Positions 1 through 64,000 of a stretch of 64,000 nt of DNA are shown here, one piece after another (within the stretch, counting starts at the first letter, position 1; every line of letters begins with the position of its first letter). The notes under the pieces were generated by a model, which was given only the letters and a program-made list of their open reading frames with translations, did no database searches and was not told the DNA's origin. The DNA lies in the NCBI RefSeq assembly GCF_006016075.1, contig NZ_CP040093.1, forward strand, positions 2,831,501-2,895,500, read 5' to 3'. The position numbers and the translations under genes were made by a program. The stretch comes from Caloramator sp. E03 (lineage in GTDB: Bacteria; Bacillota; Clostridia; Clostridiales; Caloramatoraceae).

Positions 1-456
1 TACAAAACCTGTAATTTGATGAACTAATACTCTAATTTTATCATTTTCTATCCCTATTGTATTTCTTTCATTTATTTCGGAAGCATGACTTTTAAAAGCA
101 GGAAGATACTTTCCTGGTCTATAGTTTACGTATGTTACCTTCCCACATATAGGGCTTCTATTTATGTGAACATTGAAAATAGAAAGAAAGATTGTTACTT
201 TTTTAGCTTTTCCCTTTATAAAAGTATCTTCATAGAATTCTGTTATAGCCATTACTTTGCCATCTGCTGGTGATAAAATATTTTTTTCGCAGTACTCAAT
301 ATTCCTAAAAGGATCTCTAAAAAAGAATAAAACAAATAATGCCAATATCAATGGTATTATTGCAAGTAAAGGAAGAAAATAATATGATAGTATTGTAGCA
401 AGTATTAGAATAATAACATAAGGTATACTTTCTTTTCTGATAGAAATTTTTGTCAT
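1..456 (-). CDS. psd: Phosphatidylserine decarboxylase, short form (partial, 3' end outside window)
   Basis: Reading the minus strand gives 152 codons open to the window edge. The protein starts with a basic N-terminus and two hydrophobic segments (about residues 12-46). Next comes FFFRDPFRNI (44-53) and ILSPADGKV (60-68), then the block VTIFLSIFNVHINRSP (87-102), which is diagnostic of the PSD family. The enzyme decarboxylates phosphatidylserine to phosphatidylethanolamine at the membrane. In this family a C-terminal Ser becomes the pyruvoyl cofactor, but that part lies outside the window and cannot be checked. I chose the ATG at 456 because AAGGGG lies 8 bases upstream; the in-frame ATG at 462 is too close to that site. 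It is transcribed away from the next gene. Confidence 0.88.
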   Translation of the reverse strand, partial: MTKISIRKESIPYVIILILATILSYYFLPLLAIIPLILALFVLFFFRDPFRNIEYCEKNILSPADGKVMAITEFYEDTFIKGKAKKVTIFLSIFNVHINRSPICGKVTYVNYRPGKYLPAFKSHASEINERNTIGIENDKIRVLVHQITGFV

Positions 457-569
457 AGACATTACCCCTTTAATATGTTTACATATTAGATATTATAACT
501 GTAAAAATAGTATTTTACAAGAAACTGAATTAAACAAATTAAAAAATTGTAGAAAATGAGGTATTGCAG

Positions 570-1241
570 ATGAGAGGAAATAGCAATAATCTTAAAAAGT
601 TTTTTGCTATTGTTTTTGTTACAATTATTGTAATTTTTCTAATATATTTAAAAGCTATTATTAAGGTAAACTTTAAATTTTGTAATTATCATATTCTAAA
701 AAGGTTTATTCTATCTTATGGTAAGCTGTCGGTTTTAATTTATATATTAATATATTCATTAAAGCCTTTGGCATTAGTAATACCGGCTTCATTGCTTTCT
801 GTTATATCAGGAGCTTTATATGGACCAATATATGGAACAATGTATTCTATGATAGGAGTATTTATTTCTTCAAGTTTGGCATTTTTTGTTGCAAGGATAT
901 TAGGTAAAGAAGCTGTAGATAAAATAGTAAAAGGCAAGATTGCAAAATTAGATGATGATATAGAAAAAAAAGGCTTAATAGTTATGCTAATATTAAGATT
1001 ATCAGTAGTTTTTCCTTTAGATCCATTAAGTTATGCAGCAGGTTTGACAAAAATAAAATATAGGGATTTTATAATCGGTACAATAGTTGGAACTTTACCA
1101 GAAGTTTTTATATATAATTATTTTGGAACTAATATACAAAAGCCTTTTAACAAGTACAACATTTTTTCTATATTATTTATTGTTATTTTAATATTAATAT
1201 CTTTTATTGTTCAATCAAAAAGAAAGAATAGGATGAATTAA
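570..1241 (+). CDS. TVP38/TMEM64 (DedA-superfamily) membrane protein
   Basis: About 223 residues with several hydrophobic segments. A central GALYGPIYGTMYSMIGVFIS block and a following FPLDPLSYAAGLTKIKYRDF block are typical of the TVP38/TMEM64 (SNARE-associated, VTT) family. Members are inner-membrane proteins linked to lipid scrambling, membrane homeostasis or small-ion transport; no substrate can be read from sequence. The ATG at 570 has GAGGT 7 bases upstream and is preferred to the TTG at 564. A second VTT-family gene lies at 2778-3407, so the neighbourhood carries two relatives of this fold. Confidence 0.8.
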   Translation: MRGNSNNLKKFFAIVFVTIIVIFLIYLKAIIKVNFKFCNYHILKRFILSYGKLSVLIYILIYSLKPLALVIPASLLSVISGALYGPIYGTMYSMIGVFISSSLAFFVARILGKEAVDKIVKGKIAKLDDDIEKKGLIVMLILRLSVVFPLDPLSYAAGLTKIKYRDFIIGTIVGTLPEVFIYNYFGTNIQKPFNKYNIFSILFIVILILISFIVQSKRKNRMN

Positions 1242-1286
1242 TAATATTATTATTTATGGATAAAATAACATCAGGAGGTTGATTGA

Positions 1287-1712
1287 ATGAAAGTAAACGA
1301 ATTTATGAGCAAAAATATTGTTTCAGCTTCTCCTGATACGCCAATTGTAGAGATTGCAAAGTTGATGAAGGAGCATAATATAGGTTCAGTTCCAGTATTA
1401 AAGGATAATAGGGTTATTGGAATTGTTACTGATAGAGACATAGTTTTAAGAGATGTAGCCAGTGGAAAGGATGTTAATAAAGTTACAGCTAAGGATGTTA
1501 TGACTTCTGGAGTTATAACAGCATCTCCTAATATGGATATACATGATGCCGCCAGAATTATGGCAGAAAAGCAGGTTAGAAGGCTGCCAGTAGTTGAAAA
1601 TGGCAGACTTGTAGGTATGCTATCACTTGGTGATGTAGCAATTGATTCTAAGCTTGAGGATGATGCTGGAGAAGCTTTAAGTGATATATCTAAACCATCC
1701 AATATGATGTAG
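1287..1712 (+). CDS. Tandem CBS-domain protein
   Basis: 141 residues made almost entirely of two CBS motifs (about 7-60 and 72-126). They show the repeated pattern VMTSGVITASPNMDIHDAARIM / VRRLPVVENGRLVGMLSLGD. Such stand-alone CBS pairs bind adenine nucleotides and act as energy or redox sensors; the partner protein is not evident here. A strong AGGAGGT ribosome site lies just before the ATG. The gene ends at an intrinsic terminator (1720-1746), so it appears to be monocistronic. Confidence 0.85.
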   Translation: MKVNEFMSKNIVSASPDTPIVEIAKLMKEHNIGSVPVLKDNRVIGIVTDRDIVLRDVASGKDVNKVTAKDVMTSGVITASPNMDIHDAARIMAEKQVRRLPVVENGRLVGMLSLGDVAIDSKLEDDAGEALSDISKPSNMM

Positions 1713-1719
1713 TAGTTTA

Positions 1720-1746
1720 TGTTCCTGCTATTGCAGGAACATTTTG
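1720..1746 (+). terminator. Intrinsic terminator after CBS gene
   Basis: TGTTCCTGC and GCAGGAACA form a 9-bp perfect stem with a 4-base loop, followed by a short T-rich run. Confidence 0.75.
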
Positions 1747-1780
1747 TATATGGTAATATATTACTCTATGGGGGGATATT

Positions 1781-2653
1781 ATGAAGAAAGCAAGACTTAT
1801 ATATAATCCATATTCAGGTGATAGAACATTTAGAATAAAGCTGGACATGGTAATAGATAAATTGCAAAAGGGAGGATATGAGGTAATCCCACATAGAACG
1901 ATGTCAGTTGATGATATATATAAAAGTTTTTTTGCTGGAGGAACCTTTGATTGTGTAATAGTATCAGGAGGAGATGGTACAATTAATCATGTAATAAATG
2001 CAATGATAAAAAATGATTTAGATGTACCTGTAGGCATAATACCTTCTGGTACGTCAAATGATTTTGCAGCACACTTAAATATACCTAAAAGGGTTAGCCA
2101 GGCATGTGATATAATAGTTAAAGGCAATATAATAGAGATTGATGTTGGCAAGATAAATGAAAGATATTTTGTAAATGTTGCAGCAGCAGGACTTTTAACA
2201 GACGTATCTCAAAAAATAGATATAAACCTTAAAAACACTCTTGGGAAAATGGCTTATTACATTAAGGGAATAGAACAGTTGCCTAATTTTAAGGCAATAC
2301 CTATATCTATACAGCACAATGATAATTTAATAGAAGAAATGGTATATTTGTTTGTTATTTTAAACGGTTCCACGGCAGGAGGATTTAAGCTTGCTCCTGA
2401 TGCTACTGCATTTGATGGTAAGCTTAACCTTATTGCAGTTAAAGAGTGCAATATAATAGAACTTTTCAATTTGTTTATAAAGATGTTAAAAGGAGAACAC
2501 CTGGAAAGTAGCAATATAATCTACTTAAAAGGAAAAGAATTCGAAATCAATTGTAAGGAAAATATTGAAACCGATATTGATGGGGAATCAGGTCCTGATT
2601 TTCCTTTAAATATATCTATTTCGGATAAAAAACTGAAAGTATTTGTACCATAA
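1781..2653 (+). CDS. Diacylglycerol/lipid kinase, DagK/YegS family
   Basis: 290 residues, the usual length for soluble bacterial lipid kinases. The nucleotide-binding GGDGT motif is at residues 63-67, with NHVINA following. PSGTSNDFA is at 88-96 (family pattern PxGTxNDFAR). The C-terminal half is the beta-sandwich lid (TAGGFKLAPDATAFDGKLNL, later DIDGE). The family phosphorylates diacylglycerol or related lipids with ATP and returns them to phospholipid synthesis. The exact substrate (DgkB-like or YegS-like) cannot be assigned. A GGGGG ribosome site precedes the ATG. Confidence 0.88.
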   Translation: MKKARLIYNPYSGDRTFRIKLDMVIDKLQKGGYEVIPHRTMSVDDIYKSFFAGGTFDCVIVSGGDGTINHVINAMIKNDLDVPVGIIPSGTSNDFAAHLNIPKRVSQACDIIVKGNIIEIDVGKINERYFVNVAAAGLLTDVSQKIDINLKNTLGKMAYYIKGIEQLPNFKAIPISIQHNDNLIEEMVYLFVILNGSTAGGFKLAPDATAFDGKLNLIAVKECNIIELFNLFIKMLKGEHLESSNIIYLKGKEFEINCKENIETDIDGESGPDFPLNISISDKKLKVFVP

Positions 2654-2698
2654 TATAATGTTAAATATGGCGATAATTAAGATTGTAACTTGAAAGGA

Positions 2699-2765
2699 AA
2701 GCCCATATACTGATTAAACAAATAAAATTTTTAAAAAATTAGTAATCAGTATAGGGCTTTTTGTT
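2699..2765. terminator. Bidirectional terminator between convergent genes
   Basis: GCCCATATACTGATTA at 2701-2716 pairs with TAATCAGTATAGGGC near 2743-2757 with one bulged base. It is followed by TTTTTTG on the plus strand and preceded by an A-rich stretch. It lies between the convergent lipid kinase and DedA genes. Confidence 0.8.
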
Positions 2766-2777
2766 TATGCTCATATT

Positions 2778-3407
2778 TTATTTAATATCTTTATGTTTTC
2801 TCTTATAAAAAAATTTAATATATGAATACATTGTAAATATTAACAATACAGCAATAATTATAATCTTATTATATTCACCAATAGTTTGCTTTATAACTTC
2901 TATATTATCTCCTGTGAGCCTCCCAGCTACAATTAAAAAAGTATTATGTATAATTGTTGCTATTCCTATTGATATAAAAGCAGGTATAGGAGAAAGTTTA
3001 AAAAGCCCAGCAGCTATAAAAGTTATAGAACCAATTCCTGGAAGAAATTTATTAATTATTATTGCAAAGGAACCATATTTTTTAAACCATGTTTCTATTC
3101 TATTGATTTTATATGAATTAAAATATTTTATAATGAAAGCCTTTGACAGCATTGATTTACCATATTTAAAGCTTAAAATATAAAGCAGCAAACTACTCAA
3201 ATATGTCCCAGAGAGGGTTGAAAAAAGTAAAAGATATAAGTTTAAATGTTCTTTACTGGTTAAGTATCCTTCTAAAATAGTTATAGTATCTCCAGGATAT
3301 GGAGGAAATAATATTTGAAGCACTGCATTAATAAAGGAAAATAAATATATAGTAAAAGGATTGTTTGATGAAATATCTTTAATATGTTCTAATATATATT
3401 TTTCCAT
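2778..3407 (-). CDS. DedA family membrane protein
   Basis: 209 residues. FPPYPGDTITILEGYL (34-49) matches the conserved F/YxPxPGE/D start of DedA proteins. The later block GSFAIIINKFLPGIGSITFIAAGL corresponds to the family FxRFxPGxRT signature, here FLPGIGS, with the usual Arg and Thr replaced. Multiple transmembrane helices. DedA proteins support membrane homeostasis, and several are undecaprenyl-phosphate or lipid translocases. It starts 4 bases after the YgiQ-type gene ends, so the two are probably co-transcribed. Confidence 0.82.
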   Translation of the reverse strand: MEKYILEHIKDISSNNPFTIYLFSFINAVLQILFPPYPGDTITILEGYLTSKEHLNLYLLLFSTLSGTYLSSLLLYILSFKYGKSMLSKAFIIKYFNSYKINRIETWFKKYGSFAIIINKFLPGIGSITFIAAGLFKLSPIPAFISIGIATIIHNTFLIVAGRLTGDNIEVIKQTIGEYNKIIIIAVLLIFTMYSYIKFFYKRKHKDIK

Positions 3408-3411
3408 CTAA

Positions 3412-5232
3412 TCACCTTTTAACTTTTGTATATCTTTTTGGTTTTACAGGAGGAATAAGGCATTTTCTATCATATCCTATAAGGTCTTCACGACCAGCCA
3501 TTTTCAATGCTTTGTAAACAAGATCATAATTTTTAGGATCTTTAAACTGCAGTAGGGCTCTTTGCATAGCCTTCTCATCTAAAGATTTAGGTACATAAAC
3601 TTTTTCTCCTGTGATAGGATTTAATTCTGTGTAGTACATTGTTGTTGAAAGACTTCCAGGGGTTGGATAAAAATCTTGTACTTGTTCAGGATTATATCCC
3701 ATATCTCTAATGTATTCTGCAAGCTCAATTGCTGCATTTATATCGCTTCCAGGATGGCTTGACATTAGATAAGGAACCAAAAACTGCTTAAGACCATATT
3801 TTTTATTTATTTCAAAGTACTTTTCCTTGAATCTATCGTAAACTTTTCTTGGAGGTTTACCCATAAGCTTTAAAACTTTATAAGAAACATGTTCAGGTGC
3901 AACTTTTAGTTGGCCACTAACGTGATACTTAACAAGTTCATTAAAAAATTCATTATTTTTATCATATAGTAGATAATCATATCTAATTCCTGATCTTATG
4001 AATACTTTTTTAACTCCTTTAAGCTTTCGAATTTTTCTTAATAAGTTTAAATAATCTAAGTGGCTTACTTCAAGGTTAGGACATGGTGTAGGGAATAAGC
4101 ACTGCCTGCTTTTACATACTCCATGTTCTAATTGTTTTTCACATGACGGATTTTTAAAATTAGCAGTTGGCCCACCTACATCATGGATATATCCTTTAAA
4201 TGTAGGAAGCTTAGTTAAAATTTCGGCTTCTTTTAAAATATTTTCGTCACTTCTTGATTGAACTATTCTTCCCTGATGAAAATGCAGTGCACAAAAAGAG
4301 CATCCACCAAAGCATCCACGGTTTGACGTTATACTAAACTCTACTTCTTGCAAAGCAGGAATACCACCTAACTTCTTATACATTGGGTGGTAGGTTCTTT
4401 TGTAGGGAAGAGAATATATTAAATCTAATTCATCTCTATTTAAAGGCATAGCAGGTGGATTTTGTACTAAATATTTATTTCTGAATCTCTGAACCAGTGT
4501 TTTTCCTCTTATAGGATCCTGCTCCTCATACTGAATTTTAAATGCCTTTGCATAGGATTTTTTATCCATACTTACTTCTTCAAAGGATGGCAATTGTATA
4601 AAATCTTTAAGTTCATCTATATTATCAGAGATATAACAAATGCCATTTATATTTTTTATATCCTTTATTTTTTTCCCAAAATTTAAAAGGTTTGCAATTT
4701 CCATTATAGCTCTTTCGCCCATACCGTATATTAAAAGATCTGCACTGCTATCTATAAGTATAGAATTTCTAACTCTATCATCCCAATAATCATAATGTGC
4801 AAATCGCCTTAAACTTGCTTCAATGCCACCTATTATAATTGGTACATCAGAAAAGGCTTCCCTTATTCTGTTGCAATAAACTATAACTGCTCTATCAGGC
4901 CTATAACCAGTTTTACCCCCAGGTGAGTAAAAATCATTATTCCTTCTTTTTTTAGCAGCAGTATAGTGATTAACCATTGAATCTATATTACCAGAGGATA
5001 CCAAAAAAGCTATTTTAGGTCTACCAAGTTTCATAAAACTATCTTTGCTTTTCCAATCAGGCTGAGGTATTATTCCAACTCTAAAGCCATTGTGTTCAAG
5101 TAATCTTGTTATAATAGCGTGACCAAATGATGGATGATCAATGTATGCGTCCCCTGATATAAATATAAAATCAAGTTCCTCCCATCCTCGCTTTTTCATA
5201 TCCTCAATACTAACAGGTAAAAATTCTGACAT
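3412..5232 (-). CDS. YgiQ family radical SAM protein
   Basis: 606 residues. The N-terminal domain opens with [20 protein letters not shown], typical of YgiQ (UPF0313) proteins. The radical SAM motif is [14 protein letters not shown] near residue 310 (Cx3Cx2C), which binds the 4Fe-4S cluster that cleaves S-adenosylmethionine. A Cys-rich stretch ([21 protein letters not shown]) follows and is conserved in the family. The biological substrate of YgiQ proteins is unknown to me. The C-terminal basic tail [12 protein letters not shown] is also usual. First gene of a two-gene minus-strand unit with the DedA gene. Confidence 0.9.
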
Positions 5233-5384
5233 AATACCACCTCATTCTTTAATTACTATAAATCATAATAGAAATATTAAAAAAATACAATTAAGATATT
5301 AAACTTGCTTAAAACAGATTATTTTTAATGAATTAAAAACTAATAAAATTGAAAAAATATATAGCAGGATAGGAGGAGGTAAGT

Positions 5385-6056
5385 GTGAAAAAAGTGTTTT
5401 TATCATGTTGGCTAATATTTACGGGATACTTACTTTATTTAATTATTAGTATGAGCAATATTACATATTTTACTGCATCTTATCAATATGGTTCAAGGGG
5501 GGAAACTGTAATTAAAATACAAACAAAACTTAAGAATTGGGGATATTATGATGGCCCAATTGATGGAATATATGGTTATAAAACCTATAGTGCCGTAAAA
5601 TACTTTCAAAGAAAAAATGGTTTATATCCTGACGGTATTGTAGGACCTAAAACTCTTGCAGCACTGGGAATAAGTGAAAGTAAAAGTTTAGGTAGTGACA
5701 GCTATAGTTCAAATCAAAAATTGCTATCAAGGGCTATTTCTGGCGAAGCAAGAGGAGAACCATATATTGGTCAAGTTGCTGTTGGAGGTGTAATAATTAA
5801 TAGAACAAGAGATCCCAGATTCCCAAATACAATACCTGGCGTAATATATCAACCAGGAGCCTTTACAGCTGTATCTGATGGTCAAATTAATTTAGAGCCT
5901 GTCAGCAGTGCAGTTAAAGCATCTATTGATGCACTAAATGGATGGGATCCTTCAGGAGGAGCACTTTATTATTATAATCCAGAAAAAACTACCAATAAAT
6001 GGATATGGTCAAGGCCGGTTATTAAAGTTATAGGAAAACATGTATTTTGTAAATAG
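5385..6056 (+). CDS. sleB: Spore cortex-lytic enzyme / cell-wall hydrolase
   Basis: 223 residues: an N-terminal hydrophobic segment (signal or anchor, about 4-24), a PG_binding_1 domain (about 35-92; GSRGETVIKIQTKLKNWGYYDG, VGPKTLAALG), and a C-terminal Hydrolase_2/SleB catalytic domain. The catalytic part opens with LLSRAISGEARGEPYIGQVAVG, whose Glu is the expected catalytic acid. SleB is a lytic transglycosylase that degrades muramic-delta-lactam cortex during germination. The GTG start is set by AGGAGGAGGT immediately upstream. No ypeB partner is adjacent, unlike Bacillus, and the gene appears monocistronic. Confidence 0.88.
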   Translation: MKKVFLSCWLIFTGYLLYLIISMSNITYFTASYQYGSRGETVIKIQTKLKNWGYYDGPIDGIYGYKTYSAVKYFQRKNGLYPDGIVGPKTLAALGISESKSLGSDSYSSNQKLLSRAISGEARGEPYIGQVAVGGVIINRTRDPRFPNTIPGVIYQPGAFTAVSDGQINLEPVSSAVKASIDALNGWDPSGGALYYYNPEKTTNKWIWSRPVIKVIGKHVFCK

Positions 6057-6097
6057 ATAATATTAAAAATTTATATTAAATATATTTATAATATCTA

Positions 6098-6126
6098 TTG
6101 ATTTTTTTAAAATATAATAATATAAT
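6098..6126 (+). promoter_or_regulatory. Probable sigma-A promoter of the cysK-cysE transcript
   Basis: TTGATT (6098-6103), a 17-base spacer and TATAAT (6121-6126), about 45 bases before the T-box leader. Confidence 0.65.
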
Positions 6127-6164
6127 ATAGTAAGAAATCCGAGTAAATTAATATGAATTAAAAA

Positions 6165-6411
6165 CTATGATCAGGGAAAGTAAATTGTATGGAGTAGACA
6201 GAGAGAAACCCCGTGGCTGAGAGGGTTTTATACAGAAGTACAATTGAAGTGCCCCTGTGAGTTTTAGACCGAATCAAGTAGGTTGTTACGGGTTCTCCCG
6301 TTATAGGGATATGGCATGATTGTGCCAGATGAATGAGTTGGGCTTATGCTCAAACAGAGTGGAACCGCGGAATTAACCTTCTGCCTCTGTATACAGAGGC
6401 AGAAGGTTTTT
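6165..6411 (+). promoter_or_regulatory. T-box riboswitch (probably cysteine-specific) with terminator
   Basis: The canonical T-box motif GAGTGGAACCGCGG lies at 6357-6370. It is followed by the terminator AACCTTCTGCCTCTG / CAGAGGCAGAAGGTT (6375-6408) and T residues. The upstream stem I region has AGAGA and the long hairpin AACCCCGTGGCTGAGAGGGTT. The likely specifier is TGC at 6250-6252 (context GAAGTGCCCCTGTGAG), a Cys codon that agrees with the downstream cysK and cysE. Uncharged tRNA-Cys would stabilise the antiterminator and allow transcription. The specifier is read by context, not by a folded model. Confidence 0.93.
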
Positions 6412-6448
6412 ATATTTATAAAAAAATTAAAAGATTAGGAGTGATATT

Positions 6449-7366
6449 ATGATATATAACAATATTTATGAAACTATTGGTAACACCCCAGTTATAAGAC
6501 TTAAAAATATTATAAAAGGAGATATGGCTGAAGTTCTTGTTAAGCTTGAGTATTTCAATCCAGGGGGAAGTATTAAAGATAGAATTGCACTATCAATGAT
6601 TGAAGATGCTGAGAGGAGAGGAATATTAAAACCCAATGGTACTATAATAGAGCCTACAAGTGGAAATACAGGAATAGGCATAGCTATGATAGGTGCAGCA
6701 AAAGGATACAGGGTAATTATTGTTATGCCAGAAACAATGAGTATTGAAAGAAGAAAACTTATAAAAGCTTATGGAGCAGAAATTATTTTAACTGAAGGTA
6801 CAAAGGGAATGAGAGGAGCTATAGAAATGGCTGAAAAACTTGCACAAGAAAATGGCTATTTTATGCCTTTACAGTTTGAAAACTATGCTAACCCATTAGC
6901 TCATGAGAAAGCTACGGCATTTGAAATATTAAAGCAAACAGAAGGAAAGCTTGATATATTAGTATGTGGAGTTGGTACTGGCGGTACTATAACTGGAGTT
7001 GGAAAAGTTTTAAAAAGGGAGATACCAGGCATAAAGGTTGTTGCAGTTGAACCTAAAGATTCAGCTGTGTTATCTGGTAAAAATCCTGGACCTCATAAAA
7101 TACAGGGAATTGGAGCAGGATTTGTGCCTAAGATACTTGATTTAGGAATTATTGATGAAATAATTACAGTATCCAATGAAGATGCTATAGAAACTGCAAG
7201 AACAGTTGGAAGAAAGGAAGGAGTACTTGTTGGAATATCGTCAGGTGCTGCAATATACGGAGCAATAAAAAAAGCTAAAGAGATAGGCAAAGGTAAAAGA
7301 GTATTAACTATTGCCCCTGATACGGGTGAAAGATATTTATCAACGGAATTATTTAATATGGAGTGA
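6449..7366 (+). CDS. cysK: Cysteine synthase (O-acetylserine sulfhydrylase)
   Basis: 305 residues, the family length. The PLP lysine is K43 in [11 protein letters not shown]. The phosphate-binding EPTSGNTG loop is at about 69-76, [15 protein letters not shown] near 180, and SSGAAIYGA near 268. It replaces the acetyl group of O-acetyl-L-serine with sulfide to make cysteine. It is the first gene after the T-box leader and overlaps the ribosome-binding region of cysE, so both enzymes of the pathway respond together to cysteinyl-tRNA charging. Confidence 0.95.
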
Positions 7367-7371
7367 TTTAT

Positions 7372-7926
7372 ATGTTCAAAACGATAATAAATGAAGCAAA
7401 AAACATCATGGAAAAAGATCCAGCAGCAAAATCTATTATAGAAGTTATATTATGCTATCCAGGTTTATGGGCTATAATATTCTATAGAATAGCACATAAA
7501 TTATATTTAAAAAGAAAATTTGTGATTGCAAGAATTATATCCCAAATAGCAAGGAATATTACAGGTATTGAAATTCATCCAGGAGCTAAAATTGGAAAAA
7601 ATTTATTTATAGATCATGGTATGGGAGTTGTAATAGGAGAAACAGCAGAAATTGGTGATAATGTTACTATATATCATGGTGTAACATTAGGAGGAACAGG
7701 AAAGGATAAAGGCAAAAGACATCCTACTGTTGAAGATAATGTAATGATAGGTGCTGGAGCAAAGATACTTGGGCCTATTCGAATCGGCAAGAATGCAAAG
7801 GTAGGTGCAAATGCAGTCGTTCTTAATGATGTACCTGCAAATGTTACTGTATGTGGAATTCCTGCTACAATAGTAAAACCAAAAGAGAAAAACGTTTTAT
7901 ATATTTACTCTGATATGGTGATATAA
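7372..7926 (+). CDS. cysE: Serine O-acetyltransferase
   Basis: 184 residues, the short clostridial/Bacillus form. Left-handed beta-helix hexapeptide repeats run from [22 protein letters not shown] through [24 protein letters not shown] to [21 protein letters not shown]. The His in FIDHGMG and the [12 protein letters not shown] loop are active-site hallmarks. The enzyme acetylates serine for CysK. I chose the ATG at 7372 because GGAG lies 8 bases upstream; a GTG at 7363 overlaps the cysK stop and has no ribosome site. The last gene of the T-box operon. Confidence 0.93.
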
Positions 7927-7937
7927 ATATAGACATA

Positions 7938-7971
7938 AAGAACCAGGTTTAAATTATACCTGGTTCTTTTG
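7938..7971. terminator. Terminator between cysE and the convergent YkuS gene
   Basis: AGAACCAGGT and ACCTGGTTCT form a 10-bp stem with an AT loop and flanking A and T runs. It can serve both directions. Confidence 0.8.
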
Positions 7972-7972
7972 A

Positions 7973-8224
7973 TTATCTTGTTAAGTTTTGATATATTTGT
8001 TCTGGCGTCATACCTGTAGCATCTATAACCGGAACTTTTGTGCTTGTATCTTCAATTCCAAGTAAATCTTTATTGCTACCAGAAACTATTATTGCATCAT
8101 ATTTAGAAATATTAGATGCATTAATAAGCTGACTGCCACTGAACCTTTCGGTCTTAATTCCTTTTTTTTCAAGATATTCTCTAACGTTATCTAAGTTTTG
8201 CTCAACTGCAACTTTTTTATTCAT
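7973..8224 (-). CDS. YkuS family (UPF0180) small protein
   Basis: 83 residues. The pattern KKVAVEQNLDNVREYLEKKG at the start and YDAIIVSGSNKDLLGIED in the middle match the YkuS/UPF0180 family, whose function is unknown. It ends with a GMTPEQIYQNL segment, also typical. The ribosome site GGAGGGA lies upstream of the minus-strand ATG. Single gene, convergent with cysE. Confidence 0.8.
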   Translation of the reverse strand: MNKKVAVEQNLDNVREYLEKKGIKTERFSGSQLINASNISKYDAIIVSGSNKDLLGIEDTSTKVPVIDATGMTPEQIYQNLTR

Positions 8225-8322
8225 ATCAATCCCTCCGTAAATATATTGTGTATTTTAATCTTAAATTCTATACTATAATTATATAAATCAATTGTAAAAA
8301 CATATAAAAAGGTGATATTATA

Positions 8323-9318
8323 ATGATTAAGGATAATATAATAAAATATGCAGGCTCTATTGGTATAGATTGTATTGGATTTTCTGATACCTATTTTGAT
8401 GATATTTTTCTAAATAGGCTTAAAGAAAGAAGAGAAGCAGGGCATTTATCTGGCTTTGAAGAGGTGGATGAAAATGTAAGGATTGATATCAATAGTTTGC
8501 TTGAAGACGCAAAAACTATAATATCAATAGCCATTCCGTATAAAACTATAGAAGTTGATAAATCAAAGCCTTTTTTATCAAAATCATCACTTGGGATTGA
8601 CTATCATAGGATTTTAAAGGATAAACTAAACAATATATCAGAATTTATAAAAAATACTTACGGTGCAAAGACTATCTATTTTGCTGATACAGGATGTCTT
8701 CATGACAGGGAAGTTGCAAAAAAATGTGGAATAGGATTTTATGGTAAAAACACAAGTATTATTACAAAAGAATATGGTTCTTTCGTCTTTTTAGGAGAAA
8801 TAGTTACAGATTTATTTATTGAGAGGGATGTGGAAATTGAATCTAAGTGTGGTGATTGCACATTATGCTTGGATGCATGTCCTACAAAAGCTTTAGAAAA
8901 ACCCTATTACTTAAATGCTAAGAAATGTTTGTCCTTTGTTACTCAGAAAAAAGAGATATTAACAGATTATGAAATGAAAAAAATGGGATTGCGATTATAT
9001 GGTTGTGATGTTTGTCAGGATGTTTGTCCTTATAATAAAAATGTTAAAACTTCAAGTGTAAAGGAATTTTATCCAGATACTTGGAATATAAATATAGATC
9101 CTGATAAAATTTTAAAAATGACAAACAATGAATTTAAAAAATATTTTGGCTTAACTTCATCAGGATGGATAGGAAAAAAGAGATTTCAAAGAAACATGAT
9201 AATTGCTTTAGGGAATAGTAATAATAAAAATTATATTCCTCTTCTTGAAAGTAAGCTGGAAGATGATTATTTAAAATATTATGTAGAAAAATCAATTATA
9301 AAGCTGAAGGGGGATTGA
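8323..9318 (+). CDS. queG: Epoxyqueuosine reductase
   Basis: 331 residues. The N-terminal cobalamin-binding domain (GIDCIGFSDTYFDD; ISIAIPYKT) is followed by two 4Fe-4S motifs: CGDCTLCLDACPTKAL with a downstream Cys, and CDVCQDVCPYNK. A C-terminal helical tail resembles a HEAT repeat. QueG reduces epoxyqueuosine to queuosine in tRNA wobble position 34 using cobalamin. The next gene starts one base after this stop, so they are co-transcribed. No other queuosine gene is in the window. Confidence 0.93.
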   Translation: MIKDNIIKYAGSIGIDCIGFSDTYFDDIFLNRLKERREAGHLSGFEEVDENVRIDINSLLEDAKTIISIAIPYKTIEVDKSKPFLSKSSLGIDYHRILKDKLNNISEFIKNTYGAKTIYFADTGCLHDREVAKKCGIGFYGKNTSIITKEYGSFVFLGEIVTDLFIERDVEIESKCGDCTLCLDACPTKALEKPYYLNAKKCLSFVTQKKEILTDYEMKKMGLRLYGCDVCQDVCPYNKNVKTSSVKEFYPDTWNINIDPDKILKMTNNEFKKYFGLTSSGWIGKKRFQRNMIIALGNSNNKNYIPLLESKLEDDYLKYYVEKSIIKLKGD

Positions 9319-9319
9319 G

Positions 9320-9673
9320 ATGTTTAAAGAAAAAGAAGGAGGTTTTTTAGCACGTACACTTATTAATGCTGTTGCAATTTATATAACCGCTGGATTTATA
9401 AAGGGAGTAAATATAAGCGGATTTGGGGCTTGTATAGTTGCTTCTGTTGTTTTAGGAATTGTAAATGCAGTAATAAGGCCTATATTAGTGTTGTTTTCTC
9501 TACCAATAAATATTTTAACATTAGGTCTTTTTACATTTGTAATAAATGGAATATCTCTTTTAATTGTGTCCATGATAACAAGTGGATTTTATATTTCAAG
9601 CCTTGGATCTGCAATTGTTGCATCGTTAATCATTAGCATTGTAAGCTCTGTTATTAGTTTGTTTATTTTATAA
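9320..9673 (+). CDS. Phage holin family 4 / YvlD-like membrane protein
   Basis: 117 residues with four hydrophobic segments. GIVNAVIRPILVLFSLPINILTLGLFTFVINGI is the hallmark block of the PF04020 (YvlD) family. Despite the Pfam name these are chromosomal membrane proteins of unknown function and are not evidence of a prophage. Translationally linked to queG (one-base gap), with plsC 24 bases downstream. Confidence 0.85.
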   Translation: MFKEKEGGFLARTLINAVAIYITAGFIKGVNISGFGACIVASVVLGIVNAVIRPILVLFSLPINILTLGLFTFVINGISLLIVSMITSGFYISSLGSAIVASLIISIVSSVISLFIL

Positions 9674-9697
9674 TAAATAGATGAGGGGATAGATATA

Positions 9698-10402
9698 ATG
9701 ATTAATTCAAAAATAGCAAGTTTTATATTAAATGCTCCTTCATGGATAATAAAGCCTATTTCAAGGATGGTGACAAGCTTTTATATAAATAAATATGCAA
9801 AGATTGAGGTGAGCAACTATAGAAATTTAGATAAAATTGAGGAACCTGTAATATTCGTTTGTAATCATCTAAGCAATTCTGATGGATTGTTACTAAACAA
9901 GGTACTTAAACGGTTTAAACCATATTTTGTTGCAGGAGTAAAGCTTGCTTCAAATCCTGTAAGTAGAATAGGTCTTGAAGCAGTCAATATAATACCAATT
10001 CATCCTAATACTCCTGATACAGAAGCCTTAAGAAAGTGCATTGAGAAAATAAAGGAAGGAAAGTCAGTTTTAATATTCCCAGAAGGAACCCGTTCAAGAA
10101 CGGGAAAAATGATTGAAGGGAAAAAGGGTGTAGTGCTTATTGCTAAAAAAACAGGAGTAAAGATAGTACCTTTAGGCATAATAGGAAGTGAAAAGTTAAT
10201 GCCCATAAATGATAATGATATGTCAAAGGAAAAATTTAACTATGCAAATGTCAAAATTAATATAGGTGAACCTTTTATGCTACCAGAGAAGTTAAATGAG
10301 GAAAAGGATAGCTACAATGAAAAATGTTTGAATATGATTATGATAAAAATTGCTGAGCTTTTACCAGAGGAATATAGAGGGGTATATGCAGACAAAATAT
10401 AA
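9698..10402 (+). CDS. plsC: 1-acyl-sn-glycerol-3-phosphate acyltransferase
   Basis: 234 residues. The HX4D catalytic motif is H57-LSNS-D62 and the substrate-binding FPEGTRSRTG is at 127-136. VNIIPIHP and IVPLGIIGSEKLMP are the other acyltransferase blocks. The enzyme acylates lysophosphatidic acid to phosphatidic acid at the membrane. Substrate preference cannot be read from sequence. It follows the YvlD-like gene and probably ends the queG unit. Confidence 0.9.
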   Translation: MINSKIASFILNAPSWIIKPISRMVTSFYINKYAKIEVSNYRNLDKIEEPVIFVCNHLSNSDGLLLNKVLKRFKPYFVAGVKLASNPVSRIGLEAVNIIPIHPNTPDTEALRKCIEKIKEGKSVLIFPEGTRSRTGKMIEGKKGVVLIAKKTGVKIVPLGIIGSEKLMPINDNDMSKEKFNYANVKINIGEPFMLPEKLNEEKDSYNEKCLNMIMIKIAELLPEEYRGVYADKI

Positions 10403-10509
10403 TTTTAAAAAAATGGATGAAAATAAATAAGATACATAGAAATACAATATTTAAATTATTTTAAAAATTGAGAAAATAATTTATTTTATTTTTATAGGAG
10501 GTAATCTTT

Positions 10510-11703
10510 ATGGGTAGTAAAGCACTACATGAATTTTTAAGTGCTAATATTCAAGAATTAAAGGATAAGGGGCTTTATAGAAAACTTCCTGTGGTAACAG
10601 GTCCTACAGGTCCAAGATGTATTATAAATGGCAATGAAGTTATTAATCTTTCTTCTAATAACTATCTTGGTCTTGCAAATGATCCAAGGCTTGTAGAGGC
10701 TGCAATAAAGGCGACAGAAAAATATGGTGCAGGTGCAGGAGCTGTAAGAACGATAGTTGGAACCCTTGACATACATGAAGAGCTTGAAGAAAAACTTGCA
10801 AAATTTAAACATACTGAAGCTGTAATTGTATTTCAATCAGGGTTTAACTGCAACATGGGTACAGTAAGTGCTCTTATGACAAAGGAAGATGCAATACTTT
10901 CCGATGAACTCAATCATGCAAGTATAATTGATGGATGTAGGCTTTCAGGGGCAAAGATTTTAAGATATAAACATAGCGATATGGATGATTTAAAAAGGAC
11001 AATAAAAGAGGCAAAAGAGAGTGGACAATATAAAAAGCTTATGATTATAACTGATGGAGTATTTTCAATGGACGGTGATATTGCAAAGCTTCCTGAAATA
11101 GTTAAAATTGCAGAGGAATATGATGCTTTTACTTACGTAGATGATGCCCATGCATCAGGAGTTTTAGGAAAGAATGGAAGTGGGTCCGTATCCCATTTTA
11201 ATCTTTATGGAAAGGTAGATTGTCAAATTGGAACATTGTCAAAAGCTATAGGTGTTGTCGGAGGTTATGTAGCCGGTACAAAGGAACTCATAGACTGGCT
11301 AAAATTAAGAGGAAGGCCCTTCTTATTTTCAACAGCTATGACTCCAGGAGCTGCTGGAGCATGCATTAAAGCAATTGAGATATTATCAGAAAGTACTGAG
11401 CTTGTTGATAGGCTTTGGGATAATACAAGATATTTTAAATCAAAACTTTCATCATTAGGTTATGACATTGGACATAGTGAAACTCCAATAACTCCAGTTA
11501 TAATTGGCGATGAAGCCAAAGCAATGCAGTTTAGTGATGAATTATTTAAAGAAGGTTTATTTGCACAAGGTATTGCATATCCTACAGTTCCAAGAGGAAC
11601 TGCAAGAGTTAGGAATATAGTAACTGCTGCTCATACAAAGGAAATGCTTGATGATGCAGTTGAAATATATAGAAAAGTTGGAAAGAGAATGGGGATAATA
11701 TAA
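10510..11703 (+). CDS. kbl: Glycine C-acetyltransferase (2-amino-3-ketobutyrate CoA ligase)
   Basis: 397 residues of the alpha-oxoamine synthase family. The PLP lysine is K245 in [28 protein letters not shown] (209-220) holds the PLP-contacting Asp and His. [12 protein letters not shown] and [11 protein letters not shown] are family blocks. The reaction links glycine and acetyl-CoA with 2-amino-3-oxobutyrate, the second step of threonine breakdown. No threonine dehydrogenase gene is adjacent. The related BioF is the alternative, but the residue pattern fits Kbl better. In this organism it could feed glycine to the reductase encoded at 21-29 kb; that is inference. Confidence 0.88.
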
Positions 11704-11706
11704 AAT

Positions 11707-11733
11707 TAAAGGCAGGAATACCTGCCTTTTTAT
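11707..11733 (+). terminator. Intrinsic terminator after kbl
   Basis: AAAGGCAGG and CCTGCCTTT form a 9-bp stem with a 4-base loop, followed by TTATT. Confidence 0.8.
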
Positions 11734-11795
11734 TGTGTAAATATGATATTATAATAAATAACATTAAAAAATATACTGTAAGGCAGGTGAAATGT

Positions 11796-12428
11796 ATGAA
11801 TAAAAATGAAGAAATATTAAACATACTTGAAAAAGAATATGGAGATATTGGGTGCGCACTGAATTTTAAAACGCCTTTTGAACTACTTGTTGCTACTATT
11901 CTATCAGCTCAGACAACAGATATTACTGTAAATAAAGCAACTGATATTTTGTTTAAAAAGTATAAAACTCCTTATGATTTTGCAAAAATCGATGAAGAAA
12001 CATTAGAACCGTATATAAAGAGCTGTGGTTTTTATAAAAATAAAGCTAAAAATATAATAAATGCAAGTAAAAAGATAATATCTGATTTTGGTGGAAAAGT
12101 TCCAAGTACCTTAGAAGAATTAACTGCACTCCCAGGTGTTGGAAGGAAAACTGCAAATGTTGTATTATCAAATGCATTTAATATAGATGCAATAGCTGTT
12201 GATACCCATGTTTTTAGGGTATCAAATAGGCTCGGACTTGCAAATTCTGATGATGTTTATGAAACAGAAAAACAGCTAATGAAAAACATACCAAAGAAGA
12301 AATGGTCAAGAGCTCATCATTGGCTTATCTGGCATGGGAGAAAAATTTGCAGTGCAAGAAACCCAAAGTGTAGTATATGTCAATTAAGCCATCTATGCAA
12401 ATATTATATTAAGAATAATAAAAATTAA
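11796..12428 (+). CDS. nth: Endonuclease III (base-excision DNA glycosylase/AP lyase)
   Basis: 210 residues. The helix-hairpin-helix LPGVGRKTANVV (112-123) holds the catalytic Lys at 118, and the catalytic Asp is D136 in VDTHVFR. The C-terminal iron-sulfur loop has the exact C-X6-C-X2-C-X5-C spacing. The enzyme removes oxidised pyrimidines and cleaves the abasic site. I chose the ATG at 11796, which has AGGCAGGTGA just upstream and gives the family length. Earlier start codons in frame would add an unsupported 21 residues. Confidence 0.93.
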   Translation: MNKNEEILNILEKEYGDIGCALNFKTPFELLVATILSAQTTDITVNKATDILFKKYKTPYDFAKIDEETLEPYIKSCGFYKNKAKNIINASKKIISDFGGKVPSTLEELTALPGVGRKTANVVLSNAFNIDAIAVDTHVFRVSNRLGLANSDDVYETEKQLMKNIPKKKWSRAHHWLIWHGRKICSARNPKCSICQLSHLCKYYIKNNKN

Positions 12429-12564
12429 TATTTTAAGGAACTAAATATAAATAATTTGTGTCTTTATATTAAAAATCAAATTATAAATAAAATTAAATTA
12501 TATTTACATCAAATCTAATAATGATATAATAAAAAAGAATGTAATTATGCTTGGGAGGGATAAT

Positions 12565-13962
12565 GTGAAGAAGGGCTTTAAAATAATTATACCGGTATTA
12601 TTATTAATGATTATTTCTGCTGTTTTTGGAATTATTCTTAGTGATACTGTTTCTGCACAGGAGAGGATATATGAGGGAATAAGTGTAAATGGGGTTAATG
12701 TTGGTGGGATGACGAAAGAAGAGGCAAAAAAAGTAATTGAAGAGAAGTTTAATAAAGAGATAAAAAATAAAAAAATAAATATTTATTATGAGAATAATAA
12801 ATTTGTAATTGATTATAAAACTTTAAAAGCTCATTACGATGTAGATAAGGCTGTAGATGAAGCATTTAAATATGGTAAAGATGGAAATATAATTGAAAAA
12901 ACTATTAAAAGATATAAATTAAAAAATGATAATTATGATATTAAACTACAGTTTGTTGCTGATACTTCTGTAATAAGCAAAGAAATAAAAACTATATCTA
13001 AAAAAATAAACACTGATCCAATTGATGCTAAAATTACATTGACCACTTCAGGTTTTAAAGTTACTCCAGATAAAAATGGTAAAAAAGTTGATGAAAAAAA
13101 GCTTGAAGATTTAATAAAGGCCTCTATAAAGCCAACAGGGGGACAGGAAAATATAAATGTACCTGTAAATATAGTTGAAGCTAATATAAAAGCTGAAATG
13201 CTATCCAAGATAGATACTAAAATTTCAAGTTTTACAACTAAATTTAATCTTGGAGATGTAAATAGGTCTGGAAATATTAAGGTTGCATCATCTTATGTAA
13301 ATGGAGCAGTTGTCATGCCAGGTGAGGTTTTTTCTATGAATAAAACACTTGGACCAAGAAGTGAGGCTAAAGGATATAAGGAAGCCCCTGTAATTATTAA
13401 TGGTACTCATGTTCCAGGTCTTGCAGGAGGAATATGCCAAGTTACAACTACAGTTTATAATGCAGCACTTCTTGCAAACTTTCCAATTTTAGAAAGAAGA
13501 CCTCACCAATTAAGAGTAGGATATGTTCCGGCAGGAAGAGATGCTACTATTTCTGGCGATGTAATAGATATGAAATTTAAAAATACAAACAAGTACCCTA
13601 TATATATAAAATCTACTGTAAATGGTGGAAGTATTACTGTAACTATTTATGGTGCAAATGAACATCCGGGACAAACTGTACAGATTACATCTGAGATATT
13701 AGAAAAAATACCTGCTGAAACAGAATATGTAAATGATCCTACATTAGTAAAAGGACAAACAATAGTTGAGGAAAAGCCAACTGATGGAATGAAGTCTATA
13801 ACTTATAGAAAAGTATATCAAAATGGTAAATTAGTAAAAAGTGAGATAATTTCAAAGGACTACTATAAGCCAGGGAAGGGAAAGGTTAGAGTTGGTACAA
13901 AAGAAGTTTCAAATTCACAAGATGTTCAAACTAATAGTCAAATAAATAATTCAACCCCATAA
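12565..13962 (+). CDS. VanW family cell-wall protein with G5 domain
   Basis: About 465 residues: an N-terminal signal/anchor helix, then a YoaR-like putative peptidoglycan-binding region (about 30-210; ISVNGVNVGGMTKEEAKKVI). A VanW domain follows (about 225-350; GAVVMPGEVFSMNKTLGPRS, GGICQVTTTVYNAALLANFPILERRPH), and then a G5-like segment. VanW-G5 proteins are exported wall proteins of unclear biochemical role. Several have been linked to glycopeptide resistance clusters, but nothing here indicates that. The GTG at 12565 is preferred because GGGAGG lies 6 bases upstream; an ATG at 12547 lies upstream of that site. Confidence 0.85.
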   Translation: MKKGFKIIIPVLLLMIISAVFGIILSDTVSAQERIYEGISVNGVNVGGMTKEEAKKVIEEKFNKEIKNKKINIYYENNKFVIDYKTLKAHYDVDKAVDEAFKYGKDGNIIEKTIKRYKLKNDNYDIKLQFVADTSVISKEIKTISKKINTDPIDAKITLTTSGFKVTPDKNGKKVDEKKLEDLIKASIKPTGGQENINVPVNIVEANIKAEMLSKIDTKISSFTTKFNLGDVNRSGNIKVASSYVNGAVVMPGEVFSMNKTLGPRSEAKGYKEAPVIINGTHVPGLAGGICQVTTTVYNAALLANFPILERRPHQLRVGYVPAGRDATISGDVIDMKFKNTNKYPIYIKSTVNGGSITVTIYGANEHPGQTVQITSEILEKIPAETEYVNDPTLVKGQTIVEEKPTDGMKSITYRKVYQNGKLVKSEIISKDYYKPGKGKVRVGTKEVSNSQDVQTNSQINNSTP

Positions 13963-13965
13963 GGA

Positions 13966-13990
13966 GCCTTAAAAGCTCCTTATTGTTTTA
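13966..13990 (+). terminator. Possible terminator after VanW gene
   Basis: AAGGAGCCTT followed by AAAAGCTCCTTATTGTTTT forms a hairpin of AGGAGC with GCTCCT, ending in a modest T-rich run. Confidence 0.6.
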
Positions 13991-14082
13991 AACAATTTAT
14001 TAGGAAAAGTTTTAGTTTTATAGGCTGGATATGAAATGGTATAGACAAAAAAAAGAAATGATGATAAAATAATCTTGTATTT

Positions 14083-14165
14083 GCGGGTGTGGCGGAACTG
14101 GCAGACGCACTAGATTCAGGTTCTAGCGGGAAACCGTGGGGGTTCAAATCCCTTCACCCGCACCA
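14083..14165 (+). tRNA. tRNA-Leu (anticodon CAG)
   Basis: Class II tRNA of 83 bases with encoded CCA. The acceptor stem GCGGGTG pairs with CACCCGC. The anticodon stem CTAGA / TCTAG encloses TTCAGGT, giving anticodon CAG. There is a variable arm with GCGGGAAACCGT, and the T-loop is GGTTCAAATCC. It reads the CUG codon. Confidence 0.96.
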
Positions 14166-14229
14166 TGTTCAGGGTTTAGACTCAAAGGAGTTTAAACTCT
14201 ATTTTTATATTTTTTAAGGGGGCATCCCA

Positions 14230-15144
14230 ATGTATTTTTATATAATAAATTATAATTTTAATGAAGAACAGCTGTGTAAATTAGAGATGAAATATTTATT
14301 CGACTTAATTCCAAAAAGAAAGTATTTTTTAAGTGAAAAGTATGTTGATGTAAATAGAAGCCCATTTATAAAAGCATCTTTACAAATAATTGCAAAAGCT
14401 CAGTCAATTGAGAAGTTAATTAGTATTATCATTGAAAAAAAGATTTCATATAAAAATTTTAAGATTAAATATATAAATATTGAAGGAAAGATGGATTTTG
14501 AATTAAAGCATAAGATAGAAGATGCTATTGGGAATGCTATCTTTGGAGATGCTAAAATACATGATCCTGATATAATACTTGGGATAATATATTATGAAGA
14601 TTACTGGATTCTTGGGGAATATAATAAAAATGAAGGTATTTGGGATATCCATAATAAAAAACCCTGCTATTATTGTAATGCGCTTCCAACAAGGATTTCG
14701 AGGGCCGTTGTTAATATAGCCGTTGGTAATGATATGACATTAAAACTTGTTGATCCATGCTGTGGCATAGGAACTGTTGTAATTGAAGCATTGTCAATGG
14801 GATTAAATATTGAAGGATATGATATAAACCCAAAGGTAATTGAAGGTGCAAGACGAAATTTAAGATATTTTGGGTATGATGATGTGCTTGAAGTATCAGA
14901 TATTAAGGATATACGAAAACAATATGATGTTTCAATAATAGATATTCCTTATGGAGTTTTATCAATTACATCAGAGCTTGAACAAATATCAATATTAAAA
15001 AATGCAAGGCGAATTTCAAGTAAAATGGTTTTGATAAGTTTAAATCAAATGGATAGAGAAATAAAAGATTCAGGTTTTACTGTAATTGATAGATGTGAAA
15101 TAATAAAAAGAGACTTTAAACGATATGTAACTGTTTGTATATAA
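14230..15144 (+). CDS. TRM11/RlmL-type SAM-dependent RNA methyltransferase
   Basis: 304 residues. The C-terminal half is a Rossmann methyltransferase: motif I VDPCCGIGTVVIEALSMG, then a GYDINPK acidic turn, and motif IV DIPYG, a variant of the D/N-PP-Y/F catalytic motif of base N-methyltransferases. The N-terminal half (FNEEQLCKLEMKYLF, SPFIKASLQII) resembles TRM11-like THUMP-containing enzymes, although no clear THUMP is visible. The target is probably a guanine in tRNA or rRNA, but it cannot be assigned. Confidence 0.75.
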   Translation: MYFYIINYNFNEEQLCKLEMKYLFDLIPKRKYFLSEKYVDVNRSPFIKASLQIIAKAQSIEKLISIIIEKKISYKNFKIKYINIEGKMDFELKHKIEDAIGNAIFGDAKIHDPDIILGIIYYEDYWILGEYNKNEGIWDIHNKKPCYYCNALPTRISRAVVNIAVGNDMTLKLVDPCCGIGTVVIEALSMGLNIEGYDINPKVIEGARRNLRYFGYDDVLEVSDIKDIRKQYDVSIIDIPYGVLSITSELEQISILKNARRISSKMVLISLNQMDREIKDSGFTVIDRCEIIKRDFKRYVTVCI

Positions 15145-15153
15145 CTACCAAAA

Positions 15154-15210
15154 GAAACACCCATAAATCTGATAATAAAAATATACTTGTTATAGATTTA
15201 TGGGTGTTAT
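15154..15210. terminator. Bidirectional terminator between convergent genes
   Basis: AACACCCATAAATCT and AGATTTATGGGTGTT form a 15-bp perfect stem around a long AT-rich loop, with A and T runs on either side. Confidence 0.8.
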
Positions 15211-15240
15211 ATTAACTTTTTTATTACTTCTTCTATTTAA

Positions 15241-15876
15241 TTATAACATTTGCGATCTTATTTTTATTACAGCATTTTTAAATTGAGGTATTAATGATAT
15301 AACAAAGCATATTCCAACTTCCGTTCCGACTATAGTTCCATTTACTATAAGAGAATATATTATTGGGTTCATGCCTTCAGGTGCATAATTTGCAAAGAAA
15401 AATACTCCTGATAAAAAATGGAAAAATATTCTTCCAAATCCTCCTGCAATAACCCCTATGCTAAAGTTGCTTTTAAAGTATCCAGCAAGTCCAAGGGCAC
15501 CAAATGCTAAAGGATAATCTAAAAGAACCTGAACCCAATGAACTATGAAAGGATCTTGGATAAGCTGAAGTATTCCATAAACCATTCCTGCAAGTATCCC
15601 TTCCGCTGGACCATAAATATAGGCAAATAGCATTAAAGGAATCATGCTTCCAGGGGTTATTGAACCTCCTTGAGGCCAATGATAAAACCTTATATAGGAT
15701 AATACAAATGATGCAGCAATACATAAACTTGCATGAGTTAATTTCTTTGTTGAAAATGTACTTTTATTAAGGGATTTTTTAATTAAAAAAGATGCTGCAA
15801 TTAAGGCAATAATAAATGCCCAGGACTGAATTTTTATACTTGAAAAGTCTTTAAAGATGTTTGTAATTAATGACAT
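15241..15876 (-). CDS. thiT: Energy-coupled thiamine transporter S-component
   Basis: 211 residues, hydrophobic with about six helices. The block ASFVLSYIRFYHWPQGGSITPGSMIPLMLFAYIYGPAEGILAG matches ThiT (YuaJ), the S-component that captures thiamine for an ECF transporter. The shared EcfAAT module is not in this window. It lies directly downstream of a TPP riboswitch, which confirms the substrate. Confidence 0.94.
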   Translation of the reverse strand: MSLITNIFKDFSSIKIQSWAFIIALIAASFLIKKSLNKSTFSTKKLTHASLCIAASFVLSYIRFYHWPQGGSITPGSMIPLMLFAYIYGPAEGILAGMVYGILQLIQDPFIVHWVQVLLDYPLAFGALGLAGYFKSNFSIGVIAGGFGRIFFHFLSGVFFFANYAPEGMNPIIYSLIVNGTIVGTEVGICFVISLIPQFKNAVIKIRSQML

Positions 15877-15882
15877 AAAAAA

Positions 15883-15911
15883 TCCTCCTTTTACACCGTA
15901 AAACAGGAGGA
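15883..15911 (-). promoter_or_regulatory. Shine-Dalgarno-sequestering hairpin of the TPP riboswitch
   Basis: In the mRNA sense TCCTCC and TTTTAC pair with GTAAAA and GGAGGA across a GGT loop. This buries the thiT ribosome site (AAGGAGGA) completely. It is the expected OFF state for translational control when TPP is bound. Confidence 0.75.
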
Positions 15912-16010
15912 GAACTATAATGCTTCCCTTCGCTGGAATTACCCAGTTCAGGTTCAGAGGGTCGAAGGAGTGACCTTCCTCTCAGCTTAACGCTCCCCTA
16001 GCATACGGCG
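15912..16010 (-). promoter_or_regulatory. TPP (THI-box) riboswitch
   Basis: The minus strand reads CTAGGGGAGCGTTAAGCTGAGAGGAAGG, then GACCCTCTGAACCTGAACTGGGTAATTCCAGCGAAGGGAAGC. These contain the CTGAGA and ACCTGA signature blocks of the TPP aptamer. It sits about 40 bases upstream of thiT. Confidence 0.96.
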
Positions 16011-16154
16011 AATCTATTTATATTTTATACTAATTATAATATAAAAAATTCAAGTAAAAATCAATAAAATAAAACAAAAATTTGTATAAAACAAAATATC
16101 TATGTTATTATATTCTTGGCATATTTTATTAATTAATGCTTGGAGGATGATTAA

Positions 16155-16982
16155 ATGGTTGTGAAATATAAAATGATAGCACTCGATATGGATGGTACTT
16201 TATTAAATGATAAAAAAGAAGTTTCACAGGAAAACAAGATAGCTATAAAAAAAGCCTCTGAATTAGGAGTTAAAATAGTCGTTTGTACTGGTAGAATATT
16301 CACATCAGCAAGATTTTATGCTTCTCTTATTGGAACAGCGGCACCAATTGTTGCATCAAATGGTGCATATATAAGGGAGAAGGATGAAAATAGAATAATA
16401 TATAAAAAAGCTATTAATAAAGAAATCCTACCTAAACTTATTAGTGTTATAGAGAGCTTTGGGCTTACACTTCATCTGTATACTAATCAAAGGATATATA
16501 CTAAAGAATTAGTAAACCTTGCACTTAACTATGTGAGATGGAATGAAGTAGTTTCAGAAGGTGAAAAGGTTGAAGTAAAGGTAGTTAAAGACTTTGAAGA
16601 TGTTATAAACAGTGAAGAAATATTAAAAGTAGCTTTGGTTTGTGATGATATTGAGCTTTTAAACAAGTTGAGAAGTAAAATTAGTAAAGAATTTGATGTT
16701 TCAATTGTATCTTCCAATTTAAATAATATTGAAATTATGGCACAGGGCATATCGAAAGGGAATGCCGTTAAGATACTTGCTGATTACTTTGGCTATAAAC
16801 GTGAAGAAGTAATATGTGTAGGCGACAGCGAGAATGATATTAGTATGATAGAGTATGCTGGTTTAGGTGTTGCAATGGGAAACGGAATTGACTATGTGAA
16901 AAGTATTGCAGATTATATTACAGATACAAATGAGAGAGATGGAGTTGCAAAGGTTATAAATAAATTTATATTAAATGAATAA
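16155..16982 (+). CDS. Cof-type HAD-superfamily sugar-phosphate/nucleotide phosphatase
   Basis: 275 residues. HAD motif I is ALDMDGTLL (nucleophile Asp), motif II VVCTGR, motif III Lys around SKGNAVKIL and motif IV VGDSENDISMIEYAGLGVAMGNG. The Cof subfamily acts on small phosphorylated metabolites such as FMN, PLP or hexose phosphates; the natural substrate cannot be assigned. GGAGGA lies 7 bases before the ATG. A terminator follows. Confidence 0.9.
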   Translation: MVVKYKMIALDMDGTLLNDKKEVSQENKIAIKKASELGVKIVVCTGRIFTSARFYASLIGTAAPIVASNGAYIREKDENRIIYKKAINKEILPKLISVIESFGLTLHLYTNQRIYTKELVNLALNYVRWNEVVSEGEKVEVKVVKDFEDVINSEEILKVALVCDDIELLNKLRSKISKEFDVSIVSSNLNNIEIMAQGISKGNAVKILADYFGYKREEVICVGDSENDISMIEYAGLGVAMGNGIDYVKSIADYITDTNERDGVAKVINKFILNE

Positions 16983-16987
16983 TAAAA

Positions 16988-17022
16988 ATAGGGGGCCAAA
17001 TAACTATTGGCCTCCTTTTATA
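16988..17022 (+). terminator. Intrinsic terminator after HAD gene
   Basis: GGGGGCCAAATA and TATTGGCCTCCTTTT form a GC-rich stem (GGGGCCAA with TTGGCCTC) followed by TTTT. Confidence 0.75.
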
Positions 17023-17057
17023 TAAAAAATTTAAAATAAAGGTAAATAATTCGATTT

Positions 17058-18077
17058 TTATGTAAAATATTCAATGTTAGAATTAGGAAAATATTTATAT
17101 ATCATATTAGTTATACCAGATTTAAGTTTTTCGGATATATCCTTTGGATAGATGTATTTATAAATTCCATAGGGTCCCCATTTCTTTATTCTATTTTCTT
17201 CTTCCATATTAAGTTTAGTATTAGGAAACCTTTGAAGTATAACATTTTTAGCTTTTGCAGTGAATCTATATTGTATAAGTTCAAAACTTAAAGGAGACAA
17301 ATCAGTATTTGGTATCTTATCTTTAAGTGTTTTAAAGAGCTTATCATATTCTTCTTCCCAATTTTCGTAATACATTATAGGGGCAATTATAAAGCCTAAA
17401 GGGTAACCCGCATTGTATATTAAAGAGGAGGCTTTTATTCTATCTTCTATAGTATCAGTATTATGTTCAAAATTTTTAATAATAAACTTTGAGTTTATGC
17501 TAAATCGTATTTTTGTATGATTGTTATGATTAATATTCAGAAGGTTATCTATATTGGAATATTTTGTTACAAGCCTTAATCTTCCAAATTCTTTACTTGA
17601 AAAGAACTCTATAGTTTTTTTTACAGAACCAGTAATATGTTCAACAGCTATTGGATCGCTTGCACTTGCAATTTCAAAGGTTGTTATTTTCGGTTTTGCC
17701 ATATTAATATACTTATCTACGTTTTCAAGAATTTCATCTATATTTACATATATCCTTATAAAAGGTTTAAAACTTTGATTTGTTTGAAGATAGCAGTATT
17801 CACAGCTTCCAGGGCAACCTGTAACAAGTGAGAATTGATAATCTGCAGAAGGTTTGCAACATTCAAGTTTCATGCTTTTCTTAATACCAATGACAAGGCT
17901 TCGTTTACTAAAAGCATAGAATTCGTTTGGGGATTTTTTTACTTCATCAAGTCTATTAAAACTTTTTAATTTATTTATTGGTATTCCAAAAGCTTCAAAT
18001 TCTCTTATTAATTTTTTGCCAAGTTCATAATTTTCAGCTCCTGGTTCTATAAATACATAGTTTGGTAGAAACTTCAT
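17058..18077 (-). CDS. splB: Spore photoproduct lyase (clostridial type; H-donor Cys position is Ser)
   Basis: 339 residues. Radical SAM motif C88-PGS-C92-EY-C95-YLQT, with N-terminal NYVFIEPGAENYELG typical of SPL. The enzyme repairs the spore photoproduct 5-thyminyl-5,6-dihydrothymine in UV-damaged spore DNA. The C-terminal half contains the expected RFSINS and FIIAPIMYYENWEEEY blocks. At the position of the Bacillus hydrogen-donor Cys141 (FEAACTSD-like context) this protein reads FEIASASD, with Ser138. Adjacent cysteines C73-C74 could substitute. Gene alone on the minus strand; probably sporulation controlled, but I do not see a certain sigma-G promoter. Confidence 0.88.
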   Translation of the reverse strand: MKFLPNYVFIEPGAENYELGKKLIREFEAFGIPINKLKSFNRLDEVKKSPNEFYAFSKRSLVIGIKKSMKLECCKPSADYQFSLVTGCPGSCEYCYLQTNQSFKPFIRIYVNIDEILENVDKYINMAKPKITTFEIASASDPIAVEHITGSVKKTIEFFSSKEFGRLRLVTKYSNIDNLLNINHNNHTKIRFSINSKFIIKNFEHNTDTIEDRIKASSLIYNAGYPLGFIIAPIMYYENWEEEYDKLFKTLKDKIPNTDLSPLSFELIQYRFTAKAKNVILQRFPNTKLNMEEENRIKKWGPYGIYKYIYPKDISEKLKSGITNMIYKYFPNSNIEYFT

Positions 18078-18301
18078 TTTAACACCTCACTTTATAACTT
18101 CCTAAATATATAATTTGTTTTAAATAAAAAATTATGTTAAAGTTTTATTTTGAACTGTCGAATAATGACATGACTGGTCGGTATAAAATATTTGAATTTA
18201 TTTATTTTAGTAGTAAAATAAATATATATAAATAGTAATAAATACCATATAAACAATAATATTAATATAATAGTAAAAATTAATATAAAGGAGGTATGTA
18301 T

Positions 18302-19657
18302 ATGAATCTTGCAAAGACCCGTATAGGAGAAATAGCTTTAAAAGAAGCCGTCAAATATATGCTAAAGGATCCGGAAAATAATATACCAAAGCTCATAAAT
18401 TGGGCGGACAAAATATGCATTAGAGAACAAGATAAAAAATATGTTAAATCTGTAAAAAGGTATTTAGATGATAAAGAAAGCAATTGGTATAAGTATGCTT
18501 ATAAGTTATTTACTGAAGTTCATCCAAATGTTAAGGAGAAAATTGGAATAAATTACTTCTTAAATGCAACCTTTTTTGGGATTCCTATTCAACTTGAAAA
18601 TGAGAAAAAATACAATTGTAATATACCTTGGGCTATATTAATTGATCCAACTTCTGCATGTAATTTAAAATGTAAAGGTTGCTGGGCAGGAGAATATAAC
18701 ACATGGAATTTAAGTTATGAAGAGTTGGATAAGATTATTACTCAAGGTAAAGAGCTTGGAATTTATATGTATATATTTTCAGGAGGAGAACCTTTAATAA
18801 GAAAAAAGGATATTGTAAGACTTTGTGAAAAACATGACGATTGTGCTTTCCTGTCTTTTACAAATGGAACACTTGTTGATGAAGAATTCGCAAAGGATTT
18901 ACAGAGAATAGGTAATTTTTCATTGGCATTTAGTGTAGAAGGTTTTAAAAATGAAACGGACTTTAGAAGAGGAGAAGGAAGCTTTGACGCTGTAATGAAA
19001 GCAATGGATATTCTTAAAAAAGCAGGAATTATATTTGGTTTTTCAACTTGTTATCATAGATATAATACTGAAGCTGTTGCTTCAAAGGAATATATTGACC
19101 TTATGATAGAAAAAGGTTGTAGGTTTGGCTGGTATTTTACCTATGTTCCCGTTGGAAGGGATAGTGATACAGATTTTATGGCAACACCACAGCAAAGGGC
19201 CTTTATGTATAAGAGAATAAATGAAATAAGAGCAACAGAACCAATATTTGTTTTAGATTTTTGGAATGATGGAGAGTTTTCAGGAGGGTGTATAGCAGGT
19301 GGAAAACGTTATTTCCATATAAATGCAAATGGAGATTGCGAACCATGTGCATTCATACACTATTCAAATGTAAACATAAAAGATCATACATTACTTGAAG
19401 TTTTGCAATCACCATTATTTATGGCATATAGAAGAAATATTCCTTTTAATCACAACCATTTAAGACCGTGTCCACTTCTTGATAATCCACAAATATTAAA
19501 AACAATGGTTCATGATTCACAGGCGTATTCAACTCAAGTATTAGATGATGAAACAGTTGATGAATTGGCTGCAAAAATTGAACCTAAAGCGATTAAATGG
19601 GCACAGGTTGCAGAGAGTTTGTGGCAAGAAAAGCATGAAAAAGCACAAAACAGCTAA
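18302..19657 (+). CDS. Radical SAM/SPASM-like domain protein
   Basis: 451 residues. The radical SAM motif is SAC120-NLK-C124-KG-C127-WAGEY and the SAM-binding GGEP follows (SGGEPLIRKKD). The C-terminal part has GGCIAGGKRYFHINANGDCEPCAFIH and a later CPLLDNP, a Cys arrangement like SPASM auxiliary-cluster domains. The substrate is unknown. About 100 helical residues precede the radical SAM domain. I chose ATG 18302 because AGGAGGT ends 6 bases upstream; ATG 18296 abuts the ribosome site. Monocistronic, with a terminator after it. Confidence 0.85.
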   Translation: MNLAKTRIGEIALKEAVKYMLKDPENNIPKLINWADKICIREQDKKYVKSVKRYLDDKESNWYKYAYKLFTEVHPNVKEKIGINYFLNATFFGIPIQLENEKKYNCNIPWAILIDPTSACNLKCKGCWAGEYNTWNLSYEELDKIITQGKELGIYMYIFSGGEPLIRKKDIVRLCEKHDDCAFLSFTNGTLVDEEFAKDLQRIGNFSLAFSVEGFKNETDFRRGEGSFDAVMKAMDILKKAGIIFGFSTCYHRYNTEAVASKEYIDLMIEKGCRFGWYFTYVPVGRDSDTDFMATPQQRAFMYKRINEIRATEPIFVLDFWNDGEFSGGCIAGGKRYFHINANGDCEPCAFIHYSNVNIKDHTLLEVLQSPLFMAYRRNIPFNHNHLRPCPLLDNPQILKTMVHDSQAYSTQVLDDETVDELAAKIEPKAIKWAQVAESLWQEKHEKAQNS

Positions 19658-19671
19658 AAAATGTTTGAAAT

Positions 19672-19735
19672 TATGGCACAATATATTATATGACTTAAAA
19701 ATAGTCCTATAATATATTGTGCTATTTATTTTTTA
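19672..19735 (+). terminator. Intrinsic terminator after radical SAM gene
   Basis: GGCACAATATATTATA and TATAATATATTGTGC form a long stem, followed by TATTTATTTTTTAT. Confidence 0.75.
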
Positions 19736-19816
19736 TATTTTTATTTAAAAAATTAATTGATATAATTAATAATTGAAGTATAAGTATATAATATAACTTT
19801 TCAAGGAGGTGTAAGA

Positions 19817-20284
19817 GTGAATTTAAATATCGTATTATATCAACCTGAAATACCACAAAACACTGGAAATATCGGAAGAACATGCTTGCTTACAAATTCA
19901 AAACTCCATCTTATAAAGCCTTTAGGATTTGAAATAAATGATAAACAATTAAAAAGAGCAGGACTTGATTACTGGAATAAACTTGATGTTATATATTATG
20001 ACAGCTTTGAAGAATTCTTTGAAAAAAATAAAAACAACAGAATTTTTTTATCAACTACGAAAGGAACTAAATTATACTGTGAAGTTAAATATAAAGTTGG
20101 AGATTTTATTATGTTTGGAAGGGAGTCTTCTGGAGTTCCACAGTATATTAAGGATATTTTAAAAGATAATCTTATTAGAATACCTATGATTGAAACAAGT
20201 GATAGATCTTTAAATTTATCTAATTCAGTTTCTATTATTGCTTATGAAGCTTTAAAACAAATTGGATTTCCTAATATGAAATGA
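19817..20284 (+). CDS. trmL: tRNA (cytidine/uridine(34)-2'-O)-methyltransferase
   Basis: 155 residues of the SPOUT class. The start NIVLYQPEIPQNTGNIGRTC is the family signature. The C-terminal trefoil-knot motifs are FGRESSGVP and IPM...RSLNLSNSVSIIAYEALKQ. TrmL 2'-O-methylates the wobble nucleotide of tRNA-Leu isoacceptors. It starts with GTG, 6 bases after AAGGAGGT. The DegV gene follows 18 bases later, probably in one operon. Confidence 0.93.
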   Translation: MNLNIVLYQPEIPQNTGNIGRTCLLTNSKLHLIKPLGFEINDKQLKRAGLDYWNKLDVIYYDSFEEFFEKNKNNRIFLSTTKGTKLYCEVKYKVGDFIMFGRESSGVPQYIKDILKDNLIRIPMIETSDRSLNLSNSVSIIAYEALKQIGFPNMK

Positions 20285-20302
20285 TGTTAAAGGTGGGTTA
20301 AG

Positions 20303-21145
20303 ATGAAAAAAATATATTTAGTAACTGATAGTACAGCAGATCTTTCAAAAGAATATATTGAAAATAACAACATTATTGTTGCACCATTGACAGTGACATA
20401 TAAAGGTGTAAGTTATAGAGATAGAGTTGATATAGATACAGAACAGCTTATTTCATTTTTAAAAGAAGGTGATGAACTTCCTACAACATCACAAGTAAAT
20501 CCACAAAGTTTTTATGAATTATATTCTAAATTATTAAAAGAGGATTGCTATATAATATCTATACATATATCATCAGGAATAAGCGGGACTTTCCAATCTG
20601 CAAATATAGCAAAACAGATGATAGGTTCAGAAAAAATATATATCGTTGATTCAAAAAGTGTAAGCTTTGGTACGGGGCTTTTGGTAATACAGGCTAAAAA
20701 GATGATTGATGAAGGTTTAGATGTTAAAGATATTTATGAAAGACTTTTGGTCCTTTCAAATAAGGTTAGGGTTGCTTTTATACTTGATACTCTTGAATAC
20801 ATTAAAAAAGGTGGAAGAGTTTCAACAACAAAGGCAACAATAGGAACATTATTAAATATAAAGCCAATTATTCATTCAAAGGATGGAAAACTTTTAATAT
20901 ATGAAAAACCAAGAGGAATAAAAAAAGCAAAGGAAATATTATTAAATTATATAAAAGATTTTAATTGTGATGAAAAAATGGATTTTGCAGTAGGAAGTTT
21001 AGGATTTGAAAATGAAATGGATGAATTTATAATAGATGTTAAGGAACTATTAGGAAGAGATGATTTATTGATTTCTGATGTTGGAACTGTAATAGCAACA
21101 TATTCAGGACCAAACGTAATTGGGATTTATTTTTTTGAAAAATAA
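20303..21145 (+). CDS. DegV family fatty-acid-binding protein
   Basis: 280 residues. VTDSTADLSKEYIE at the N-terminus, TSQVNPQSFYELY and ISSGISGTFQSANIA in the middle, and DTLEYIKKGGRVS in the second half are DegV/FakB signatures. Paralogues act as FakB, which presents a fatty acid to the kinase FakA. A FakA gene is not adjacent, so the specific role is not assigned. Confidence 0.9.
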   Translation: MKKIYLVTDSTADLSKEYIENNNIIVAPLTVTYKGVSYRDRVDIDTEQLISFLKEGDELPTTSQVNPQSFYELYSKLLKEDCYIISIHISSGISGTFQSANIAKQMIGSEKIYIVDSKSVSFGTGLLVIQAKKMIDEGLDVKDIYERLLVLSNKVRVAFILDTLEYIKKGGRVSTTKATIGTLLNIKPIIHSKDGKLLIYEKPRGIKKAKEILLNYIKDFNCDEKMDFAVGSLGFENEMDEFIIDVKELLGRDDLLISDVGTVIATYSGPNVIGIYFFEK

Positions 21146-21261
21146 ATAATAAAATAAAATGCGAATTTACGAGAAACTTAGAATTATGCTTAAAAAATAT
21201 TAATACTTGTTTTTATTATAAAAATTTAGACAAATAGAGTAATAATTAATAAAAAACAGAA

Positions 21262-21290
21262 TTGAATTTATAATAGCAATAATCTATAAT
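21262..21290 (+). promoter_or_regulatory. Probable sigma-A promoter of the glycine reductase operon
   Basis: TTGAAT (21262-21267), a 17-base spacer and a perfect TATAAT (21285-21290). The predicted start is about 35 bases before the glycine aptamer. Confidence 0.75.
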
Positions 21291-21324
21291 ATTAATATAG
21301 AAATTATAAATACAATTAAATATT

Positions 21325-21479
21325 CTGGATGAAGCAAATATGAGAGACCCATTAGGGCGCCGAAGGGGTAAGTTGAATTCGCCAAATTCAATGATACTCT
21401 CAGGCAAAAGTATTATTTGCGGACAGAACTCTGGGAATGCAGAGAATGTAATGGTGATAGAGCTATTACATTCTTTTTT
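21325..21479 (+). promoter_or_regulatory. Glycine riboswitch (single aptamer) with transcription terminator
   Basis: The gcvT-motif blocks ATGAGAGACCC, GCGCCGAAGGGGTAAG and CTCTCAGGCAAAAG are all present. The outer P1 stem is GCAAATA (21334-21340) with TATTTGC (21414-21420), followed by GGACAGA. Only one aptamer is visible. The expression platform is a terminator, GAATGTAAT (21444-21452) with ATTACATTC (21465-21473) and then TTTTTT. It precedes grdX, so glycine most likely turns the glycine-consuming operon on. Confidence 0.94.
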
Positions 21480-21512
21480 ATTTTATAAAACAATAAAAAG
21501 GTTGTGTAAATT

Positions 21513-21893
21513 TTGATAGAAAAAATTATTGTAATTACAAATAATAATATTTCCTATGATTATTTTAAAAATAAATATAAAGTCGTTTTTGTTGAAGGAA
21601 GCATAATGGATGTACTTATAAGAGTTAGAGATTATATACATAAAGGACACAGGCTATTAACTCATCCACTTATGGGAAGCGTAAAACCAAATGAAACACC
21701 CTATAAAACAGTAATAATATCAGAATATTCAAATAATACTCCCGATTTACAATCTATTATGTATATAGAAAATAGCATAGAAGTTGCACAAAATTTGATT
21801 AAAAATAAACCCCAAAGGAATTGGCCACAATCTGTGTTAAAGGATTTTGCAATTATAGATTTTGATTTAATTACAAATGCATTAAATAAATAA
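21513..21893 (+). CDS. grdX: GrdX protein of the glycine reductase operon
   Basis: 126 residues. The opening IEKIIVITNNN and the GHRLLTHPLMGSVKPNETPYKTV stretch match GrdX, a small protein of unknown role found at the head of grd operons. It starts with TTG; no better start is available because a stop lies 3 bases upstream of that codon in frame. The ribosome site is weak (AAAAGG, about 11 bases away). First gene behind the glycine riboswitch. Confidence 0.82.
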   Translation: MIEKIIVITNNNISYDYFKNKYKVVFVEGSIMDVLIRVRDYIHKGHRLLTHPLMGSVKPNETPYKTVIISEYSNNTPDLQSIMYIENSIEVAQNLIKNKPQRNWPQSVLKDFAIIDFDLITNALNK

Positions 21894-21910
21894 GGTTAGG
21901 GGTGAATTAT

Positions 21911-22840
21911 ATGTCAAAAGTTTATGACATAATAATTATTGGAGGTGGACCTGCTGGTCTTTCGGCAGGTATCTATGGTTCACGATCAAAGCTCGATGTT
22001 CTTATTATTGAAAAAGGTAAATTTGGAGGTCAAATCACCACTACAGCAGAGCTTGAAAACTATCCAGGTTCAATTGAAAACTGTACAGGGCCTGCACTTG
22101 CTGAAAGAATGAAAAAACAGGCTGAAGAATTTGGAACAGAATTTTTAAAAGATGAGGTATTATCAGTTGATTTTACAAAGGACATGAAAATAGTAAGGTG
22201 TAGGAATGGAGAATATATGTCTAAAGCAATTATAATTGCATCTGGTGCACAGCCAAAGCCTGGAGGATTTGAAAAGGAGTTTGAGTTTATAGGAAGAGGC
22301 GTTTCTTATTGTGCAACATGTGATGCTGACTTTTTTGAAGGCCTTGATGTTGCAGTTATTGGTGGTGGGGATTCTGCAATTACAGAAGCAATTTATTTAA
22401 CTAAGTTTGCTGAAAGTGTAACTGTAATACACAGAAGAGATTCGTTAAGAGCAACAAAATCCCTGCAAGAAAAGGCATTTAATAATCCGAAAATTAAATT
22501 TATTTGGAATAGTGTTGTAACAGCTGCAAATGGAGATGAAATACTTGAGAGCCTTACAATAAAAAATGTTCTAACAGGAGAGTTAAGCGAAATTTTTGTT
22601 AATGGAGTTTTTGTATTTGTTGGTCTTAATCCTATAACTTCAGTATTTAAAGGACATATAGAACTTGATGAAAAAGGATATATACCAACAGATGAAACAA
22701 TGAGAACTAATGTTGAGGGAGTGTTTGCAGCAGGCGATGTAAGAGTAAAATCATTAAGACAGGTTATAACTGCTGCTGCTGATGGTGCAATAGCTGCAGT
22801 TGCAGCAGAAGAGTATATAAACGAAAAGTTTAACAAATAG
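21911..22840 (+). CDS. trxB: Thioredoxin reductase of the glycine reductase system
   Basis: 309 residues. FAD-binding GGGPAGLSAGIYGSR, the redox-active CATCD (in VSYCATCDADFF), NADPH-binding GGGDSAITEA and the C-terminal GVFAAGDVR are all present. It passes electrons from NADPH through TrxA to the selenoprotein glycine reductase. The ATG at 21911 has AGGGG 8 bases upstream; a GTG at 21902 is less likely. Between grdX and trxA, as in other Gram-positive glycine fermenters. Confidence 0.93.
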   Translation: MSKVYDIIIIGGGPAGLSAGIYGSRSKLDVLIIEKGKFGGQITTTAELENYPGSIENCTGPALAERMKKQAEEFGTEFLKDEVLSVDFTKDMKIVRCRNGEYMSKAIIIASGAQPKPGGFEKEFEFIGRGVSYCATCDADFFEGLDVAVIGGGDSAITEAIYLTKFAESVTVIHRRDSLRATKSLQEKAFNNPKIKFIWNSVVTAANGDEILESLTIKNVLTGELSEIFVNGVFVFVGLNPITSVFKGHIELDEKGYIPTDETMRTNVEGVFAAGDVRVKSLRQVITAAADGAIAAVAAEEYINEKFNK

Positions 22841-22851
22841 GAGGTTTAAAA

Positions 22852-23172
22852 ATGATAGAAGTAAATAAAGATAATTTTGAATCTGAGGTTTTAAATTGCA
22901 CTGAAAAGCCTGTTTTTGTTGACTTTTGGGGAGATAAGTGTGAAATATGTAAACAGCTAATGCCAGATATTCACAGGCTTGAAGAAAAATATGGGGATAA
23001 ATTTAAGTTTTGTAGCTTGAATACAAGCCAAAACAGAAGACTTGCAATAGCACAAAAAGTTTTAGGTCTTCCAACTATGATTGTATATGTTAATGGAGAA
23101 AAGGCTGAAGTTTTAACTCCAGATAAAATATCTTCAGCAGATGATATTGAAAATATGCTAAAAAAATTTTAA
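22852..23172 (+). CDS. trxA: Thioredoxin, glycine-reductase-associated, with CEIC active site
   Basis: 106 residues with a thioredoxin fold: PVFVDFWGDKCEIC at the active site and GLPTMIVYVNGEK with the cis-Pro. The active-site dipeptide is Glu-Ile in place of the usual Gly-Pro, and WG-D-K replaces WCGPC's neighbours. Divergent thioredoxins are known from grd operons, where they reduce GrdA. AGGAGGT precedes the ATG. 12 bases after trxB. Confidence 0.9.
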   Translation: MIEVNKDNFESEVLNCTEKPVFVDFWGDKCEICKQLMPDIHRLEEKYGDKFKFCSLNTSQNRRLAIAQKVLGLPTMIVYVNGEKAEVLTPDKISSADDIENMLKKF

Positions 23173-23221
23173 GTGAATATAAAGGCTTGTCCTTTACATA
23201 AAAAATTGGGAGGTGAAGGCT

Positions 23222-24508
23222 TTGCGCCTTGAATTAGGGAAGATCTATATTAATGACGTAAGGTTTGGCTTAGAAACTGCGGTTAAAGATGGCATCCTTT
23301 ATATAAACAAAGAAGAACTTTTAAAAGAGGTTGGAGGAGATGAAAGGCTAAAAAGCATCGATGTGGATCTTGCACATCCGGGAGATAAAACAAGAATAAT
23401 CCCAGTAAAGGATGTTATCGAACCAAGGGTTAAAGTTGAAGGAAGTGGAGGAATATTTCCAGGATTTATTTCAAAAGTAGATACTGTAGGTTCAGGGAAG
23501 ACTAATGTGCTTAAAGGAACAGCTATTGTAACAACTGGTAAAATAGTTGGTTTCCAAGAAGGAATAATAGACATGTCTGGAGAAGGTGCTAAATATACTC
23601 CTTTTTCAAAGACACACAACATTGTTTTAATATGTGAACCTATTGAAGGATTGCCACAACATGAACATGAAGAAGCTGTGAGAATGGTTGGATTAAAAGC
23701 AGCAGTATATGTGGGAAAGGCTGGAAAGAATGTTATTCCTGATGAAATAAAGGCCTATGAAACAAAACCTTTACTTGAACAAATAAAAGAATATCCTAAT
23801 CTACCAAAAGTTGTTTATGTATATATGCTCCAAAGCCAAGGACTGCTTCATGACACTTATGTGTATGGTGTAGATGCCAAAAAGATAATACCAACATTTA
23901 TTTATCCAACAGAGGTATTTGATGGAGCTATAGTTAGTGGAAATTGTGTATCTGCATGCGATAAGAATCCAACTTATGTTCATATGAATCATCCAATTAT
24001 TGAGGATTTATATGAAAGGCATGGAAAGGATTATAACTTTATTGGATGTGTCATTACAAATGAGAATGTTTACCTTGCAGATAAGGAACGTTCTTCTAAC
24101 TATACAGCAAAGCTTCTTGAATACTTAGGTGCTGATGCTGCAATTATTTCTGAAGAAGGCTTTGGGAATCCTGATGCAGATCTTGTTATGAATTGCAATA
24201 AAATTGAAGAGAAGGGTATTAAAACTGTTCTTGTAACTGATGAATATGCTGGCCGTGATGGAGCATCTCAGTCTCTTGCTGATTCTACCCCAAAAGGTAA
24301 TGCAATAGTTACAGCTGGAAATGCAAATGAAATTGTTGTATTACCTCCAATGGACAAGGTAATCGGACATCCTGAGGCTGCAAATGTTATAGCTGGAGGT
24401 TTTTCAGGTTCATTAAGACCTGATGGTTCAATTGAGGCTGAGATACAGGTAATAACAGGTGCTACAAGTGAAGTTGGATTTGGATATTTAACTGCTAAAT
24501 CTTATTAA
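23222..24508 (+). CDS. grdE: Glycine reductase component B, proprotein of alpha/beta subunits
   Basis: 428 residues starting MRLELGK from a TTG codon. GGGAGG lies 8 bases upstream, and this start puts the Cys of [12 protein letters not shown] at position 242. GrdE is known to be cleaved before a Cys at that position, giving an N-terminal subunit and a pyruvoyl-bearing subunit that binds glycine as a Schiff base. Both the exact spacing and the motif are seen here. It works with selenoprotein GrdB to transfer a carboxymethyl group to GrdA. An upstream in-frame GTG at 23213 overlaps the ribosome site and is rejected. Confidence 0.93.
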
Positions 24509-24521
24509 GGAGGTAATTTAT

Positions 24522-24995
24522 ATGATATTAAAGGATAAAAAAGTTATTGCTATAGGAGATAGAGATGGTATACCAGGCCCTGCAATTGAAGAATGTGCAA
24601 AGAGTGCAGGAGCTGATGTAGTATTTGCATCAACTGAATGTTTTGTTTGAACAGCCGCTGGTGCGATGGATCTGGAGATCCAACAAAGAGTTAAGGATTT
24701 AACAGAAAAATATGGTGCTGAAAATGTTGTTGTTCTTCTTGGAGGTTCAGAGGCCGAAACTGCTGGCCTATCAGCAGAAACTGTAACTGCAGGAGATCCA
24801 ACCTATGCAGGTCCCCTTGCAGGAGTATCCTTAGGACTTAGGGTTTATCACATTTTAGAAGAAGAAATTAAAAATGAATGTGATCCTAATGTTTTTGATG
24901 AGCAGTGTGGAATGATGGAAATGGTTCTTGATGTTGAGGCTATATCAAAAGAGGTACGTTCAATAAGAGAGCAATATACCCAGTTTAAGAATTAA
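24522..24995 (+). CDS. grdA: Glycine reductase selenoprotein A (UGA-encoded selenocysteine 43)
   Basis: 157 residues if the TGA at 24648-24650 is read as selenocysteine. The redox motif is C40-FV-Sec43-TAAGAMDLE, the GrdA signature CxxU. The protein carries the carboxymethyl-selenocysteine intermediate that is reduced and released as acetyl phosphate through component C. AAGGAGG lies upstream of the ATG at 24522. Reading only from the ATG at 24666 would lose the active site and the N-terminal third. A SECIS-like hairpin follows the TGA. Located between grdE and grdB. Confidence 0.97.
24655..24684 (+). promoter_or_regulatory. Candidate bacterial SECIS hairpin in grdA
   Basis: GGATC (24668-24672) and GATCC (24677-24681) enclose a TGGA loop, starting 18 bases after the TGA. 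This is the expected distance for SelB recognition. The core stem is short and its extension towards the TGA is not modelled. Confidence 0.65.
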
Positions 24996-25013
24996 ACAGG
25001 GGGGATAGAATAG

Positions 25014-26315
25014 ATGATTCGAGTAGTGCATTATTTAAATCAGTTTTTTGCTCAGATTGGTGGAGAGGAAAAGGCAAATATTCCACCTCAGGTTAAGGAA
25101 GGTATAGTAGGTCCTGGAATGGCTTTTAAAGCTGCTTTTAAAGGGGAAGCAGAAATTGTTGCTACGGTAATTTGTGGTGACTCATATTTTGCTGAAAACA
25201 GCTCAGCTGTTTTAGAAATAGTAGAAATGGTGAAAAAATATAATCCCGATTTATTTATAGCGGGACCTGCTTTTAATGCAGGTAGATACGGTACTGCATG
25301 TGGTACTATTGCAAAGGCTGTAAAAGATAATCTTAATATACCTGTTGTTACAGGTATGTATATTGAAAACCCAGGAGTTGATCTTTTTAAGAAGGATATA
25401 TATATAATTTCAACAAAGGATAATGCTTCGGGTATGAGAGATGCAGTTCCAAAGATGGCTGCTTTAGGATTAAAACTATTAAAAGGTGAAGAAATAGGAT
25501 CTCCTGAGGTAGAAGGATATATTCCAAGGGGCATTAGGAAGAACTATTTTGCTGTGGATAGAGCTTCAAAGAGAGCAGTGGATATGCTCGTTAAAAAGAT
25601 AAAAGGAGAGCCCTTTGAAACAGAGTTTGTTATGCCTATATTTGATAAGGTAGATCCTAATCCTGCTATTGAAGATATATCTAAAGTTAAAATAGCTCTT
25701 GTAACATCAGGTGGTATAGTTCCAAAGGGAAACCCTGATAAAATTGAATCATCAAGTGCAACAAAATACGGAGAATATAGCATTGAGGGAGTATATGATT
25801 TAACAGAGGAAACCTTTGAAACTGCTCATGGAGGATATGATCCCGTATATGCAAATAAGGATGCTGATAGGGTACTTCCTGTTGATGTATTAAGAGACCT
25901 TGAAAAGGAAGGGAAGATTGGTAAACTCCATGAAAAATATTATTCAACAGTAGGAAATGGTACAGCAGTAAAAAGTGCTGCAAAGTATGGTGCCGAGATT
26001 GCAAAAAAACTAATAGCTGATGGGGTTCAAGCTGTAATTCTAACTTCTACCTGAGGAACTTGTACACGTTGCGGGGCAACGATGGTTAAAGAAATTGAAA
26101 GAGCAGGGCTTCCGGTTGTTCATATGTGTACTATAGTTCCTATTTCAAAGACTGTTGGAGCCAATAGAATAGTACCAACGGTTGCAATTCCTCATCCTCT
26201 TGGGAATCCAACTCTTTCAAAGGAAGATGAAAAGCATTTGAGAAGAAAGCTTGTAGAAAGAGCTTTGAAGGCTCTTCAAACTCCAATTGATGGGCAGACT
26301 GTTTTTGAAGAATAA
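25014..26315 (+). CDS. grdB: Glycine reductase selenoprotein B (UGA-encoded selenocysteine 347)
   Basis: 433 residues with the TGA at 26052-26054 read as selenocysteine. The motif TSTUGTCTRCGATMVKEIE matches the substrate-binding selenoprotein of component B. Without readthrough the product would stop at 346 residues and the following 87-residue conserved tail (VPTVAIPHPLGNPTLSKEDE) would be orphaned. It works with GrdE to bind glycine; relatives accept sarcosine or betaine. The glycine assignment rests on the glycine riboswitch and operon order. A purine-rich GGGGGGA ribosome site precedes the ATG. Confidence 0.96.
26058..26085 (+). promoter_or_regulatory. Candidate bacterial SECIS hairpin in grdB
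   Basis: CGTTGC (26067-26072) and GCAACG (26076-26081) form a 6-bp perfect stem with a GGG loop, 12 bases after the TGA codon. Confidence 0.7.
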
Positions 26316-26325
26316 TAGGTAAAAG

Positions 26326-26390
26326 TCGGGATTAGAGCTGGAGGTATTATATGATAATTATTCTTATAAAAAATAGCTCTCCCGGTTTTT
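26326..26390 (+). terminator. Putative attenuator between grdB and grdC
   Basis: TCGGG plus AGAGCT (26326-26339, with a 3-base bulge) pairs with AGCTCT plus CCCGG (26375-26385), then TTTTT. The 35-base loop contains a ribosome site (GGAGGT) and an ATG opening a 13-codon frame ending at 26392. It may reduce grdC-grdD transcription relative to grdA and grdB. Confidence 0.55.
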
Positions 26391-26416
26391 AAATGATAAT
26401 TCATGGAGGTGTTTTA

Positions 26417-27946
26417 ATGTTTCCAGTTATAAAAGGAGCAAGCTATATCCTAATAAATACTCCTGATATGGTTATTAATAATGGTATAACTCAAACTGTA
26501 GAAAGAGAAACCAATCCGGATTCAGAATATTTAAAAAAAATCTCGAATTATTTAAGAAGTTTTGAGGATGTGGTATCTTATCCCGTAAATCAGACTTACA
26601 TTGGAAATTTGGCCCCTGAAGAACTTGGGGAAATGCCAAGGCCTTGGTATCAAAAAAAGATTGATGGTGCCTCAAGATACGGAAAATTTGGAGAAATAAT
26701 GCCTGAAGATGAATTCTATGGGCTAATGAAGGTAAGTGATACATTTGATCTTGTTGTACTTGAAAAGAATTTTACAAGTGATATTAAATTAAAATTTGAA
26801 GAGCACAAGCTTTTAAAGGATTATATTGCAAAACTTGGTGAAGGGGTGAACTTTGAAGAGATAAAAAGGCTTGTTGAAAGTGCTGGTGCAGAGCCTTTAT
26901 GTATAAAAGGTGAAATTGTAGGATGTGTAAAAAGAGCCCATGAAATTGATAAGAACCTTTCAGCTCACATAATGACAGAAAATTTAGCAGTTAAGGCCTC
27001 TGGTATACTTGCAGTTTTAAATCTTATAGATAGGCTAAATATAAATAAGGATTCAATTGATTATATAATAGAGTGCTCAGAGGAAGCTTGTGGGGATATG
27101 AATCAAAGAGGTGGAGGAAACTTTGCAAAATCTATTGGTGAAATAGCAGGACTTAAAAATGCAACAGGATGTGATGTAAGGGGATTTTGTGCAGGGCCTA
27201 CTCATGCACTAGTAAATGCAGCAGGGCTCATACAGTCTAAAGTATTTAAAAATATCGTGGTAGTTGGAGGTGGGGCTACTGCAAAACTTGGAATGAATGG
27301 AAAAGATCATGTTAAAAAGGGATTACCAATACTTGAAGATGTGCTTGGAGGATTTGCGATACTTGTTTCAGAAAACGATGGAGTAAGTCCTGTTATAAGA
27401 ACAGATGCAGTTGGAAAGCACTCAATTGGTGCTGGGGCATCGCCACAGGCTGTTATTGAAGCTATTGTTGCAGCTCCACTTGAAAAGTTAGGTTACAGTT
27501 TTACAGATATAGATTTATATGCACCAGAGATGCAGAATCCAGAAATTACAGAACCAGCAGGTGCAGGTGATGTGCCTATGCAAAACTACAAGATGATAGG
27601 GGCACTTGCAGTTAAAAAAGGACAAATAGAAAAAGCATCTCTAACTGAATTTGTAAAAAGCCATGGATATGTAGGCTATGCACCAACTCAAGGTCACGTT
27701 CCTTCAGGAGTACCAATTATAGGGCATGGTATAGAAAAAATAAAAGAAGGCAAAATTAACAGATTTATGATTGTAGGAAAAGGAAGTTTGTTTTTGGCAA
27801 GAATGACTAACCTTTTTGATGGAATTTCTTTTGTAGTAGAGAAGAATGTTCAAAGGGAAGAAGTTATATCAAAGGAAGATATAAAGAGTATGGTGGCTGA
27901 GGCTATGAAAGAATTTGCTTCATATCTACTTAAAAATACGAGGTGA
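26417..27946 (+). CDS. grdC: Glycine reductase component C, beta subunit
   Basis: 509 residues, beginning with FPVIKGASYILINTPDMVI. The protein resembles thiolase/KAS-III-like acyltransferases (CSEEACGDMNQRGGGNFAK, GCDVRGFCAGPTHALVNAAG). With GrdD it converts the carboxymethyl-Sec intermediate of GrdA to acetyl phosphate. I chose the ATG at 26417 because GGAGGT ends 6 bases upstream; an in-frame ATG at 26393 directly follows the stop of the 13-codon leader frame and lacks its own ribosome site. It overlaps the ribosome site of grdD. Confidence 0.93.
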   Translation: MFPVIKGASYILINTPDMVINNGITQTVERETNPDSEYLKKISNYLRSFEDVVSYPVNQTYIGNLAPEELGEMPRPWYQKKIDGASRYGKFGEIMPEDEFYGLMKVSDTFDLVVLEKNFTSDIKLKFEEHKLLKDYIAKLGEGVNFEEIKRLVESAGAEPLCIKGEIVGCVKRAHEIDKNLSAHIMTENLAVKASGILAVLNLIDRLNINKDSIDYIIECSEEACGDMNQRGGGNFAKSIGEIAGLKNATGCDVRGFCAGPTHALVNAAGLIQSKVFKNIVVVGGGATAKLGMNGKDHVKKGLPILEDVLGGFAILVSENDGVSPVIRTDAVGKHSIGAGASPQAVIEAIVAAPLEKLGYSFTDIDLYAPEMQNPEITEPAGAGDVPMQNYKMIGALAVKKGQIEKASLTEFVKSHGYVGYAPTQGHVPSGVPIIGHGIEKIKEGKINRFMIVGKGSLFLARMTNLFDGISFVVEKNVQREEVISKEDIKSMVAEAMKEFASYLLKNTR

Positions 27947-27950
27947 TAAA

Positions 27951-29111
27951 ATGTCAAAGGAAAGCGTTAAAAAGTTGATTGGTGAAGTTTTCAATGAAGT
28001 AGCTGATGCCATAAAAAATGGGAGTTTTGAAAAAAAAGTGAAGATAGGTCTTACTACTTTTGAAAGTGAGCACGGAGTAAAAGAACTTATTAAAGCTGCT
28101 GAAATGGCTGAAAAAAAGTATAAAGATTTTGAAATAGTACTAATAGGTCCTAAAGCAGATACAAAGCTTTATACTTATGAAGCAAACACATATAAAGAAG
28201 CTCATAGCATTATGGAAGAACTTATTGATAGAGGCGAAATTGATGGATGCGTTACTCAGCATTATAACTTTCCTATTGGAGTTTCAACTGTTGGTAGGAT
28301 TATAACACCAGGTAAAGGAAAAGAAATGTTAATAGCAACAACAACAGGTACATCATCAACTAACAGGGTAGAAGGAATGGTTAAAAATGCAATATATGGA
28401 ATAATAACTGCAAAGGCCTGTGGAATTGAAAATCCTTCTCTTGGAATTTTGAATATAGATGGGGCAAGACAGGTTGAAAGGATTTTAAAGGATATAGATT
28501 CAAGGGGATATAAAATTAACTTTGCAAAATCAATAAGATCTGATGGCGGATGTATTATGAGAGGAAACGATCTTTTAGCAGGTACGCCAGATGTGATGGT
28601 TACTGATACATTAACTGGTAATCTGCTTATAAAAATATTCTCATCTTATACAACTGGTGGAGATTATGAATCTTTTGGCTATGGCTATGGTCCGGGAATT
28701 GGTGCAGGATATAAAAGGCTTATTTGTATAACATCAAGAGCATCTGGGGCACCAGTGGTTTGTGAGGCTCTAAGGTTTTGTGCTACCTGTGCACAAAGTA
28801 ACATTCTAAACATAGCTGAAGAAGAATTTAAAAAGCTAAATAATGCATGTTTTAATGAAATAATCAAAAATAAAACGTTACAAAATGCAAATAATAATTA
28901 TAAAGAAATAAAACTTCCTGCAAAGAAAGTAGTAACTCATGCAATATCAGGTATAGATATACTTGACCTTGAAAGTGCAGTTAGAGAATTATTGGAAAGT
29001 GGAGTGTATTCTGAAAGCGGAATGGGCTGCACAGGACCTGTTTTGCTTGTTGCAGACGAAGATGCTGAAGCTGCTAAAAATATATTAATGAAAAAGGGGT
29101 ATATAATTTAA
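27951..29111 (+). CDS. grdD: Glycine reductase component C, alpha subunit
   Basis: 386 residues starting MSKESVKKLIGEVF. The fold is PlsX-like (KIGLTTFESEHGVKELIKAAE; GTPDVMVTDTLTGNLLIKIFSSYTTGG). It forms component C with GrdC and releases acetyl phosphate, which acetate kinase can use for ATP. A conserved Cys near the C-terminus (SGMGCTGPVLLV) is present. GAGGTGA overlaps the grdC stop. Last gene of the operon; a strong hairpin follows. Confidence 0.93.
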   Translation: MSKESVKKLIGEVFNEVADAIKNGSFEKKVKIGLTTFESEHGVKELIKAAEMAEKKYKDFEIVLIGPKADTKLYTYEANTYKEAHSIMEELIDRGEIDGCVTQHYNFPIGVSTVGRIITPGKGKEMLIATTTGTSSTNRVEGMVKNAIYGIITAKACGIENPSLGILNIDGARQVERILKDIDSRGYKINFAKSIRSDGGCIMRGNDLLAGTPDVMVTDTLTGNLLIKIFSSYTTGGDYESFGYGYGPGIGAGYKRLICITSRASGAPVVCEALRFCATCAQSNILNIAEEEFKKLNNACFNEIIKNKTLQNANNNYKEIKLPAKKVVTHAISGIDILDLESAVRELLESGVYSESGMGCTGPVLLVADEDAEAAKNILMKKGYII

Positions 29112-29168
29112 CATAATTAGCGACAGAAGCTACTATTTCGTAAAGTAGGGGTAGTTCACTAGTTAATG

Positions 29169-29201
29169 CTGATTTGTAGTATAAAAAATACTACAAATCA
29201 G
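29169..29201 (+). terminator. Hairpin ending the glycine reductase operon
   Basis: CTGATTTGTAGTAT and ATACTACAAATCAG form a 14-bp perfect stem with an AAAAA loop. The tail (TACTTCTACTATATTC) is pyrimidine-rich rather than pure T. The remaining 210 bases to the next gene show no structure I can name. Confidence 0.7.
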
Positions 29202-29414
29202 TACTTCTACTATATTCAAAAAAAATTAACATATACACATAAATTTTGAATAAAAATATATTGAAAATGGTAACTTAAATATTGTAAAGTAAATAAGTAA
29301 CAAAATTTTTAATAAATTAATTGTAATTAAATTTATACAGTATATGAAGGATTTTTTAAAATGATGAAGAATAATTAAAATAAAATATATTTTATGTAAG
29401 GGGGAGTATTAAAA

Positions 29415-30497
29415 ATGAAAAAAATACTTTCGATTATTTTAGCGATTTTTGTTGTTGCAAGCGTTTTTGCGGGGTGTGGCCAAAAACAATCACAGCAACA
29501 GCAACAACAGCAGCAAACTGAACAGCCAAAGAAGATTGAAACAAATGTTAAAATTGGTCTTGCAACAGACGAAGGAGGGAAAGGTGATAAGTCCTTTAAC
29601 GATGCAGCAATTGCTGGTCTTGACAAAATAGCAAGCGAATATACTGTTGAACCTGTTATTCTTGAATCTAAACAAAATGACCAATATGAACCAAATCTTA
29701 AAAACCTTGCTTCAGCAAATGATCTTGTTTTTGCTGTAGGTTTTAAGATGCAGGATGCTTTAACAAAAATAGCAAAGGCATATCCAGATAAGAAGTTTGC
29801 TATAATTGACTCAGTTGTTGAGCTGCCAAATGTTGAATCAATATGTTTTAAGGAAGAAGAAGGCTCATTCCTTATGGGAGTTATAGCAGCAAAGACTTCT
29901 CAAACTGGTAAAATTGGTTTTGTAGGTGGTATTGATATGCCACTTATTCAAAAGTTTGAAGCTGGATTTATAGCTGGTGTTAAATCAGTTAATCCAGAAG
30001 CTGCAAAGGATCTTGAAAATAGAAAGAATGTAAAATATGCAAACAGCTTTAGCGATATTAACAAAGGATATGAGCTTGCAAAATCTCTCTACAATTCAGG
30101 TTGTGACGTTATATACCATGCAGCAGGTGGAGTAGGACTTGGAGTATTTAATGCTGCAAAGGAAATGAAGAAATGGGCAATTGGTGTTGATTCAGACCAA
30201 GCTCAAACAGTTCCAGATGCTAAGGATGTAATTCTTTGTTCAATGCTCAAGAGAGTTGACGTAGGAACATATTCTGCATCAAAAGACACAATAGAGAACA
30301 AATTCCAAGGAGGTAAGACATTAGTTCTTGGACTTAAGGAAGATGGAGTTGGCATCTCACCAACAGTTAACCCAGCAGTTCAGCAATCAACACTTGATCT
30401 TGCAAATAAATATAAAGAAGCTATAGTTAATGGTACTATAGTTGTACCATCTACACTTGATGATGTAAAGAAATTCCAACCAGTTGAAATTAAATAA
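29415..30497 (+). CDS. BMP/PnrA family nucleoside-binding lipoprotein of an ABC importer
   Basis: 360 residues. The signal peptide ends in lipobox VFAGC with Cys21 as the lipidated residue. It is followed by a run of eight Gln and a Pro/Lys linker. KIGLATDEGGKGDKSFNDAAIAGLDKIA and DVIYHAAGGVGLGVFNAAKE are signatures of the Bmp/PnrA (basic membrane protein) family, which bind purine nucleosides. An ATPase and two permeases follow. A hairpin terminator sits between this gene and the ATPase, which fits higher expression of the binding protein. Confidence 0.92.
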   Translation: MKKILSIILAIFVVASVFAGCGQKQSQQQQQQQQTEQPKKIETNVKIGLATDEGGKGDKSFNDAAIAGLDKIASEYTVEPVILESKQNDQYEPNLKNLASANDLVFAVGFKMQDALTKIAKAYPDKKFAIIDSVVELPNVESICFKEEEGSFLMGVIAAKTSQTGKIGFVGGIDMPLIQKFEAGFIAGVKSVNPEAAKDLENRKNVKYANSFSDINKGYELAKSLYNSGCDVIYHAAGGVGLGVFNAAKEMKKWAIGVDSDQAQTVPDAKDVILCSMLKRVDVGTYSASKDTIENKFQGGKTLVLGLKEDGVGISPTVNPAVQQSTLDLANKYKEAIVNGTIVVPSTLDDVKKFQPVEIK

Positions 30498-30536
30498 TAG
30501 TTTAAAGAAACATCTTTGGAGGTTTTCTAAAATTTA

Positions 30537-30567
30537 AGCTAGATGCTCCAGCATCTAGCTTTTTTAA
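30537..30567 (+). terminator. Intercistronic terminator/attenuator after the binding-protein gene
   Basis: AGCTAGATGCT and AGCATCTAGCT form an 11-bp stem with a short CC loop, followed by TTTTT. The ABC ATPase begins 30 bases later, so some readthrough is expected. Confidence 0.8.
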
Positions 30568-30594
30568 ACTTATTATTAGGGAAGGAGGATGAAT

Positions 30595-32130
30595 ATGGAA
30601 AAAGTTGTAGAAATGCGAGGAATAACTAAAGTATTTCCTGGCGTACGTGCTAACGAAAACGTAAACTTTGAACTAAGAAAAGGCGAGATACATGTTTTGC
30701 TTGGGGAAAACGGCGCAGGAAAAACAACTTTGATGAATATACTGTATGGCTTATATCAGCCTGATGAAGGAGAAATCTACATAAATGAAAAAAAAGCAAA
30801 TATAAAATCCCCATCTGATGCTATCTCTTATGGAATCGGTATGGTACATCAGCATTTTATGCTTGTTCATAATTTTACGGTTGCTGAGAACATAGTTTTA
30901 GGTAAGGAACCAAGAAAATTTATTAATATGGATATGAAAAAGGCTGTTGAAGATACAAAAAAGATTGCAGATGCTTACGGATTTAAAATAGATCCTAATG
31001 CTGTAATTGAGGACATATCTGTAGGGCAGCAGCAAAAGGTAGAGATATTAAAGGCTTTATATAGAGGAGCTGAGATACTGATACTTGATGAGCCTACAGC
31101 AGTTTTAACTCCTCAGGAAATAGAAGAATTAGGTGTAATACTAAAAAATCTTGTAAAAGAAGGAAAATCAATCATTTTAATTACTCATAAGCTTAAAGAA
31201 GTAATGGGTATGAGTGATAGAGTAACCATAATAAGAAGGGGAAAGATAATTAATACTGTAAACACAAAAGAAACTAATATTGAGCAGCTTGCAGAGATGA
31301 TGGTTGGAAGAAAGGTAAATCTTGTAGTTGAAAAAAAGATGGCAAACCCAAAGGAAGTTGTCTTAAAAGTTGAAAATTTAGAGGCTCATGATCATAGAGG
31401 TCTTCCTGCGTTAAAAGGAGTTAATTTTGAAGTTAGGGCAGGAGAAATACTTGGTATTGCTGGAGTAGATGGGAATGGTCAATCAGAACTTTTAGAGGTA
31501 TTAACTGGGCTGAGAAAGCCAGTAGCAGGTAAAGTGGTTTTAAAAGATAAAGATATAACTGGTAAAAACCCAAGGGAGATAATGGAGGCAGGAATTAGCA
31601 ATATACCTGAAGACAGACATAAAAGAGGACTTGTTTTAAAATATACTCTTGCTGAGAACTCTATTTTAGGAATACATAATAAGCAGCCTTTTGCAAAAGG
31701 AATAATGATGGATTATACAAAGATTAAGGAATTTGCAAGAAAGCTCATTGAAGAGTTTGATGTTAGGACACCTAATGAGGATGTTTTAGCTTCAAGCCTT
31801 TCAGGTGGAAACCAGCAAAAGATGGTTGTTGCAAGGGAAATAGCAAAGGATCCTGATCTTATAATTGCAGCACAACCAACCCGTGGCCTTGATGTTGGGG
31901 CCATAGAGTATATTCATAAAAGACTTGTTGAAGAAAGGGATAAAGGCAGAGCAGTATTATTAGTATCATTGGAACTTGATGAAGTAATGGCATTATCTGA
32001 TAGGATTGCAGTAATTTATGATGGGAAAATAGTTGGAGTTCTTGATGCTAAAGAAGCAACAGAAAACGATCTTGGAATATTAATGGCTGGAGGAACTTTA
32101 GATACATTAAATAAAGGAGGGGTACAATGA
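30595..32130 (+). CDS. ABC transporter ATPase, two nucleotide-binding domains (nucleoside uptake)
   Basis: 511 residues in a tandem ABC arrangement. Domain 1 has Walker A GENGAGKTT, signature VGQQQK and Walker B ILILDEPTAVL. Domain 2 has GVDGNGQSELLE (degenerate Walker A), signature LSGGNQQK and AAQPTRGLD. This is the pattern of the YufO/RbsA type used by nucleoside and monosaccharide importers. ATG 30595 is preferred because AAGGAGG ends 6 bases upstream; ATG 30589 abuts it. The stop overlaps the start of the next gene (ATGA). Confidence 0.92.
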   Translation: MEKVVEMRGITKVFPGVRANENVNFELRKGEIHVLLGENGAGKTTLMNILYGLYQPDEGEIYINEKKANIKSPSDAISYGIGMVHQHFMLVHNFTVAENIVLGKEPRKFINMDMKKAVEDTKKIADAYGFKIDPNAVIEDISVGQQQKVEILKALYRGAEILILDEPTAVLTPQEIEELGVILKNLVKEGKSIILITHKLKEVMGMSDRVTIIRRGKIINTVNTKETNIEQLAEMMVGRKVNLVVEKKMANPKEVVLKVENLEAHDHRGLPALKGVNFEVRAGEILGIAGVDGNGQSELLEVLTGLRKPVAGKVVLKDKDITGKNPREIMEAGISNIPEDRHKRGLVLKYTLAENSILGIHNKQPFAKGIMMDYTKIKEFARKLIEEFDVRTPNEDVLASSLSGGNQQKMVVAREIAKDPDLIIAAQPTRGLDVGAIEYIHKRLVEERDKGRAVLLVSLELDEVMALSDRIAVIYDGKIVGVLDAKEATENDLGILMAGGTLDTLNKGGVQ

Positions 32131-33221
32131 AAAAAAATAACTCCAAAAATGATAACTTAAAAGGAATTAAAACTCTTGTTTCATCATTGTTGTTCCCCTT
32201 AATTTCAATAATAGTTGCTATGTTTGTTGCTGTTATATTTGTAATGTGGGCAAAGGATATAAGCTTTATTAAAGGTGTTCAGGTAATGTTTAAAGCAATT
32301 TGGAATGGTAGCTTTGGAAGAAGGGATAACTTCATAGAAACATTAGTATATGTAATACCTCTTCTTTTTACAGGGCTTGCAAATGCTGTTGCATTTAAGA
32401 CAGGGCTTTTTAACATAGGAGTTGAAGGCGAGTTTATGATAAGTATAACTGCTGGTGCAATAGTTGGAATGATTCCAGGGATACCACCGGTTATACATAT
32501 TATATTGGTATTAATTGCAGGAACACTTGCAGGTATAATATGGGCAGGGATACCAGGATATCTAAAGGCTAAAGTAGGCTCAAATGAAGTAGTTAATTCA
32601 ATTATGATGAATTATATTGCCTTATATTTTTCTAACTATCTTATAATGGGGCCTTTTAACAAAAAAGGACTTGCCCAAACACCTGACATACAGCCTTCAG
32701 CGATGCTCTGGAGGTTTTTGGGAAATGATTACAGGCTGAACATAGGACTATTTATTGGACTTATAATGGTTGTTTTAGTATATTTATTATTTTGGAAAAC
32801 TACATGGGGATATGAGATAAGAGCTGTTGGATTAAATCAGTATGCAGCTGAGTATGGTGGCATAAATATAAAGAAGAATATAATATTTGCAATGGCAATT
32901 TCAGGAGGAATAGCAGGACTTGGAGGAGCAGTTTATGTTTCAGGAATTCAGCATCATGCAATACAGATGGTAACATTTACTGGTTATGGATTTGATGGGA
33001 TTGCAGTAGCGCTTCTTGCTAAGAACAATCCTATAGGTGTAATATTTTCAGCACTTTTATTTGGAGCTTTAAATACAAGTTCAATATCTCTTCAGATGGC
33101 AAATATTCCAAAACAGATTGTATTTTTAATACAAGCAATAATATTAATATTTGTTGCTGCTGATTATATTTATAAATGGTTAGCTGAAAAGAGAAGGAAG
33201 GGGGCACTTATGAATGAATAA
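32127..33221 (+). CDS. ABC transporter permease, YufP/NupP type
   Basis: 364 residues, BPD_transp_2 family, about ten hydrophobic segments. GLANAVAFKTGLFNIGVEGEFMISI is the family signature. GLNQYAAEYGGINIKKNIIFAMAISGGIAGLGGA is the coupling region. It pairs with the permease at 33214 in the nucleoside importer and overlaps it by 8 bases. Confidence 0.92.
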   Translation: MKKNNSKNDNLKGIKTLVSSLLFPLISIIVAMFVAVIFVMWAKDISFIKGVQVMFKAIWNGSFGRRDNFIETLVYVIPLLFTGLANAVAFKTGLFNIGVEGEFMISITAGAIVGMIPGIPPVIHIILVLIAGTLAGIIWAGIPGYLKAKVGSNEVVNSIMMNYIALYFSNYLIMGPFNKKGLAQTPDIQPSAMLWRFLGNDYRLNIGLFIGLIMVVLVYLLFWKTTWGYEIRAVGLNQYAAEYGGINIKKNIIFAMAISGGIAGLGGAVYVSGIQHHAIQMVTFTGYGFDGIAVALLAKNNPIGVIFSALLFGALNTSSISLQMANIPKQIVFLIQAIILIFVAADYIYKWLAEKRRKGALMNE

Positions 33222-34149
33222 TGCAGGAATACCTATAGTTGTAGCACTCCTTGCATCAATGCTAAGGCTTGCAACTCCTTTAATATTTGCTGCCCTCGGA
33301 GGATTATTTTCAGAAAAATCGGGGGTTATTAACATAGGACTTGAAGGTATGCTTACAATAGGTGCTTTTTTTGCAGTTTATGGCTCTTTCATAACAAATA
33401 ACCCTTGGATAGGCATTATATTTGCCATAATTTCAGGAGCTGCTGTAGCATCTATTCATGCTTTTTTAAGTATTCATCTTAAGGCAGACCAGACTATTTC
33501 TGGTGTTGCAATAAATATTTTTGCATCTGCAATTACAAGCTATTTACTTATGGTTTTATTTAAAAGACAGGGGCAGACAGATGGTGTAACATCTCTTCCA
33601 TATCCAAAAGAGGCAATGCTCCATATACCTGTTATTGGAAAGTTCCTTGCAGAATTGAACTGGTATGTATTTATAGCCATAATACTTGTTGTAATTACAA
33701 ACTACATATTTTATAAAACACCACTGGGACTTAGAATAAGAGCTGTTGGTGAACATCCAAAGGCAGCTGATACTTTAGGTATAAGTGTTTATGGAATAAG
33801 GTATTTATGCGTAATATTATCTGGTGCACTTGCAGGTCTTGGTGGAGCATCCCTTTCTTTAAGCAATACAAATCTTTTTAGAGAAGGTATGGTTAGTGGA
33901 AAAGGATTTATTGCAATAGCTGCAATGATTTTTGGAAATTATAAGCCTTTTGGGGCACTATGGGCTTGCTTGATATTCGCACTTGCAGATGCTTTCCAAA
34001 TTGTAGCTCAAGGTTTAGGCTGGCCTTTCCCAACTGAATTTTATTCAGCAATACCTTTTATAATAACAATGATAGTTCTATCAGGGTTTGTTGGTAAAAC
34101 TGTTCCACCGGCAGCTGATGGTATACCTTATGAAAAAGGAGAGAAATAA
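33214..34149 (+). CDS. ABC transporter permease, YufQ/NupQ type
   Basis: 311 residues, BPD_transp_2 family. AALGGLFSEKSGVINIGLEGMLTIG at the N-terminus and VGEHPKAADTLGISVYGIRYLCVILSGALAGLGGA later are typical. It completes the importer (binding protein, double ATPase, two permeases). The operon ends with a hairpin directly after the stop codon. Confidence 0.92.
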   Translation: MNNAGIPIVVALLASMLRLATPLIFAALGGLFSEKSGVINIGLEGMLTIGAFFAVYGSFITNNPWIGIIFAIISGAAVASIHAFLSIHLKADQTISGVAINIFASAITSYLLMVLFKRQGQTDGVTSLPYPKEAMLHIPVIGKFLAELNWYVFIAIILVVITNYIFYKTPLGLRIRAVGEHPKAADTLGISVYGIRYLCVILSGALAGLGGASLSLSNTNLFREGMVSGKGFIAIAAMIFGNYKPFGALWACLIFALADAFQIVAQGLGWPFPTEFYSAIPFIITMIVLSGFVGKTVPPAADGIPYEKGEK

Positions 34150-34177
34150 GCATCCATTAGGGTGCTTATTTTTTTAT
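34149..34177 (+). terminator. Terminator of the nucleoside importer operon
   Basis: AAGCATCC and GGGTGCTT pair (one G-T) around ATTA, followed by ATTTTTTTATG. Confidence 0.75.
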
Positions 34178-34274
34178 GTTAAAGGAACACTTAAAGATAA
34201 TTCTGAAATATGTTATAATAAACAAGTAAGGGATATGGACTTTACAAATACGAGAAAGCTTTGGAGGTACGCTT

Positions 34275-35621
34275 ATGAAGCTCGATTATAATCTTCAACT
34301 GAAACAAGAACAAAAGCTGATAATGACTCAAGAATTACAACTTGCAGTTAAACTCTTGCAGTTAAATTCTGTCGAGCTTAATGAGTATGTTGAAGAACAG
34401 CTTGTTGAGAATCCATTACTTGAGAGAGAAGAAAAAGAGGAAAGAGAAGAAGAAAAGGAAGAATTAGTAGAATTTATAAATTATTTAGAGGAATCAAGGG
34501 ACGATGAAATAAGCTATGATGAAGATAAGGAATATGTATCACCTTTAAATTTTATAATAAAAGAAACGTCTCTTTGGGATTATTTAAGAGAACAGCTAAT
34601 GCTGATACCTTTAAGCAAAAAAGACAAAAAAATAGGAGAATATATTATCGATTGTATAGATGAAAATGGATATTTAACAATTGATGAAAAAGAAACATGT
34701 GAAAAATTAGGTGTAGAGATTGAGGAAGTAAAGAGGATTATTGATTTAATTCATACCTTTGAACCTTATGGTGTTGGTGCAAGGGACATAAAAGAATGCC
34801 TAATAATTCAAATAAGAAATAAGGAAATAAATGATCCTATTTTGGAGAATATAATAAATAATATGCTTGAAGAAGTTGGACAGTGCAATATTACAAAGAT
34901 TGCAAAGGAAAATGGCATAACTTATGAAAAAGCAAAGGAATATATAAATATTATAAAGGCTTTAGACCCTAAGCCAGGTATAAGATATAGTGCAAATGAT
35001 GTCAGGTATATAGTACCGGATGTTATACTTGAAAAAATAGATGGAAAATATGTTGTTACTGTAAATGAAGATAGTATTCCTCATCTTAAAATAAATAGTC
35101 TATATAAAAAGCTTATAAATAATAAGAATTCACCAGAGTACCATTATGTTAAAGAAAAACTATCTTCTGCTATGTGGCTTATAAAAAGCATAGAGCAAAG
35201 GATTGATACAATTAAAAAAGTTGTATACGCAATAGTTGAATATCAAATGGACTTTTTTGAGTATGGAATAGACTTAAAACCTCTAACTTTAAAACAAATA
35301 GCAGATATGACATCCCTCCATGAGTCAACTGTTAGTAGGGCAGTTAAGGGTAAATATATACAAACTCCAAGGGGATTATTTGAACTTAAAAATTTCTTCA
35401 TTAAAGGATTACAGACAAAAGGAGGGGAAGATGTTTCGGTATCAAGATTAAAAGATAGAATTAAGGAGATAATAAAAAATGAAAATAAAGAAAAACCCTA
35501 TTCTGATCAACAAATTGCTGACAAAATGAACGGTGAAGGTTTTAATATATCAAGGAGAACTGTTGCAAAATATAGAGAGGAAATGAATATACCTTCCTCT
35601 TCTAAGAGAAAAACTAGATAA
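34275..35621 (+). CDS. rpoN: RNA polymerase sigma-54 factor
   Basis: 448 residues. The N-terminal Gln-rich activator-interacting region is QLKQEQKLIMTQELQLAVKLLQLN. An acidic region II with a run of Glu (about 47-75) follows. Then come the core-binding and helix-turn-helix regions (HESTVSRAVKGKYIQTPRG) and the C-terminal RpoN box SRRTVAKYRE. It directs polymerase to -24/-12 promoters, and one such promoter with a matching activator is found at 61.5 kb. GGAGGT lies 7 bases before the ATG. Confidence 0.95.
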   Translation: MKLDYNLQLKQEQKLIMTQELQLAVKLLQLNSVELNEYVEEQLVENPLLEREEKEEREEEKEELVEFINYLEESRDDEISYDEDKEYVSPLNFIIKETSLWDYLREQLMLIPLSKKDKKIGEYIIDCIDENGYLTIDEKETCEKLGVEIEEVKRIIDLIHTFEPYGVGARDIKECLIIQIRNKEINDPILENIINNMLEEVGQCNITKIAKENGITYEKAKEYINIIKALDPKPGIRYSANDVRYIVPDVILEKIDGKYVVTVNEDSIPHLKINSLYKKLINNKNSPEYHYVKEKLSSAMWLIKSIEQRIDTIKKVVYAIVEYQMDFFEYGIDLKPLTLKQIADMTSLHESTVSRAVKGKYIQTPRGLFELKNFFIKGLQTKGGEDVSVSRLKDRIKEIIKNENKEKPYSDQQIADKMNGEGFNISRRTVAKYREEMNIPSSSKRKTR

Positions 35622-35649
35622 ATAGTGAATACAGAATTGTAATTATATA

Positions 35650-35678
35650 TTGAAAAAAAATTGAATGAATGTTATATT
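35650..35678 (+). promoter_or_regulatory. Probable promoter of the glycolytic operon
   Basis: TTGAAA (35650-35655), a 17-base spacer and TATATT (35673-35678). It lies directly upstream of the GGGACA operator array. Confidence 0.7.
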
Positions 35679-35684
35679 TAGATT

Positions 35685-35758
35685 GGGACATTAATTAAAG
35701 CCTATGCTTTGTCCCTAAATTATTGCTCGATATGGGACAAAATTAATCCATAGGGACA
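35685..35758 (+). promoter_or_regulatory. Candidate CggR operator array
   Basis: The hexamer GGGACA occurs at 35685-35690, 35734-35739 and 35753-35758, and inverted (TGTCCC) at 35710-35715, all within 75 bases between the promoter and cggR. CggR of Bacillus binds repeated GGGAC-containing sites just downstream of its own promoter, so autoregulation is likely. Binding here is inferred. Confidence 0.7.
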
Positions 35759-35780
35759 TTATAAATCCAAAGGAAGTGAA

Positions 35781-36821
35781 ATGGTGAATAATATTTTAAA
35801 CTTCCAGCAGAAGATTATACCAGAAATGATTGAACTATTAAAAAAAAGATATCAAATTTTAAAAAGTATATATTATAGTCAGCCTATAGGAAGAAGGGCA
35901 TTATCTCAAGAACTTAGTATGGGAGAAAGGATAGTAAGAACAGAGGTAAGTTTTTTAAAAGAGCAAGGACTTGTTGAAATAAATTCTATTGGTATGATGA
36001 TAACCGAAGAAGGAAAGAATATTCTTGAAAACCTTGAGGAAATGATACACGAAATAAGTGGTCTTTCAAATATTGAAGAAACTCTAAAAAAATATCTTGG
36101 CATTTATGAAGTAAAAGTAGTTCCAGGAGATCTAGACTTAGATAGTACTGTTTTAAAAGAGATGGGAAGAATTGCAGCAGATTACGTAAAAGAATTAATT
36201 CAGGATAATTATATAATAGCGGTTACAGGCGGGAGCTCTGTAGCTCAGGTTGTAGAAAACTTCCCAAAAGTAAACAAACAAAATCTTCTTGTGATTCCTG
36301 CAAGAGGTGGGATAGGAAGAATTGTTGAAACACAGGCAAGTACCTTGGCTTCAAAACTTGCACTAAGGATTGGAGCAAGTTATAAACTTTTACATGTTCC
36401 AGATAATTTAAGCCGTGATGCACTTGAAACGATGCTGAATGAACCAGATATAAAAGATACAGTTGAAAAAATTTCAAAATCTAATATACTAATATTTGGA
36501 ATTGGTAGAGCAGATGAAATGGGGAAAAGAAGAGGCTTAACAGAAGATGAAATTAAAATGCTCCTTCAAAAAGGAGCTGTAGCTGAAGCCTTTGGATGTT
36601 ATTTTAATAAATATGGTAAAATTGTTGATAAAACTCCTACTATGACTTTGGATTTTGAAGATGTAAAAAACATCGATCACATAGTTGCAATTGCTGGAGG
36701 AAAGTATAAAGCTCAGGCTGTTGCAGCAGTTAGAACTAATAATCCTAATATGGTACTTGTTACAGATGAGGGTTGTGCTAAAGAACTTTTAAAGTTAAAG
36801 GATGAATCTATTACAAAGTAA
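35781..36821 (+). CDS. cggR: Central glycolytic genes regulator
   Basis: 346 residues of the SorC/DeoR family. An N-terminal winged-helix region (about 30-75; GRRALSQELSMGERIVRTEVSFLKEQGLVEI) is followed by a sugar-phosphate-binding domain (AVTGGSSVAQVVENFP, IPARGGIGRIVETQA, FGIGRADEMGKRRGL). CggR represses the lower-glycolysis operon and is released by fructose-1,6-bisphosphate. It is the first gene of cggR-gap-pgk-tpiA-gpmI-eno, the order known from Bacillus and clostridia. Confidence 0.94.
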   Translation: MVNNILNFQQKIIPEMIELLKKRYQILKSIYYSQPIGRRALSQELSMGERIVRTEVSFLKEQGLVEINSIGMMITEEGKNILENLEEMIHEISGLSNIEETLKKYLGIYEVKVVPGDLDLDSTVLKEMGRIAADYVKELIQDNYIIAVTGGSSVAQVVENFPKVNKQNLLVIPARGGIGRIVETQASTLASKLALRIGASYKLLHVPDNLSRDALETMLNEPDIKDTVEKISKSNILIFGIGRADEMGKRRGLTEDEIKMLLQKGAVAEAFGCYFNKYGKIVDKTPTMTLDFEDVKNIDHIVAIAGGKYKAQAVAAVRTNNPNMVLVTDEGCAKELLKLKDESITK

Positions 36822-36855
36822 AAAACTGCTAAGATTAAAAAATCATAGCAGGTAA

Positions 36856-37899
<1,044 letters not shown>

Positions 37900-37921
37900 T
37901 ACATAATATATTCCGGGCTGC

Positions 37922-37980
37922 GGCCGGATGTTATACTGGGATTATGGAAAAGATGTCCGGTTTTTTAAGGCCGGACATTA
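37922..37980 (+). promoter_or_regulatory. Competing hairpins between gap and pgk
   Basis: Three complementary GC-rich segments: CCGGATGT (37924-37931), ATGTCCGG (37953-37960) and CCGGACAT (37971-37978). Segments 1 and 2 pair (two G-T) and are followed by TTTTTT (37961-37966), like a terminator. Segments 2 and 3 pair perfectly as the alternative. This suggests partial termination or processing after gap. Confidence 0.55.
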
Positions 37981-38008
37981 CTTTTATAAAATAAGAAGGA
38001 GTGATATT

Positions 38009-39196
38009 ATGAATAAAAAGACAGTTAGAGATATCGATGTAAAAGGTAAAAAGGTTATAGTTAGATGTGATTTCAATGTTCCACAGGATAAAGAAGGAAA
38101 TATTACAGATGATAGAAGAATAGTTTCTGCTCTTCCAACAATTAAATACTTGTTAGATAATAATGCAAAAGTTATTTTAATGTCTCATCTTGGAAGACCA
38201 AAGGAAGGCTATGATGCAAAATATAGCTTAAAGCCTGTTGCAAAGAGGTTATCAGAGCTTTTAAACATAGATGTAAAACTTGCTGAGGATAAAGAAGTTG
38301 TTGGAGAAAATGCAGTTAGACTTACTAATGAAATGAAAGAAGGAGAAGTTGTCCTACTTGAAAACGTTAGATTTATTCCAACTGAAACAAAGAATGATAT
38401 GGAATTTGCAAAAAAATTAGCATCTCTTGCTGATATATTTGTAAATGATGCCTTTGGTACAGCACATAGAGCACATTCTTCAACTGCAGGTATAGCAAGT
38501 TACCTTCCAGCAGTTGCAGGCTTTTTAATTGAAAAAGAAATCAGTATTATGGGTAAAGCTCTTGAAAACCCAGAAAGACCATTTGTTGCAATATTAGGTG
38601 GTGCAAAGGTTTCAGACAAAATTGGAGTTATAAATAATCTCCTTGAAAAGGTTGACAAATTAATAATTGGTGGTGGTATGGCCTATACTTTCCTAAAAGC
38701 GCAGGGAATTAATGTTGGAAAATCACTTGTTGAAGAGGATAAAGTTGAATATGCAAAACAGATGATAGACAAAGCAAATGAAAAAGGAGTTAAGTTATTC
38801 CTTCCTGTTGACCATGTTGTTGCTAAGGAATTTAAAGCCGATGCTGAGTGGAAAATATCAAAAACAGAGGTTCCAGAAGGTTATATGGGGCTTGATATAG
38901 GTCCAGATACTGTAAAGCTTTTTGAAGAAGCAGTTTTAGATGCAAAGACAGTTATATGGAATGGACCTATGGGAGTATTTGAAATGCCAGCTTTTGCAAA
39001 TGGAACTAAAAAGGTTGCAGAAGCATTATCTAAAGTTAATGGTACAACTATAATTGGAGGAGGAGACTCAGCAGCAGCTGTTGAACAGCTTGGATATGCT
39101 GATAAGATGACTCATATTTCAACTGGTGGAGGAGCATCCCTTGAATTTTTAGAGGGACTTGAACTTCCAGGAATAGCTGCTTTAAATAATAAATAA
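38009..39196 (+). CDS. pgk: Phosphoglycerate kinase
   Basis: 395 residues from ATG 38009, which has AAGAAGGAG upstream and gives the family length. [21 protein letters not shown], the [10 protein letters not shown] substrate region and the C-terminal [34 protein letters not shown] nucleotide region are present. It transfers phosphate from 1,3-bisphosphoglycerate to ADP. An upstream ATG in frame at 37928 lies inside the intercistronic hairpins and is rejected. Confidence 0.97.
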
Positions 39197-39219
39197 GTAA
39201 GTTGAAAGAGGTTGATAAA

Positions 39220-39966
39220 ATGAGAAAGCCTATAATTGCTGGTAATTGGAAGATGAATAAAACTGGTAAAGAAGCTGCACAATTAGTTTTAGCATTAATA
39301 GATAAGGTAAAGGATGCAAAATGTGAGGTTGTATTATGCCCTCCTTTTACATCACTTTCACAGGTAGTTACTTTGGTTGAAAACACAAACATAAAAGTTG
39401 GAGCACAAAACATGTATTATGAAGAAAGTGGTGCTTTTACTGGAGAAGTTTCACCATTAATGTTAAAAGAGCTTGGAGTGAAGTATGTTATATTAGGACA
39501 TAGTGAAAGAAGGCAATACTTTAAAGAAGATGATGAGCTTATAAATAAAAAGGTGAAAGCTTGCTTTCTATATGGTTTAACTCCAATATTGTGTGTTGGT
39601 GAAACATTAGAACAAAGAGAAAAAGGAGAGACCTTTGAATTAATAAAAACACAGCTTCAAAAGGACTTAAAGGATGTAAGTGCAGAGGATGTTGCAAGTA
39701 TGGTAATTGCTTATGAACCTATCTGGGCAATAGGCACTGGTAAAACAGCAACTGCACAGGATGCAAATGATGTTATTAAATTTATAAGACAAAACATTAA
39801 AGAGATGTATGACGAAAATACTGCACAGTCCATTAGAATACAGTATGGAGGAAGCGTTAAGGCTTCAACAATAAAAGAACAGATGGCACAAAGCGATATA
39901 GATGGAGCATTAGTTGGAGGAGCAAGTTTAAAAGCAGATGAGTTCGCAGCTATCGTTAACTATTAA
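39220..39966 (+). CDS. tpiA: Triosephosphate isomerase
   Basis: 248 residues. N-terminal [14 protein letters not shown] with the catalytic Lys, catalytic His in [11 protein letters not shown], catalytic Glu in [11 protein letters not shown], and phosphate-binding YGGSVKAST and GALVGGASL. It interconverts dihydroxyacetone phosphate and glyceraldehyde-3-phosphate. ATG 39220 follows GAGGTTGAT and is preferred to the ATG at 39202. Confidence 0.97.
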
Positions 39967-39977
39967 GGAGGATTATG

Positions 39978-41507
39978 ATGCAAAACAGACTTCGTATGCT
40001 ACTTATTCTCGATGGATGGGGAATAAATGAAAGAAAAGATGGGAATGCTATAGCTAATGCAAATACAAAGAATTTCAGCTATTATTGGAACAATTACCCT
40101 CATACAACTTTAAATGCTAGTGGCCTTGATGTTGGATTGCCAGAGGGGCAGATGGGTAACTCTGAAGTTGGGCATCTTAATATTGGGGCAGGACGTATAA
40201 TTTATCAGGAATTTACAAGGATAAATAAAGAGATAAATGAAGGAAGATTTTTCAAAAATGAAGCATTTTTAAATGCTATTGAGAATGTTAAAAAATATAA
40301 TACTAAAATGCATCTTTACGGTTTGCTATCTGATGGAGGAGTACACAGCCATATTGATCATCTTAAAGCCTTATTAAAGCTTTGTAAAGATAAAGGATTA
40401 AAGGAAGTTTATGTTCATTGCTTCCTTGATGGACGTGATGTTCCTCCTCAAAGTGCACTTACTTATATTGATGAACTTGAAAATTATATGAAAGAAATTG
40501 GAGTAGGAAAGATAGCTACAATTTCAGGAAGATACTATGCAATGGATAGGGATAAAAGATGGGAGAGAGTGCAGCTTGCATACAATGCCTTAGTTAAAGG
40601 TGAAGGAGAAATAGCAAGCAGTGCGAAGGAAGCAGTTGAAAAGTCTTATAGTGAAAACAGGGTAGACGAATTTGTGCTTCCAACTGTAATCGTAGAGGAT
40701 AGCAGACCAATTGCTAAGATTGAAGAGAATGACTCTGTTATATTTTTTAACTTTAGACCTGATAGAGCAAGAGAAATTACAAGAGCATTTGTTGATAAAG
40801 AATTTGAAGGGTTTAATAGGGACTATATAAGGGTATACTATGTTTGTATGACATTATATGATAAAACAATAAATAATGTTGATATTGCATACAAACCAGA
40901 AAAATATATTAATTCATTAGGAGAATATTTAAGTAAAAATGGTATAAAACAACTTAGAATTGCAGAAACTGAAAAATATGCTCATGTTACCTTTTTCTTT
41001 AATAGTGGCATTGAAGCTCCTTATGCAAACGAAGATAGAATATTAATACCATCACCAAAGGTTCCGACTTACGATATGCAGCCAGAGATGAGTGCTTATA
41101 TTGTTACTGAAAGGGTTTTAAAGGAGATAGACGAAGATAAATATGATTTTATAGTCTTAAATTTTGCTAATCCGGATATGGTTGGGCATACAGGAGTTTA
41201 TAATGCTGCTGTTGCTGCAATTAATGCTGTTGATGAATGTATTGGCAAGGTAGTTAATAAGGTTCTTGAAAAGAATGGGGTTGTTTATATTACAGCAGAT
41301 CATGGAAATGCTGAACAGATGATTGATTATGAAACTGGAGAGCCATATACGGCTCATACAACAAATAAAGTTCCTTTTATAGTAATTGGTGAAGGTGATG
41401 TAAAATTAAGGGATGGGGGAAGGCTCTGTGATATTTCACCAACAATATTAAAATCAATGGGTCTTGCCATCCCTGAAGAGATGACAGGAGAGCCAATTAT
41501 TTTATAG
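39978..41507 (+). CDS. gpmI: 2,3-bisphosphoglycerate-independent phosphoglycerate mutase
   Basis: 509 residues. Metal-binding LILDGWGI near the start, the catalytic Ser in MGNSEVGHLNIGAGR, FLDGRDVPP, NFRPDRAREIT, and C-terminal NFANPDMVGHTG and TADHGNAEQM are the alkaline-phosphatase-superfamily blocks. It converts 3- to 2-phosphoglycerate with Mn2+. AAGGAGG ends 6 bases before ATG 39978; ATG 39975 is possible. Eleven bases after tpiA. Confidence 0.96.
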   Translation: MQNRLRMLLILDGWGINERKDGNAIANANTKNFSYYWNNYPHTTLNASGLDVGLPEGQMGNSEVGHLNIGAGRIIYQEFTRINKEINEGRFFKNEAFLNAIENVKKYNTKMHLYGLLSDGGVHSHIDHLKALLKLCKDKGLKEVYVHCFLDGRDVPPQSALTYIDELENYMKEIGVGKIATISGRYYAMDRDKRWERVQLAYNALVKGEGEIASSAKEAVEKSYSENRVDEFVLPTVIVEDSRPIAKIEENDSVIFFNFRPDRAREITRAFVDKEFEGFNRDYIRVYYVCMTLYDKTINNVDIAYKPEKYINSLGEYLSKNGIKQLRIAETEKYAHVTFFFNSGIEAPYANEDRILIPSPKVPTYDMQPEMSAYIVTERVLKEIDEDKYDFIVLNFANPDMVGHTGVYNAAVAAINAVDECIGKVVNKVLEKNGVVYITADHGNAEQMIDYETGEPYTAHTTNKVPFIVIGEGDVKLRDGGRLCDISPTILKSMGLAIPEEMTGEPIIL

Positions 41508-42815
<1,308 letters not shown>

Positions 42816-42827
42816 GTAAAATTAACC

Positions 42828-42878
42828 AATTATATACAAATAATGGAGGATATTATCCTCCATTATTTGTATATAATC
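42828..42878. terminator. Long palindrome after eno, probable terminator
   Basis: ATTATATACAAATAATGGAG and its reverse complement form a stem of more than 20 bp around TATTA, with core GGAGGA / TCCTCC. There is no pure T run after the stem, but its 3' arm is T-rich. Position at the end of the glycolytic operon favours termination or 3'-end stabilisation. Confidence 0.65.
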
Positions 42879-42997
42879 AATATTAAGTGTAACATATTTG
42901 CTAAATTTTCTGGAGATAAAAGTAAAATTTAATTGTTTTTATTTATATATTGTGATAAAATATCTTATGTTTTAAAATAATATTGGAGGTGTTTTTA

Positions 42998-43234
42998 ATG
43001 AAAATAGCATTTATGATTATTCACGTTTTAATATGCCTTGCAATCATAGCTGTAGTGCTTTTACAGCCAGCAAAAGTTCAAGGCTTATCATCAGCAATAG
43101 CTGGTGGGGCTGAAACATTCTTTGGGAAGAATAAGGCAAGAACTTATGAAGGAAAACTTTCAAAACTAACTACTATACTTATGGTATTATTTGTCTTATC
43201 TTCAATGCTACTTGTGTATCTTCTAAATAAATAG
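42998..43234 (+). CDS. secG: Preprotein translocase subunit SecG
   Basis: 78 residues with two transmembrane helices. [32 protein letters not shown] is the conserved SecG stretch. It is an accessory subunit of the SecYEG channel. ATG 42998 has GGAGGTG upstream; an in-frame start at 42983 lies before that site. Enolase, secG and rnr-smpB-ssrA are a common neighbourhood in Firmicutes. Confidence 0.93.
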
Positions 43235-43250
43235 AAAGGGGAGGGGTATT

Positions 43251-45281
43251 GTGAACAATTCTGTTCTTATTTTTGCTCCAATAACAGGAGTTATTGGTTT
43301 GATTTTTGCAGTTTTACTTGCAAGAAGAATAATGAAGTTTGAGCCAGGTACTGAAAGGATGAAGGAAATATCTGATTACATACACGAAGGTGCTATGGCA
43401 TTTTTAAAAAGAGAATATAGAACTCTTTCAATTTTTATCGTTGTAGTTTTCTTTATTTTAGGAATTTTTATAAACTGGATTACAGCTATTTGTTTTGTTA
43501 ATGGAGCTATTTTTTCTATACTTGCTGGTTATTTTGGAATGCAGGTTGCAACAAGAGCAAACTGCAGGACTGCAAATGCAGCAAGAACAAGTCAAAATAA
43601 AGCTCTTGAGGTTGCATTCTCAAGTGGTGCAGTAATGGGAATGTCCGTTGTTGGACTTGGACTTTTAGGAGTTGGCTTTTTATATTATGTAATTAGAGAT
43701 GCCAACATAATAACAGGTTTTGGTCTTGGAGCAAGCTCTATTGCACTTTTTGCTCGTGTTGGTGGAGGAATATATACAAAGGCTGCGGATGTTGGTGCAG
43801 ACCTTGTTGGAAAAGTTGAAGCTGGTATACCAGAAGATGACCCAAGAAATCCAGCAGTTATTGCAGACAATGTTGGAGATAACGTTGGAGACGTTGCTGG
43901 AATGGGGGCTGATTTATTTGAATCTTATGTTGGATCTATAATTTCAACATTAACTCTTGGTGCAGTACTTTATAAAGCAGGAGAAGGAGTTATCTATTCA
44001 TTAACATTAGCTTCAATTGGAATAATAGCTTCTATCATTGGATCTTTGTTAGTTAGGGGAAATGAAAGATCAAATCCTCAAAAGGCATTAATGAATGGAA
44101 CTTATATTAGTGGTATTCTTGTTATTATAGCATCTGGTGTTTTAAGTAAGATGATATTTAATAATTTAAATGCATTTTTTGCTGTAACAGCAGGAATAGT
44201 AGTTGGTATCCTTATAGGACAACTTACAGAAATATATACTTCAGCAGATTATAGATATGTTAAAAGGATTGCTCAGCAATCTGAAACTGGACCTGCAACA
44301 ACTATTATTTCAGGTTTTTCTGTTGGAATGTATTCAACTGTACTGCCAATATTTTTTATAGCTATAGCAATACTCATAGCATTCTTTATAATGGGTGGTA
44401 CTTCAAACGAAACTGAAGTATTAAAAGGTCTCTTTGGTATATCACTTGCAGCATTAGGAATGCTCTCAACGACAGGTATGACAGTTGCAGTTGATGCTTA
44501 TGGACCTGTTGCTGATAATGCTGGAGGAATTGCTGAAATGGCGGAGCTTCCACATGATGTAAGAAAGGTTACTGATACATTAGATTCCGTTGGAAACACA
44601 ACTGCAGCTATTGGAAAAGGATTTGCTATAGGTTCTGCAGCTTTAACAGCATTAGCACTTTTTGCATCCTATTCTCAGGCAGTTGGTCTTAAGACTATTG
44701 ACCTTCTAAGCCCTGTAACTCTTGTTGGAGTTTTAGTAGGTGGAGTTATACCATATTTATTCGCAGCACTTGCAATGGATGCTGTTGGAAAAGCAGCAAA
44801 CCACATGATTGAGGAAGTTAGAAGACAGTTTAAGACAATACCTGGGCTTATGGAAGGTAAAGCAAAACCAGAGTATGGAAAATGCGTTGATATTTCTACA
44901 GCAGCAGCTCTTAAAGAAATGGTTCTTCCAGGTGTTTTGGCAGTTTTAGTTCCTATAGTTGCGGGTTTGCTATTAGGACCTGAAGCTCTTGGAGGACTTG
45001 TTGCTGGGGCAGTTGTATCAGGTGTTCTTGTTGCAATATTCATGGCAAATGCAGGTGGAGCATGGGATAATGCTAAGAAGTTTATAGAAACTGGAGAGCA
45101 TGGAGGAAAGGGAAGTTTTGCTCATAAAGCAGCAGTTGTTGGAGATACTGTTGGAGACCCATTTAAGGATACAGCAGGACCTGCAATGAACATATTAATA
45201 AAACTTATGACAATAGTATCACTTGTTTTTGCTCCATTGTTTGTTAAATTTGGAGGAATAATATTAAAAATAATAAAATAA
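43251..45281 (+). CDS. hppA: Membrane-bound ion-translocating pyrophosphatase
   Basis: 676 residues with about sixteen hydrophobic helices. Substrate-binding [46 protein letters not shown] is the family hallmark. [18 protein letters not shown] has Ala rather than Lys after GNTT-A, which marks the K+-dependent class. It hydrolyses pyrophosphate and pumps H+ or Na+; I cannot decide which ion from sequence alone. GTG start after GAGGGG. It saves energy in anaerobes living on low-yield amino-acid fermentation. Inserted between secG and rnr. Confidence 0.95.
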
Positions 45282-45294
45282 CAATGTAATGACA

Positions 45295-45331
45295 AAGCCA
45301 CCTAAATATACTGCAAGGTGGCTTTTTTTTG
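45295..45331 (+). terminator. Intrinsic terminator after hppA
   Basis: AAGCCACCT and AGGTGGCTT form a 9-bp stem, followed by TTTTTTTG. Confidence 0.88.
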
Positions 45332-45459
45332 TTTTGTTTAAAAAAATGTATATTTTATATAATTTTTTTGACATATACTAAAATATAAATTATCATTAAT
45401 AAAATAGGAAATAATATAAAAGATGCCAAAGAATACATTATAAATAGGAGAGTGAATCT

Positions 45460-47580
45460 ATGAGTAAAATAAAGGAAAATATAATATCTTTTATGAGAGA
45501 AGAAGCTTATAAACCTATGACTGCGGAGGAACTTTCAGAAGTTTTTGAAATAAATTATAAAGAACTAAAAACTTTTTATAAGCTTCTTGATGATATGGAA
45601 GAAGAAGGATACATAGTTAAAACAAGAAAAAACCGATATGGTGTACCTGAAAGGATGAACCTTGTTGTTGGAAAGCTTCAAGGGAATCAAAAGGGTTTTG
45701 GATTTTTAATACCAGATGAAGAAGGAATTGAAGATATATACATTGCAGCTGAAAATATGAACGGGGCAATGAATAATGACAGAGTAATAGCAAGGATAAT
45801 AAAAGAAAATATTCCAAATAAAAGAGTTGAAGGAGAGATAATAAGGATATTAAAAAGAGCTAACACTCAAATAGTTGGGACCTTTGAAAAAAGCCAGAAC
45901 TTTGGATTTGTTGTTCCGGATGATAAGAGAATTTATCAGGATATTTTCATACCTAAAGCTGATATAAATGGAGCTAAAACAGGACATAAAGTTGTTGTTG
46001 AAGTAACTAAATGGCCAGAAAAGAGAAGAAACCCGGAAGGGAAGATAATAGAAATATTAGGTAGTAAAGATAAGCCTGGAGTTGATATTTTATCTATAAT
46101 CAAAAAGTATGGACTCCCTGAAAATTTTCCAGAGGAAGTTGAAGAGTATGCAAAAGCAATAGATGAGGAAATACCTGAAAAGGAAATAAAAAGAAGAAGA
46201 GATTTGAGAAATTTAAAGATAGTTACAATTGATGGAGAAGATGCTAAGGATCTTGATGATGCTGTATCAATTGAAAAGCTTCCAAATGGAAGATATAGGC
46301 TTGGAGTACATATAGCCGATGTTACATATTATGTTAAAGAAAAGTCTCCCCTTGATAAAGAAGCCTTTGAAAGAGCAACAAGTGTTTATCTTGTAGATAG
46401 AGTTATACCTATGCTTCCTAAAAAATTATCAAACGGACTTTGCAGCTTAAATCCAAAGGTTGATAGGCTAACTTTATCCTGCATGATGACAATAGATTCA
46501 ACAGGTAAAGTTATTGAACATGAGATATTTGAAAGTATAATTAAAACAAGCGAAAGGATGACTTACACTGACGTTACTAAGATATTAAAATATAATGATG
46601 AAGAAACGATTAAAAGGTATGAGTATTTATATGAGGACTTTAAACTAATGGAAGAACTATGTAACATACTTTATAACAAAAGAATGCAAAGGGGTGCATT
46701 GGATTTTGATTTTGAAGAGTGTAAAATAATACTTGATGAAAATGGAAGACCAATAGAAATTAAACCCTATGAAAGGGAAATAGCAAACAGGATTATAGAG
46801 GAATTTATGATTGTATGCAATGAAACTGTAGCAGAATATATGTATTGGGCGGGTATGCCTTTTGTTTATCGAATACACGAAAAACCCGATGAGGAAAAAA
46901 TACGCCTTTTTAGTGAATTCATATATAATCTTGGCTACTATTTAAGACCGACTGCAGAAATGCATCCTAAAGTTTTGCAGGAGGTTTTAAATGCTGCAAA
47001 AGATAAGCCGGAAGAAGTTATTATTGACACTCTGCTTTTAAGATCGCTAAAACAGGCAAAATATTCACCAGAATGTAGCGGCCACTTTGGACTTGCATCG
47101 AAGTACTATTGCCATTTTACATCTCCAATAAGAAGATACCCTGATCTTGCAATACATAGGATTATTAAAGATTATATAAATGGTAAAATAGATGAAAAGA
47201 AGATGAAAAAGTATACTAAGTTTGTAGAAAAGGCATCAAAACAAAGCAGTGATATGGAAAGGGTGGCACAGGAGGCTGAAAGGGAAACAGATGATCTTAA
47301 AAAGGTTGAATATATGTCTGAGAGGATTGGAGAAATTTACGATGGAATAATATCCTCTGTAACCTCCTTCGGAATGTTTGTTGAACTTCCTAATACAATT
47401 GAAGGGCTTGTGCATATAAGCAATATGGACGATGACTATTACATCTATGATGAAAAACGTTATACTTTAATTGGAGAGAAGTTTAAAAAGATTTACAGGC
47501 TTGGAGATAAAGTAAAGGTTAAAGTCATAAAAACAGATATTGAAAACAGAACTATTGATTTTACTCTAGTTGAAGAATAA
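45460..47580 (+). CDS. rnr: Ribonuclease R
   Basis: 706 residues: N-terminal winged helix (about 1-65), two cold-shock OB folds (KLQGNQKGFGFLIPDEEGIEDIYI; KSQNFGFVVPDDKRIYQDIFI), catalytic RNB domain (TIDGEDAKDLDDAVSIE with the metal-binding Asp residues; YCHFTSPIRRYPDL), and a C-terminal S1 domain. It is a processive 3'-5' exoribonuclease that degrades structured and non-stop mRNA together with tmRNA, whose genes follow. Confidence 0.95.
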   Translation: MSKIKENIISFMREEAYKPMTAEELSEVFEINYKELKTFYKLLDDMEEEGYIVKTRKNRYGVPERMNLVVGKLQGNQKGFGFLIPDEEGIEDIYIAAENMNGAMNNDRVIARIIKENIPNKRVEGEIIRILKRANTQIVGTFEKSQNFGFVVPDDKRIYQDIFIPKADINGAKTGHKVVVEVTKWPEKRRNPEGKIIEILGSKDKPGVDILSIIKKYGLPENFPEEVEEYAKAIDEEIPEKEIKRRRDLRNLKIVTIDGEDAKDLDDAVSIEKLPNGRYRLGVHIADVTYYVKEKSPLDKEAFERATSVYLVDRVIPMLPKKLSNGLCSLNPKVDRLTLSCMMTIDSTGKVIEHEIFESIIKTSERMTYTDVTKILKYNDEETIKRYEYLYEDFKLMEELCNILYNKRMQRGALDFDFEECKIILDENGRPIEIKPYEREIANRIIEEFMIVCNETVAEYMYWAGMPFVYRIHEKPDEEKIRLFSEFIYNLGYYLRPTAEMHPKVLQEVLNAAKDKPEEVIIDTLLLRSLKQAKYSPECSGHFGLASKYYCHFTSPIRRYPDLAIHRIIKDYINGKIDEKKMKKYTKFVEKASKQSSDMERVAQEAERETDDLKKVEYMSERIGEIYDGIISSVTSFGMFVELPNTIEGLVHISNMDDDYYIYDEKRYTLIGEKFKKIYRLGDKVKVKVIKTDIENRTIDFTLVEE

Positions 47581-47690
47581 ATTAAATTAAGGGGGAGGGG
47601 TTTTGACTTTACATCTAAAATATGATATATTGACAATAGAGATTTATTTGCTATAATAATATAATGCATATTGATATTTATGGTGATGAT

Positions 47691-48152
47691 ATGGGAAGTG
47701 AGAGAAAAAACCTTGCAGAAAATAGAAAGGCAAGGCATGATTACTTTATTGAAGAAACTTATGAAGCAGGTATTGAGCTTTTTGGAACAGAAGTAAAATC
47801 TGTAAAGCTTGGAAAGGCAAACTTAAAGGATAGTTATGCAGAGATTAAAAACAATGAAATATTTGTATATAACATGCATATAAGTCCTTATGAGAAGGGG
47901 AATATATTCAACAGAGATCCGCTAAGGCCTAAAAAGCTTTTGATGCATAAAAACGAGATAAGAAGGCTCTCTGGTTATGTTTCACAGAAAGGTTATACTT
48001 TAGTTCCCATAGCTTTATATCAGGTTAGAGGTCTTGTTAAAGTTGAACTTGCCCTTGCAAAAGGTAAAAAGCTCTATGACAAACGTGAAGACATTGCAAA
48101 GCGTGATGCCCAAAGAGAAGTAGAGAAACATTTTAAAGAAAGATATAGATAA
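47691..48152 (+). CDS. smpB: SsrA-binding protein
   Basis: 153 residues, the family length from ATG 47691. [39 protein letters not shown] and [19 protein letters not shown], and the C-terminal basic tail [26 protein letters not shown], are conserved. It loads tmRNA onto stalled ribosomes. The ribosome site (GGTGAT) is modest. It ends 3 bases before ssrA. Confidence 0.95.
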
Positions 48153-48155
48153 CAA

Positions 48156-48506
48156 GGGGGCGTTTTGGCTTTCGACGGGGGTAATAGGGATTTAGGAAGC
48201 GAGTCGAGGATCCTGGTGCCTCGTTAAAAAACTGGGAATTAAATATAAACGCAAACGATAATTTAGCTCTCGCTGCCTAAGCTGCAGCGCGTCAGCCTGA
48301 GAGGCCCACGACTCAGAGTCTGGCGTCGACAGTGGGGTACCGAGCTCTACTAAGCTTTGCGTAGAGAACGGAATTTATGAAGCTACTGAACCTAAGAGCC
48401 TGTCTTTGGGCGCTTAGGAGAGGGAATGTTAAAACAAAGACTGCACTCGGAGATGCCTAAGTTTCTATGCTTTCGGACAGGGGTTCAATTCCCCTCGCCT
48501 CCACCA
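48156..48506 (+). ncRNA. ssrA: Transfer-messenger RNA (tmRNA)
   Basis: The 5' end GGGGGCG pairs with CGCCTCC before an encoded CCA (one G-T). GGCTTTCGACGGGG near the start and GGTTCAATTCCCC near the 3' end are tRNA-like domain hallmarks. The tag frame is GCA AAC GAT AAT TTA GCT then CTC GCT GCC TAA (48251-48280), giving ANDNLALAA after the charged Ala. It rescues stalled ribosomes and marks the products for degradation. SmpB is encoded immediately upstream. Confidence 0.97.
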
Positions 48507-48509
48507 TAT

Positions 48510-48563
48510 TTGAACAACACATTGATACAATAGTTAGAAGCCTTGAGAAATAAGGGCTTTTTT
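48510..48563 (+). repeat. 54-bp imperfect direct repeat, copy A (includes a terminator-like hairpin)
   Basis: Starts 3 bases after the tmRNA CCA with TTGAACAACACATTGATAC and ends in GGGCTTTTTT. 47 of 54 positions match copy B at 49978-50031. The 3' part (AGCC...GGGCTTTTTT) is a terminator-like hairpin. Confidence 0.85.
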
Positions 48564-48747
48564 CATAAATTGTAATTTAGATGAAAGTCATTTCAGTATG
48601 AGTAGTATTTTTTATATAAAAATAAGAAGATTGTTTTAAGAAAGTTTTATGTAACTAACTAACCTAAAATTTAAAATAATTTCCCTGTTTTTTTATTTTA
48701 GAGGTCTTAAAATAGGATTATAAACTAAAATAAAAGGATGGTTGTTT

Positions 48748-49680
48748 ATGAAGGTAGGAAGAAATGATCCATGCCCATGTGGTAGTGGTAAAAAATACAA
48801 AAAGTGTTGTATAGATAAAATATACTCAGAGGTGAGCTTTAATAATTTTAGAAATTTTCTTTTAGAATTATGGTCTTATGAAGAAGTAAAAGAAATGAGT
48901 AATGAAGAAATAATTGAAAAATTACAAAGCATAGGAATAATGTTTAATAAAGAAATATTTTTAAAAGATATAGAAAGATACTATTCTGCAGAGCAGATAT
49001 ATGAAAATTGGTTTAATACTTATAATGTGACAGCTAAAGGAAGAGATGAAGATTTTCCTTTTTATGCAGCTTGGGTATTATGGGAAAGGCTTGCTCCAGA
49101 AAATGTTTTATCCATGGAGCAAATGGCAGATTTGATTGAAGAAGGATATCAATATTTAGATGTTAATAAATCAATTTTGGCATGCGATAAATGGTTAAAA
49201 GTTTGGGAAGGGATAAAATATAGAATAAGAACAGATTTTAATACTCTTGAATATTTGGATAAAGAGTATTGTGGAAGTTTTGACATAAGGGACTTTTGTC
49301 AAGAATTAGAGAGTGAGTTATATAATGCAGGGATTGATGAACCAAAATATTTTGAAATCAGAATCAAATATTGTAAAGAATTTCTACACTATTTCTGGAA
49401 TGAAAATGAGGAATTAATTCATCAGATGAGGAGAGCGATAATTGAGTCTTTAGTTAGATTAAATAAATTAGAAGAAGCAAAAAAAGAATGTGAAAAATTA
49501 ATATTAGATTTTCCTAAGAATCCTTGGAGTTATATTGCTTATGGTGATGTATATTGTTTGTATGAAAGCGATATATATGATGCTGTTAAAGCAAGGGAAT
49601 TCTACCAAAAAGGGCTTTCTGTAGCTACAGGGAATGAAGAGAAAGAAATTATTAAGGAAAGATTAAGAGATTTATGTTAA
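48748..49680 (+). CDS. SEC-C motif protein with TPR-like C-terminus
   Basis: 310 residues. The N-terminus is a zinc-binding SEC-C motif, [19 protein letters not shown] (residues 3-21). The rest is helical, with a TPR-like end ([30 protein letters not shown]). SEC-C motifs occur at the tail of SecA and in many small proteins of unknown role. The gene is not phage structural. It is the only intact gene between the two 54-bp repeats, which suggests it arrived or was duplicated with them. ATG 48748 is 10 bases after AAGGA; a TTG at 48742 is possible. Confidence 0.75.
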
Positions 49681-50370
49681 TATAATTGTTAATAATATAT
49701 AAGTTAATAATTGACGTTTTGCTATTGAAGTAATTTTTATGTATTTAAAATTTGGTATTTTATGTCAATTGTTGTGGCGAGCAAAATATTCAGATGCCCG
49801 TCATTGCTAATTTTGGATCTTTGTCAAAGCTAAGGGCGAGTATTTGATTAGAATGCTTGTCCTTTCTTGTTTGAGAGTGATTTTAGAAAGATGGATTGGG
49901 TTGTGGAGAGTGCCCCATAAAAAATTGAACGACAAAAAGACCAACGGGAGTTGGATTGTTAAAATATTTTATCAGAATTGAACAACACGTTGATACGATA
50001 GATAAAAGCTCTGAGAAATCAGGGCTTTTTTGTTTTGTAGAAAAAATATACTTGGAGGCGATGGGAATATAATATATAAAAATTTTCTAAAAAAGAAAGG
50101 AAATAGGTGGATGTGTATAATTAAGTAAATAAAGATTATTTTTACGTTTTAAGTTCAATTTTAAATTAAAAAGTAGGTTGTCTAAAAACTTAGTTATTAT
50201 GTGCAAGAGAGTATTCTTAAATAAAATTTATGAATAATTCAGGACTAATTTTATAGAAGTTAAATTTTCTTGAACTAGATGAAAAATGATTAAAATTTGT
50301 TTTTTAGTTAACTCCATATTGTAAATGTCAATATATAAAATTACCCGAAAAAGGGAAGATTTTTTCCCCA
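49681..50370. other. 690-base region without an intact gene
   Basis: Very AT-rich with stops in all frames. It contains copy B of the 54-bp repeat (49978-50031). A small hairpin CCAAC-GGGA-GTTGG lies at about 49942-49955. An AATTGAC / GTCAATT pair lies around 49711-49765. I recognise nothing else; it looks like decayed DNA at the prophage edge. Confidence 0.6.
49978..50031 (+). repeat. 54-bp imperfect direct repeat, copy B
   Basis: TTGAACAACACGTTGATACG through GGGCTTTTTT, 47/54 identical to copy A at 48510-48563. The tmRNA 3' end that precedes copy A is not present before copy B. Confidence 0.85.
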
Positions 50371-50583
50371 GCAAGAATGGAAGGATATGCAATAGGAAGG
50401 CAAAATGGCTGGCTATCACCAAATGACATTAGAGAATTAGAGGATATGAACCCAATACCAGATGGCCAAGGAGGCGATATTTATCTTGTAAATGGCAATA
50501 TGATACCTGCAAATAAAGCTAAAGATGGGGAAGGTGGTGAAATATTTAATGGGACAGATGGAGAGAAGGACGATAAATCTTGA
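50371..50583 (+). pseudogene. Phage portal protein, C-terminal fragment
   Basis: ARMEGYAIGRQNGWLSPNDIRELEDMNPI followed by GGDIYLVNGNMIPANK is the characteristic end of HK97-type portal proteins. Only about 70 of roughly 400 residues remain; upstream sequence in frame is unrelated, so the gene is truncated at its 5' side near 50370. The portal is the dodecameric ring through which DNA enters the head. It precedes the prohead protease, as in intact prophages. Confidence 0.85.
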
Positions 50584-51169
50584 AGAATTAAGGGTTAATA
50601 ATACAAAGCAAGATAGTGACGAAGTCAGAGTTATTGAAGGACATGCAGCAGTATTTGATAAATGGAGTGAAGAATTGGGTCTTTTAGTGCCTTTCAAAGA
50701 AAAAGTCTTAAAAGGAGCATTTAAAGAGAGCATAGAGAAGGACGATATAAGGGCACTTTTTAATCATGATGCAAATTTTGTCCTTGGAAGAAACAAATCA
50801 GGAACTCTATTTTTAGAAGAAGATGAAAAAGGGTTAAAGGTTAGAATAATTCCACCAGATACTCAGTGGGCAAGAGACTTATTAGTTTCAATAGAAAGGG
50901 GCGATATTAGCCAGATGTCCTTTGGATTTACAGTTCTTGAGGATAGATGGGGCTATCAGGATGGAATAGACGTTAGAGAACTTGTAAAAGTAAAGCTATT
51001 TGATGTATCACCAGTAACATTTCCAGCCTATACTGAAACAGATGTTGGAGTAAGAACCATCTTAGATGAATACAACAGGCGAAAACAAACAAGAATTGAT
51101 GAAGAAAGGATGAAAAATATTAAAAAGTTGCAGTTATTAAAGAAAAAATATGAACTTTTAGGAAAGTAG
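50558..51169 (+). CDS. HK97-family phage prohead protease
   Basis: 203 residues from MERRTINLEELRV. RVIEGHAAVFDKWSEELG, FKEKVLKGAFKESIEKDDIRALFNHD with the catalytic His, and ISQMSFGFTV with the catalytic Ser are the S78/U35 protease blocks. It cleaves the delta domain of the capsid protein during head maturation. It overlaps the portal remnant by 26 bases, a normal phage arrangement. The start is chosen by family similarity; the ribosome site is weak. Confidence 0.88.
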   Translation: MERRTINLEELRVNNTKQDSDEVRVIEGHAAVFDKWSEELGLLVPFKEKVLKGAFKESIEKDDIRALFNHDANFVLGRNKSGTLFLEEDEKGLKVRIIPPDTQWARDLLVSIERGDISQMSFGFTVLEDRWGYQDGIDVRELVKVKLFDVSPVTFPAYTETDVGVRTILDEYNRRKQTRIDEERMKNIKKLQLLKKKYELLGK

Positions 51170-51193
51170 TGCTTAAATTAGGCACTTTTTTTA
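51167..51193 (+). terminator. Hairpin between protease and capsid genes
   Basis: AGTGC with GCACT, extended inward by TTA/TAA, followed by TTTTTTT at 51186-51192. The capsid gene begins 27 bases later. Confidence 0.65.
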
Positions 51194-51219
51194 TTACTTA
51201 AAAACAGGAGGTAGATAAA

Positions 51220-52485
51220 ATGGATAAGATTAAAGAAATGCAGGCAAAAAGAGAAGAACTGAGGCTAAAGGCAGTTGAACTTATTGAAAAAGCCGAAAGA
51301 GAAGGAAGATACCTAACTGAAGAAGAGGAACAGAGAATAAAAGAATATGAAGAAGGCATAAAAAGATGGGACGATACTATTGAAAATGTAAGAAAGTTTA
51401 TGGTGGTTGACACTGTGAAAGACAGAGAACCTATTCAAAATGAATCAGTTAAGGATGAAAAAAGGTTTAATTCCTTTGGAGAACAGCTAATGGCTGTGTA
51501 TAGGGCCGCTGCACCTGATGGGAAAGTTGATTCAAGGCTAACAACAAGGGCAGCACTTGGGCTTAATGAATCAGTTCCTTCAGATGGAGGATTTTTAGTT
51601 CAAAAGGATTTTGTATCAGAACTTTTAAAAAGAACTTATGAAACAGGTATTTTAGCATCAAGGGTTAGAAGAATACCAATATCAACTAATTCTAATGGAT
51701 TAAAAATAAACGCAGTTGATGAAACAAGTAGAGCCAATGGTTCAAGATGGGGTGGTGTTCAAACCTACTGGGAAAATGAAGCAGAACAGATTATATCATC
51801 AAAGCCTAAATTTAGAACTATGGATCTATCATTAAAGAAACTAACAGGTCTTTGCTATGCAACAGATGAACTACTTCAGGATGCTGCTGCACTTGAAAGT
51901 GTAATTAGACAGGCATTTGCAGAGGAATTTGGATTTAAAATTGATGATGCCATTATAAACGGAACAGGCAGCGGCCAGCCACTTGGAATATTAAACTCTG
52001 ATGCACTTGTAAAGGTTTCAAAGGATAATGGACAAACAGATATAATAACTGTTGAGAATCTACTTAATATGTGGGCAAGACTGTGGGCAAGAAGCAGGTC
52101 AAATGCTGTATGGTTTGTAAATCAAGAGTTAGAGCCTATTTTATACACCCTAAAGGTTGGAGATAAACCAGTGTATATTCCAGCAGGCGGATTATCTGAA
52201 GCACCATATGCTACACTTCTTGGAAGGCCAGTTGTTCCAATTGAGCAGTGCTCACAAGTTGGAGAAATAGGAGATATTATTTTAGCTGATATGAGCCAGT
52301 ATCTATTAATTGATAAAGGCGGAATAAATGCTGCAAGCTCAATTCATGTAAGATTCCTTTATGATGAGAATGTATTTAGATTTATTTATAGAGTAGATGG
52401 ACAGCCACTATGGAATAAGCCGCTAATGCCTTATAAGGGAAGCGGGGCAATAAGCCCATTTGTAGCACTTGCAAAGAGAAACTAA
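51220..52485 (+). CDS. HK97-family phage major capsid protein
   Basis: 421 residues. The first 100 are a charged coiled-coil delta/scaffold domain (EMQAKREELRLKAVELIEKAEREGRYL). The capsid body follows from about residue 115 (ALGLNESVPSDGGFLVQKDFVSELLKR), with IINGTGSGQPLGIL and GRPVVPIEQCSQVG in the A and P domains. It forms the icosahedral shell. Intact, with a good AGGAGGT ribosome site. Confidence 0.92.
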   Translation: MDKIKEMQAKREELRLKAVELIEKAEREGRYLTEEEEQRIKEYEEGIKRWDDTIENVRKFMVVDTVKDREPIQNESVKDEKRFNSFGEQLMAVYRAAAPDGKVDSRLTTRAALGLNESVPSDGGFLVQKDFVSELLKRTYETGILASRVRRIPISTNSNGLKINAVDETSRANGSRWGGVQTYWENEAEQIISSKPKFRTMDLSLKKLTGLCYATDELLQDAAALESVIRQAFAEEFGFKIDDAIINGTGSGQPLGILNSDALVKVSKDNGQTDIITVENLLNMWARLWARSRSNAVWFVNQELEPILYTLKVGDKPVYIPAGGLSEAPYATLLGRPVVPIEQCSQVGEIGDIILADMSQYLLIDKGGINAASSIHVRFLYDENVFRFIYRVDGQPLWNKPLMPYKGSGAISPFVALAKRN

Positions 52486-52499
52486 GGGGGTAATAGAGA

Positions 52500-52916
52500 A
52501 TGAAGATAGTTGATTTAAAAGTGCCAGGGACGATATTTTCATCACTTGTTAGCACAAATGAGATAGAACTTAAAAACTATAAGGAAGTAACATTTTTAAT
52601 AGAAAGTGGAGAAGGAGCAGAAGGGATATCTACAGTTACTATACAAGGTAGAAAAGGTGTAGATGGAGAGGCCCTTGATGTTCCTTTTTTATTTGCTGAA
52701 AAGAATAATGAGCTTGTTGAAGTTGAAGAATCAGGTAAAACAATAACAGTTGGTGGAACATCAGGTGCAGTCAAGTTTTATAGGGTAAAGGTAAGCGATA
52801 TGCTCTTAGCTTCAAAGGAAGTTGATAGAATAAAGCTAAATTTAACTAAAATTGACGGTTCAACTGTTGTAGGTGCAATTTATGCTATATTAGACAACCC
52901 AAGATATTCAGAATGA
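52500..52916 (+). CDS. Phage protein of unknown function between capsid and connector genes
   Basis: 138 residues, predominantly beta-strand, with no motif I recognise. Its place directly after the major capsid gene is where head decoration or fibre proteins are found. It begins 14 bases after the capsid stop behind AAGGGGG. Function not assigned. Confidence 0.6.
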   Translation: MKIVDLKVPGTIFSSLVSTNEIELKNYKEVTFLIESGEGAEGISTVTIQGRKGVDGEALDVPFLFAEKNNELVEVEESGKTITVGGTSGAVKFYRVKVSDMLLASKEVDRIKLNLTKIDGSTVVGAIYAILDNPRYSE

Positions 52917-52926
52917 GGGTGGTTAA

Positions 52927-53496
52927 ATGAATCTTAAGGTTATTGAAGGCCCTACAGATGAAGTTGTATCTTTGGAGGAAGCAAAGAGTCATTTAAGAAT
53001 TGATGGGGATGATGAGGACATCCTCATCTTTTCATATATTAAAGCCGCAAGGGAGTATGCAGAGATATTTACAGGAAGAAGCTTTGTAGAGAAAACTTAT
53101 GAGTATATAACAAATCCAAAAGAAAAGTATTCATATATTGAACTTCCAATGCCGCCTCTTATTGAAGTATTGGAAATTTTATATATTGATAAAAACAACC
53201 AAGAATTAAAATTAACCGAAGGATATGACTATTATATTCTAAAAGGATATGATGAAAGTTTAATATACCCAAGTTTAGAGAGAGGGTGGCCTAATGATAT
53301 TTTTGATTTGTTTGGTAATTTAAAAATAAGGTACAAGGCAGGTTATAGTGAAGCACCTATGCCAGTTAAGCAAGCGATACTCATATTAACATCTCACTTT
53401 TACGAAAATAGAGAGAACTTAACGATAAAGGACTATAAGGAAATTCCCTTTGGGGTATCATCACTTTTAAGACCATTTTGGGTTCCAAGGTGGTGA
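52927..53496 (+). CDS. Phage head-tail connector protein, gp6/YqbG-like
   Basis: 189 residues. VVSLEEAKSHLRIDGDDEDILIFSYIKAAREYAEIFTGR is the signature helical start of the HK97 gp6 family. PVKQAILILTSHFYENRENL near the end is also conserved. It forms a ring below the portal. Followed immediately by the head-closure gene. Confidence 0.88.
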   Translation: MNLKVIEGPTDEVVSLEEAKSHLRIDGDDEDILIFSYIKAAREYAEIFTGRSFVEKTYEYITNPKEKYSYIELPMPPLIEVLEILYIDKNNQELKLTEGYDYYILKGYDESLIYPSLERGWPNDIFDLFGNLKIRYKAGYSEAPMPVKQAILILTSHFYENRENLTIKDYKEIPFGVSSLLRPFWVPRW

Positions 53497-53500
53497 AAGA

Positions 53501-53827
53501 TTGAATATTGGTGATATGAGACACAGAATTACAATACTAAAACCAGTAAATGCTACTGATGATAATGGCTTTGAAACAGAAACCTATGAAAATTTTAGGA
53601 CAGTATGGGCATCTATATCAAACCTTCATGGCAGAGAATACTTTGAAGCTGCAACTTCAAATGCAGAAAAAACTGTAAAGTTTACAATAAGGTATATAGA
53701 TGGGATAGATAACAGCATGAGAATATCCTTTGGAGGAAAACAATATGAAATAACCTTCATAGATAATATAAAGTATGAAAATAGATTTATTGAAATAAGG
53801 GCTTTGGAGGTTGATAGCATTGGCTAA
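53501..53827 (+). CDS. Phage head closure protein (SPP1 gp16-like)
   Basis: 108 residues. INIGDMRHRITILKP at the start (here MNIGDMRHR) and FRTVWASISNLHGREYFEAATSNAEKTVKFTIRY are family patterns. TTG start, 7 bases after AGGTGG. The next gene overlaps its end. Confidence 0.85.
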   Translation: MNIGDMRHRITILKPVNATDDNGFETETYENFRTVWASISNLHGREYFEAATSNAEKTVKFTIRYIDGIDNSMRISFGGKQYEITFIDNIKYENRFIEIRALEVDSIG

Positions 53828-54218
53828 AATAGAGCTTGAAGGTATGCAGGAACTTATAGACAGAGTAAATAAACTTGGCACAAAGGGAGAAGTTATTAAA
53901 AAGAATACACTAATAAATGCAGGGACACTTGTTAAGAATGCAATGGAAAAGAAGGCACCAAGATCTATTTTAAATAAAAAACACATGGCGGATAATATTA
54001 AAATGTCAGATATAGAGAAGGAAAATGGAGTAGATTATATAAAAATAGGCCCAAATAAAGGGGATAATTCGGAGTTTTTTTATTCTAAATTTACTGAATG
54101 GGGAACAAGTAAAATTCCTGCACAGCACTGGGCTGAAAATTCTGTATTAGAAAATAAAAAAGAAATCAATGAAATTATTGTAGAAGAGTTAAAGAGGGGG
54201 CTTGAGGATGATTCGTAA
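53820..54218 (+). CDS. HK97 gp10 family phage protein
   Basis: 132 residues. MAKIELEGMQELIDRVNKLG, then TLVKNAMEKKAPRS and EWGTSKIPAQHWAENSV, match the gp10/tail-completion family. Start is TTG at 53820, 9 bases after GGAGG; it overlaps the closure gene. The family contributes to the neck or tail terminator. Confidence 0.85.
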   Translation: MAKIELEGMQELIDRVNKLGTKGEVIKKNTLINAGTLVKNAMEKKAPRSILNKKHMADNIKMSDIEKENGVDYIKIGPNKGDNSEFFYSKFTEWGTSKIPAQHWAENSVLENKKEINEIIVEELKRGLEDDS

Positions 54219-54534
54219 AATAATAGTTGAAGCACTAAAGCCTCTTAATGTTCCAGTTACCTTTCAAAAGTATAGCGGAAAAGCTGATACTTATATTACT
54301 TTCCATGAATATTTTGAAACGGGAGAAGAATATGAGGATGATGAAGAAACTTTAACAGCTCATTATGTTCAAATTGATATATGGTCAAAGAATGATTATG
54401 AAGAATTGGTGAAAAAGGTAAAAGAAAACCTGACAAAGATAGGCTTTAAAAGAATAAATGAAGTAGACCTTTATGAGGAAGATACAAAAATCTATCATAA
54501 AGGTCTTAAATTTTATTATCTTGAAGAAAGGTAA
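54208..54534 (+). CDS. Phage tail terminator/completion-like protein
   Basis: 108 residues. IRKIIVEALKPLNVPVTFQKYSGKADTYITFHEYF and VQIDIWSKNDYEELVKKVKENL are the pattern of small tail-completion proteins (DUF3168-like neighbours). ATG 54208 follows GAGGGGG by 7 bases. Located just before the major tail gene, the usual place. Confidence 0.75.
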   Translation: MIRKIIVEALKPLNVPVTFQKYSGKADTYITFHEYFETGEEYEDDEETLTAHYVQIDIWSKNDYEELVKKVKENLTKIGFKRINEVDLYEEDTKIYHKGLKFYYLEER

Positions 54535-54543
54535 GGTGATAAT

Positions 54544-55110
54544 ATGGCAAGGCAGATAGGGCTTAGAGATATTCATATAGCAAAGCTTACTAAGGACGAT
54601 TCAACAGGGGTTACTTATGAAACACCAATAAAACTTGAGAGGGCGATTAGTGCCAAGATAACACCTAAAATAACTTCTGAAAACATATATTCTGATGATT
54701 CAGTAGAGGATGTTATATCTTCCTTTGAAGGAATTGACGTTGAAATAGAATTGAATCAGCTTTCACTTGAAAGTAGAGCAATCCTACAAGGTGCCAAGGT
54801 TGTTAAAGGCGTTTTAATTGAAAGTAAAGATGATTTAGCACCAACAATTGCAATGGGTTTTAAATCCAAAAAGACTAATGGTAAGTATAGGTATGTGTGG
54901 CTTTTAAAAGGCAAATTTGAACTTGTATCAGATGAATATGATACTGAAGCAGAAAAGCCAAAGCCACAAAGTGCAAAGCTTAAGGGTAAATTTTATTCAA
55001 GGGATTATGATGGGAACTATAGGTTTATAGCTGATGAAGATAAACAGGGAGTGGATGCAAGTATTATAAATGGATGGTTTGATGCTGTGGTGAGTGAGCC
55101 CAATATTTAA
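54544..55110 (+). CDS. Phage major tail protein, phi13 family
   Basis: 188 residues. ARQIGLRDIHIAKLTKDDSTGVTYETP at the start, EIELNQLSLESRAILQGAKV in the middle and NGKYRYVWLLKGKFELVSDEYDTE are the phi13-type tail-tube signature. Intact. The tail chaperones and tape measure that normally follow are missing; a toxin-antitoxin locus takes their place. Confidence 0.9.
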   Translation: MARQIGLRDIHIAKLTKDDSTGVTYETPIKLERAISAKITPKITSENIYSDDSVEDVISSFEGIDVEIELNQLSLESRAILQGAKVVKGVLIESKDDLAPTIAMGFKSKKTNGKYRYVWLLKGKFELVSDEYDTEAEKPKPQSAKLKGKFYSRDYDGNYRFIADEDKQGVDASIINGWFDAVVSEPNI

Positions 55111-55118
55111 AATTTATC

Positions 55119-55147
55119 TTGCCGTAATGATTAAAAGGTTATATAAT
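55119..55147 (+). promoter_or_regulatory. Promoter of the type III toxin-antitoxin locus
   Basis: TTGCCG (55119-55124), a 17-base spacer and a consensus TATAAT (55142-55147). Transcription would begin near 55154, just before the first RNA repeat. Confidence 0.78.
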
Positions 55148-55162
55148 AAAATTAAAGAAAAA

Positions 55163-55278
55163 GACGGTGAAACCCAGCCGTATAAATGGGAGTTAAAAAA
55201 GTCGGTAAAACCTCGGCCGTATAAATGAGGAGTTAAAAAAGTCGGCAAACCCAAGCCGTATAAATGGGAGTTAAAAAA
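55163..55278 (+). ncRNA. Type III antitoxin RNA: three tandem pseudoknot repeats
   Basis: Three units of 38, 40 and 38 bases (55163-55200, 55201-55240, 55241-55278), each ending GGAGTTAAAAAA. Each can fold as an H-type pseudoknot. Stem 1 is CGGT or CGGC with GCCG. Stem 2 is CCCA with TGGG in units 1 and 3. In unit 2 both arms change together to CCTC with GAGG. The linker TATAAA is constant. ToxI-type antitoxins are tandem repeats of about 34-47 bases, cut by their toxin in A-rich linkers. A terminator and a ToxN-like gene follow at once. Confidence 0.88.
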
Positions 55279-55281
55279 GTA

Positions 55282-55312
55282 ATAGGGTAGCCTAAGTGCT
55301 ATCCTATTTTTC
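55282..55312 (+). terminator. Terminator between antitoxin RNA and toxin gene
   Basis: ATAGGGTAG (55282-55290) pairs with CTATCCTAT (55299-55307) with one G-T, then TTTTCT. In type III systems a leaky terminator here makes antitoxin RNA in excess over toxin mRNA. Confidence 0.85.
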
Positions 55313-55330
55313 TGTAATAGAGGTGGACAA

Positions 55331-55861
55331 ATGGCTAAAAAAATTTATTTATGCTCAATAGAAGACAAATATATAAATTATTTAAGAAAATTTGATGAAA
55401 TTGTTCTACTGAATAAAGATACTAAACGAAAATATGTAGGTGTCTTATTTCAAATAGGTAATTTTAATTATTATGCTCCCTTATCTTCACCAAAACCAAA
55501 GCATTTAAATATTAGCGATATGGCTCCAGATATATTTAAAATTGATAATGGGAAATTAGGAGTAATAAATTTAAATAATATGATACCAGTTCCGGAGTTT
55601 GAGATAATTAGAATAAATATTGAAGAAATTGAAGATGAAAAATATAAGAACTTGTTAAGGGATCAAGCGAGGTTTATAAACAAATATAGAGAAAAGATAA
55701 AGAAAAAGGCGAGGGTATTATATAGTATTGTGAATAGTAACTCTAATTCAAATTTGAATAAAAGGTGCTGTAACTATAAGTTACTAGAAATTAAATGTAA
55801 GGAATATGAAATGGTGGACTCTATTAAAAAAATAGCTGCTACATTAGAAAAAGATGAATAG
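55331..55861 (+). CDS. toxN: Type III toxin-antitoxin endoribonuclease, ToxN/AbiQ family
   Basis: 176 residues, close to ToxN and AbiQ. DKYINYLRKFDEIVLLN, KRKYVGVLFQIGNFNYYAPLSSPKPKH and KLGVINLNNMIPVPE are the family signature. S53 and K55 of PLSSPKPKH fall at the numbering of the ToxN active-site residues. The toxin cuts mRNA at A-rich sites and its own antitoxin precursor into single repeats; these bind and inhibit it. Such systems block phage growth or stabilise mobile DNA. AGGTGG lies 4 bases before the ATG. It sits as an insertion between phage tail and lysis genes. Confidence 0.93.
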   Translation: MAKKIYLCSIEDKYINYLRKFDEIVLLNKDTKRKYVGVLFQIGNFNYYAPLSSPKPKHLNISDMAPDIFKIDNGKLGVINLNNMIPVPEFEIIRINIEEIEDEKYKNLLRDQARFINKYREKIKKKARVLYSIVNSNSNSNLNKRCCNYKLLEIKCKEYEMVDSIKKIAATLEKDE

Positions 55862-55882
55862 ATATAAAATATTTATAGATTT

Positions 55883-55914
55883 AAAAAGCTTGCTGACGCA
55901 GGCTTTTTATTTTT
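55883..55914 (+). terminator. Terminator after the toxin gene
   Basis: AAAAAGC-TTGC pairs with GCAG-GCTTTTT around TGAC, giving an 11-bp stem and a T run. It closes the toxin-antitoxin locus. Confidence 0.8.
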
Positions 55915-56191
55915 AGAATGATTTTTGATTTTCAGGTAACTTAATGCGAATACCGTTTTTATCAAAAAAAGAAGCAAGAGTAGCACCTACTAAGGAAAAT
56001 AGTAAAAACAAAACTATATGCTATGTGTGGACTTTCAGAAGGCCTTATAGAATTACCTTGTGATTTATATCTTTTATATTCTACACCATCATCAATTAAA
56101 GAAAGGGAAACAAGATTGGATTTAGTCTCATTAATTAATGGTAATAGTTTACAAACAAGATTTAATTTATAAAAAAGAAAGGATGATAGAT
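55915..56191 (+). pseudogene. Degraded phage sequence between toxin gene and holin
   Basis: No intact gene. An ATG at 55944 after AGGT opens 39 codons reading MRIPFLSKKEARVAP; this resembles the start of a portal protein but is too short to be sure. A second frame, offset from it, reads GLSEGLIELPCDLYLLYSTP and ends at about 56172. That could be the tail of a deleted tail-assembly gene. The two frames probably meet at a deletion near 56020. Confidence 0.45.
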
Positions 56192-56589
56192 ATGAAATAC
56201 AACACAGTTCAACTTATCTCAGCTACCATAGGTGGTTATATTGGATATTTTTTAGGAGGTTTTGATGGTTTTATGTATGCACTTATAACCTTTGTGGTTA
56301 TAGATTATATAACAGGGGTTATGGTAGCGGTACTTGAGAGGAAACTATCAAGCGAGATAGGATTTAGGGGCATTTTAAAAAAAATACTTATTTTATCATG
56401 GTTGGAATAGGGAATATAATCGATGTTAATGTAATAAAAAGCGGTAGTGCAGTTCGCACCGCCGTTATTTTTTTCTACATTTCAAATGAAGGAATAAGTA
56501 TCATTGAAAATTCAGTAAAGATTGGACTACCTATACCAGAGAAACTAAAAGAAATTTTAAAACAAATAAATGAAGGGGGAGAAAAGTAA
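56192..56589 (+). pseudogene. Phage holin, frameshifted
   Basis: The first frame (56192-56410) gives MKYNTVQLISATIGGYIGYFLGG, VVIDYITGVMVAV and FRGILKKILIL, a toxin-secretion/phage-lysis holin N-terminus. The second frame (from about 56398 to 56589) continues with MVGIGNIIDVNVIKSGSAVRTAVIFFYISNEGISIIEN, the family's C-terminal half. A single missing base near 56395-56399 explains the break, because both halves then join as KKILIL-x-MVGIG. The holin would be inactive unless this is a sequencing error. Confidence 0.85.
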
Positions 56590-56978
56590 TGGCAAGGGTA
56601 TGTTTAGACTATGGGCATGGTGGAGAAGATAGTGGAGCAGTATATAAAGGAAGATTTGAAAAGGATGATAATTTAGAACTTAGTTTAAAGGTTGCAGAAG
56701 AATTAAGAAGGCACGGGGTTATTGTAGGTGAAACAAGAACTGCAGATACAACTTTAAGTTTAAAGGATAGAACATTGTTTGCAAATAAAGGAAATTTTAA
56801 CTACTTTATATCCTTTCATAGAAACGCCTATATGCCAGAAAAAACAAATGGTGCTGAAACGTATGTATATATAATAGGTAGAGAAAAATCAAAAGAATTG
56901 GCAAAAAAGATTCAAACCTCCCTTGTAGGCTTAGGTTTTGCAGATAGAAGAAACACATCCAGCAATAATCGATTTTGA
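56589..56978 (+). pseudogene. Phage N-acetylmuramoyl-L-alanine amidase, truncated
   Basis: Amidase_3 domain start: CLDYGHGGEDSGA (zinc His), KDDNLELSLKVAEEL and FISFHRNAY (zinc His). Homology runs to about GLGFADR near 56945; the last 12 residues come from another frame of recombinase DNA. The C-terminal catalytic Glu region and any wall-binding domain are lost. The start overlaps the holin stop, the normal lysis cassette order. Confidence 0.85.
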
Positions 56979-57435
56979 AACATTTCAAAAGGCACAAGAG
57001 ATTTTAAATAAAGGACGTGATAAATACTCATCAAAAGGCGAAGTTTCAAATCATATATTCCAAAGGAAAATAACATGCGGCATATGCGGTAAAAAGTATA
57101 GAAGAAAAAGAAGTAAAGATAAGTTTATATGGCACTGCTCTACCTATTTAAAATATGGAAAGGATGCTTGTTCATCAAAGCAGGTTCCTGAGGAAATATT
57201 AATCACAGCTTGCGAAGAAGTTTTAGGAACGAATGGATTTACCAAAGAAGAATTTGAAAACAAGATAAAGGAAATACAGGTGATAGATAAAGGGATAATT
57301 AACTTCATATTAAAAGATGGAAGGACAGTTAAAAAAGAATGGAGTTATAGACCACGAAGTGAAAGTTGGAGTGATGAAGCAAGGCAAAGGGCAAGAGAAA
57401 AAAGTCTTAAAAGATTAGAAGGGAGGAAAAACTAA
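56944..57435 (+). pseudogene. Large serine recombinase, C-terminal fragment
   Basis: The frame opens with IEETHPAIIDFETFQKAQEIL, which is internal to the recombinase domain of large serine recombinases (compare NSHPAIISPEVFDMVQ in the next gene). The zinc ribbon follows: ITCGICGKKYRRKRSKDKF and WHCSTYLKYGKDACSS. The N-terminal catalytic domain is absent, so the piece cannot recombine DNA. It joins the amidase fragment at about 56945. Its stop overlaps the ATG of the intact recombinase (TAATG). Confidence 0.85.
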
Positions 57436-59018
57436 TGGCAAGAGCCGTAACTGTAATACCAGCAACAGCGAATAATGTTTCTCCAATTACAAAGACAAAA
57501 GTAAATAGAAAAAGAGTAGCTGCTTACGCAAGAGTTTCAACCGATAATGAAGAACAGCTTCAAAGCTTTGAGGCACAGATGGACTACTATACAAGACATA
57601 TTAAATCAAACCCTGATTGGATATTTGTAAATGTCTATACAGATGAAGGTATATCAGCAACAAGCACAAAAAAGAGAGATGGATTTAATAGAATGATTGA
57701 AGATGCCTTAAGGGGCAAGATAGACCTTATAATTACAAAGTCCGTTAGCAGATTTGCAAGAAATACAGTAGATACACTAACAACAGTTAGAAAACTTAAA
57801 GAAAAAGGTGTAGAGGTATATTTTGAAAAGGAAAATATCTATACAATGGACAGCAAAGGAGAGCTTTTAATTACAATAATGAGTTCATTGGCTCAAGAAG
57901 AATCAAGGTCAATAAGTGAAAACGTAACTTGGGGACAGAGAAAAAGGTTTGCAGATGGTAGGTTTAGCTTGCCATATAAAAATTTTTTAGGATACACAAA
58001 GGGAGAAGATGGCTATCCTAAAATAGTTGAGGAAGAAGCTAAGATTGTAAGGCTTATATATAGAATGTTTTTAGACGGAAAAACTGCACTTAGCATAGCA
58101 AAGTATTTAACAGAAAACAAAGTTCCAACACCAGCAGGTAAAGGGGTATGGCATCAAAGCACAGTATTAAGTATTCTTCAAAATGAAAAATATAAAGGCG
58201 ATGCAGTGCTTCAAAAGAAGTTTACAGTAGACTTTCTTACAAAGAAGATAAAGAGAAACGAAGGGGAAGTTCCACAATATTATGTAGAAAATAGCCACCC
58301 TGCAATTATCTCACCTGAAGTATTTGATATGGTGCAGATGGAGATAAAAAATAGAAAAGGTGCAAGAGGGTATAAGACAGGTAGAAACTATTTTTCAGGG
58401 AAGATTATATGCGGTGATTGTGGAAGTTTTTACGGCAGAAAGGTTTGGCATTCTAATGATAAGTATAGGAAGGTTATCTGGCAGTGCAATTCTAAGTATA
58501 AGAATGAGGAAAAGTGCAAGACACCATTTATAAATGAAGAAGATTTAAAGAAGGCATTTGTTGAGGTGTTTAATGGGGTTATAAATAATAAGGAAGAAAT
58601 ATTAAGAGGGTATGAGGAAGTTGTAAAGGAAATTGTTGATGTTAAAGATTTGGATGAAAAAATATGTGAACTTGAAAATGAAGCAAAAGAAATTTTAGAT
58701 GAAATAAATAGGTGTATTCGTGATAACGCAACCAAAGCACAGGACCAAGAGGAATATATGACAAGATACAACGCTTTAGTTGAAAGGTATGAAAATATTA
58801 GAAAGTCAATTGAAGATGTTGAAAATGATAGATTTAAAAGGCTTGTAAAGAAGGATAGGATAGAGGAATTTATGAATGTTTTAAGAGATAGGGATGGGCT
58901 AATAAATGAGTTTGATGGAGAGCTTTGGAATATGGTTATTGAGGTAGTTAAGGTTTATGAAGGTGGTAAGATGGTGTTTGTGTTTAAAGATGGGGTGGAG
59001 GTGGAGTGGGGGATGTGA
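57435..59018 (+). CDS. Large serine recombinase (phage integrase)
   Basis: 527 residues. Catalytic resolvase domain with the nucleophile S35 in AAYARVSTDNEEQLQSF, then DEGISATSTKKRDGFNRMIEDA and ITKSVSRFARNTVDTL. Recombinase domain (GYTKGEDGYPKIVEEEAKIVRLIYRMFLDGKT), zinc ribbon (IICGDCGSFYGRKVW, IWQCNSKY), and C-terminal coiled coil (LDEKICELENEAKEILDEINR). It would integrate and excise the element. Intact, last gene of the prophage remnant; I could not identify its attachment site. Confidence 0.93.
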   Translation: MARAVTVIPATANNVSPITKTKVNRKRVAAYARVSTDNEEQLQSFEAQMDYYTRHIKSNPDWIFVNVYTDEGISATSTKKRDGFNRMIEDALRGKIDLIITKSVSRFARNTVDTLTTVRKLKEKGVEVYFEKENIYTMDSKGELLITIMSSLAQEESRSISENVTWGQRKRFADGRFSLPYKNFLGYTKGEDGYPKIVEEEAKIVRLIYRMFLDGKTALSIAKYLTENKVPTPAGKGVWHQSTVLSILQNEKYKGDAVLQKKFTVDFLTKKIKRNEGEVPQYYVENSHPAIISPEVFDMVQMEIKNRKGARGYKTGRNYFSGKIICGDCGSFYGRKVWHSNDKYRKVIWQCNSKYKNEEKCKTPFINEEDLKKAFVEVFNGVINNKEEILRGYEEVVKEIVDVKDLDEKICELENEAKEILDEINRCIRDNATKAQDQEEYMTRYNALVERYENIRKSIEDVENDRFKRLVKKDRIEEFMNVLRDRDGLINEFDGELWNMVIEVVKVYEGGKMVFVFKDGVEVEWGM

Positions 59019-59435
59019 ATAAACAAAAGAACAGAGTTTTAATTTTGATAATTTTATGACAACTCTTATTGAAAATATTTACAAAATGTCAAAGAAGTTC
59101 TAATATCTATATTAGAAACATGTACAATATTAATTAAGAATTTAAGATTAATTTTGGAAATTGGTTTATGGTTGCTCTTATAAACAAATATATAGTTTAA
59201 AGTATCTTTTATTTTAAAATTTACATTTAACGATTAAATATTTTTCTTACCAAAGCGGTAGAGATTTTGATTATGACATCTAGGATATGAAATTATATTC
59301 AATAATTTGCACATAATTTCATCTCTCTTTCGGAGGTATTTTGTTTTTTGCTATATATAAGATAAATCAAAGGTGAGATGAAATTTAAATATCATATAAC
59401 TTAACAAAACTATATGAATTAAAAGGGGGATTAAT
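59019..59435. other. 417-base intergenic region with an inverted repeat
   Basis: No gene. ATGAAATTAT (59287-59296) and ATAATTTCAT (59313-59322) form a 10-bp perfect inverted repeat with a 16-base spacer, and GATGAAATTT recurs near 59379. It could be an operator for the regulator that follows or an attachment-site remnant. I see no tmRNA-like end sequence here. Confidence 0.5.
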
Positions 59436-61514
59436 ATGATCTTAGAAAAAACCATTACAATAAATTATCATAAAGGAATTCATACAAGAATAGCTGCTAT
59501 GGTGGTTAAGAAAGTTAATAATATTAAAAAGGAATATAAAAATACTGAAATATATATAACAAAAAATGATAAAACAGTTCCGTTATCTAGTATGATATTA
59601 GTAGTTGGATTAAAAATTAAAAAAGGTGATAGTGTTACTATAAAGGTATCAAGCGAATCAGAAAATATCAGTGATATTTTAGGTGAAGTTTGTGATTATT
59701 TAACACAATCTGATTTTTATGAAGATGATGAAGAGGATGAGGTAGATAAGATTATTAACAAAGATGCTCTAACTTTAGAACAAATTTTTAACAGCATGGC
59801 CAATGCGGTTATATCAATTAATAATGAAGGAAAGATAACTTTAGTAAATATAGCTATGCTTAAAATTTTAAATAAGTCTATTGTGGAGGTTTTAGATGCA
59901 AATATAGATGATGTTATACCTAATTCAATATTACATATATTTAGCCTAAGTAAAAGACCACGTTTAGGGATTAAAACTAAAATAAATGGTATATCATTAT
60001 TGGGAAATTATACGCCAATTATTATAGATAATGAATTTAATGGAGTATTAGCTGTTTTTGAAGATATATCAAGAATTGAAAAAATAACTGATGAATTGAT
60101 TGAGGTCAGACAATTAAAAGAGGAATTACAGGTAATTCTAGATACTGTACAAGACGGAATTTGTGTAATTGACTCTACAGGTGTTATTCAATATGTTAAT
60201 GATGCATATTTATATATTGTTAAAGAAAATAGAAAAGATATTGTAGGTAAAAATATTAAAGAAATTTCTAAAAAAGGTATACGAGCTAAAGTTTTAGAAA
60301 CTGGGGAAAGTGCTATAGGAGAGATTATTAAAAAGAAAAATGGCACAACCATAATAGCTAATGTTACTCCTATAAAAATAAATGGAGAAATATATGGAGT
60401 TGTTTCTGTTATAAAGGATGTAACAGAAATAAATAGTTTATATGAAAAATTAATGATGTATGATGAAAAAAATAAATATTTAGAGGAGGAATTATTAAGG
60501 TATAGAAAACCCAATAGTGCATTTGATAACTTTAAAGGATATAGTAGTAAGACCCTAGAGGTTATAAAAATGGCTGAAAAAGCTGCAAGAACAAACTTTA
60601 ATGTCTTGATTTTAGGGGAAAGTGGTACAGGTAAAGAACTTATAGCAGAAGGAATTCATTATGCTAGTGACAGAGGTAAGGGACCTTTTATTAGAGTTAA
60701 TTGTGCTGCAATTCCAGAAAACTTGATTGAAAGTGAATTGTTTGGTTATGAAAAGGGCGCCTTTACAGGTGCTTTAAATAGAAAATATGGTAAATTTGAA
60801 TTAGCTAATGGAGGAACAATATTTTTAGATGAAATAGGAGAGCTTAATATAAATGTACAAGCGAAAATACTTAGAGCAATTCAATATAAGGAAATTCAAC
60901 GTGTTGGTGGAGAAGAACTAATTAAGGTTGATGTGAGAATTGTTGCAGCAACACATAGAGATTTAGAAGAAATGATAAGACAAAATACTTTTAGAGAAGA
61001 TTTGTATTATAGGTTAAATGTAATTCCAATTACTATTCCTTCACTTAGAGATAGAAAAGAGGATATTCCGTATTTAGTTGAACATTTTATTAATAAACAT
61101 AAAGGTAATTTTAACATAAGTGGAATAGATAAAAAGGTTATTGAAATATTATCAAGTTATAGTTGGCCTGGGAATGTTAGAGAACTAGAAAATGTTATAG
61201 AAAGAATATTGGCTATGATTGATGATAGAAAGTTTATTACAGAAGAATTGTTACCATTATACATAAAAAAAGGTGATTATAAAAATATAAATAAAGTAGA
61301 AAAGAAAGAAAAAGAAGGAGAAATTATAAAAATACTTATAGAAGAAGATATTTTAACTTGGAAGGAATATGAAAAGATAATAATTGAAAGGGCTCTAAAA
61401 AAATATGGAAGTTATAACGCAGCTGCAAAGGCTTTAGGATTAACACATAGAACTGTATCACTCAAAGCTAAGGAATATGGTATTGAAAAACTTGTGACAT
61501 GGAGGAAAAATTGA
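59436..61514 (+). CDS. Sigma-54-dependent activator with N-terminal HPr domain and two PAS domains
   Basis: 692 residues. 1-90: HPr-like domain with His16 in [11 protein letters not shown] at the phosphorylation position of HPr (GLHARPA) and Ser52 at the regulatory Ser46 position. About 112-220 and 230-345: PAS domains. About 370-600: AAA+ sigma-54 domain with Walker A GESGTGKE near 393, GAFTGA near 441 and [10 protein letters not shown]-terminal Fis-type HTH ([23 protein letters not shown]). It most likely activates the glpF-dhaK genes from the -24/-12 promoter downstream, sensing the phosphotransferase state through its HPr domain. That control logic is inferred. Confidence 0.92.
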
Positions 61515-61527
61515 TAAAAATTAATCA

Positions 61528-61567
61528 CATTGATAAAAAATATCAAAATAATAACAAAATATCAATG
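61528..61567 (+). promoter_or_regulatory. Candidate upstream activator sites
   Basis: CATTGATA (61528-61535) and TATCAATG (61560-61567) are a perfect 8-bp inverted repeat. A further TATCAA (61541-61546) gives the closer pair TTGATA-N5-TATCAA. They lie about 30-65 bases before the -24 element. Confidence 0.6.
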
Positions 61568-61593
61568 CGTATTAAATAAAATAGCATTAATTG

Positions 61594-61610
61594 TTGGCAT
61601 AGGACTTGCT
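61594..61610 (+). promoter_or_regulatory. Sigma-54 (-24/-12) promoter of glpF-dhaK
   Basis: TTGGCATAGGACTTGCT: the GG (61596-61597) and GC (61608-61609) have the exact 10-base spacing required. TTGGCA and TTGCT match the consensus. Start expected near 61621, 26 bases before the glpF ATG. Confidence 0.88.
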
Positions 61611-61646
61611 TTATTAATTACAAAAATATTTTAGGAGGTATGGGTT

Positions 61647-62351
61647 ATGTCAACATTTATTGCTGAACTAATCGGGACTTTATTATTAGTATTGCTAGGA
61701 GATGGGGTAGTAGCTAATGTTGTTTTAGGAAAAAGTAAAGCACAAAACTCAGGCTGGATGGTTATTACAACAGGATGGGCTTTTGCTGTGGTTATCCCTG
61801 TATATGTTGTTGGAAGAATAAGTGGAGCACATTTAAACCCAGCAGTAACAATAGGACTGGCTTCTGTTGGTAAATTTCCTTGGGCAGATGTTCCAACGTA
61901 TATAGCTGCTCAATTTATAGGGGCATTTTTAGGAGCAGTACTTTTGTTCATTCACTTTAGACCTCATTTTAAAGCAACAGATGATAAGGGATTAAAATTA
62001 GCTGCTTTTTCAACTGGACCTGCTGTAAGAGATACTTTATCAAATTTGTTAAGTGAAATTATTGGTACCTTTGTATTGGTATTTGGCATTTTAGCTATTA
62101 CATCAAATGAAATTGCTGCTGGATTTGCACCATTTGCAATTGGTGTTTTAGTATGGGCAATAGGTTTATCTTTAGGGGGAACAACAGGTTATGCAATAAA
62201 TCCTGCTAGAGACTTAGCTCCAAGAATAGCACATGCAATATTACCAATACCAGAAAAGGGAGATTCAAATTGGGGATATGCATGGATTCCAGTTGTAGGG
62301 CCAATTATTGGCGGTATCTTAGGAGCAATGTTGTTTACTATTTTATTTTAA
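61647..62351 (+). CDS. glpF: Glycerol uptake facilitator (aquaglyceroporin)
   Basis: 234 residues with six transmembrane helices and the two NPA loops: AHLNPAVTIG (NPA 64-66) and AINPARDLAPR (NPA 185-187). The Asp after NPAR is typical of glycerol channels rather than strict water channels. It lets glycerol, and possibly dihydroxyacetone, diffuse in. It is the first gene after the sigma-54 promoter and precedes dhaK. Confidence 0.93.
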   Translation: MSTFIAELIGTLLLVLLGDGVVANVVLGKSKAQNSGWMVITTGWAFAVVIPVYVVGRISGAHLNPAVTIGLASVGKFPWADVPTYIAAQFIGAFLGAVLLFIHFRPHFKATDDKGLKLAAFSTGPAVRDTLSNLLSEIIGTFVLVFGILAITSNEIAAGFAPFAIGVLVWAIGLSLGGTTGYAINPARDLAPRIAHAILPIPEKGDSNWGYAWIPVVGPIIGGILGAMLFTILF

Positions 62352-62385
62352 TTAAATAAAAAGATTTTAGAGGGAGGATAAAGAC

Positions 62386-63381
62386 ATGAAAAAAATAATA
62401 AATAATCCCAATTTAGTAGTTGATGAAATGATACAAGGCTTAGTAAAAGCACATCCTGAATACCTAAGAAAATTAGATGATTTCAATGTAGTGGTTAGAA
62501 AAGAATCACCAATTAAGAAAGTTGCTTTAATTAGTGGTGGTGGAAGTGGTCATGAGCCTGCACATGCAGGGTTTGTTGGTAAAGGAATGTTAGATGGGGC
62601 AGTGTTAGGAGCTGTATTTACATCACCTACACCAGACCAAGTTTACGAAGCTATAAAAGCTGTAGATGGGGGAGAAGGAGTATTACTTGTAATTAAAAAT
62701 TATACAGGAGATGTTATGAATTTTGAAATGGCAAAGGAAATGGCTGAAATGGAAGGGATTAAAGTAGAGAGTGTTGTTGTTAATGATGATGTTGCTGTTG
62801 AAAATAGTTTATATACAGCAGGAAGAAGAGGTATTGCTGGAACTGTTTTTGTTCATAAAATAGCAGGTGCAATGGCAGAAAAGGGTGCTTCGCTTGAAGA
62901 GGTAAAAAGAGTTGCTCAAAAAACTATTGATAATGTAAGAAGTATGGGAATGGCACTTACACCATGTACAGTACCGGCTGCAGGTAAACCAAATTTTACA
63001 TTATCAGAAAATGAAATGGAAATAGGTATGGGAATTCATGGAGAGCCAGGTACACATAGAGAAACTATTAAACCTGCTAATGAGATTGTTGAGCATTTGT
63101 TAAATATAATATTAAATGATATGCCGTTAAATAATGGCGATGAAGTTGCAATTATGATAAATGGATTATCAGGGACACCATTAATGGAATTGTATATTGT
63201 AAATAATAAAGTAAACGATATTTTAAAATCATTAGGCGTTAATGTTTATAAAACTTTTGTTGGAGAGTTTATGACTTCTCTTGAAATGGCCGGTTTTTCA
63301 ATAACAGTTTTAAAACTTGATAATGAATTAAAGGAATTATTAGATAAAGAGGCAGATACAGCGGCGTTTAAAGTTTTATAA
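62386..63381 (+). CDS. dhaK: Dihydroxyacetone kinase, substrate-binding subunit DhaK
   Basis: 331 residues. [17 protein letters not shown] (50-65) and His218 in [10 protein letters not shown], the residue that binds dihydroxyacetone covalently as a hemiaminal, are present. [13 protein letters not shown] and [10 protein letters not shown] also match. Together with DhaL and the phosphotransferase subunit DhaM it phosphorylates dihydroxyacetone with PEP. dhaL follows directly. Confidence 0.96.
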
Positions 63382-63395
63382 AGGAGAATATGGCA

Positions 63396-64000
63396 ATGGC
63401 TATAAATGGATTTCAAATAAAGGATATAATTTATAAAATTACTGACGTTATTGAAGAAAATAAGATGTACTTGACTGAATTAGATGCAACAATTGGAGAT
63501 GGAGATCACGGGCTTAATATGAGTAAAGGTTTTCAAACAGTTAAGGAAAAAATAAAAGATGATGAATGCAAGAATATAGGTGATATGCTTAAAAAGGTGA
63601 GTATGGCATTAATATCAAATGTTGGTGGTGCATCAGGTCCATTATATGGAACTGCTTTTTTAAAAGCAAGTAGTGTTGTTATGAATAAAGCAGAAATAGA
63701 AGTTAAAGATTTTGCAAAAATGCTAGAAGAGGCAATAAATGGTATTAAAGCAAGAGGGAAGGCAACTATTGGCGAAAAAACTATGGTTGATACAATAGAA
63801 CCAGCACTAAATGGATTAAAGGAAGCCATAGAAAATAATTTAACTCCTCTAGAGTGTTTAGAAAAAATGCATGATGCTGCATTGAGGGGAAAGGATTCAA
63901 CGAAAGAAATGATAGCAACAAAGGGAAGAGCAAGTTATTTAGGAGAAAGAAGCAAAGGACATTTAGATGCAGGTGCAGTATCTAGTTATTTGATTTTAAA
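63396..64000 (+). CDS. dhaL: Dihydroxyacetone kinase, ADP-binding subunit DhaL (partial, runs off window)
   Basis: 201 codons visible. LDATIGDGDHGLNMSKGF holds the Asp residues that bind Mg-ADP. SNVGGASGPLYGTAF, TMVDTIEPA, and RGKDSTKEMIATKGRASYLGERSKGHLDAGA are conserved DhaL blocks. The bound ADP is rephosphorylated by DhaM and passes phosphate to dihydroxyacetone on DhaK. AAGGAG overlaps the dhaK stop; ATG 63396 (9 bases away) or ATG 63390 could be the start. dhaM presumably lies beyond the window. Confidence 0.94.
   Translation, partial: MAINGFQIKDIIYKITDVIEENKMYLTELDATIGDGDHGLNMSKGFQTVKEKIKDDECKNIGDMLKKVSMALISNVGGASGPLYGTAFLKASSVVMNKAEIEVKDFAKMLEEAINGIKARGKATIGEKTMVDTIEPALNGLKEAIENNLTPLECLEKMHDAALRGKDSTKEMIATKGRASYLGERSKGHLDAGAVSSYLIL

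Follow-up and report, generated by a model that had tools for sequence, protein, structure and literature searches.

Type III toxin-antitoxin systems are recognised by tandem antitoxin units followed by a terminator and then the toxin gene (PMC5086642). ToxN toxins cut RNA in A-rich sequence, at AAA/AA in the Bacillus system (PMC8860590). Homologous ToxN proteins cut the linkers between antitoxin units and form an inactive three-by-three ring with the resulting pseudoknots (PMC5086642, PMC8860590, PMC5772629). Five active-site residues have been described for the Pectobacterium toxin: Tyr29, Lys33, Thr52, Ser53 and Lys55 (PMC5086642). We analysed a 64,000-nucleotide stretch of the Caloramator sp. 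E03 chromosome (the window; all positions refer to it). In the window, three ToxI units, a terminator and an intact toxN gene follow one another in the order that matches the published recognition criteria, and a promoter-like site precedes the units (Table 1). We identify the locus as a type III toxin-antitoxin system of the ToxIN family.

The toxN product matches the Pfam family ToxN_toxin (PF13958) with an E-value of 3.7e-48 over residues 7-159 of 176, above the curated cut-off, and none of the other Pfam families. The PADLOC AbiQ model also matches it (1.4e-47), as do the sequences of four ToxN/AbiQ crystal structures, PDB 4ato (3.7e-23), 7d8o, 2xd0 and 4glk. The gene is full length and free of stops, and the motif GAGGTGG immediately 5' of it resembles a ribosome-binding site. 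An SSPK stretch in the toxin provides the equivalents of Ser53 and Lys55. Ser stands in place of Thr52 and Arg in place of Lys33, and the equivalent of Tyr29 is not clear. The nearest toxins among the homologues are those of loci L016 (65.9% identity) and L043 (62.3%), and the nearest repeats are found in the same loci.

Table 1. Features of the toxIN cassette, in window coordinates.
Feature	Position	Strand	Description and basis
Promoter-like site TTGCCG-17-TATAAT	55119..55147	+	10/12 consensus matches; such sites are equally frequent in shuffles of the region
ToxI unit 1	55163..55200	+	38 nt, predicted H-type pseudoknot; sequence, descriptor scan, covariation
Unit 1 stem 1	55165-55168 / 55177-55180		CGGU / GCCG
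Unit 1 stem 2	55173-55176 / 55187-55190		CCCA / UGGG
AAAAAA linker	55195..55200, again 55235-55240 and 55273-55278	+	Probable ToxN cleavage site; sequence and A-rich cutting by ToxN homologues (PMC8860590)
ToxI unit 2	55201..55240	+	40 nt; sequence, descriptor scan, same form in L002, L006 and L016
Unit 2 stem 1	55203-55206 / 55216-55219		CGGU / GCCG
Unit 2 stem 2	55211-55215 / 55226-55230		CCUCG / UGAGG
ToxI unit 3	55241..55278	+	38 nt; sequence, descriptor scan
Unit 3 stem 1	55243-55246 / 55255-55258		CGGC / GCCG
Unit 3 stem 2	55250-55253 / 55265-55268		CCCA / UGGG
Intrinsic terminator, antitoxin/toxin interval	55281..55308	+	11-pair stem and T-run, -13.8 kcal/mol, z -3.4
toxN	55331..55861	+	176 aa, intact; predicted ToxN/AbiQ endoribonuclease toxin
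Terminator after toxN	55882..55909	+	12-pair stem with T-run

The three ToxI units, of 38, 40 and 38 nt, occupy positions 55163-55278, exactly as an earlier note on this DNA had placed and measured them. TRF independently recovers the array (55158-55280, period 38, 3.2 copies, score 186). The unit cores read CGGU-GAAA-CCCA-GCCG-UAUAAA-UGGG in unit 1, CGGU-AAAA-CCUCG-GCCG-UAUAAA-UGAGG in unit 2 and CGGC-AAA-CCCA-A-GCCG-UAUAAA-UGGG in unit 3. Stem 1 is kept throughout, and the arms of stem 1 and stem 2 alternate in 3/3 units, stem 1 coming first. Judged from these sequences, all three units can adopt an H-type pseudoknot, with both stems present in each. The earlier note had described this order correctly, with a linker that is UAUAAA rather than the ATAAA it gave. 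Its central observation, that stem 2 of unit 2 differs in sequence and still pairs, also stands. The change is not one of substitutions alone, however: the stem has five pairs instead of four, with one C-G pair changed to U-A, one pair inserted and the innermost A-U changed to G·U. Unit 2 is 40 rather than 38 nt long because the inserted pair adds one nucleotide to each arm. The unit lengths are indeed not multiples of three, and no open reading frame of 60 or more amino acids overlaps the array, although the lengths taken alone are weak evidence against a peptide repeat. Rfam gave no match to the repeats above the gathering score; it is uninformative here because the Pectobacterium ToxI control was unmatched too.

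The cassette lies in the remains of a prophage. Upstream of it are genes for a head protease, capsid, connector, tail terminator and major tail protein (50525-55110). Locus L002 has the same gene order. Its major tail protein is 79% identical to that of the window, and 1965 bases of its DNA, running from the tail genes to the end of toxN, align collinearly with the window at 74%. In both L002 and L016, a tail assembly chaperone gene follows toxN. Because of this shared order and collinearity, and the chaperone gene in L002 and L016, we regard toxIN as phage cargo that, from its gene neighbourhood, occupies a slot shared with a related prophage, behind the major tail protein gene within the tail module. 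The window prophage has no tail genes past toxN; a holin, a truncated amidase and serine recombinases follow instead (55910-59018). The amidase is truncated at 56978, a recombinase fragment spans 56938-57435 and a full serine integrase spans 57435-59018. A search for att direct repeats flanking the prophage found none that were convincing. Just upstream of the prophage, Rfam identifies a tmRNA (48156-48506). The other Rfam matches in the window, at 6158-6391, 15908-16009, 21329-21425 and 26055-26092, are a T-box leader, TPP and glycine riboswitches and a SECIS_4 element. A dispersed repeat of ~190 bp lies at 59247-59439; the genome has ~15 copies of it at 84-92% identity, and there are many in a congener. 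Among the phage records (L059/L060), an unannotated ToxN gene is present in Clostridioides phage pCD1602_4, and the ToxN gene of Fusobacterium phage phiFN37 adjoins structural genes.

The loss of most tail genes and the truncated amidase raise the question of whether the cassette is a dead, unexpressed relic of the degraded prophage. We consider this unlikely. The toxN gene has kept its full length without stops and the terminator is intact. Furthermore, pairing has been kept in all three units, which suggests continuing selection. 

Homologous loci were gathered with the Pfam model in whole genomes, together with phage and plasmid records. Single-query toxin scans of viral and genome contigs gave no matches, whereas searches of whole genomes with the family model succeeded. 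When 29 units were aligned with MAFFT on sequence alone, stem 2 positions formed standard pairs in 94.5% of cells, compared to 72.1% after shuffling of the 3' letters (0/500), and sliding the stem 2 partner lowered pairing to 36-61%. With one unit taken from each of 16 loci, stem 2 was 95.1% paired, compared to 72.8% when the 3' arms were re-dealt (0/5000). The structure was then fixed, and in 20 hold-out loci stem 2 was 89.5% paired, compared to 71.9% when re-dealt (0/5000). Arm shuffles of this kind correct only partly for relatedness, but many families are represented among the loci and the two sets give the same result. The earlier note had named independent variation of the two stem 2 arms among homologues as the observation that would speak against its proposal, and in the 16 and 20 loci the arms varied together. 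The covariation is independent evolutionary support for the predicted ToxI pseudoknot, and in the literature searched we found no earlier report of such support for ToxI. Together with the ToxN/AbiQ gene downstream and the ToxIN layout, the covariation in two locus sets bears out the interpretation of the repeats as a pseudoknot antitoxin. Stem 1 gave almost no covariation signal in the 16 loci (505/5000 shuffles as good), because its GG/CC core is nearly invariant. The case for stem 1 pairing comes from conservation and known structures, not from covariation here. Four rows of the alignment in which loop 1 is longer were edited by one column for the stem 1 count, a step that stem 2 did not require.

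Because stem 1 and stem 2 share no nucleotides, covariation cannot by itself show that both form at once, and the units could in principle be simple hairpins that alternate between stem 1 and stem 2 and never form both together, for example as a switch. Energy folding of single units without pseudoknots gave stem 1 for units 1 and 3 but stem 2 for unit 2. However, ToxI crystal structures from Pectobacterium, Bacillus and E. coli stack both stems in one H-type pseudoknot, and NMR of the free RNA shows pairs from both stems (PMC5086642, PMC8860590, PMC5772629). The loop lengths in the window resemble those of the solved structures. Alternating hairpins are thus very improbable. It is harder still to believe that the repeats arose by neutral tandem duplication, or form a repetitive toxN leader, and that their pseudoknot pairing is a coincidence: such pairing is modestly unusual in the window considered alone, where 1/60 dinucleotide shuffles score as well as the consensus unit, and a unit folded singly shows just one of the two stems, but neutral repeats are not expected to show stem 2 covariation in two separate locus sets, and the units are followed by a true terminator.

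Returning to the pseudoknot array, the compensatory change in unit 2 belongs to a broader pattern. In ten loci besides the window, we counted 15 distinct stem 2 changes within arrays in which the pair was kept by changes on both sides, compared to 4 apparent breaks. All 4 breaks adjoin insertions or deletions, where gap placement is doubtful. MAFFT scored the window's own unit 2 change as broken, with a gap in one arm only; the hand alignment is the better reading. With at least ten other loci showing compensatory stem 2 changes within an array, the change in unit 2 is nothing out of the ordinary in this family. The relatives also bear on the direction of the change. The closest ones, L002, L006 and L016, carry CCUC/GAGG, and the middle unit of L002 and of L016 has CCCC/GGGG. 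Because these three loci carry CCUC/GAGG, unit 2 is probably the older form in the window, which would make units 1 and 3 derived forms that have lost one pair. Among three-unit arrays of the first set in which one unit has an odd stem 2, a hand count placed that unit in the middle (ABA) in 10/15. The second set contributed only some three informative arrays, of which one was ABA, and the pattern is unconfirmed.

Gene identity, cassette layout, pairing with covariation and the shared prophage slot are seen directly in the sequences of this locus and its homologues. We are highly confident that the locus is a type III ToxIN cassette in a degraded prophage, with ToxI pseudoknots whose stem 2 arms change together and which by homology would restrain ToxN. 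How they would do so can be modelled on homologues, from which the transcription pattern, cleavage, toxicity, neutralisation, ring assembly and a role in phage defence or addiction are inferred. One transcript would begin shortly upstream of the units. Most transcripts would stop at the terminator, giving a free antitoxin precursor of three pseudoknots, and a minority would read through into toxN. ToxN, an endoribonuclease by homology, would cut the precursor in the A-rich linkers, the AAAAAA after each unit; by analogy, the linkers of the window fit the preference of ToxN for A-rich sequence. Each released pseudoknot would stay bound across the ToxN active site, and ToxN and three pseudoknots would assemble into an inactive three-by-three ring. 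A transcript with three complete units would supply enough for one such ring. If the supply of ToxI is halted by phage takeover or by loss of the element, ToxN would be freed to cut cellular RNA and growth would stop. The sequence of stem 2 would be free to alter in this scheme provided that both arms alter together, as they do in unit 2 relative to units 1 and 3.

The homologues also include arrays of unlike pseudoknots. Six loci (L021, L022, L024, L026, L028 and L056) each have three pseudoknots, ~60-240 nt upstream of the toxin, in which both stem 1 and stem 2 differ; stem 2 is UCUCA/UGAGA, UCUUG/CAAGA or UUCGC/GCGAG. Between the six loci, units at the same position are on average 90%, 79% and 77% identical (units 1, 2 and 3), whereas different units within one locus are ~50% identical. 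The units of these arrays keep separate identities between species instead of homogenising. TRF found no array in five of the six loci and a partial one in the sixth. Searches with a tandem repeat finder miss type III antitoxins with diverged units, as several loci have three pseudoknots and no TRF array. In the literature searched, coverage of which was incomplete, we found no report of such unlike-unit ToxI arrays. A tentative and rather doubtful generalisation would be that ToxI arrays need not be repeats, and that neighbouring units are free, or selected, to diverge into separate pseudoknots. If this is true, divergence may prevent mispairing or recombination between neighbouring units, or the units may play different parts. 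The window, where unit 2 differs from the other two, would then be a mild case and the six-locus arrays the extreme.

Compared with known systems, the window locus adds a prophage-borne ToxIN to the family. It shares its overall scheme with the other type III families, CptIN and TenpIN. It does not fit CptIN, as the toxin matches the ToxN model only and the units, at 38-40 nt, are shorter than the ~45 nt of CptI. The AbiQ/antiQ system of Lactococcus has a toxin of the same family, as the matches to the AbiQ model and to 4glk indicate, and units of window-like architecture with A-rich linkers are present at L064, a locus on a Lactococcus plasmid. The antiQ units are 35 nt long and present in 2.8 copies (PMC5086642), compared to 38/40/38 nt in the window, and antiQ is found on a plasmid rather than in a chromosomal prophage. 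The ToxIN systems of Pectobacterium atrosepticum, E. coli and Bacillus thuringiensis resemble the locus in their ToxN-family toxin, tandem ToxI units upstream and intervening terminator. At the RNA level, they have in common with it the H-type pseudoknot, the conserved GG/CC core of stem 1, an A-rich loop 2 and A-rich linkers. The window toxin is ~36-38% identical to the proteobacterial ToxN toxins. The E. coli ToxI structure has a base triple in which U12 is paired with U22 and the pair contacts G21 (PMC8860590). The window ToxI keeps U22 but has A or G at position 12 and A at position 21 in place of that triple. A strict coupling of positions 12 and 21 was suggestive at first and is contradicted by U12 with A21 in L009, L012, L051 and L052. 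The units of the studied ToxIN systems are 34-36 nt long, whereas the window has three complete units of 38-40 nt whose stem 2 sequence differs from one unit to another.
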